DNA of 32,706 bases, from NCBI GenBank assembly GCA_016929595.1, contig JAFGIN010000034.1, positions 1 to 32,706 of the forward strand, written 5' to 3'. The position numbers were made by a program, and so were the translations under genes. Shown here piece after piece: positions 1 through 32,706 of this stretch. The stretch is from Chitinispirillaceae bacterium (lineage in GTDB: Bacteria > Fibrobacterota > Chitinivibrionia > Chitinivibrionales > Chitinispirillaceae). Each line of letters starts with the position of its first letter. Position 1 is the stretch's first letter. Under the pieces are notes generated by a model. It was not told the origin of the DNA, made no database searches, and saw only the letters and a program-made list of their open reading frames with translations.

Positions 1-2
1 AA

Positions 3-86
3 GGTGCCAAAGGCGGATGGGGGAACGCGAAAACTGCGAAAAATGTAGTGCAACAAAATATTCACTTTTGACCCGTCTGCAGTATA
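3..86. repeat. Left copy of 84-bp terminal inverted repeat
   Basis: These 84 bases are identical to the reverse complement of 32623-32706; the match ends exactly after ...CAGTATA, where the two sides diverge. An open frame enters from the window edge and runs to a TGA at 69-71, giving a 22-residue C-terminal fragment (GAKGGWGNAKTAKNVVQQ and four more residues), 15 bases before the end of the repeat. A reading frame stopping just inside a repeat end is what an insertion sequence looks like, so this is probably the 3' end of a transposase gene. I cannot name the family from so little sequence. Confidence 0.85.
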
Positions 87-304
87 TCAAAAAACCTTCT
101 TTTATATATGGCATGTTATCTCTTTAATCAGTTATTTTAACGCTAAACGATTACTTACACATAGATGTGGTGTTGTGCTAAATCTAAATTAAATAACTTT
201 ATCGTGGGACACAGGGGTTCCTGGTTGTGTTACTGCTCTATTATGTTGCAGTGACTGCAGCACTTTGACATTAGAGGTTTTCTATCAATGAAAGAGAATT
301 TTTG

Positions 305-1888
305 ATGAGACTATTATTTTGTTTTCTATTTATATCTACAAATTTATTCGCAGCCTGGAAGCAGGATGAATTCATTATCGGATCGTATCATCAGCCTGAA
401 TTTACAGGAGATTTTTCTACTGATACTGTTACATTTAAAGCATATAGAGATTTAGGGTTTAATACACTTGCTGATCACGTACTAAATCATGTGCAGGACC
501 CGTGGAACATTCAGAAAGGGTATTTGTGGTTCGATATAAGTCCAACAGACAGTGTACCTGAGATCGATGCTGTTTACAGATTGTCTGTATTAACTTATAT
601 CGCCGGGCTGAAATCATTTATTATACAACGTCCTGTTTTGACCAGAATAAATTCAGAGATTGATCAGATGACAAATGATTTTACGACAATTACGCCTGCG
701 TATACAGCAAAAATGCGCGAAAAATTTGCAGGGTATGTTGTTTTACCTGATGAAGCCAGTCCTGCAGATTTAGTAAATCTGGTTTTACCTGCTGTTGAAA
801 GAATATTTAAAAATGATCCGGAAAAACCATCGCTTGTAAATTTTGCTGGAAATCTTACAGGTGACTGGTCAAATGACCTGAATAAAGATCCTGTAAAAAA
901 TCTGACATTGAATTTACAGAACTTCAGAAAAAATTTAAATCTTTATTTAGATAGAACATATACACAGGTTTTTTCATTTGATTACTATAAATTTTTTTCG
1001 TATTATACACCGGCAGGGCTAAAACAAGGTCCTGTAACAGGTGGGTCAAATAAGCATATTTTTTATAAACTATTACAAATAATTGCAGAAGAAACCAAAA
1101 GAACCGGTAAAGTATTCTGGGGTGACCCTCTTTGTGCGGAACACGAATTACATGAATTTTCACGTAAGACTATTGAAGACCGCTGGACTCCTGTTGTTGA
1201 TAGAAAGATTGACAGTTTAACGCCTGCTCACCTGCGAAGCGAGGCATATTCGTTTGTAATATATAATGCCAAAGGGATCCTGTGGTACTCTTATAATTAT
1301 CCGAACGCATCAAGTCCACCACCTGTATCACCGTGGGCATCCAATCCCTTATGGGGGCAATCTGAAGAATATACTAACTATCCTTCGAATAGCAGTGTTA
1401 TACGAGGTGAAGTTCAAAATATAAATCTGAGATTATCCAGAATGGGAAATGTTTTACTGAAATTAAACTGGTTAACAACTGTTCACGGGAATAGTGTTGA
1501 TCCGGAAATATTTGAATCACATCTTCCTGTTATTAGTGGAACAACTCCGGTATTTTATCAAAAGGTAAGGGTAAAAGCAATCGAAGCCGCAACAGATGCT
1601 TCTAAGAGTTGGTCGGATGATTCCCTGGCAGTAGGAATTTTTGAAAGTGAAAAATGTAACTATTTGACAATAATGAATAAAAGTCTAACTAATACAAATC
1701 ATTCGAAATATAATGTTAAGGGAGATATGTATCCGTATATAATTAACAAAACAACTGGAGCATGGGATGTAGTGAAAAGAAAATATAAAAAAAAACCAGG
1801 CTTAACCAGCTTTGAATTACAAATAATTCCCGGGGATATGGAATTAATCTGGCTCGGGCCGGAAAAAATTTCACCTGTTAGTGATTGA
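305..1888 (+). CDS. Secreted TIM-barrel, glycoside-hydrolase-like protein
   Basis: The product is about 527 residues and begins with a clear signal peptide (MRLLFCFLFISTNLFA, cut before AWKQDE), so it is exported. After it comes the pattern of a (beta/alpha)8 hydrolase: a first strand FIIGSYHQPEF, a helix and strand AYRDLGFNTL, a later strand ending in GYVVLPDEAS (acidic pair near residue 149, a possible catalytic position), a strand with SFDYYKFFSYY, and AYSFVIYNAKGILWYSYNYP, typical of the last barrel strands where a glycosidase holds its sugar. The C-terminal 130 residues look like a beta-sandwich. A TTG at 302 precedes the ATG; the ATG at 305, with AAAGAG upstream, is the better start. 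It is a single gene whose 3' end faces the DUF3332 gene. The fold class is fairly secure; family and substrate are unknown. Confidence 0.65.
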   Translation: MRLLFCFLFISTNLFAAWKQDEFIIGSYHQPEFTGDFSTDTVTFKAYRDLGFNTLADHVLNHVQDPWNIQKGYLWFDISPTDSVPEIDAVYRLSVLTYIAGLKSFIIQRPVLTRINSEIDQMTNDFTTITPAYTAKMREKFAGYVVLPDEASPADLVNLVLPAVERIFKNDPEKPSLVNFAGNLTGDWSNDLNKDPVKNLTLNLQNFRKNLNLYLDRTYTQVFSFDYYKFFSYYTPAGLKQGPVTGGSNKHIFYKLLQIIAEETKRTGKVFWGDPLCAEHELHEFSRKTIEDRWTPVVDRKIDSLTPAHLRSEAYSFVIYNAKGILWYSYNYPNASSPPPVSPWASNPLWGQSEEYTNYPSNSSVIRGEVQNINLRLSRMGNVLLKLNWLTTVHGNSVDPEIFESHLPVISGTTPVFYQKVRVKAIEAATDASKSWSDDSLAVGIFESEKCNYLTIMNKSLTNTNHSKYNVKGDMYPYIINKTTGAWDVVKRKYKKKPGLTSFELQIIPGDMELIWLGPEKISPVSD

Positions 1889-1908
1889 GATTCAGTTTTA
1901 ATGGGTAA

Positions 1909-1936
1909 AAGAATGCCGGTATAAACCGGCATTCTT
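1909..1936. terminator. Bidirectional hairpin terminator between convergent genes
   Basis: A perfect 12-bp stem (AAGAATGCCGGT / ACCGGCATTCTT) closes a four-base ATAA loop. It sits 20 bases after the stop of the secreted hydrolase-like gene and 33 bases after the stop of the oppositely oriented DUF3332 gene. Because the stem begins with A and ends with T bases, either transcript ends in a short U run after the GC-rich stem, so it can serve both genes. Confidence 0.8.
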
Positions 1937-1969
1937 ATGAAATTCTTTATTGCGTACTGGTAAAAATAA

Positions 1970-2506
1970 TCAGAATCGTGAACTGACCTGTATGTCATCA
2001 AGAGGTTTGCTGGTTGTCTTTCCATCAGGATAGTACAAATCAATGGTGTTGAGTGGTTTTGGGTTTATTGACGCAATAACTTTAGAGGTCGTTCCGTCAC
2101 TGAGATGCCAGGATGCGGTTTTAGCATCAAATGAAACGGTTACCGATTTTCCAACGTCAGGTCCGGCTGTCTCTGTAATGCAAAGAGCTCCTTTGCCAAT
2201 CTCAACTTCATAGCTTTTGTCTCCGTTGTTGAACGTCTGACGTGTTGTGGTATCGGAATTCAGTGCGAGCGGATTACTGCCGGTCCAGAATTCAATAAGG
2301 TTGAGAACTACAAAATCAATGAAACCACAGAATTGATAAACAGGCAAAATTACGAAAAGCCACATTATTCCTGACTGAGCGAATTTTTCACCAACAGAGC
2401 CGTTCCACTTGTATATTTTTTTTGTTAAAGAGAATGATCCGTAACAGCCAGTACTGGTTAATGTGAACAGGGAACAGACAAGCATAATTAAAGCTTTTCT
2501 TAACAT
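1970..2506 (-). CDS. DUF3332 family lipoprotein
   Basis: The 178-residue protein has a lipoprotein signal: a hydrophobic stretch followed by LTSTGC, with Cys21 as the lipidated residue. The mature part starts GSFSLTKKIYKWNGSVG, continues into a hydrophobic stretch (WLFVILPVYQFCGFIDFVVL) and NLIEFWTGSNPLAL, the hallmark arrangement of DUF3332 proteins. A C-terminal domain of about 100 residues is rich in beta strands. The start is well placed behind AAAGGAG. DUF3332 members are small envelope proteins of unknown function. Nothing in the neighbourhood explains its role; it stands alone between a terminator and a long non-coding stretch. Confidence 0.8.
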   Translation of the reverse strand: MLRKALIMLVCSLFTLTSTGCYGSFSLTKKIYKWNGSVGEKFAQSGIMWLFVILPVYQFCGFIDFVVLNLIEFWTGSNPLALNSDTTTRQTFNNGDKSYEVEIGKGALCITETAGPDVGKSVTVSFDAKTASWHLSDGTTSKVIASINPKPLNTIDLYYPDGKTTSKPLDDIQVSSRF

Positions 2507-3115
2507 ATTGCTCCTTTTGTGAATAGTTGTGAATAGTAATGTTGTTTTTTCCTTACGAATAGTAGAGTATATAATAACGGTAATGATCTGTCACTGAAAA
2601 AAGAAAAAACCAATTCTGTACAGGACCAGTATCACGCAACTGGATGTACCGGTATCAAAAGTGTTAACCACAATAAGATTTTTTCAGGTTTTTGCCACAG
2701 CCCATTGTTGAGAGGTTTCACACTATCTTAAAATCGTGTTATTTCACGAAAGTAATTTTTGTCCTTTTTAATTACAACTAAATATAATGTTTGCGTCAAT
2801 TGCTATACAACCTTACAAATCAAATTAAAACATCAAAAACGCAGCCTGACCGGAAATTGTCCGGTATCACAATTCTAAAAGGATTATGGAACAATCATAT
2901 TCGTGCTGATAATAGAAGATGAGATGGAGTATCTGTGAGTGCGATAATACTGTTCATTGTTGAGGAGAGGAGTAGTTTAATTCTATTATATTAGAATAGT
3001 TGGAAACTACATGATGAAATTATGTACCAGAATTACTCTGGAAGCCTTTTGGCAGCAAAACGTGTTTTTAATTCACTGTCAATCAAAGGTGTTCCATTCA
3101 ATAATCCATAGTACT
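2507..3115. other. 609-bp non-coding stretch
   Basis: No supported gene. The left end carries the DUF3332 ribosome binding site and an AT-rich leader holding a direct repeat of TGTGAATAGT-like sequence (2518-2537). Two small inverted repeats are visible: ACCGGA/TCCGGT around 2848-2865, and ATTCTA/TAGAAT at 2980-2997. Neither has a T run that would make it a convincing terminator. The rest looks unstructured. Confidence 0.5.
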
Positions 3116-3775
3116 TTATTGTTTCCCATCGTGTGATAGGGGCTTACCCACGGGAAGAACGATTCTGTTAAGGGTTATGTTCAATACTGATGCTGCTGAA
3201 GCATAAAACCCAAGGATTGCAATGATCAGTTCCGATATACCAGCAAGTTTCACAGTGATTCGCGGAATTACTTCGAAGTATTGAAGTGCCAGAGAGATAA
3301 ATAACAGATCAACGAAGCAGAATATGATAAAAAGGATTCGGGGCATTACTGTTGCTCCAAAAGTCATGTAGATTCCAAAAATAAAATAACCGACAAAAAC
3401 AAATCCCAGCTGGTGTTCATCGATCTGTGAAGATAGTATTTTACCAAAAACGCCCATCTTTATCAGCCACACCGATGCGTTTGAAAACCAGAAAAGCGCA
3501 AATGCACCGAATGCTGTTGCACCGAATGTATTATTTCTTTGAGATTCATTCAGGCAGGCAAAAAGTTGTGCAAATGCTCCGAGGAATAGAGCCCAGGGAA
3601 TCAGAAATGAGAATCCTGATGTAAATCCCAGTTTTTCTGATGATGCGGCCAGGGTCACAATCGCCAGTCCGAATAGCCCTAGCGGTGATGGATCTGAGTT
3701 GAGTATATATACATTGTGAGGATTATACGGTGAAGGAAACGGTGATTTGACCCCATTGTTGTTGTTCGAATCCAT
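3116..3775 (-). CDS. satP: Acetate/succinate transporter, GPR1/FUN34/YaaH (SatP) family
   Basis: The 219-residue protein has six predicted membrane helices and the family signature near the first helix, here SDPSPLGLFGLA (family pattern NPAPLGL). A second conserved block, NNTFGATAFGAFALFWFSNA, is the family's NTFGATAF...FW motif. Members carry acetate, succinate and related short acids across the inner membrane with protons. The N-terminal 25 residues are Asn- and Pro-rich and probably cytoplasmic. The last residues, LNRIVLPVGKPL, resemble a normal family C-terminus, so the gene appears complete. It lies 56 bases downstream of argA on the same strand and may share its transcript. Its Shine-Dalgarno AGGAG is partly inside a hairpin (see 3783-3804). 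The family call is strong; the substrate is inferred. Confidence 0.85.
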   Translation of the reverse strand: MDSNNNNGVKSPFPSPYNPHNVYILNSDPSPLGLFGLAIVTLAASSEKLGFTSGFSFLIPWALFLGAFAQLFACLNESQRNNTFGATAFGAFALFWFSNASVWLIKMGVFGKILSSQIDEHQLGFVFVGYFIFGIYMTFGATVMPRILFIIFCFVDLLFISLALQYFEVIPRITVKLAGISELIIAILGFYASAASVLNITLNRIVLPVGKPLSHDGKQ

Positions 3776-3782
3776 ACATTCT

Positions 3783-3804
3783 CCTGTGTTTTAATAAATA
3801 CAGG
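3783..3804 (-). promoter_or_regulatory. Hairpin overlapping the satP ribosome binding site
   Basis: On the minus strand CCTGTATTT and AAACACAGG pair (nine pairs, one of them G-U) around an ATTA loop. The 3' arm includes the first bases of the AGGAG Shine-Dalgarno sequence, eight bases before the start codon at 3775. Such a stem could limit translation of the transporter or partly end transcripts from argA. It is A/U-rich and may be weak. Confidence 0.35.
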
Positions 3805-3831
3805 GCAAATGTCGGACCGGAAGCAATGATT

Positions 3832-5187
3832 TTAATAACTGTTTTTAGTTCTTCTACCGGAAATTTTATATTTAAGAATCAGCGAATTTCTTTTCCGGTT
3901 ATATGATTCCCGTTTTGATTCAGGGAGTTCATCAACTGTTCCTTCTGTAAATCCTATATGTAAAAACCAGTCTGCAGTTTGCGTGGTGAGGACAAAGACT
4001 TGTTTGAGTTTGAGCTTTACGGCTTTTTCGATAAGGTATAAGATTATTTGTTTGCCGATTCCTGCCCCTGCGTACATTTCATCAACAACGATTGCAGCGA
4101 TTTCACCCAGTTTTTCGGGGTAGACATGAAGGGCACCGCAGGCGTGAACGGTTCCGTCAATTTCGTAGACTGTATAATCGTTAACTTTTTCTTCCAGGTC
4201 TGCAGCGGTTCTGGGTACCAGAACTTTGTCTTCAATAACAGGTTGCATAAGCCGCAGTACTTCTGAAATGTCGGAAATCGTCATCGCTCTGAAATTTTCG
4301 TGCTGGTTTGAATAGATCATTGTACCAAAGCCGCGGTTAGAAAAGATCTCCTTGAGTATCATCCCCTCGGCCCGACCATCGATAATATGGACGCGATGGA
4401 CACCATTTATGCATGCCCTGTAAGCAAAAGAGATCATTTCGAGCAGTTCTCCGGGATGGGCTTCAGTGTTGAGGTCGATGAACTGGCCGGCCTGTTCTAC
4501 TGTCAATTGCGACACCATACCATCACTTTGCGCTATATTTGCCGGAAGTTTATAATCGTTACCCCGGATTCCATCCTGATCGGTAACAAAGAATAATTTC
4601 GTCGCTTTTACTTCTGTGCTGATATTGAAAGCCAGTTCATTGGATGAGAGGTTGTATGGTTTTCCCGTTGCACTCCATCCTATGTTGGGGAAGATAGGGA
4701 TGAGATTATCGGAGAGAACATTCTTTATGATATCGATTTTAAGCTTTTCCACGATACCGGAGCTTTGAAAATCGATTCCATCCCGAACCCCGATACTACG
4801 GGCTCTGACCCAGTTTCCGATTACCGCGTCGGCTCCATTTTCAGCAAGAAGAGTCATCAGTTTGTTTGAAACATCAAAGGCAGCCATTTTAATAAAAGGG
4901 ATCGCTTCTGGTGGAGAGACCCGTGTACCATTGATTGTCGGGCAATCGATTTTGTAGGTTGCCAGGACCTCATCGATCCGGTTTCGTGCTCCAGGTACGA
5001 GGATTACGCGGATCCCCATTTGATGAAGAAGGACAATATCTTTAATGAGTATAGGGAAAAATTGATTTGCGATTAATGTTCCATCAATTTTAATGACAAA
5101 AATCTGATCCTTGAACTGATTTATATAGCCGAAAGCCTGTCGGATTATACCAACCTGTTCTTTCAAACGGGATTTATCCATCTGCAT
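3832..5187 (-). CDS. argA: Amino-acid N-acetyltransferase (N-acetylglutamate synthase)
   Basis: The 451-residue protein carries out the first step of arginine synthesis, acetyl-CoA + L-glutamate to N-acetylglutamate, in the cytoplasm. Residues about 25-295 form an amino-acid-kinase fold (QIFVIKIDGTLI, GIRVILVPGARNRID, NLIPIFPNIGWSATGKPYNL, KLFFVTDQDGI). Residues about 300-440 form a GNAT acetyltransferase domain with the acetyl-CoA loop IVVDEMYAGAGIGKQII. This two-domain order and length match classical ArgA (about 440 residues) rather than a plain acetylglutamate kinase, which lacks the GNAT half. The kinase-half loop reads IDG where acetylglutamate kinases have a Gly-Gly, in keeping with a domain used for binding and regulation rather than phosphorylation. 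A second Met at residue 3 is an alternative start. No other arg gene is in the window. Confidence 0.9.
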   Translation of the reverse strand: MQMDKSRLKEQVGIIRQAFGYINQFKDQIFVIKIDGTLIANQFFPILIKDIVLLHQMGIRVILVPGARNRIDEVLATYKIDCPTINGTRVSPPEAIPFIKMAAFDVSNKLMTLLAENGADAVIGNWVRARSIGVRDGIDFQSSGIVEKLKIDIIKNVLSDNLIPIFPNIGWSATGKPYNLSSNELAFNISTEVKATKLFFVTDQDGIRGNDYKLPANIAQSDGMVSQLTVEQAGQFIDLNTEAHPGELLEMISFAYRACINGVHRVHIIDGRAEGMILKEIFSNRGFGTMIYSNQHENFRAMTISDISEVLRLMQPVIEDKVLVPRTAADLEEKVNDYTVYEIDGTVHACGALHVYPEKLGEIAAIVVDEMYAGAGIGKQIILYLIEKAVKLKLKQVFVLTTQTADWFLHIGFTEGTVDELPESKRESYNRKRNSLILKYKISGRRTKNSY

Positions 5188-5218
5188 TGTATGTCTGACT
5201 CCTGATTCTGGTCTGGTG

Positions 5219-5287
5219 ATAATATAGTGTAAAATAGTATTTGGGCTGCCTCTTGAAGGTATCTTGTAATCAATTATAATATAGTGT
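5219..5287. repeat. 12-bp direct repeat in the divergent argA/operon promoter region
   Basis: ATAATATAGTGT occurs at 5219-5230 and again, identically, at 5276-5287, 57 bases apart start to start. The right copy overlaps the -10 element proposed for the seven-gene operon; the left copy lies near the argA start side. Either a shared operator or a duplicated promoter element would produce this pattern. Confidence 0.5.
5253..5280 (+). promoter_or_regulatory. Sigma-70-type promoter of the seven-gene operon
   Basis: TTGAAG (5253-5258), a 16-base spacer and a consensus TATAAT (5275-5280) lie just upstream of the ATG at 5300. Transcription would begin about 12 bases before the start codon, giving a very short leader. 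There is no strong Shine-Dalgarno sequence before the ATG, which fits a near-leaderless message. Confidence 0.5.
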
Positions 5288-5299
5288 TATACTCAAAGC

Positions 5300-7885
5300 A
5301 TGGAAATCCTTTTACCACGGGTACAATCGTACAAAACTCAACTATTTATACTGTTGCTTGTCTGTTTTGCATCTGCCATTCTTGGTGACAGCACTGCTGA
5401 AGCACTTCTTCTGGCCAACTACGATTCATCAATAATACCAGGTATGTTCCTGTTCAATGCCGCCGGGCTGTTTGTAATTTCATCTGTTATGATGATCGTT
5501 GTTGACAATGTAGATAGAGGCGCATTCTTTCTGAAAGGATTACTATTGCATGGTGTCATGTTAGTGGTGTTCAGAGTATTCATTTCCTTAAAGCTTTCGT
5601 TCATATATCCAGTTCTTTTTACTTATGCCTATATCACTAAGATACTTCTGTTCATGATATTCTGGACTCTTGCAAATGACCTTATCGATTCGCGCAAAGC
5701 TGGAAAAGAGTTTCCCCTGATAGCAGCGGGCGGGACACTTGGAGCGGTAATGGTCTCCTTCTCAATTCCTTCAATACTAAAAATCTTTGATGCAGAGAGT
5801 TTGCTGCTTGTCTGGACCATACTTATTGTTATGGCAGTTCTTATTTTTTTGTTAGTAAAAAGACAGGTCGGAGGAAATTTTAAACCTCATACCGAAAGAG
5901 CGCGCAGGAGAGTGTTCTGTATTATAAAAGATATAGGTTTGTTACGCAAAGAGCCGCTTCTTTGTAATATGGGAATACTTTACTTCCTGTTGTTTTTTCT
6001 GATGCTCAACCAGCATTTTATGTTTTACACACAGTTAAGAAAACAGTTCATTACGGCTTCAGGTGTAGCATCGTTTCTGGGGTATTTCAACGGCTTAAGC
6101 ATGGTAGTTACATTTATTTTGCAAATGACCGTTTCCGGAGCAATACTGAAGCACTTTGGTTCTGCCCGATCGATGCTTCTGGTGCCATCACTATTTACAC
6201 TGTTTTTTTTCAGTCTGTTAATCACATCGGTCGTAAGCGGCACTTCAACAATGCTCTTCAGCGCTGTTATTGTTGGGGGTATGGGGGTTCGAATTGCTTT
6301 TTTTGATTCCTTTTTCTCTCCAAACTTCCAGATTTTTTTCTCGAGTCTTCCTCAGGAGATCCGGGGAAGGGGAAAATTAACCATGGAAGGTGTTGTTAAA
6401 CCATGCGCGATGGTACTGAGCGGCATCTGGCTTTTATGGGCAGGAAACCTGTTGTCTGTACCGGTACAGTCAGGCATTTTATTGGTGACTGCAGTTCTTG
6501 CGATCTGGCAAACCCTTCGTATCAGAAACCGTTATGCAGAGAGTCTAACCAATTATCTGACCGGGTTTTATGGGAAAAAGATATCCGGAGTTGAGATGAC
6601 GGATTTATGTAACAAACCTGAAGTAATACGGAATCTTGGGGAGCGGTTGCATCGGGAGGAATGGGAGATTAAAAAATTTATTATTGAATTGCTGGCTTCA
6701 TCAGGGCTTTCCGATGCAACCACAATTTTGATTGATTTTTATCAGCGGAGTGATTCTCGGAGTAGATCGATGCTGCTTGCATCCATTCATGGTACCAGAC
6801 AGCAGGGGTTAAAAGAGCTTGTAGAAAAGTCACTCCTGGACAGTGATGGAAGAGTTGTAGCGAATGCTGTTCTTGCAATGGCGGGGCTTTCATCGGAAAC
6901 GTTGATGAATCATGTTGATAGATTACTCAAGCATGGGAGTGCCAGAGTTCGCGCAAATACTATCTTAGCTGCATGGCACTTTTCAGATGAAACAAGGCGT
7001 ATGCAGTTGATGGGGTATATTTACAAAATGCTCTATGATAAGTTTCCGGACGAATCTTCAAGCGCACTTTTTGCACTTGGTGAAATGCAGGGTAATGTGC
7101 CGACACAGCTTTTGCTTGAATTTGTAAGGTTTTTCAAATCCGGTATTACAGAATTTCCATCAGTGTTTAAACAATCCGTATGTGCTCTAGGTAAAAAAAA
7201 ATGTGTGGAGTCAGCAGACTTGTTACTTCAACTATCCGGTACAGCAAAAAAAATGCAGAAAAATGAGATTGTTAAAGCCATGGGAGGAATACTGGCTGAA
7301 TTAAATTATGAACAGCTTTGCTCTCTTTCTTTTGCTACAGATTATTATTTGTTCAATATAATTGTTAATGCAAATCACCTGTCGGGAAAAGTAATCGATG
7401 ATGCGTGGCGTAAACATCTGAAAAACGCTGCAGAGAGGGAGATGCGTGATGTTATTGCATCTATGGATAAATTGGTCGCGCTGCTGTCTCTGAGAGGAAT
7501 GGGTGCTGAGCTTCTAAGATACGCCATACTTGAGGAGAATATTGATATACGGATCAATACGCTTGTTTTAATAGCATCTCTTGTTGACATGTCAGGTAAT
7601 ATCCGTAAGATTGTACCTCGCCTTTTCCACACAAATGCGCATATGAGAGCAAGAGCTTTGGAGGTTCTTGACAATACTGGCGATTACAAACTAAACCGGA
7701 GTATCATGAATATTCTCGATAACAGAAGATCACTCAGCGGCAGGCTGGAAGAAGGCGGATGTGCTGACAAAGAAAGTAGGAATATGGAACTGGCAAAACA
7801 GTATTGTAACGATTCCAATGAGTGGGTAGCACAATGCGCGAAATATTTTCAGTTAAAAGAAAAATTGGTCGGGAGTAGAGAATGA
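5300..7885 (+). CDS. 12-TM nucleotide-transporter-like protein with C-terminal HEAT repeats
   Basis: This 861-residue protein opens the operon. Residues about 14-408 hold twelve hydrophobic helices in two sets of six separated by a basic loop (KRQVGGNFKPHTERARRR). The pattern resembles the ATP/ADP-antiporter (NTT) branch of major-facilitator-like carriers; LIDSRKAGKEFPLIAAGGTLGA after helix 4 fits that group. From about residue 430 to the end the protein is soluble and built of helical pairs with repeated VVANAVLAMAGLS- and VRANTILAAWHF-like segments, i.e. HEAT-type repeats. Similar bacterial proteins often also carry a cyclic-nucleotide-binding domain; here that domain is the separate next gene, which overlaps by ATGA. 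Transport of nucleotides is not shown; a signalling scaffold built on a carrier fold is equally possible. Confidence 0.65.
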   Translation: MEILLPRVQSYKTQLFILLLVCFASAILGDSTAEALLLANYDSSIIPGMFLFNAAGLFVISSVMMIVVDNVDRGAFFLKGLLLHGVMLVVFRVFISLKLSFIYPVLFTYAYITKILLFMIFWTLANDLIDSRKAGKEFPLIAAGGTLGAVMVSFSIPSILKIFDAESLLLVWTILIVMAVLIFLLVKRQVGGNFKPHTERARRRVFCIIKDIGLLRKEPLLCNMGILYFLLFFLMLNQHFMFYTQLRKQFITASGVASFLGYFNGLSMVVTFILQMTVSGAILKHFGSARSMLLVPSLFTLFFFSLLITSVVSGTSTMLFSAVIVGGMGVRIAFFDSFFSPNFQIFFSSLPQEIRGRGKLTMEGVVKPCAMVLSGIWLLWAGNLLSVPVQSGILLVTAVLAIWQTLRIRNRYAESLTNYLTGFYGKKISGVEMTDLCNKPEVIRNLGERLHREEWEIKKFIIELLASSGLSDATTILIDFYQRSDSRSRSMLLASIHGTRQQGLKELVEKSLLDSDGRVVANAVLAMAGLSSETLMNHVDRLLKHGSARVRANTILAAWHFSDETRRMQLMGYIYKMLYDKFPDESSSALFALGEMQGNVPTQLLLEFVRFFKSGITEFPSVFKQSVCALGKKKCVESADLLLQLSGTAKKMQKNEIVKAMGGILAELNYEQLCSLSFATDYYLFNIIVNANHLSGKVIDDAWRKHLKNAAEREMRDVIASMDKLVALLSLRGMGAELLRYAILEENIDIRINTLVLIASLVDMSGNIRKIVPRLFHTNAHMRARALEVLDNTGDYKLNRSIMNILDNRRSLSGRLEEGGCADKESRNMELAKQYCNDSNEWVAQCAKYFQLKEKLVGSRE

Positions 7886-8346
7886 GTGATTCTATATCGA
7901 TATTGGAGAATATCCTGGTTTTAAAAAAAAGTGCACTGTTTTCGATGGTATCTACAAGTGATTTGCGTGCTGTTGCAGCTGTGATCACTGAGATGAAATA
8001 TAACGCAGGAGAATTGATTATCAAGGAGAAGGATATCGGTGACTCTATGTATCTGATACGCAGCGGCTCCGTTCAAATTGTAAAGAAAAAGCGTGAAAAC
8101 AGCACCTGTATTCTTGCGGAACTTCACAAAGGGGAGTGCTTTGGAGAAATGTCGGCAATTGATGAAGAAGTACGTTCTGCTGATGTATATGCAAAAGAGT
8201 CTTGTATTCTAATGAAATTATGTAAGGATGATCTTTTCGAGGTAATTCTGGATTGCCCTCATATCGGTATTGAATTGCTTAAGATTTTTATCAAACGATT
8301 ACGTGATGCAAATGAAATAATCGAGAAAATAAATGAGAAGAATTAA
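7882..8346 (+). CDS. Stand-alone cyclic-nucleotide-binding domain protein
   Basis: The 154 residues form one Crp-type cNMP-binding beta-barrel with no DNA-binding helix-turn-helix after it. The phosphate-binding cassette is visible as CFGEMSAIDEEVRSADVYA: Gly88-Glu89 would contact the ribose and Arg98-Ser99 the cyclic phosphate, so binding of cAMP or cGMP is plausible. The strand NAGELIIKEKDIGDSMYLIRSGSV is typical of the fold. It starts inside the stop of the HEAT-carrier gene (ATGA) and overlaps the next gene by 14 bases, so all three are probably made together. With no HTH it likely acts by binding a partner, most simply the HEAT protein. Confidence 0.85.
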   Translation: MSDSISILENILVLKKSALFSMVSTSDLRAVAAVITEMKYNAGELIIKEKDIGDSMYLIRSGSVQIVKKKRENSTCILAELHKGECFGEMSAIDEEVRSADVYAKESCILMKLCKDDLFEVILDCPHIGIELLKIFIKRLRDANEIIEKINEKN

Positions 8347-9775
8347 TTATATTATTTCAATGGTTGTATGTCCCCTTTTACTCATAAATTGCGGACCCGT
8401 TTACAGAATGGATGTGTTAATACAGATGATCGATGCACAGGAGCGATATTTCAGCAATCAAATTGTTCCGCCATTCGAAAAAAAACAGAATGCCGATATA
8501 AATGTCATATCTTATGGATCTGTAGACAGTCTGGAATTTGAACTGCTTTCACATCGCAATACTGCCTGTCTGGTCAAGGTTCCTTTTGATAAAAGCAGAT
8601 CTGTAATGAGTGAAAAATATTTGATACCGCTCGATTCGATTCTTACCCCGGTGGAATCAGCCAGGTTTAAAGATACCTATCTGCTTACATCTCTTGGCAG
8701 CTCAAAGGGCAGACAGTTTCTGATACCAAGAAAGTTTGAAACCAGAATTATGGTGTACTCTAAAAGTAAAGTACTTGATGCCGTTTCCATGTGGAGAGGG
8801 TATACAGAACAAATTGATAGCGTGCTACAGATGTATAATTCCTATGGGCTTCCATCAACATACATTTTAGAAGAGGATCCGGAAAAATGGGATTACTATG
8901 ATATTTTTGTAGTTGGCTGGATCTGGGCACATTCTCTTTATGACGGAGAGTTACATCCGCGGGTTGCACACCGGGGGCGGCGTTATTCGGGGACGGCACT
9001 CAGAATGATCGATCGTGTTTACCAGCTTAATGGTGATTCATCTGATGTTGTATCCCTTTGTGGAGACCCGCTTTATGATGCGATCCACTGGGAAGCGCTT
9101 TATGCTGCTGCAGGTATTTACAATCAGGATATGTGGGAAAAGTCCTGGAATGGAAGCGGGGTATGGCAGGGGTTTGCAGATGGAAAAGTTTTTCTTTCTT
9201 TCATGACTCAGCTGGATTGTTTTTTTCTTCATGGAACTGGCAATGACAGTATAAAAGGGTATTTCAGAGATCCTGCCGATATGGGTGTTGCGACAATGCC
9301 TATTGGATGTTCTGTAGAGCTTGATGCTACAGGTGTACCCTCGAGAGTTGGACGGAAATCAATTACGACCGGAGGATGGTGGTGGGCTATACCAAAGGGG
9401 TGCTCCAATCCCAGGGTGGGATTTGCATTGGCATCACATATTACCTCTACATCGACTCAGATACAGGAGTGTTCGCGATTTGGTATGGTTCCGGTGCGAA
9501 AAGATATTCTCGGTGATATGATGATGCTTTTTGGTGGTGGATGGATAAGTGAGATTTATGATGTATCGTTCAAGCAATTGATGTATAATGGTCATACAAC
9601 GATTCCATCAAATGAGAACTTTAATCTTATATCAAACATGTATCTGGATATCTGGTTTGATATAGTGGTAAATAAAAACTGGTCAGAACAAACACCGTAT
9701 CCTTCAAGAGCTTATATTCGTAACCGGATCGAAACTGAATATGCCTCAAAAATACAGGGATGCATGACACGATAG
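8333..9775 (+). CDS. Extracellular solute-binding lipoprotein (family 1-like)
   Basis: The 480-residue protein starts with a short basic end, a hydrophobic core and LLINC, giving a lipidated Cys20. The mature part follows the layout of ABC-importer family 1 (maltose/sugar type) binding proteins: RYFSNQIVPPFEKKQNADINVISYG at the first lobe, YDIFVVGWIWAH, a middle segment FADGKVFLSFMTQ, then GVATMPIG and SITTGGWWWAIPKGCSNPRVGFALASHITS, which is the ligand-cleft and hinge signature of the family (substrate protein: G-GGW-wai-k). No permease or ATPase gene lies nearby, so it is unlikely to feed a local importer. Its place in this operon suggests a sensing role at the cell surface or in the periplasm. 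The ligand is unknown. Confidence 0.75.
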   Translation: MRRINYIISMVVCPLLLINCGPVYRMDVLIQMIDAQERYFSNQIVPPFEKKQNADINVISYGSVDSLEFELLSHRNTACLVKVPFDKSRSVMSEKYLIPLDSILTPVESARFKDTYLLTSLGSSKGRQFLIPRKFETRIMVYSKSKVLDAVSMWRGYTEQIDSVLQMYNSYGLPSTYILEEDPEKWDYYDIFVVGWIWAHSLYDGELHPRVAHRGRRYSGTALRMIDRVYQLNGDSSDVVSLCGDPLYDAIHWEALYAAAGIYNQDMWEKSWNGSGVWQGFADGKVFLSFMTQLDCFFLHGTGNDSIKGYFRDPADMGVATMPIGCSVELDATGVPSRVGRKSITTGGWWWAIPKGCSNPRVGFALASHITSTSTQIQECSRFGMVPVRKDILGDMMMLFGGGWISEIYDVSFKQLMYNGHTTIPSNENFNLISNMYLDIWFDIVVNKNWSEQTPYPSRAYIRNRIETEYASKIQGCMTR

Positions 9776-9799
9776 TTCAATTGTCGAACATTATGGTAA

Positions 9800-11371
9800 A
9801 TGGGAATGATGGAGAGAAAAGAAGAAAACAGACCGGAAGAACCGGTTGAATTGCCTGATGATGATGTTCTTTTCAGGTTGAGAGAACGTTTTGAGAATGT
9901 GCCGGATGATATCGATGCGGCATTGAGGCTGGCGGCTTTCTATGTGAACCGCGGATGGTATAATCAGGCTAAAGATGTTTTTCAAAACGCACTGAAAATA
10001 AATAGTGAAGATTTTACACTCCTGCTCGAATATGGAAATACCTGTTTTAAAAAAGGTGAGCTTTCTGAAGCGGGTTCTTCATTCAGGACATTGACACAGC
10101 TTCGTCCCGACAAAATTGAAGCCTGGAACAATCTTGGGATTGTGCAAATACAAGAGGGAGATCTTGAAGGTGCACGGGATTCTTTTGAAAAAGTGATCCA
10201 GATTGAACCTGAAAATGCAGGTGCACTTCTTAACATGGGAAATTATCATACCGGTAAAGGTAATCATGAAGATGCGCTTGTGTATTTTAAAAAAGCTGTA
10301 GAGGTGATGCCGGGTTTTGCTGATGGATGGTACAATCTCGGCAATACATTAATGGCACTTGATAAGTTCGATGAAGCCATTGGTGCTTTCGAAAAAGCAC
10401 TAAAATACAGGGGTGATTTTACATCTGCACTTAAAAACCTCGGTTTTGTATATGAACGTCAGAAAAAAATTGAGGATGCGCAACGCTGCTACGCCAGAGC
10501 AATTGAATTAAACAAGGCAGATCCATCTTTACGGATAAACCTTGGAGGTATATACCTTCTTCAGGACAGGATAGATGATGCAAGGGAGTGCTTTTTTAAA
10601 GCGGTTCGTCTTGCACCGCAGGATACCGGAGGGTGGCTTGGTTTGCGGGAGGTGGCACTCATAAACGGCGATATTCAGACTTTTAATCGTGCGACACTCG
10701 CGGTTTTACCCCGGCTCAGTGAATCCATTATCGCTGAATCCATAGAGGTATTATTTGATCTTGATCATAAGAGTGCCGCAGATGAGATAGTGCAACAGAT
10801 CGATCGTCTTGGTAAAACTGGTGATCTGCTTGATGCGCAGAGGATTTGTTGTTATTTTTTACATGATGGCGACAGCGAAAAAAACAGATCCATTTTTATC
10901 AGGTTACTGGCAAGTCAGTCGCAGGATCATCGGATACTGAAAAGTCTTGCGCGATATGCATATCTTTCAGGAAAATATGATCAGGTCGTTGATCTTGTCA
11001 ATAAAATTGATAAGCCGGATGCTTACGCATATAGTATTTTATGGAGATCTCTGATCGAACAGAAAAAAGATGCGCAGGCACGCAGGCTGATACAGAATTA
11101 TATTAGAGAGTATCCACAGAATTCTGAATGCTGGTATCTTCTGGCGTTAATTGAAGCTAAAAGAGGACACCGTATCAGAACTGAAAAATTTTTAATTCGT
11201 GCGCTTGAGAATGGTTTTTCCAATCTGGAAGAATCGAAACGGGAGCCGATGATGAAAGAGATCCTTGATTCTATAAAACAAAAACAGGAAGCTCCATTGA
11301 GTGATGGTGACGCAGCACAAACAGCTGCGGAACATTCTGGGAGTGAGGATGGAAAGCAGGTGGTTATATGA
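9800..11371 (+). CDS. TPR-repeat protein
   Basis: The 523-residue protein has an acidic start and then seven uninterrupted 34-residue tetratricopeptide repeats (about residues 38-275), with typical cores such as AWNNLGIVQIQEGDLEGARDSFEKVIQIEP and GWYNLGNTLMALDKFDEAIGAFEKAL. Residues 290-480 hold weaker helical repeats, including SECWYLLALIEAKRGHRIRTEKFLIRALENG. There is no signal peptide or membrane helix, so it is probably cytoplasmic and binds partner proteins. ATG codons at 9800, 9806 and 9809 are all possible starts. The gene follows the lipoprotein gene by 24 bases and overlaps the next by ATGA. A scaffold role in the operon's complex is inferred. Confidence 0.85.
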   Translation: MGMMERKEENRPEEPVELPDDDVLFRLRERFENVPDDIDAALRLAAFYVNRGWYNQAKDVFQNALKINSEDFTLLLEYGNTCFKKGELSEAGSSFRTLTQLRPDKIEAWNNLGIVQIQEGDLEGARDSFEKVIQIEPENAGALLNMGNYHTGKGNHEDALVYFKKAVEVMPGFADGWYNLGNTLMALDKFDEAIGAFEKALKYRGDFTSALKNLGFVYERQKKIEDAQRCYARAIELNKADPSLRINLGGIYLLQDRIDDARECFFKAVRLAPQDTGGWLGLREVALINGDIQTFNRATLAVLPRLSESIIAESIEVLFDLDHKSAADEIVQQIDRLGKTGDLLDAQRICCYFLHDGDSEKNRSIFIRLLASQSQDHRILKSLARYAYLSGKYDQVVDLVNKIDKPDAYAYSILWRSLIEQKKDAQARRLIQNYIREYPQNSECWYLLALIEAKRGHRIRTEKFLIRALENGFSNLEESKREPMMKEILDSIKQKQEAPLSDGDAAQTAAEHSGSEDGKQVVI

Positions 11372-12549
11372 TGCGAAATGAGCGTCTCAATGAAACATTG
11401 TTCCGGGTTGATAATGGATCGGTAGATTCAAACAAATTCTATACAATACTTCTTGATGCGAAAGCTGCCGCAGTTTCCGAGAATATGTGTGATATCACCG
11501 AGAAATTGCTGATTCGGGAAAAAGACAACGCAAAAACAGCACTTGATCATCTCTGGAATCTAAAGAAAAATCTCTTCAAAGAAAAGAATGGAACGATAGA
11601 TCTGCTTATAAACTTTTATCAGGATAAGATGGATGTGCTTCGAAACAAAGAGGAACATCTCAAAAAGATAAGCCGTGATTCCCGCAATCTGCTGGAAGAA
11701 AGACGGAAACATGATGAAGAAATTGCTAATGTTAAGCAACAGGTACAAGAGTGCACAAAAGAACTCAACGAGCTCAATGCCAAGTTGGACAAATTGAAAA
11801 CACGGGAGCAGGAGCTTCAGTTGATTGATATGCAGCTCGGAAAAGAACTAAATAATAATGAAAACGAAATTCTAAATGGTCTCTATGAGATTATTCTTCC
11901 CGGGCAGGGTTTTTTCAAAAATGAGTGTGATGCTCCAACCGATGAAGAAATCGCTGCATCTTCAGTTGAAAATGCAGTTCAGCAAAGCCCGTTTGTTCAA
12001 ATCAGCGATACGGAAGTCAGTCCTGAGAACGAGTCAATGGATAAATCGCAAGATGAAGTTGATGATACTAATCTTATGTCGAATGTGCCTCGATCAGTAC
12101 TTGATCTGGCGTTCGAGCAGCCTCCGTATCCTAAATCTGTTGTAAAGACGACCGGCGGAAGGATCATCGGTGAATATTATTATGATTCTTCTGTGTATAA
12201 GAATGAACGTCATTACATCTTTAATAGTCGCTTTTTTTGTGAACATCTTTACGAAAATTTTAAATTATTGAAACAGCGTTTCGAACAGAGTATCTATGCA
12301 GAAATACTACAGATGGTCGAAGATGCATCAAAGCGAATAAGTGACAATGAAAATCTTCATTTTGAGGTTTCTACAAACGAAATTTTGAATGATAAAACCC
12401 TCAAACAACTCAGGCTTGATGCCAAAGCGCGTTCTGTTGACGAAATAGAAAAATTCTGTACACGGCTAAAAGCAAAAATCGATGCACTGGGTGTTAATTA
12501 CAGAATACTGCTTCAGGAACAGATGCTGAGGTGTATCGGTAAAAAGTAA
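11368..12549 (+). CDS. Coiled-coil protein of unknown function
   Basis: I do not recognise this 393-residue protein. It has no signal peptide or membrane segment. Residues about 85-165 form a long charged coiled coil (heptads through ELNELNAKLDKLKTREQEL). An acidic, low-complexity linker (about 187-250) follows, then a predicted folded C-terminal part starting near residue 255 with KSVVKTTGGRIIGEYYYDSSV. It begins within the stop of the TPR gene (ATGATG; either ATG could be used) and shares one base with the next start. With its placement between a TPR protein and a membrane-bound regulator, an adaptor role is reasonable but unproven. Confidence 0.7.
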   Translation: MMRNERLNETLFRVDNGSVDSNKFYTILLDAKAAAVSENMCDITEKLLIREKDNAKTALDHLWNLKKNLFKEKNGTIDLLINFYQDKMDVLRNKEEHLKKISRDSRNLLEERRKHDEEIANVKQQVQECTKELNELNAKLDKLKTREQELQLIDMQLGKELNNNENEILNGLYEIILPGQGFFKNECDAPTDEEIAASSVENAVQQSPFVQISDTEVSPENESMDKSQDEVDDTNLMSNVPRSVLDLAFEQPPYPKSVVKTTGGRIIGEYYYDSSVYKNERHYIFNSRFFCEHLYENFKLLKQRFEQSIYAEILQMVEDASKRISDNENLHFEVSTNEILNDKTLKQLRLDAKARSVDEIEKFCTRLKAKIDALGVNYRILLQEQMLRCIGKK

Positions 12550-13400
12550 TGATAGGGACAGTTTTACTTGTTTTAATAGCGGTCTTTACTACTGCATCGA
12601 CCGGCGCTCCCGTTGTTGCCGACAGTGCAGTTCATGTCTCCAAAGCTGATACTGCAAAAGCTGCGAAGTCCTCCGATACGCTCGTTAAAAAAAAGGGGGT
12701 ATCAAAAAAGAGTGATTCTGCTGTTAAGAAAAAAACGTCAAAAACTTCTTCAATCAAAGTGTCTTCAGCAAAGACCACCGAAAAAAAGAGTATTCCGGTT
12801 AAAAAGCAGAAAAAGGTGAAGGTTAAAAAAAGAGGAAGTATTGATCTCAGCAAGATGTTTATTGCTATCTCAAAAAAAATACCTTCAACACTTAATCTGC
12901 CGGATCACATGTTCAAATCAATAGTTGGCTTCGTTAAAAAAAACACTTTCAAGGTCGTTCTGCTTTTGTCTTTTTTGACAATAATCGTTTCCACGCTCCT
13001 GTTTTACAGACAGAGGGTAGATGGGAAACGGTTCATGACAACGACACGTCTTTCTGTAATGGATAAGGAAGTGCAGAGAGCCTGCAGATTTATCGAGAAT
13101 AGTTTTGATGATGTGTCGCTTTCAGTTGAGAAAATATGTGATGAAATGGTAACTGGAAAAGCCTTTCTTGCGGCGCTGTTTGAACGTGAACTGGGGATGA
13201 CCGTTGAAGGTTTCATTGCTCAGGTCAGGATCAACCGGGCAAAAATCTTTATTAAAAAAGAGCTTTCCGCTGATAATGCTGCAGTGGCGACAAAAACCGG
13301 CTTTAGTGATGCAAATCAGTTTATAAATACCTTCGAAAAATTGTGTGGTGTCAGTGTTGATGAATATAGAAAATCCGTTTCTGCCAATAAGAATTTTTGA
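12549..13400 (+). CDS. Membrane-anchored AraC-type DNA-binding protein with Lys-rich linker
   Basis: The 283 residues have an unusual order. Residues 1-20 are a signal-like or anchor hydrophobic stretch (MIGTVLLVLIAVFTTASTGA). Residues 25-97 are a low-complexity linker very rich in Lys, Ser and Thr. Residues about 134-153 are a membrane helix (FKVVLLLSFLTIIVSTLLFY). Residues about 174-275 match an AraC/XylS-type double helix-turn-helix: VQRACRFIENSF, then SLSVEKICDEM..FLAALFERELGMTVEGFIAQVRINRAK, then a second half TGFSDANQFINTFEKLCGVSVDEYRKS. The second half is the most conserved AraC signature. The simplest topology puts the Lys-rich part outside and the DNA-binding domain in the cytoplasm. 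The gene shares a TAATG with its upstream neighbour. The HTH is convincing; whether it binds DNA and where is unknown. Confidence 0.75.
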   Translation: MIGTVLLVLIAVFTTASTGAPVVADSAVHVSKADTAKAAKSSDTLVKKKGVSKKSDSAVKKKTSKTSSIKVSSAKTTEKKSIPVKKQKKVKVKKRGSIDLSKMFIAISKKIPSTLNLPDHMFKSIVGFVKKNTFKVVLLLSFLTIIVSTLLFYRQRVDGKRFMTTTRLSVMDKEVQRACRFIENSFDDVSLSVEKICDEMVTGKAFLAALFERELGMTVEGFIAQVRINRAKIFIKKELSADNAAVATKTGFSDANQFINTFEKLCGVSVDEYRKSVSANKNF

Positions 13401-14808
13401 ACAAAACAGAATTTATTGTTATCTTTTTTTAGTCCTTCCGTTATTTCTGCAGTTTTGTTATGCTGAGAATAAGAAAACTGTTGATCAGTGGAGAGAGTAT
13501 CTTGCACCTGATACATTAGATGTTCTGGTAAACGGAAAACGTTCAGGTGTTATGATTACTGGTTTTACCTTCGATGATACCATAGTTACATCGAATGTTT
13601 CCTTGTCTGTTTCTCAGAATGGTCAGAAACTGGTTGATCTTACAGAAAAAAGATCCTATCTGTTTGATGGCAGCCTCTCTAAAGCGTTTCAGGAGATGAA
13701 GAGTCCATCAGGAAGCAGTATCTGGGAGTTGAACAGGAGGAAAGGCGTATGGAATATAACTATCATAACTGCGGGAGTTCGGAACACTCGTATAATTTCC
13801 TCCGTGTATGAAAAACTCACTGGAACTCTTGAAATATATAAAGGGATAAAGACGAAAAGTATACATGTCGGCGATCAATGGATTGATACCCTTATTGAGC
13901 TGACATCTGGAGAAAATGTGATCACAACAACCCGATGCACCGATGTGCCATCGGAAAAAAATAAGTTCCGGTGGATCTTTGTTTCGACCAACTCATTGCA
14001 GGGCGGGGAAGAGTACAGGGAACTTGATACGAACGGTTCTTCTCTTTACCATGAGATTCCTCCGTTTGTAGCAGTTAAGAGAGGAATTTCTCCTGTCAGG
14101 AGTTCCAAAACTGAGGCGGGGTCTGCTAATCTGTTTGAGTCCTTTATGGTAAAGGTTCAGGAACCACCGATCAAAAACGGCCACACAACGGTTGTTACCG
14201 ATAGTGGTGTGACACTTGATTCCTCGGTGCTGTCAATGTACAAAAAAAACGGCCCTAGCCGGTTTCTTCTCGAATATGAGGATTGCTTTTGTAAAGATTC
14301 GGACCCTTCAAAACTCTCTGATACATCAAAAATTTATTTGAAACCCACACCGACCCTGCAAACGGATCATCCTGAAATTGTTGCGCTTGCTCAGAAATTA
14401 TCAGAAAAGCATAGTACTGTATGTCAAAAAATCGCTAATTACACCAATTATGTTTCCGCTGCGATTGAGAATCGCAATACGGCGACCTTTTCGAGTGCTG
14501 TAGAGACACTGCGTGCCGGGTTTGGTGATTGTGGAGAACATGCTGTTTTACTTGCTGCGCTTTTACGGGCATCAGGTGTACCTGCACGTGTTGTGTTTGG
14601 TCTGGTTTACATGGAATCCTTAAAGGGGTATTATGGTCACGCCTGGGTCATGGCTTTTGATGGGAAGAGATGGATTTTTACTGATCCTGCACATAATGTT
14701 TTTCCGGCTTGTTACAATCGAATTCCATTACTGGTGGATGATTCCGGGCAGCAGATGATTCATATTATTAAATTGCTGGGGAAGGTATCGATAGTGCATG
14801 AGGAGTGA
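13360..14808 (+). CDS. Exported transglutaminase-like protein
   Basis: From the ATG at 13360 the protein is 482 residues; a GTG at 13345 would add five. A membrane/signal segment (YCYLFLVLPLFLQFCYA) near residues 24-40 follows a long N-terminal tail, so export or anchoring is expected. The N-terminal two thirds are beta-rich. The last 130 residues are a transglutaminase-like (papain-fold) domain with a complete triad: Cys391 in GFGDCGEHAVLLAALLRA, His427 in GYYGHAWVMAF and Asp442 in FTDPAHN. Such domains in bacteria act as peptidases, amidases or cross-linkers. The start lies inside the AraC-type gene (41-base overlap), which implies translational coupling. It is the last gene of the operon. 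Fold and catalytic residues are secure; the substrate is not. Confidence 0.82.
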   Translation: MNIENPFLPIRIFEQNRIYCYLFLVLPLFLQFCYAENKKTVDQWREYLAPDTLDVLVNGKRSGVMITGFTFDDTIVTSNVSLSVSQNGQKLVDLTEKRSYLFDGSLSKAFQEMKSPSGSSIWELNRRKGVWNITIITAGVRNTRIISSVYEKLTGTLEIYKGIKTKSIHVGDQWIDTLIELTSGENVITTTRCTDVPSEKNKFRWIFVSTNSLQGGEEYRELDTNGSSLYHEIPPFVAVKRGISPVRSSKTEAGSANLFESFMVKVQEPPIKNGHTTVVTDSGVTLDSSVLSMYKKNGPSRFLLEYEDCFCKDSDPSKLSDTSKIYLKPTPTLQTDHPEIVALAQKLSEKHSTVCQKIANYTNYVSAAIENRNTATFSSAVETLRAGFGDCGEHAVLLAALLRASGVPARVVFGLVYMESLKGYYGHAWVMAFDGKRWIFTDPAHNVFPACYNRIPLLVDDSGQQMIHIIKLLGKVSIVHEE

Positions 14809-14957
14809 ACGGGGTTTTATAAGATATAATATATCTCGACTTTACGGCAAGGGAAGCTACAGATAGTGCAATTTTCTGATGAAGTTGATATAATAGACCT
14901 CAGCCGTGCATCTGTATGGTTCGTAAAACGACGGATAATGCGTCAGGCCGCAAACCG

Positions 14958-15275
14958 TTACCCTTGTTTGCAAGTAGATTTCTGGACCCAATCAAGATAC
15001 TCCTGATTACCTCCCGTTATTGGTATCGCGATGATGCATGGGCAGGTATACGAATGAAGCGATTTTACTCTGGCCGTAAGCCCCTCAAGCAGGTCGCTTC
15101 TTGTTTTTGCAATCAGTATTGTCTCCCGATCCTCACAAATTGAGTCGTTCCAGCGATATATTGATTCCATACCATCTATGATATTCACACCGGCTGCAAG
15201 ATGCTCTTCCACAAGAACTCTTCCTATCGATCGGGCTTGATCCATATCTTTGGTGGTGATATAAACAAAATGCAT
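14958..15275 (-). CDS. cutA: Divalent-cation tolerance protein CutA
   Basis: The 105-residue protein matches CutA1 along its length: FVYITTKDMDQARSIGRVLVEEHLAAGVNII, MESIYRWNDSICEDRETILIAKT and IIAIPITGGNQEYLDWV are the three conserved blocks. CutA1 is a very stable ferredoxin-like trimer linked to copper tolerance, though its exact task is disputed. The usual Cys in the ACVN motif is Gly here (AGVN), so a metal-binding role through that Cys is not available. AAGGA stands upstream of the start. It stands alone on the minus strand after the operon. Confidence 0.9.
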   Translation of the reverse strand: MHFVYITTKDMDQARSIGRVLVEEHLAAGVNIIDGMESIYRWNDSICEDRETILIAKTRSDLLEGLTARVKSLHSYTCPCIIAIPITGGNQEYLDWVQKSTCKQG

Positions 15276-15395
15276 TTTATAGATCTTTCCTTCAACATGT
15301 CAGTGGGGTAATACAGATATAAAGCGGAAAATAGTTCTTCGGGGAGAAATAGAACAGTATGTTAGCGATTAATAAAGAAAAGAGATGAATTCGGG

Positions 15396-15764
15396 TCAGG
15401 AGTGTAGTTTCTCCTGGGAGCTGATGATTTCTCCGAGTGCTTTCATAGGAACTGGTTTTTCGAAAAAAACCGCATCAAGTTTCTGTAATTTCTCTTCTGC
15501 AATTTCGGATACATACCCGGAGATCAGAACTTTCTTAACTTTTTTAGGAAGAGACTCCATAAGTTCGATACCATTATATTTTGGCATTTTATAGTCGGTA
15601 ATCAATACATCAACCGGATTTGAAGACATGTATTCTTTGGCTTCACCAGAATCGGTAAATGTATGAATATTACTATTTTTTGACGAACATTCTATAAATG
15701 TTTTTATAAGCTCAGTAATCTGAGCTTCGTCATCAACGATGACTACTTCCAGTCTTCTACCCAT
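15396..15764 (-). CDS. Single-domain response regulator (CheY-like)
   Basis: The 122-residue receiver starts MGRRLEVVIVDDE; the ATG at 15764 has GAGG eight bases upstream, better than a GTG at 15788. All active-site positions are present: acidic pair Asp11/Asp12, phospho-acceptor Asp57 in LITDYKMP, Ser82 in VLISGY and Lys103 in FFEKPVP. There is no output domain, so it must act by binding a partner or relaying phosphate. No histidine kinase is nearby. It is divergent from hrpA across a palindrome-rich spacer. Confidence 0.88.
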   Translation of the reverse strand: MGRRLEVVIVDDEAQITELIKTFIECSSKNSNIHTFTDSGEAKEYMSSNPVDVLITDYKMPKYNGIELMESLPKKVKKVLISGYVSEIAEEKLQKLDAVFFEKPVPMKALGEIISSQEKLHS

Positions 15765-15890
15765 TATAAACGCCTCTTTTATAATCACAATTGTTTCTCA
15801 TCATACTATCGCCTACAATTCAGTGCAATCAATTTTATATAAATTACGAAATTTAAAAAAATGAAAATTCTACTAATGATTTGAATATAG

Positions 15891-15938
15891 TTCAAGAAAT
15901 ATATTTATTTAATTATTATTAAATAAAAATATCTTGAA
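15891..15938. promoter_or_regulatory. 48-bp imperfect palindrome
   Basis: The left arm 15891-15913 (starting TTCAAGA, ending TTATTTAAT) pairs with the right arm 15918-15938 (ATTAAATAA ... TCTTGAA) around a four-base TATT loop, with a small bulge and a mismatch in the middle. It is A/T-only at the centre and lacks the GC stem and T run of a terminator, so an operator or DNA-bending site is more likely than a transcript end. Confidence 0.45.
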
Positions 15939-15966
15939 ACAGCTAACGGAAAAATTTGTGCAATAG

Positions 15967-15998
15967 ATGTTCAAACAAGTTCAAATTTGGTTGAACAT
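15967..15998. promoter_or_regulatory. Nested inverted repeat upstream of hrpA
   Basis: Perfect 8-base arms ATGTTCAA (15967-15974) and TTGAACAT (15991-15998) flank a second palindrome, CAAATTTG (15982-15989). The centre lies about 95 bases before the hrpA start. The arm sequence shares TTCAA with the 48-bp palindrome just upstream, suggesting one DNA-binding protein may see both. Confidence 0.4.
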
Positions 15999-16077
15999 TT
16001 CATATATTCATGAAACTTTCCGTAAAATTAACAGTTTCCACTGTTTAAAGTATTTTTTTAACTATAATTGATGAAAA

Positions 16078-19000
16078 ATGAAACTCAACATAATGAGACC
16101 ATCTATAAAATACAATACTGCTTTACCTGTTGTTCAAAAAAAAGATGAGATAATTTCTGCTATAATCAATAATCAGGTTGTCATAATAGCGGGTGAAACT
16201 GGATCTGGAAAGACAACTCAACTTCCGGTTATCTGTCTTGAAGCGGGTAGGGGGATGCATGGAAAAATTGGTTGTACTCAGCCAAGGCGTATTGCTGCAA
16301 TTTCAATTGCCAATTACCTCGCACACCAATCTGGTGTCGAAGTCGGCAATGAAATCGGGTATAAGATAAGATTCAATGATATGGATTCGGATCGGACATG
16401 TATAAAATTCATGACTGATGGAATTCTGCTTGCTGAAATGCGTCAATCACCACTTTTACAGAGATATGATACATTGATTGTTGATGAAGCGCACGAACGC
16501 AGTCTGAATATCGATTTTATTCTTGGTTATTTGAAAAAAGTCATTAATCATCGGCCTGATCTCAAAATTATCATCTCATCGGCGACTATTGATACAACAT
16601 TATTTTCAACTGCTTTTGGCAGTGCTCCGGTGATTGAGGTTTCGGGACGGGTTTTTCCAGTTGAAGTGTTCTATAGGGATTTTGCTTCAGAAGAAGCTGA
16701 GATGAATTATGTTGATGAGACTGTTCAAGCGGTAAAAGATGTTTATGATCTTGAAGACAGTGGTGATATCCTGATCTTCATGCCAACTGAGAGGGATATC
16801 CGGGAAGTATGCAACAGGTTACATGGGCTTCGTCTTGCAAATACAGTGGCGTTGCCACTTTTTTCAAGATTGAGTAAAGCTGAGCAGGAATCAATATTCA
16901 ATACGGATGAGCGGCGAAAAATTGTTGTTGCGACCAATATTGCTGAGACCTCGATTACTGTTCCGGGAATACGGTTTGTCATTGATAGCGGCCTGGCGCG
17001 AGTACCTGAATATGCACCGAGATTGCGTACTAATCGCTTACCAATTGTTCCAGTCTCAAAAGCATCGGCAGACCAGCGAAAGGGCAGGTGTGGTCGTGTG
17101 ATGGATGGTATCTGTATCCGGCTCTATTCATCCGAAGATTACCTCACAAGGGCACCCTTTACACTACCTGAGATAAAGAGATCAAATCTTGCCGGAGTAA
17201 TACTGACAATGGTAGCTTATTCCCTCGGTGATATCGAAACCTTTCCATTTCTTGAACCACCCTCCAGGCAGGCGATAACTGAAGGGTTTATGCAATTACG
17301 GGAGTTGGGTGCTCTTGACGCTACAAGAGGTTTAACTGATCTGGGAAGAAAAATCTCACGTCTTCCTCTTGATCCGCATGTCGCTGCAATGATTATGGCT
17401 GCCCGTGATGAAAATGCCTTACGTGAAGTAAAGATCATTGCTGCAGCACTCTCGATTGTTGATCCCAGAGAGCGTCCTTATGAAAAACGTAAAGAGGCAG
17501 ATGCGATGCACAGGCGTTTTACCATTTCCGGCTCCGATCCTTTGAGTCTGGTTCGTTTATGGGATGCGTATCAGGATGAGTGGAAGAATTTACGTACGCA
17601 AAACGGGGTGAGGCGTTTTTGCAGGGATCATTTTCTGTCTTTTACCAGGATGCGTGAGTGGCATGATGTGCATCAGTTGATTGACGATGAACTGAGAAAA
17701 ATGAAAGGTTTTTTTGAAAATAAAGAACCCGCATCTGCTGATGCCGTACATCGGTCCCTCCTGAAAGGACTGATAAGTAATTGCGCGTGCAGAAACGATA
17801 AAGGAAAATTTCGGGCTGCACGGGGACGGGAAATGGTGATATTTCCCGGATCCGCACTTAGTGGACTAACTCCGGAATGGATCTGTTGTCATGAGATTGT
17901 TGAGACATCTCAATTTTTTGCCCGCACTGTTTTTCCGATCAAACCAGAATGGATTGAACAGGTAGCACCACATCTGCTCTCCAGAACATATGGTTCACCC
18001 TGGTTCGACAGGGAAACCGGTTTTGTAAGAGCTACAGAGCGGGTTTCATTGTATGGGTTGTCAGTAGCGGAGCATCCAGGTGTTCATTATGGAAATGTTG
18101 ATTCTCAAAAGTCTAAAGAAGTGTTTATAAGAGAAGGACTGGTGAATGAACAGCTTGTGTCCGGGGCGCCCTTTTACAAACACAATATTATTTTAAGAAA
18201 AGAAATTGAGACTGTTGAAGCAAAGCTGAGGAATCGATCTTATTTTGCAGGGGAAGATGCAATCTACAGATTTTATGATGACCGTCTGGGAACGGTGACC
18301 AGTCAGAAGGAACTTACTGATTGCATCAGAAAAAAAAACGGGGATACCTTTTTATTCATGACAAGTGAGGATATCACAACGGGAAAACTACCTGGATTTG
18401 CAGCAGATTTTCCAGATCATGTACAGATTGGCAAGAAAAGATTACCGCTTCAATATGCTTTTGAGCCCGGTTCTGATCGTGATGGTGTGATACTGAGCTG
18501 CTCGAAGGATGAACTTTCCTTGTTGTCAAAGGTGTCGGTTGGATGGATATTGCCAGCAATATGGCCGATTAAAATAGAGGAGATTCTACGAAGTTGTCCA
18601 AAAGAGATACGAAAAAAAATGATACCGATCGACCAAACGGCACAGAGACTGGCATCAAAGATACAGGTGGCTCCGGTATCGTTTGGTCAGGCGCTTGCAG
18701 ATCTTGTCATGAAGGAATATGGTATTACACTGGATCCGGCAAGTTGTTCAGAAAAGTGTCTTCCGGATCATTTATCTCTGAAAATAGAAGTTTTTGATGA
18801 TCATGGAAACATTATTTCATTTGGATGTGCTGAAGATATTCTTGAAAATACCCTGGAATCGGCAGAGAAAAAAGCAGACGATCAATGGTGTGCGTATACC
18901 AGGGAACTGGAGCTGCATGGGATAAGCAGCTGGGAGTGTGGTGATATTCCTGAACATATAGAAATCGTTTTTTCAGAAAACAGCATACCTGTTTATGGAT

Positions 19001-19776
19001 ATCCTGCCTTTTATTGTAATAAAAATGATACTGTTGATCTGAGAATTTTAAAAAATGCAAACAATGCTCAACAGGAACATTTACACGCAGTAGTAAGATT
19101 ACTCGAAATCGCATTGACATCTGAGTTCGCATGGCTTGAACGTGAGCTCAAGATGAATCCGCAGTTAAGGTTGGCGTGTGCTTCTACCGGAGGTGCAGAA
19201 AAAATACGTGAACTACTTTTTTCCATGCTGAAAAGGTATCTGTTGCAGATTGATGGATCACCACCGCGTAAGAAACCTGAATTCATGAGTATTGTTGAAT
19301 CAAAAAAGGGAGCGATAAAGGGGTTGGGGTACGAAGCATTAAATATACTTGAACAGTTTCTATCTCTGTATAATCATAACTGTTCGATTTTACGTAAATC
19401 GACGGTTGCATTAAAGTCGGAATTGAAAACTGAACTGTCCCGGTATATAGACGAGTTGATAGGTGGTACGCTTTCGTATGAACTTTTCAGGAATTATCTT
19501 CGTTATATGAAAGCTTTTAATCTTCGGATCCAGCGTTCTGTTTCCGATCCGGCAAAATATCGTGAAAAAAATCAACAGGTATCTGCATACAGAAAACGAT
19601 TTGATCTACTCCTAGCAGGATCTGGTAAAGATAGTGTACCAGAATTGAAACTACCTCTTAGAATGATGCTTGAAGAGTTCGCAATTTCGCTGTTTGCTCA
19701 ACAGGAAGTCAAAACGGTCGTGCCGGTTTCTGTAAAGAGAATCGAGAAAGAATTTGACAGGTATACAAAAAAATAA
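16078..19776 (+). CDS. hrpA: ATP-dependent RNA helicase HrpA (DEAH box)
   Basis: The 1232-residue product has the complete DEAH/RHA helicase core: Walker A GETGSGKTTQLP (39-50), motif TQPRRIAA (67-74), DEAH (136-139), SAT (168-170) and motif VI QRKGRCGR (333-340). The helicase-associated winged-helix, ratchet and OB-like parts follow (to about residue 620). A long C-terminal region (about 650-1230) corresponds to the extension typical of bacterial HrpA. The length is close to E. coli HrpA (1300). HrpA unwinds RNA and has been tied to mRNA processing and rescue of stalled ribosomes. The Met at residue 6 is an alternative start. Its stop codon directly abuts the stop of the convergent membrane-protein gene with no spacer. 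Confidence 0.93.
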   Translation: MKLNIMRPSIKYNTALPVVQKKDEIISAIINNQVVIIAGETGSGKTTQLPVICLEAGRGMHGKIGCTQPRRIAAISIANYLAHQSGVEVGNEIGYKIRFNDMDSDRTCIKFMTDGILLAEMRQSPLLQRYDTLIVDEAHERSLNIDFILGYLKKVINHRPDLKIIISSATIDTTLFSTAFGSAPVIEVSGRVFPVEVFYRDFASEEAEMNYVDETVQAVKDVYDLEDSGDILIFMPTERDIREVCNRLHGLRLANTVALPLFSRLSKAEQESIFNTDERRKIVVATNIAETSITVPGIRFVIDSGLARVPEYAPRLRTNRLPIVPVSKASADQRKGRCGRVMDGICIRLYSSEDYLTRAPFTLPEIKRSNLAGVILTMVAYSLGDIETFPFLEPPSRQAITEGFMQLRELGALDATRGLTDLGRKISRLPLDPHVAAMIMAARDENALREVKIIAAALSIVDPRERPYEKRKEADAMHRRFTISGSDPLSLVRLWDAYQDEWKNLRTQNGVRRFCRDHFLSFTRMREWHDVHQLIDDELRKMKGFFENKEPASADAVHRSLLKGLISNCACRNDKGKFRAARGREMVIFPGSALSGLTPEWICCHEIVETSQFFARTVFPIKPEWIEQVAPHLLSRTYGSPWFDRETGFVRATERVSLYGLSVAEHPGVHYGNVDSQKSKEVFIREGLVNEQLVSGAPFYKHNIILRKEIETVEAKLRNRSYFAGEDAIYRFYDDRLGTVTSQKELTDCIRKKNGDTFLFMTSEDITTGKLPGFAADFPDHVQIGKKRLPLQYAFEPGSDRDGVILSCSKDELSLLSKVSVGWILPAIWPIKIEEILRSCPKEIRKKMIPIDQTAQRLASKIQVAPVSFGQALADLVMKEYGITLDPASCSEKCLPDHLSLKIEVFDDHGNIISFGCAEDILENTLESAEKKADDQWCAYTRELELHGISSWECGDIPEHIEIVFSENSIPVYGYPAFYCNKNDTVDLRILKNANNAQQEHLHAVVRLLEIALTSEFAWLERELKMNPQLRLACASTGGAEKIRELLFSMLKRYLLQIDGSPPRKKPEFMSIVESKKGAIKGLGYEALNILEQFLSLYNHNCSILRKSTVALKSELKTELSRYIDELIGGTLSYELFRNYLRYMKAFNLRIQRSVSDPAKYREKNQQVSAYRKRFDLLLAGSGKDSVPELKLPLRMMLEEFAISLFAQQEVKTVVPVSVKRIEKEFDRYTKK

Positions 19777-20199
19777 TCATTCAGGCAGAAATACCCACTC
19801 TTTTAAATAGTAGTATCCTCCAAGTAATGCAGCTGGAATGACAAGTATCATACTGATAACTGTCTGACTGACAGGTGCATTAACGGTAGGAAAAAGCCCC
19901 GCTATTATAGCCGCAATCCCTACAAACATGGAATTGAAAAGAGATTTACGTTTCGCAGTTTTTATTGCCAGATATCCACCGAAGAATGTGAAGCTCAATC
20001 CAAAGAATAGTGTATACAGAAATCCTTCAGACGATTGAGACCAGCTGAGGATATGGTTACTGATTTCACTGGTACCGAGTCCACGGGCTGTCAATTGAAT
20101 ACTTGCAATTGTAAAAAAAACCATCGAGAAACCGGCTGTTCCCAGCCAGTCAGCCAGACATCCAACAATTATTGCTCTAAAATCTAAAACTTTTTTCAT
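19777..20199 (-). CDS. Small membrane protein, four predicted helices
   Basis: I do not recognise the family. From the ATG at 20199 the protein has 140 residues (a TTG at 20235 would add 12). Four hydrophobic helices are visible: around GCLADWLGTAGFSMVFFTIASI, FLYTLFFGLSFTFFGGYLAI, SMFVGIAAIIAGLFPTV and TVISMILVIPAALLGGYYYL. The N-terminus begins MKKVLDFRAIIVGCLADWLGT, a pattern often seen in small uncharacterised integral membrane proteins. It is convergent with hrpA with zero bases between the stops and no terminator. Confidence 0.6.
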   Translation of the reverse strand: MKKVLDFRAIIVGCLADWLGTAGFSMVFFTIASIQLTARGLGTSEISNHILSWSQSSEGFLYTLFFGLSFTFFGGYLAIKTAKRKSLFNSMFVGIAAIIAGLFPTVNAPVSQTVISMILVIPAALLGGYYYLKEWVFLPE

Positions 20200-20309
20200 G
20201 GTTTTGAGGATCCGGTTGATCGAATTTTTGTTCAAATGGCACTAAAATAGGTGAATTTTTTTTTCTTAACAACATTTTTTTCGTACAATTAAAGAAAAAA
20301 TGATCGATT

Positions 20310-20325
20310 TGTGATGTAGATCACA
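20310..20325. promoter_or_regulatory. CRP-like binding site
   Basis: TGTGATGTAGATCACA is a perfect dyad of the Crp half-sites TGTGA and TCACA with the standard six-base spacer. It lies 97 bases before the ATG of the Ig-like-repeat gene and 111 bases before the start of the membrane-protein gene on the other strand, so it could serve either. No Crp-type transcription factor gene is in the window; the cNMP protein at 7882 has no HTH. Confidence 0.55.
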
Positions 20326-20421
20326 GATTACGTAAAAATAATAAAGTATTTTAATTATTCATGATTTTTAAATACGGCCATTCTGATTTCATTGAACCTT
20401 CAAAATGGATGGGAACATATC

Positions 20422-21375
20422 ATGGGATATGATAAATTTGGACTGGATTGGAGTGTATGGGGATCAAAATCTTCATCAGGTGGTAGTAGCTCGAATCCTC
20501 ATCTTGACGGTATAGGGTCCGGATGGAGCAGCACACCAAACCAGAAGACTGTGGAAGATGAAGATCCGGAGGAAGCGCCTGTGTCAGTTTCTTCATCCGT
20601 AAGACTTCGGAATGCTAAATTTCTTCCGGACGGAACAACCGATTTTAATAAACCATGCAAAGTTCAGGTTGAGGTAGAATCCAGTCAGCCGGTTTCTGCA
20701 CAGGTCATTATAACACTATGGGGTAAATACAAGGAAGAGGAGTATAATTTACAACACGAAGTCAAGGTGTATCCCGAAAATGGGCTGGCCAGTGGTGAAT
20801 TAAAATTATTTTATATTGATGCGTATTACGATGATGTAGCATCGGGGGTAACGGGTGAAAGTGTTTTTTATATAGCAAAATGTTCTTTGAAAGGTGCAAG
20901 TCCTATAGACAGTGAACCACTTCAGATGCCGCTTGTTGAGAATATTACACTTATCTTTGAAGATGATGATGGAAATGTAATCTCTAATGTCAAAGTGACA
21001 ATCGCAACTGGTGAGGAGTTCCTTTCCGGAGATGATGGAAAGGTCACTATTCCAGCTAATGCGGATGGAAGTGAGGTTGAGGTTGTAAAAATTGAAATCG
21101 GGGAAGCTCAAGGTGAACCTGAAGTTTTTGCCAGTCAAACGGATATGGATACTACTTCCGCTGATACTGTTGTTCCCATTACCGATAATCCTGTTTCTCA
21201 GGATGAAAAAGTGACGGTTATATATTTTAAAGACAATACAGGAAAGGTTCTTTCAAACACAAAAGTTTTATTAAGTGATGGACGAAGTTTTGTATCAGAT
21301 GAAAAAGGAGAGGTGAGTATCCCTTCTGCTGATGCATCTCAGGAGATGAGTATTTCTTTAATTGAGTTGGCTTAG
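20422..21375 (+). CDS. Protein with Ig/prealbumin-like repeat domains
   Basis: From the ATG at 20422 the protein has 317 residues (a TTG at 20392 is a weaker start). There is no signal peptide. A Gly/Ser-rich, then acidic N-terminus (to about 55) leads into a beta-sandwich domain (about 59-170: SSVRLRNAKFLPDGTTDFNK ... VQVEVESSQPVSAQVIITLWG). Two similar beta domains follow: ENITLIFEDDDGNVISNVKV (about 173-228) and EKVTVIYFKDNTGKVLSNTKV (about 263-317), both with a D/S-DGxV turn typical of carboxypeptidase-regulatory or prealbumin-like folds. Proteins like this often occur with contractile secretion or surface machines, but no such gene is present, so I give no function. The codon use is ordinary for the window. 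Confidence 0.6.
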   Translation: MGYDKFGLDWSVWGSKSSSGGSSSNPHLDGIGSGWSSTPNQKTVEDEDPEEAPVSVSSSVRLRNAKFLPDGTTDFNKPCKVQVEVESSQPVSAQVIITLWGKYKEEEYNLQHEVKVYPENGLASGELKLFYIDAYYDDVASGVTGESVFYIAKCSLKGASPIDSEPLQMPLVENITLIFEDDDGNVISNVKVTIATGEEFLSGDDGKVTIPANADGSEVEVVKIEIGEAQGEPEVFASQTDMDTTSADTVVPITDNPVSQDEKVTVIYFKDNTGKVLSNTKVLLSDGRSFVSDEKGEVSIPSADASQEMSISLIELA

Positions 21376-21391
21376 TACCTCTTTTTATGTT

Positions 21392-22156
21392 TTAGTCAAA
21401 CTCATCAAAACGAAATGCCTTATTAATAACTTTGAGTTTTTCCGACAATTCCAGAAGTGATTTATGATATTCTTCTGTTGGGTTTTCCTTGTATAATGAG
21501 TACAGTTTTAAAAAATTGTCAAGCATTTCAGTGTATGCTGTATTATTTTGGGCGTCGTTAATTTCTTTTTCTAGATGATACAGCGAGCCTTCTGATATAC
21601 GTTCCAGAAGATTAAAATAGGTTACAGCAGCTCTTTTTAAAATCTGGATAGTTTCAGTTATTGTGTCTGAGAGTGTATGGTAAATATTTACCAATGCGTT
21701 GTTGCTGCCCTGAAGATGCATCAGAGCACTGGCGGCAAGTTCATAATAGATCGCGGCTCTGCCATGGTCTGCGTCATCAGCTAAAACGATATGCTGGTAT
21801 GCTCCTTTGTGTTCGCATCCTTCAAATAATCCCAGCAGGAGAAGTCTGAAATCAGCATTATCTCTGTAAACGATGTAGGTGTTTCGTGCTCCAGGATGAG
21901 ATTCCAGCCAGGAACGGACGTCTGCATCGAATGCACTGATATAGGGTTTCTGATTGATGATTGGACCGCAGACTATGAGTGAGTTCATAAGACCTGCAAG
22001 ATAAACATTCACCTCCTGATCATAATCATGGTGACCGGTTTCAAAGTTAAGATCAGCGCGTGCTTTTAAAAGGTGCTCGAGAAAGAAAAAATTGGTTTCA
22101 TTGATAGTACCATTACTCATGTCCAGGTAGAATGGTATTAATTTGCGTTTTTCCAT
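21392..22156 (-). CDS. Uncharacterised soluble protein, divergent from flagellin
   Basis: I do not recognise this protein. The ATG at 22156 (MEKRKLIPFYLDMSNGT) has AGGGG nine bases upstream and gives 254 residues; a longer frame to 22201 lacks such a site. The N-terminal half mixes strands and helices (NVYLAGLMNSLIVCGP, NTYIVYRDNADFRLLLLGLF). The C-terminal half is all helical and Leu-rich (AAIYYELAASALMHLQGSNNA, then two amphipathic helices). There is no signal or membrane segment. It is convergent with the Ig-like gene (16 bases apart) and divergent from the flagellin gene, so a motility link is possible but only by position. Confidence 0.6.
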   Translation of the reverse strand: MEKRKLIPFYLDMSNGTINETNFFFLEHLLKARADLNFETGHHDYDQEVNVYLAGLMNSLIVCGPIINQKPYISAFDADVRSWLESHPGARNTYIVYRDNADFRLLLLGLFEGCEHKGAYQHIVLADDADHGRAAIYYELAASALMHLQGSNNALVNIYHTLSDTITETIQILKRAAVTYFNLLERISEGSLYHLEKEINDAQNNTAYTEMLDNFLKLYSLYKENPTEEYHKSLLELSEKLKVINKAFRFDEFD

Positions 22157-22295
22157 GAGAATTACCCCTGAGATAGCTACATACAATACATCTCCAAACA
22201 CTATTCCTGTTATAGATATCGGTTGGTTTAAACGTTTTATTTAGTAATAATTGTTATACTTTTCAGCGGCTTCGCAAAATTTATACAAAAACAAT

Positions 22296-22322
22296 TAAAG
22301 ATTTTTGAAAAAAAACCGATAA
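22296..22322 (+). promoter_or_regulatory. Sigma-28 (FliA) promoter of the flagellin gene
   Basis: TAAA (22296-22299), exactly 15 bases, then ACCGATAA (22315-22322). The sigma-28 consensus is TAAA-N15-GCCGATAA, so 11 of 12 positions agree. It is 43 bases upstream of the flagellin start at 22365 and pointed the right way, as expected for a late (class III) flagellar gene. Confidence 0.78.
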
Positions 22323-22364
22323 ATACTATGGGGAAGCTGAAAATTGTTTTACAGGGAGGTGTAC

Positions 22365-23204
22365 ATGCAGTTGCAGAGTACCGGGAACAGGTATTTAAGT
22401 GATTCAGGAAACGCTGGGCGTGTTTTAAAAAAGACCAGTAATGATCTCAAAAAAATTCTGGAGCGACTCTCGACTTCACAGCGGATTAACAGGGCATCTG
22501 ATGATGCGGCTGGTTTAGGTGTATCTGAGGTAATGCGCTCAAAAATCAGAGGCTTCAAAATGGCATCTCAGAATATTGATGATGCCATGTCTGCTTTGAA
22601 CATTGCAGATGGGACTGCCAATGAATTCAGCACGATTCTTCAAAGACAGCGGGAACTGACTCTTCAAGCCCGCAATGATACGCTCTCTGAAAAAGATCGA
22701 GAATCTATTGATACTGAGTATCAGGCGCTGACACAAGAACTCTCACGTCTGGCAGAATCAACGCAGTTTAACCGGCAGCATCTCACTAACGGAACCGATC
22801 TCGGGTCGGGCAGTTCAATCATTCAGGCTGGAGCTGAAACAACAGATCAGATATCATTACCATCAGTGGATTTCAGCGCGATTGCAAATAATCTCAGTGG
22901 TACATCACTTGCGACTTCCGCCGATGCCGGTACTTCTTTATCTGCGCTCGATTCAGCTTTAAAAAGTGTAGGTTCTCAACGTAGTATTATGGGGTCAACT
23001 ATAAACCGGCTTGAATCATCAGTTAATAATCTTACCGTAGCAGCTATAAATACTCAGGCTGCAGAATCGGTGATTCGTGATGAAGATATGGCAGATGGAC
23101 TGATGGAACTTACCCGTGCCAGATTACTTCAGGAGGGGACTTCAGCAGCGTTCAGCAGGTTTAACCAGATCTCACAGAATCATATAATGGGGTTACTTGG
23201 TTGA
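22365..23204 (+). CDS. Short flagellin
   Basis: From the ATG at 22365, behind an AGGGAGG site, the protein has 279 residues. It keeps the two conserved flagellin ends: the N-terminal helical part LSTSQRINRASDDAAGLGVSEVMRSKIRG...NIDDAMSALNIADGTANE, and the C-terminal part QRSIMGSTINRLESSVNNL...NTQAAESVIRDEDMADGLMELTRARLL...NQISQNHIMGLL. The middle is a short Ser/Thr/Ala-rich loop, so the outer D2/D3 domains are absent. The first 30 residues depart from the usual flagellin start (MALxINxNxxAL), which is odd because that end is needed for export and D0 packing. A sigma-28 promoter precedes it and a FliS gene follows. It could be the main filament protein or a minor variant. Confidence 0.87.
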   Translation: MQLQSTGNRYLSDSGNAGRVLKKTSNDLKKILERLSTSQRINRASDDAAGLGVSEVMRSKIRGFKMASQNIDDAMSALNIADGTANEFSTILQRQRELTLQARNDTLSEKDRESIDTEYQALTQELSRLAESTQFNRQHLTNGTDLGSGSSIIQAGAETTDQISLPSVDFSAIANNLSGTSLATSADAGTSLSALDSALKSVGSQRSIMGSTINRLESSVNNLTVAAINTQAAESVIRDEDMADGLMELTRARLLQEGTSAAFSRFNQISQNHIMGLLG

Positions 23205-23229
23205 TATTGACAGGGCATGGCATTTAAAA

Positions 23230-23583
23230 ATGTTATCAAGAAAAAAACATATCCAGGATTATTCCAGAATCCAGGTGCAGACTTCGACGCACGCACGTGT
23301 CATCTGCATGCTCCATGAAAAATGTGAACAGTTGATTCGTCAGACAATCGACCGGGAAGATCCGGATTCCCGGTCTCATCTTGATAATGCCCAGAATATT
23401 ATTGTACAACTGGAGCGGTCACTTGCTGACAATGATCAGGTAAGTAAAAGCCTCTATTTACTCTACGATTATTGTTACTGTTCTCTCGAGAGCGGTATAT
23501 CTGCTGACAGTCGAAAAGCACTTCAGGTCATATCATCTTTGAGAGAAACATTTAACAGGCTCAATAAACGACCTGAGAATTGA
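23230..23583 (+). CDS. fliS: Flagellin export chaperone FliS
   Basis: The 117-residue protein from the ATG at 23230 (a TTG at 23197 overlapping the flagellin stop would add 11) is helical and fits FliS: DYSRIQVQTSTHARVICMLHEKCEQLI at the start, then DNAQNIIVQLERSL, SLYLLYDYCYCSLESG and QVISSLRETFNRL. FliS binds the C-terminal helix of newly made flagellin and keeps it unfolded for export. Its place directly after flagellin supports the call. The sequence is divergent in detail (ICMLHEKC where LLxLYDGA is common), matching its divergent flagellin partner. Confidence 0.75.
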   Translation: MLSRKKHIQDYSRIQVQTSTHARVICMLHEKCEQLIRQTIDREDPDSRSHLDNAQNIIVQLERSLADNDQVSKSLYLLYDYCYCSLESGISADSRKALQVISSLRETFNRLNKRPEN

Positions 23584-23793
23584 GATAGTGTTCGGTTTTT
23601 AAGTTTTTCAACAATTCAGTGAAAAGTTTTTGCAAAAGCTCAACTCAAAAAAAACTCCACGATCTATTTCTCATCATAAAAATTTTGTGAATAATCTTTA
23701 TTCGCTTTCGGAAGTCAGATTTCCGGAAAAATTATCTCTATCCGATTCATTATTAATAAGAGAGTTAAATTACTGTACAAGAGGGAGGATTTT

Positions 23794-24072
23794 ATGATTA
23801 ATAAGGAAAAAACTATTCGCAAAATGAGAGCACGGTATCATGAAATTTTTCCAATTCCGGGGAAAAGGGATTTGCACGACTGTTTTTTCTGTTTACATGG
23901 TCAGATTGTGATTCAATTCAGAACTAAAGACAAAAAAGTTCATGTACAAAAAGCCTGTCTGGAACTTCCCCGGCAGCAGCCTCCACTCATCTTTAATACT
24001 CATTTTTTTGGACAGATACGAAGAATTCTAAATCAGCCAATTCGATTTGGTACAAGTACAAGTAGAGGATAA
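23794..24072 (+). CDS. Small conserved-looking protein of unknown function
   Basis: The 92-residue frame starts behind a strong AGGGAGG site six bases from the ATG, which supports it as a real gene. It is basic, with Cys30 and Cys33 (a CxxC) and Cys55, and a strand-rich centre (GQIVIQFRTKDKKVHVQKACLEL). There is no signal peptide or membrane helix. The three Cys are too few for a classical zinc ribbon alone. The upstream region holds a TTTCCGGAAA palindrome at 23720-23729. Function unknown; a neighbour of two other Cys-containing or flagellar genes but with its own leader. Confidence 0.6.
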   Translation: MINKEKTIRKMRARYHEIFPIPGKRDLHDCFFCLHGQIVIQFRTKDKKVHVQKACLELPRQQPPLIFNTHFFGQIRRILNQPIRFGTSTSRG

Positions 24073-24172
24073 GCTTCAGAGATACTTGCATATTTTGTTC
24101 TAAAATGTTAGAATACAGAGTGATATGTGCATCTGATATTAGTTGTGTCACTCTTGAGAGCTGAGTTTATCC

Positions 24173-24529
24173 ATGCAAATACCAAAAAAACCTAAGAAGC
24201 AGCCGTTAGTTAAAAAAGTCTGTACTTATGAAGGATGCGGAAAGCAGTTTGAGGGGTGCCGCACTTCAAAATATTGTGAATTCCATCGTATACAGCATAA
24301 TCGAGTAAAAGAGAAAAAGGAAGAGGAGCATGTAACCGTCAGGAATCAGCTTCTGGAACATGATTATAAAACTGTCCAGACGCTTACTCTGAAATGTGCT
24401 CTTGAAGAGTGTGGTAAGGAGTTTGAGGTAAAGGTTTATCCCCGACAGTTTGTCTATCCTAAATATTGTCCGGAGCATCGCAACGAGCATAAACGTAAGA
24501 GCTTCCTTGAGGGTATAAAGAAACTGTAA
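24173..24529 (+). CDS. Small protein with two zinc-binding C-x4-C...C-x2-H modules
   Basis: In this 118-residue, Lys-rich protein two similar units occur: CTYEGCGKQF...KYCEFH (Cys17, Cys22, Cys35, His38) and CALEECGKEFEVK...KYCPEH (Cys75, Cys80, Cys99, His102). Each offers three Cys and one His, enough to hold one zinc ion, and the two look like an internal duplication joined by a helical, Glu/Lys-rich spacer. The acidic and basic charges and the tail (RNEHKRKSFLEGIKKL) could suit nucleic-acid contact, but that is a guess. The start ATG lacks a strong ribosome site. Confidence 0.65.
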   Translation: MQIPKKPKKQPLVKKVCTYEGCGKQFEGCRTSKYCEFHRIQHNRVKEKKEEEHVTVRNQLLEHDYKTVQTLTLKCALEECGKEFEVKVYPRQFVYPKYCPEHRNEHKRKSFLEGIKKL

Positions 24530-24850
24530 CCTGATCAGATTTATTATATCGCCATAGAATTCAGAAGTGGCACACTCCTATACAAAATTGTTATATTTAT
24601 CCCTGCAACATGATGAATTCCGGTTCTATGTTTTACTATCGATAATTGCCTGATGGTTTTTAATGACCATAGAAAAAAACGTTACAAAAAAGATCAGGAA
24701 AAAACTCCGGGATTATTTACACTAACCAATGCCTGTACGGACTGTTTTTTGACGATGTGCCCGGCACTGATATAAGCTGATTGTGATTACGGATGTGATG
24801 CTGATCACGTAAAGAAAACTTCTGTTTCCGGCACCAGTCAGGAAAAATGA
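24530..24850. other. 321-bp non-coding stretch before the MutS-like gene
   Basis: No gene is supported. Near the right end lies a CRP-like site (24794-24809). A weak inverted repeat ATGGT/ACCAT occurs around 24653-24671. The AGGA ribosome site of the next gene is at about 24839. Confidence 0.5.
24794..24809. promoter_or_regulatory. Second CRP-like site, upstream of the MutS-like gene
   Basis: TGTGATGCTGATCACG carries the TGTGA and TCACR half-sites with a six-base spacer, one base short of perfect symmetry. It is 42 bases before the start codon of the MutS-like gene, close enough for repression or activation of a promoter there. Its likeness to the site at 20310 raises the odds that both are real. 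Confidence 0.4.
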
Positions 24851-26659
24851 ATGAAACAAAAAGTGATCGAAACCAATGATATCAAGGGCTTTTATAACGA
24901 TTATGCCGTAAAATATTCTGCGCAGCTCAAAACTGTAAAACAACAGATTAATCTGATTTCCAATATTCGTCTGGCAGTAGCCCTTATTGCGATTGCGGCG
25001 TCTGTTTATACATACCGAATAGATCCATACCTTTTCTTTAGTGTCGTTGTTTCGGGGATTGTCGGTTTTTTCCTGCTGGTGTTCTACCACGAAACTCTTC
25101 ATCAGAGGAAATGCAGTATCGAAAATGTGCTTAATGTATTGCATCGCAATTTAAGCCGGTTGAGTGGAAACTGGACTGATTATTCAGATACGGGTAATGA
25201 TTTTGTCAATGATGGGCATCCGTTCAGTACTGATCTTGATATGTTTGGAAAGGGTTCTCTGTTTCAATGGCTTTCGTCAAGCCACACTTTTTATGGAAGA
25301 AAGCAGCTTGCCTCAGATATACTTCAGACACCATCAACGATCGGGCAGGTAGTCCAACAGCAGGGAGCTGTTACCGATTGTGCGAAACATTTTAATTTTC
25401 GGCTTTTATTTGAAGCGGCGGCGCTTGACATTAAGGTGCAATCAGATCAGGAGCCGCTTCTGAAATGGGCTGAAAGCGGTGTTTCCCGGTGGGCATCAAT
25501 GGTACCCTGGCTTTTTTATGCAGAACCGGTTGTCGCTGCATTGTCTGCAATAATATGCAGCGCGTTTTTAAAAATCCCGTTGATTGCTTATATTATCTAT
25601 ACAGTACATCTTTTGCTGTTCGCGCTGTTCTTCATGTCGAATAAGAAATTTATGGATCGATTTGAAGCATGCGCTGCAACAGTACTGGTATATTCACGTT
25701 TACTTTCATTAATCGAAAAGGAAGATTTTTCTGATAAAGTGCTCTTAAGATACAAAAACGACCTTGTATCAGAAAACGGAACAGTTGTAAGTAAAGAGCT
25801 TAAAAAGCTCTCACAGTTAATCTCATCCATGGAGATCAGATATAATCCACTTGGACATTTTATCGCAAATGTTGGATTGTTATGGGATTTTCGGTTACGT
25901 ATAAGTGCCGAAAACTGGAAAAAGAATAACAGTAGAAATCTGCGTAAATGGTTTGAGATTATAGGATGGTTTGAATCGGTAAATAGTTTCAGTGGTATCG
26001 CATTTGAACATCAGGATTGGCACTATCCTCAAATTACAGATGAGGCCAGGCTTTCATGTACCAATATGGGTCATCCATTAATACCTGATAACAGACGAAT
26101 AAATAACAGTTTTTCAATTAAGGATAATCAAGTCGCGATAATCACGGGGTCGAACATGTCCGGTAAGAGTACCTTTCTCAGGACGGTGGGCGTTAATATG
26201 GTTCTTGCGTACGCCGGAGCTCCTGTGTGTGGAAAAAGCATGCGTGTACCTCTTCTTAAAATATTTTCATCAATGAGAATCGGTGATGATCTATCTGGCA
26301 ATGTATCAACTTTTTATGCTGAGCTTCTAAAAATTAAAAGAATAATAGATGAAGATAAAAACGGAACACCGATACTGTTTCTCCTTGATGAACTTTTCAG
26401 AGGAACCAACTCATCAGACAGGCATGAGGGAGCTGTAGCAGTGTTGTCAAAATTAAAAAAGCCTGGGAATATTGGATTGATTTCAACACACGATCTTCAA
26501 TTATGTGAACTTGCACAAGGTGATCAAGGTGGATATGAAAACTATCATTTTACAGAAACCTACAATGAAAACGGGATCGCGTTTGACTATACACTGCGAC
26601 AAGGTCCTTCAACTACCAGAAATGCTTTGTATTTGATTAAAATGCTTGGGATTGTGTGA
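24851..26659 (+). CDS. Membrane-bound MutS-family ATPase
   Basis: The 602-residue protein has two pairs of predicted membrane helices (about residues 41-78 and 218-262) and then a C-terminal MutS ATPase domain. The ATPase is complete: Walker A GSNMSGKSTFLRT (433-445), Walker B LFLLDELFRGTNSSDRHEG (509-527), the STFYAEL segment (486-492) and the STHD histidine (547). The mismatch-recognition and connector domains of MutS are missing. Similar short, membrane-linked MutS homologues are known in several phyla but have no settled role; they are not expected to do classical mismatch repair. The ATG is preceded by AGGAAAA. No mutL is nearby. Confidence 0.85.
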   Translation: MKQKVIETNDIKGFYNDYAVKYSAQLKTVKQQINLISNIRLAVALIAIAASVYTYRIDPYLFFSVVVSGIVGFFLLVFYHETLHQRKCSIENVLNVLHRNLSRLSGNWTDYSDTGNDFVNDGHPFSTDLDMFGKGSLFQWLSSSHTFYGRKQLASDILQTPSTIGQVVQQQGAVTDCAKHFNFRLLFEAAALDIKVQSDQEPLLKWAESGVSRWASMVPWLFYAEPVVAALSAIICSAFLKIPLIAYIIYTVHLLLFALFFMSNKKFMDRFEACAATVLVYSRLLSLIEKEDFSDKVLLRYKNDLVSENGTVVSKELKKLSQLISSMEIRYNPLGHFIANVGLLWDFRLRISAENWKKNNSRNLRKWFEIIGWFESVNSFSGIAFEHQDWHYPQITDEARLSCTNMGHPLIPDNRRINNSFSIKDNQVAIITGSNMSGKSTFLRTVGVNMVLAYAGAPVCGKSMRVPLLKIFSSMRIGDDLSGNVSTFYAELLKIKRIIDEDKNGTPILFLLDELFRGTNSSDRHEGAVAVLSKLKKPGNIGLISTHDLQLCELAQGDQGGYENYHFTETYNENGIAFDYTLRQGPSTTRNALYLIKMLGIV

Positions 26660-26730
26660 ACGGATAGTATTTCTTTTTAATACCATGATAAGAGATAACT
26701 TCATTCCTATTTTAATCTCAGGAACAAAAT

Positions 26731-27669
26731 ATGCTTAAAGAACATTATGTGAATGGATTAATTTTTAAATGTATTCGACTGGCTTTGTCATTGTATGTCA
26801 GATTTTTTCCCGATACTTTTCCGTACGAAACAAAGAGGGAATCGTTCAATATTCCTGCTGCAGGCTGGCATAAGAACGGATGGGTCCTTAAAGAGTTCGA
26901 TTCTCCAGTTACAAAGATCAGACATAGATATTACATTAATCAATCGACAAAAAAGGGAGCGCCAGTTTTCCTTTTTCTTCATGGCTTATTCCTTGATGGC
27001 AGGAATTTTCTTAATTTAGAGCACTTGAATGATACCTGGACACTTGTCGCTTATGATTTTCCCGAAAGGTCGGATTATTATAAGGGTTACATGGAGGATT
27101 TCAGTTTAATTATTAATGATTTTCTGGATTGCTTAAAAATTAAGCTCATCTATTTATGCGGTGTTTCGTTTGGTGGGGGAGTAAGTTTAAAATACACAGC
27201 ATACAATCAATCAAGGGTGAAGGGGCTGGTGTTAGCATCAACTTTTGTTATGAATGCAAACCCATCTGATTTTTCAAAAAACAGTGAATTGAGCAGATTT
27301 ATCATGAAGTATCCAGATGGTAAACTGTACTGGTTTCTTGATAAATTGTTTAAAAGGGTGTTTTATGGCAAAAATAATCCGATGCATGGGGTAGTGGAGA
27401 TAATCTACTTGAAGCATATGGATTGGTACAGGCAGGCGGTTGAGTCAATAACTACTCTCGATGGGCCTGAGGATTCCAGGTTTATTGAATGCCCGGTTCT
27501 GGTATTGCATGGAAACTCAGATAGAACCATTTCATTTTCCAAGGCTAAGACAATAAGTAGATATATACCACAGGCACAGCTTAAAGTTATAAACAAAGGC
27601 ACCCATGCAATGGTGTATCTTCAGGGAGAAATGATTTCACAAATCATTAAAGAATATTTTTCTGTTTAA
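26731..27669 (+). CDS. Alpha/beta-hydrolase fold protein
   Basis: The 312-residue protein has the classic alpha/beta-hydrolase line-up: the oxyanion-site HG in FLFLHGLFLDGRNF (84-85), nucleophile Ser146 in LCGVSFGGGVSLKY, Asp264 in LHGNSDRTISF and His292 in NKGTHAMV. The N-terminal 60 residues, with a hydrophobic, Arg-containing start, extend beyond the core and may dock it at the membrane. CAGGAA sits before the ATG. Substrates of such enzymes cannot be read from sequence; esterase or lipase-like activity is likely. It follows the MutS-like gene by 71 bases, possibly on the same transcript. Confidence 0.85.
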   Translation: MLKEHYVNGLIFKCIRLALSLYVRFFPDTFPYETKRESFNIPAAGWHKNGWVLKEFDSPVTKIRHRYYINQSTKKGAPVFLFLHGLFLDGRNFLNLEHLNDTWTLVAYDFPERSDYYKGYMEDFSLIINDFLDCLKIKLIYLCGVSFGGGVSLKYTAYNQSRVKGLVLASTFVMNANPSDFSKNSELSRFIMKYPDGKLYWFLDKLFKRVFYGKNNPMHGVVEIIYLKHMDWYRQAVESITTLDGPEDSRFIECPVLVLHGNSDRTISFSKAKTISRYIPQAQLKVINKGTHAMVYLQGEMISQIIKEYFSV

Positions 27670-27808
27670 ACAAACAATATTTAACTATTTTGATGGTAAT
27701 TGCAAGAGCTTATTCAGTATATGTTGAGGTTTTTTACCTGGACTGATAAAAAATTGCTCTTCCATTTTATTTACGTAAAAAGTATAGTTTTTTGAGCACT
27801 CTCCACAA

Positions 27809-28843
27809 ATGGCTTCAGATAAAAAAAACAGGCGTCTACTTCATTTGATACTTTCATTAGTAAGTCTGACATTTCTTGTCGGAGCAACGTTTTTTCTGGT
27901 GCAGGAGCTACGGGCACTATCGATTGAAGAGATATTTCACACTATTAACTCAATCAGCTATAAAAGGCTCGCTGCAGCAATCACTCTTTGTATTGTAAAC
28001 TATTCGATTATGGTAGGATATGACTGGATCGGGTTATGGTATGCAGGTGTAACTATTCCTTTCAGAAAAATTGCACTTACATCTATTGTTGGTGATACGT
28101 TAAACAACAACCTTGGGTTATCAGCGTTTGTAGGCAGTACTATAAAGTTTCGTTTTTATTCTGCGCTGGGAGTTAGTGCAAGTTCGATAGCCCGTGCCAT
28201 CGGCTTTTATACAATTGGATACTGGTTAGGGTTTTCATTTCTTTCTTCAATATCATTCCTCTACTTTTTTCCGCAGATTGCAGTTTTCGGAAATTGGGGG
28301 AAACCGGTACAGATAGCTATTTCAATGTTTTTGATGTTACCGGTAGCATTTTTTACTGGAATGGTGTTTCAGAAAAAAATTAAGAAGGTATCACTGGGAA
28401 AACTTCATATAGATATACCCACACCGGCGAAAGGTCTGAGTGTTTTATTGGTGGGAATTCTGGATTGGACATGTACCGGGGTTATGTTTTATCTGCTGAT
28501 GCCTCAATCGGCTATCCGGGATGTATTCAAATTTGTGTCGATATATGTAATTTCTCATATTGCGGGAATGGTATCTCAGGTGCCTGGAGGTATTGCAGTT
28601 TTTGAAAGTGCGGCAGTACTCATGAATGGTGCGAATACAACAGTCACTATGATGGCATCCCTGCTTGTGTTCAGGGTACTGTTTTTTATTGCACCATTCA
28701 TTCTCGGGTTATGCGGGTTTTTCTATTTTGAATTAAAACAGGGGCACAGACTTCTATTTGGAAGAAAAGATGCTTTTACTAAAGCAGATAATATGATTAT
28801 TGAGAATCAAACTGATATCTCTGGTAAGATTTCAGTGCAATAG
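27809..28843 (+). CDS. MprF-flippase-like integral membrane protein (UPF0104/YbhN type)
   Basis: The 344 residues are almost entirely membrane helices (about eight). The block GDTLNNNLGLSAFVGSTIKFRFYSALGVS is the characteristic motif of the lysyl-phosphatidylglycerol synthase transmembrane (flippase) domain, and ISHIAGMVSQVPGGIAVFESAAVL is its second signature. In MprF this domain moves aminoacylated lipid across the membrane; here the C-terminal synthase domain is absent, as in YbhN/AglD-type proteins, whose cargo is usually unknown. The start has no clear ribosome site. The gene is convergent with the FmdB gene. Confidence 0.82.
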   Translation: MASDKKNRRLLHLILSLVSLTFLVGATFFLVQELRALSIEEIFHTINSISYKRLAAAITLCIVNYSIMVGYDWIGLWYAGVTIPFRKIALTSIVGDTLNNNLGLSAFVGSTIKFRFYSALGVSASSIARAIGFYTIGYWLGFSFLSSISFLYFFPQIAVFGNWGKPVQIAISMFLMLPVAFFTGMVFQKKIKKVSLGKLHIDIPTPAKGLSVLLVGILDWTCTGVMFYLLMPQSAIRDVFKFVSIYVISHIAGMVSQVPGGIAVFESAAVLMNGANTTVTMMASLLVFRVLFFIAPFILGLCGFFYFELKQGHRLLFGRKDAFTKADNMIIENQTDISGKISVQ

Positions 28844-29020
28844 GGTACTTGGGACTGTTTTACAGTATGAACGTTAATTACTAAAAACTCTCAAAAAAAA
28901 TGCTTCTGCTCGCCTAAAAATCTCAAAAAGATACATGAACATTATTGATACTTCAATTCCTCTTCAACAGCTCTGAACAAATGAGGTGACTTTGAATTTC
29001 TGAGTTGTTAATGAGCATTA

Positions 29021-29515
29021 TTACATTTCATAGAGCGTCTCATCCCGTGCAGGTCGTGGATGTTTTTTTCCGCCTCCGGTACTTTCGAATTTAAAAAGAT
29101 CATTTTCGTCAATATCTTCCATATCCTTTTCGATTGCTTCAGGATCTTCGCCTGATTCCATTCTGGAAAGAGCTTCTTCCATTTTGTCACCGAGCTTTAA
29201 ACCGGTCATACTGGAGAGACGCCGCATAAGGTCTGCTGCCTGCCGGGGATCGTTTTCATTGATATTTTCGGCCTGAGATGCAAGTGATGCGATAGCCTGT
29301 TCCATTTTGGATTCGTCTATTGGCAAGTCTGGCGTATTATCATTATCCCCGCTATCCTTTTTTGATGAGCCCGTAAAGGCAAACCGTGAAACCATCTTTT
29401 CAAGGTTTTTATTATGACACTTTGGGCATGATGGTATTTTTTCTGTGTTAATTTTTTTAGACAGGAAGGTATATATGGTATTACAGTTGGAACAGAAAAA
29501 TTCATACATTGGCAT
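29021..29515 (-). CDS. FmdB-family zinc-ribbon protein
   Basis: The 164-residue protein opens with the FmdB/CxxC-CxxC regulatory-type ribbon: MPMYEFFCSNC (Cys8, Cys11) and PSCPKCHNKNLEKMVSRF (Cys30, Cys33), four ligands for one zinc. The rest is an acidic, helical, probably flexible tail rich in Glu and Asp (DLMRRLSSMTGLKLGDKMEEALSRMESGEDPEAIE). It has GAAAGG before the start. The family name comes from a proposed regulator of formamidase, but most members have no tested role. Confidence 0.8.
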   Translation of the reverse strand: MPMYEFFCSNCNTIYTFLSKKINTEKIPSCPKCHNKNLEKMVSRFAFTGSSKKDSGDNDNTPDLPIDESKMEQAIASLASQAENINENDPRQAADLMRRLSSMTGLKLGDKMEEALSRMESGEDPEAIEKDMEDIDENDLFKFESTGGGKKHPRPARDETLYEM

Positions 29516-29680
29516 ATTTCATACCTTTCTAAAAATTAAATAGCTATGCAGAAGTTATATCTCCATAAAATAATTTTTCACAATGGCATAGAAGAATCAA
29601 AAAATTAAAAGAATGAACGGAATCCATTACTATCAAAATTTAAGCCGGAAAAGTGGTGTGGAGTTTTTAAGAAAAAAAAC

Positions 29681-29794
29681 GTAGGTAGAGGTTGAGGTAG
29701 AGGTTGAGGTAGAGGTTGAGGTAGAGGTTGAGGTTGAGGTTGAGGTAAAGGTTGAGGTAAAGGTTGAGGTAAAGGTTGAGGTAAAGGTTGAGAT
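29681..29794. repeat. 6/12-bp tandem repeat (minisatellite)
   Basis: The array has three and a partial GAGGTAGAGGTT units, two GAGGTT units, and four GAGGTAAAGGTT units, ending in GAGAT. The base period is six. The two 12-bp versions differ by one base (G or A) and lie in separate blocks, as slippage or unequal recombination would leave them. The array is purine-rich on this strand, polypyrimidine on the other. Confidence 0.9.
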
Positions 29795-29825
29795 GGAGGG
29801 TTTTTCAACCTTAATCTCAACCTTT
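29783..29825 (-). terminator. Inverted repeat after the beta-CASP gene, possible terminator
   Basis: Perfect 12-base arms AAAGGTTGAGAT (29783-29794) and ATCTCAACCTTT (29814-29825) with a 19-base loop lie 35 bases past the stop of the minus-strand gene ending at 29860. The left arm is also the last unit of the tandem array. On the minus strand the stem ends in TTT, weak for a terminator. Confidence 0.45.
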
Positions 29826-29859
29826 TATACAATTCCGAATCTTGAGTTCTGTAAATAAG

Positions 29860-31269
29860 TTAATCGATATCAGGAAATTTAAAGATGTCTCCCGGAGCTG
29901 GAATATGTACATTTTGATACCCTTTACTCCTGATCGCATCGCGAAGCGATTGAGACTGTTCAAGTTCACCATGAACAAGTATTACATGTTTGAGTTTTGA
30001 CGGGGGAGTGAGATCAACGTAGTCCAGAAGGTTTCGCCGGTCTGCATGGGCGCTGAATGCATCCATAATATGAATTTTATTTCTGACTGTATGTTCCTCA
30101 CCAAAAATTTTGACTATTTTTTTGCCATCCATGATTTTCCGCGCAAGTGTTTCCCGTGCGGCATATCCAACAAACAGCAGGGTATTTCTGGGATTGTCGA
30201 TATTGTTTTTAAGGTGATGAAGAATCCTGCCACCTTCAGCCATTCCAGAACCGGATATTATTATATGAGGATAAGCAAGAAAATTCAGCTTTTTAGATTC
30301 AGCAGCCTCATGGACATAAGTCAATCGGTTGAACTGAAACGGCTCGACATGATCTTTAATGAACACTCTCTGCGCTTCACGGTCAAGGAGGTCGGGATAT
30401 TTTTCAAAAACACTGGTTGCATTGCATGCTAGTGGGCTGTCAACATATATTGGTAGTTCAGGAATACGATTTTGATCGTAGAGCTTGTGCAAAACGTACA
30501 CCAGTGTCTGGGTTCTTCCAACTGCAAAAGAGGGTATTATAAGTTTACCACCAGATGCTGCTGTGGTACGAACTAATTTGCAGAGTTCCTCTTCAACAGT
30601 ATCAAAGGGATCATGCAGACGGTTTCCATAGGTGGATTCCATTACCAGTACATCGAGTTCACGAAGGACGTTTGGGTCTTTTGTCAAAGGCAGACCTGGA
30701 CGGCCAATATCACCTGAAAAACCGATTTTGAAGTTTTTGTTATTTTCTCTTATTTCAAAATGAATTCCAGCGGATCCCAATATGTGTCCTGCATCCCGGA
30801 ACATAACGTGAACATCTTTCGCTATTGTAAATTCCTTATTGAAATCAATCGGGACAAAAAGGTCCATTGCTGCTTCTACATCATTTAATGTGTAAAGGGG
30901 CTGCATTTCAGGCTGGTGACTTCTTCTTCGTATGATATTAACCCATTCCAGATCTTTTTCCTGAAGGTGAGCGCTATCGCGGAGCATAATTTTACAAAGA
31001 TCGATAGTTGCAGGTGTTGCATAAATTGATCCTTTAAAGCCTTGCTTGACAAGGTTGGGAATATTTCCGCTGTGGTCAATATGGGCATGGCTTAAGATAA
31101 GACAGTCGATCTCTGATGGATTAAACATGAATGATTGATTCTTTTCATACGCTTCCTGCCGTCGCCCCTGAAATAATCCGCATTCAAAGAGAATTTTTTT
31201 CCCATTGACGGTTATTAGCGTCTGAGAACCCGTTACTGTCTGTGCACCGCCGCAAAATTGAAGTTGCAT
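29860..31269 (-). CDS. Beta-CASP metallo-beta-lactamase-fold RNase-like protein
   Basis: The 469-residue protein has the zinc-site motif HAHIDH (61-66) in SHAHIDHSGNIPNLV, a further metal ligand in DAGHILGSAG, SGDIG with its Asp, and the beta-CASP region with IISGSGMAEGGR and GYAARETL. Near the C-terminus, DAFSAHADRRNLL holds the last His, and an RNA-specificity segment (HVILVHGELEQSQSLRDAI) follows. This is the MBL/beta-CASP/RMMBL order of CPSF73-like bacterial nucleases. Such proteins cut RNA, but many homologues are untested. AAGGA precedes the start. The full set of motifs suggests an active enzyme. Confidence 0.9.
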   Translation of the reverse strand: MQLQFCGGAQTVTGSQTLITVNGKKILFECGLFQGRRQEAYEKNQSFMFNPSEIDCLILSHAHIDHSGNIPNLVKQGFKGSIYATPATIDLCKIMLRDSAHLQEKDLEWVNIIRRRSHQPEMQPLYTLNDVEAAMDLFVPIDFNKEFTIAKDVHVMFRDAGHILGSAGIHFEIRENNKNFKIGFSGDIGRPGLPLTKDPNVLRELDVLVMESTYGNRLHDPFDTVEEELCKLVRTTAASGGKLIIPSFAVGRTQTLVYVLHKLYDQNRIPELPIYVDSPLACNATSVFEKYPDLLDREAQRVFIKDHVEPFQFNRLTYVHEAAESKKLNFLAYPHIIISGSGMAEGGRILHHLKNNIDNPRNTLLFVGYAARETLARKIMDGKKIVKIFGEEHTVRNKIHIMDAFSAHADRRNLLDYVDLTPPSKLKHVILVHGELEQSQSLRDAIRSKGYQNVHIPAPGDIFKFPDID

Positions 31270-31644
31270 AGCTGGATTCCTTTCTGATGAGAAGCTGAGC
31301 CTTTTTATTTAAGCGTTTGAAATAGTGTGCATAACTCTTCCTTGTATCACGGCCGCTCCTATATTGGCAGTACGGCCTGATTTAAAAGATTATTGCAATG
31401 TATGAACAAATTTCTACAACAAGTCTCTTATTATTTTACTAATAATTTTCTAATTTCACAATGTTTTTAATTATAAGCCATTTTCAAATAATTAATTATA
31501 ATTTAATACCAATTTTTGACAAAATTACATCTTTTTGGAGTATTCGCGTAAATGTATATTACCTATCATTCTGAATGTGGTGCAAAAATTCCGGGACTCA
31601 CCTGAATAAAAGTGAGCGTTTTCAATTGTGAGAAGTCAACTTTA
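31270..31644. other. 375-bp AT-rich divergent intergenic region
   Basis: It separates the beta-CASP gene from the glycosyltransferase gene. A GGCCG...CGGCC pair (about 31350-31377) stands out in AT-rich surroundings but is short. A TTGACA at 31516-31521 could be a -35 element for the rightward gene; no good -10 is spaced correctly. No gene is supported. Confidence 0.45.
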
Positions 31645-32586
31645 ATGAACAGTATCAATGATTTTAAAAAAAATGCCGTAATAATGCCCGGCGAGGTAGC
31701 TGAGTTTTTGGTTGCATTATCAGTAGTAACTCGAATGTCGGCAGTATCTTCTGATGAGATTATTCTAATCATTGAAGAGCATCTGGGGATAGTGTGTAAG
31801 GTGCTGAGCCCATTTAGTTTTGTTATTTGCGATGCACACGGCAGGCATGAAATTGATGCGTTCAATAAATTAGTAAAAGAAAACGTCTTTGAGACGGTTT
31901 TCGATTTATCGACTTTTGCAGCACATTCGCGGGTACATTCAAAGCTCAACTGCCGGAAAATAATTTCATTAACTGAAGAATTAAACAGAAAATCCGGAAT
32001 GGTTTCAGATGTACGAAAGCATCTTTCTGAGGATTATTCTTACGTATGTGGAATAGATGCATCAGATCCTCACCATTGGCCCGGGATAACAATAGATGCT
32101 GACCCTGAATATGAAGGGATGGTAGTATTGTGTCCGGGAACAGTTCGGGGAGCTGGAAGAAACTGGCCTTATTACAGCGAACTCATTAAATATCTGTCCT
32201 CTGAGGAATTTGTTATACTGGGGGATGAAAATGACCTGGAGATATGTAAAAAACTTGCGCCAAGATTGCCCCACAGAGTTAGAAATCTCGCGGGTAAAAT
32301 ATCGCTGGAAAAGGCAGCTCATATAATAGCTGGTTCGTCAATGGTTATCTCTAATGATTCAGGATTTCTTCACCTTGCCGGATATATTGGTGTGCTTTCA
32401 GTTGGACTTTTTGGTTCGAGCTCACCTGTCAGAAGACGGCCGCTTGGAGCACATTCAAATGTCGTTTACGCAGATATACTCTGTTCTCCCTGCGATATGG
32501 AAGTGTGCAACGGATTGAACCTGGAATGTATGACCAGGTTGAGTGTTGAGAGAGTAATTGATGTGATAAATTCATTGAGTGCATGA
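31645..32586 (+). CDS. Glycosyltransferase family 9 (heptosyltransferase-like) protein
   Basis: The ATG at 31645 gives 313 residues; a GTG at 31612 would add 11. The C-terminal half carries the GT9 signature: VVLCPGTVRGAGRNWPYYSELIKYL, FVILGDENDLEICKKL, VRNLAGKISLEKAAHIIAGSSMVISNDSGFLHLAGYIG and SVGLFGSSSPVRRRPLG, the last two forming the nucleotide-sugar site. The N-terminal half is more divergent and shorter than in WaaC/WaaF. Known members add heptose to lipopolysaccharide core; here the sugar is unknown. There is a Cys-rich tail (CSPCDMEVCNGLNLEC), as in some GT9 enzymes. It ends 36 bases before the right terminal repeat. Confidence 0.85.
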   Translation: MNSINDFKKNAVIMPGEVAEFLVALSVVTRMSAVSSDEIILIIEEHLGIVCKVLSPFSFVICDAHGRHEIDAFNKLVKENVFETVFDLSTFAAHSRVHSKLNCRKIISLTEELNRKSGMVSDVRKHLSEDYSYVCGIDASDPHHWPGITIDADPEYEGMVVLCPGTVRGAGRNWPYYSELIKYLSSEEFVILGDENDLEICKKLAPRLPHRVRNLAGKISLEKAAHIIAGSSMVISNDSGFLHLAGYIGVLSVGLFGSSSPVRRRPLGAHSNVVYADILCSPCDMEVCNGLNLECMTRLSVERVIDVINSLSA

Positions 32587-32622
32587 TATACAGCTGTTGT
32601 CACTGTATTTGCAATGTTGAAC

Positions 32623-32706
32623 TATACTGCAGACGGGTCAAAAGTGAATATTTTGTTGCACTACATTTTTCGCAGTTTTCGCGTTCCCCCATCCGCCTTT
32701 GGCACC
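32623..32706. repeat. Right copy of 84-bp terminal inverted repeat
   Basis: Exact reverse complement of 3-86. The short C-terminal frame is on the minus strand here (32638-32706). The unit begins TATACTGCAGACGGGTCAAA, reading out of the window. Confidence 0.85.

Follow-up and report, generated by a model that had tools for sequence, protein, structure and literature searches.

Seven genes of a Chitinispirillaceae bacterium make up what is, on comparative sequence evidence, a real and deeply conserved operon, vertically inherited within one branch of the Fibrobacterota. They lie in a window of 32,706 nucleotides, the whole stretch of DNA analyzed here, which is one contig (JAFGIN010000034.1, our C97) of a 6.6 Mb genome (GCA_016929595.1) that is 95% complete. 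Inspection of the open reading frames placed all seven, named A to G, on the plus strand at positions 5300 to 14808, overlapping or nearly touching one another (Table 1). A and B overlap by 4 nt, B and C by 14 nt, D and E by 4 nt, E and F by 1 nt, and F and G by 41 nt, the last counted from the ATG of G at 13360 and larger if its longest start, a GTG at 13345, is used; C and D are separated by 24 nt. An earlier note on this DNA, made from the sequence alone, had described this arrangement and the domains of the seven proteins, all of which we recovered; E has no known family. Rfam and tRNA searches of the window returned no matches.

Table 1. Genes of the operon, its divergent neighbor, and the region between them
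Feature	Position	Strand	Basis
argA-type N-acetylglutamate synthase (NAGS)	3832..5187	-	TIGR01890 323.7 bits, cut-off 202.85; divergent neighbor
Intergenic control region shared by argA and the operon	5188..5299	.	Consensus matches only
A: NTT-HEAT membrane carrier, 861 aa	5300..7885	+	Profile match to NTT1 and HEAT proteins; tree
B: stand-alone cyclic-nucleotide-binding domain, 154 aa	7882..8346	+	PF00027 (cNMP_binding) 4.3e-21
C: solute-binding lipoprotein, 480 aa, lipobox LLINC	8333..9775	+	PF13416 (SBP_bac_8) 2.9e-9; AF2; tree
D: TPR protein, 523 aa	9800..11371	+	Many TPRs; TPR_1 2e-45
E: coiled-coil protein, Fibrobacterota family	11368..12549	+	AF2 model; no Pfam family above cut-off
F: membrane-tethered AraC-type protein, 283 aa	12549..13400	+	HTH_18 2.6e-12 and TM helix
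G: exported transglutaminase-fold enzyme (predicted)	13360..14808	+	Transglut_core 4.2e-19; alignment

Gene order is retained among distant relatives

The order A-B-C-D-E-F-G, whole or in part, was found in about 60 mapped loci and was permuted in none. More than 25 genomes from five families (f1, f2, f3, f5, and f6) have uninterrupted runs of these genes, ordered as in the window and all on one strand, and because the relatives' proteins are only 27 to 67% identical to those of the window, the conserved order is not recent synteny; it extends beyond close relatives, as the earlier note's proposal of a joint system implied. Neighbors on both flanks change while order, strand, and near-zero spacing of the operon persist. 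All seven genes stand together in four genomes of three families (f1, f3, and f5), namely that of the window (G000), G025, G027, and G032. Shorter versions are ABCDEF (G008 and G028), BCDEFG (G001 and G024), CDEFG (G003, G010, and G016), DEFG (G006), DEF (G009, G015, and G018), and EF (G031), and F alone remains in G002 and G012. Besides the window genome, 31 of 60 relatives encode E; strong F matches (at least 100 bits) come from about 31 genomes in all, and most of the order's larger genomes encode operon-type A. G was detected in 18 genomes, always within the operon where E or F shares its contig, and in G026 and G028 it sits on a short separate contig. The E tree broadly tracks kinship, with f2, f5, and f6 separate from f1, and indicates that the deeper families have more of the operon, whereas f1 lost parts of it several times.

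Spacing was measured with the longest possible starts, so overlaps may be overstated. On this measure, 21 of 23 loci have E and F abutting or overlapping, usually by 11 to 19 nt, and the B-C and C-D spacings are close across relatives. The D-E spacing ranges from overlap up to 326 nt and lies at 150 to 330 nt in many relatives, so that a single transcript cannot be assumed there; the gap suggests that many relatives, unlike the window, have a second promoter for E-F-G. By these comparisons E-F is the tightest pair and, with D added, forms the core that persists. Some lineages lack A/B, some C, and some G, so the seven genes are not one indivisible unit and a joint complex of seven proteins is not required. 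The earlier note's idea of a joint sensory or regulatory system thus survives in part: the operon is conserved and offers sensor-like, membrane, scaffold, and DNA-binding components, but a single complex is not called for, since A/B, C, and G are dispensable in some lineages.

A and B match a published carrier architecture

A consists of an ADP/ATP-carrier-like transmembrane part (approximately residues 1 to 415) followed by HEAT repeats from approximately residue 438. Pfam returned weak MFS and HEAT_2 matches for A, and a profile of its family matched the plastid carrier NTT1 (9j3n) over 98 to 414 with an E-value of 5.6e-4, as well as alpha-helical HEAT proteins. HEAT_2 was found in all 15 A-family members and PF03219 (TLC) in two of the 15, with a best value of 0.001 and window A not among them. 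From these matches A is a distant member of the NTT-HEAT class. The cyclic nucleotide-binding domain (cNBD) is encoded by the next gene, B, whose phosphate-binding cassette keeps its Glu and Arg (FGEM...VRSA), and it is fused to the carrier in a paralog described below. A class III cyclase gene is present elsewhere in the window genome.

An NTT-HEAT carrier with a cNMP-binding gene downstream, or with the cNBD fused, is a published architecture (Major, Embley, Williams 2017, PMC5381601). The part of that paper drawn on here describes NTT-HEAT-cNBD proteins as common across bacteria, including Chlamydia trachomatis and cyanobacteria, with function unassigned. A and B share with these proteins the NTT-like domain with its C-terminal HEAT tail and the cNBD gene immediately downstream, whereas the solute-binding protein (SBP), TPR, coiled-coil, AraC, and transglutaminase partners that the operon supplies are not named in that part of the paper.

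C belongs to a carrier-SBP pair that was duplicated early

The AF2 model of C (pLDDT 86.3) has trehalose/maltose- and cellodextrin-binding proteins as its best PDB folds (E 5e-18), and C accordingly models as an oligosaccharide-binding fold with predicted ligand binding. No permease or ATPase gene was found among the operon genes or the neighboring genes checked. C shares its SBP fold with CUT1-type oligosaccharide ABC importers (MalEFGK, UgpBAEC), which carry a permease and an ATPase, whereas the operon has a gene for neither. A complete importer of this type is encoded at a paralogous locus of the same genome (L127), which comprises a porin-like outer-membrane protein, an NTT-HEAT-cNBD fusion, an SBP that is 37% identical to C, MalF-like and MalG-like permeases, and a MalK/UgpC-like ATPase. 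More than 12 relatives also have the ABC set, usually with an NTT-HEAT-cNBD protein. The earlier note held that none of the seven proteins has a normal partner; this view does not stand, given the published pairing of A with B, the class III cyclase, and a full ABC set accompanied by paralogs of A, B, and C.

In the SBP tree, a branch with support of 100/99 parts the ABC-linked clade (16 proteins and L185) from the permease-less side, which holds 21 operon proteins and other SBPs without an ABC neighbor. The ABC-linked copies likewise form one clade (100/100) in the carrier tree, in which the program flagged long branches. A genome outside the order (G041) has both a permease-less A-B-C locus (L122) and the ABC version (L165). 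Together with the two tree splits, this means that carrier and SBP were duplicated jointly before the order arose; the phylogenies thus record an ancient event that copied A(B) and C together, and the permease-less copy later came to lie beside D-E-F-G.

With a related SBP, permeases, and an ATPase encoded together in the same genome, C might feed the ABC permease of the paralogous locus, which would make the operon a satellite of that importer. We regard this as very unlikely: the split between the two SBP clades predates the order, and of the six genomes that keep C without A, three (G004, G007, and G014) also have no ABC-linked SBP of this type, a comparison made on the SBPs. Retention of C in these three genomes fits a role with D-E-F.

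The main rival to the sensing reading developed below is that A-B-C constitutes a self-contained transport unit, a secondary carrier that depends on an SBP: C would pass its ligand on to A, cNMP would gate transport through B and the HEAT repeats, and D-E-F-G would be a separate regulatory unit placed downstream. SBPs serve secondary carriers in the TRAP and TTT transporters, which are precedents for such a system. The joint duplication of A(B) and C points the same way, as does the G041 locus, where A-B-C stands without D-G. So does the rate at which C has changed: in two A-less lineages that sit apart in the E tree (G003; G004, G007, and G014), C has 35 to 41% identity, compared with 50 to 58% where A is present, and has diverged more than E, which hints at an A-C link, although A was lost only a few times and genomes of one lineage do not count as independent cases. 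In a third A-less lineage (G010 and G016), C remains at 57 to 58% identity, so keeping C in place does not strictly require A. Against the transport reading, C stays next to D-E-F in six genomes that lack A, family f7 retains A-B without C alongside (L123-L125), and known NTTs carry nucleotides while C resembles a sugar binder. On balance we consider it rather unlikely.

D, E, F, and G

D lacks a signal peptide by inspection. The AF2 model of E comprises a coiled coil (approximately 40 to 176), a disordered linker (181 to 249), and a conserved alpha/beta C-terminal domain (255 to 391), and the fold had no match in the PDB at E <= 0.001. A pattern scan of 84,980 named prokaryote species, in which distant members may be missed, yielded 24 named loci with E homologs, all from Fibrobacterota MAGs (Chitinispirillales, Chitinivibrionales, and 'Fibrobacter sp.'), and the E family appears so far to be confined to this phylum. 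In the outgroups G041 and G043, which alone among the relatives have topoisomerase VI, E lies ahead of a top6B-top6A pair and overlaps top6B; a general tie between E and topoisomerase VI was rejected, as this enzyme is encoded in only 2 of 61 genomes. E adjoins ftsY in G034.

These placements of E and the loss of parts in differing combinations would suit an ancestral neighborhood of loose function, in which unrelated genes are held together by vertical inheritance and E, perhaps also D, is a housekeeping or DNA-related protein. We find this distinctly unlikely, because the genes hold their order, strand, and near-zero spacing at 27 to 57% identity despite changing flanks and because the E-F coupling is nearly constant.

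F has a signal-peptide-like N terminus, a disordered periplasmic linker, a TM helix at approximately 134 to 152, and a cytoplasmic AraC-type double helix-turn-helix. Hydropathy profiles of 26 homologs share this topology, with a low-complexity linker of 43 to 146 aa. The HTH_18 match covers positions 9 to 79 of 80, and the alignment shows conservation of a juxtamembrane stretch (161 to 183) and of the HTH residues. Both helix-turn-helices of the AraC/XylS family are therefore present, but in place of its soluble ligand domain F has the signal peptide, disordered linker, and TM helix. F has no folded extracytoplasmic docking domain, its linker being of low complexity and variable length; lacking a folded periplasmic sensor, it would need a partner for input.

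In G, the triad Cys391-His427-Asp442 is invariant in an alignment of 14 homologs, as in a transglutaminase-like enzyme. The Lys-rich periplasmic tail of F was considered as a substrate of G, but this idea was rejected: the abundance of Lys (29 of 110 linker residues) is specific to the window and does not track the presence of G.

The control region and the neighboring argA gene

Upstream of A lie two good -10-like boxes, TATAAT (5275-5280) and TATACT (5288-5293), the second 6 nt before the ATG, so that A may be leaderless when transcribed from it. The single promoter candidate of the earlier note did not emerge as such from a consensus scan, which gave 22 promoter-like sites compared with 23.7 ± 4.5 in shuffled sequences and thus no excess, and a consensus scan for terminators was not above shuffles either. 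In approximately 18 relatives, two of them with F only, the NAGS gene points away from whichever operon gene stands leftmost; this gene varies (A, C, D, E, or F), as expected from an ancestral position and internal losses. The argA gene is a candidate target of F, and its control by F is plausible, but the adjacency may also be plain synteny. Inspection by eye of 16 NAGS/operon intergenic regions showed no obvious common operator, only -10-like boxes.

A tentative signaling model

Our preferred reading, held tentatively and somewhat short of probable, is a vertically inherited envelope-to-DNA signaling operon built on a permease-less SBP. Its premises are the genes, their order and domains, the predicted folds and topology, the conserved catalytic and cNMP-contact residues, the A(B)-C duplication, and the E-F coupling; the ligand, contacts, signaling direction, and target genes are what we infer. 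Lipoprotein C would bind an oligosaccharide outside the inner membrane, and the carrier-like A with cNMP-binding B would be its membrane partner, adding an input of nucleotide state. Cytosolic D and E would couple the C/A/B signal to F, which would regulate the operon itself and probably argA as well, and exported G would process or cross-link an envelope component. An order kept across five families without permutation fits this reading, as do the permease-less clade and oligosaccharide-binder fold of C, the A(B)-C duplication, the hint of an A-C link, the E-F coupling, the lack of a folded sensor in F, and the recurrent NAGS neighbor. Against it count the absence of A/B, C, or G from some lineages, the third A-less lineage with its well-kept C, the absence of a visible operator, and the D-E gap in relatives, where transcription may be split.

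SBPs acting as sensors have precedents in CuaD of the CuaDSR system (PMC10384115) and in GlnH-GlnX-PknG (PMC9769921). Both resemble the operon in pairing an SBP that has no permease gene with a signaling partner in the membrane, here F and A. The operon differs in having no kinase or response regulator, in placing the DNA-binding output itself in the membrane, and in its additional carrier and cNMP parts; the missing kinase, and the lack of a folded extracytoplasmic domain in F, set it apart from both systems, of which it is not a member. A bolder version, which we think unlikely, is a new type of transceptor in which the SBP lipoprotein docks on the NTT-HEAT carrier and the HEAT and cNBD parts gate F through the TPR and coiled-coil proteins. 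If true, this would be the first role for NTT-HEAT-cNBD proteins, as membrane partners of SBPs.

The earlier note knew of no named system with this gene set, and no paper in the literature collection we searched combined all the parts; the claim appears to hold for the full set but not for A and B, whose architecture is published. The seven-gene operon is thus apparently undescribed, while its parts are of known kinds. To these it adds a membrane-tethered AraC regulator and, in E, a coiled-coil family for which the PDB holds no known relative by fold. Of the new findings, the strongest is that an NTT-HEAT(-cNBD) protein is paired repeatedly, at two ancient paralogous loci in the Fibrobacterota, with a sugar-type SBP, and this twofold tie gives NTT-HEAT-cNBD proteins a concrete, testable functional link.

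An ABC importer locus and orphan solute-binding proteins

The ABC-linked copies of the carrier and solute-binding protein (SBP) lie in a conserved importer locus that encodes an NTT-HEAT-cNBD fusion, an SBP, a MalK/UgpC-like ATPase, two permeases, and a porin-like outer-membrane protein, often followed by a TPR protein. The locus lacks the fusion in two relatives (G027 and G032). A link between NTT-HEAT-cNBD proteins and an ABC importer seems to be unreported so far. The permease-less side of the SBP tree also holds SBPs from six loci (L173, L174, L175, L178, L179, and L181) whose neighbors are unrelated (MatE, Mut7-C, an MCP chemoreceptor, and alanine racemase); additional orphan SBPs therefore exist.

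Features in the window and in other loci (L) and genomes (G)
Feature	Coordinates	Also or note
Importer locus	L127:5967-15046 (G000:C49)	L156-L167, L177, L180, L182, L183, L191
C duplicated in tandem (a pair of SBP genes upstream of D)	L176:130-3031	G030
Genes for subunits B and A of bacterial topoisomerase VI, E homologue upstream	L110:271-4245; L112:3773-7539
Creatininase-like gene, two M16 peptidases, folK	L094:10665-14713	Similar: L097, L099, L104, L169
F	window 12549-13400	+ strand
602-aa protein	window 24851-26659	MutS ATPase domain V, sole Pfam-recognized part
Region with TATACT and ATG of A	window 5275-5300	6 nt between TATACT and ATG

Operon components and flanking genes

Topoisomerase VI belongs to a mainly archaeal family. 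In both relatives that have it, the only two to do so, a homologue of the coiled-coil protein E overlaps and precedes its genes. The periplasmic linker of the AraC-type regulator F is extremely lysine-rich in the window (29 of 110 residues), unlike the Asp/Ser/Thr-rich linkers of its relatives. Downstream of the operon, many relatives carry the creatininase-like/M16/M16/folK set, which does not follow the operon in the window. Given the short TATACT-to-ATG spacing, similar in L094 and L119, the carrier-like gene A is perhaps leaderless, and a leaderless transcript may be the template for its translation.
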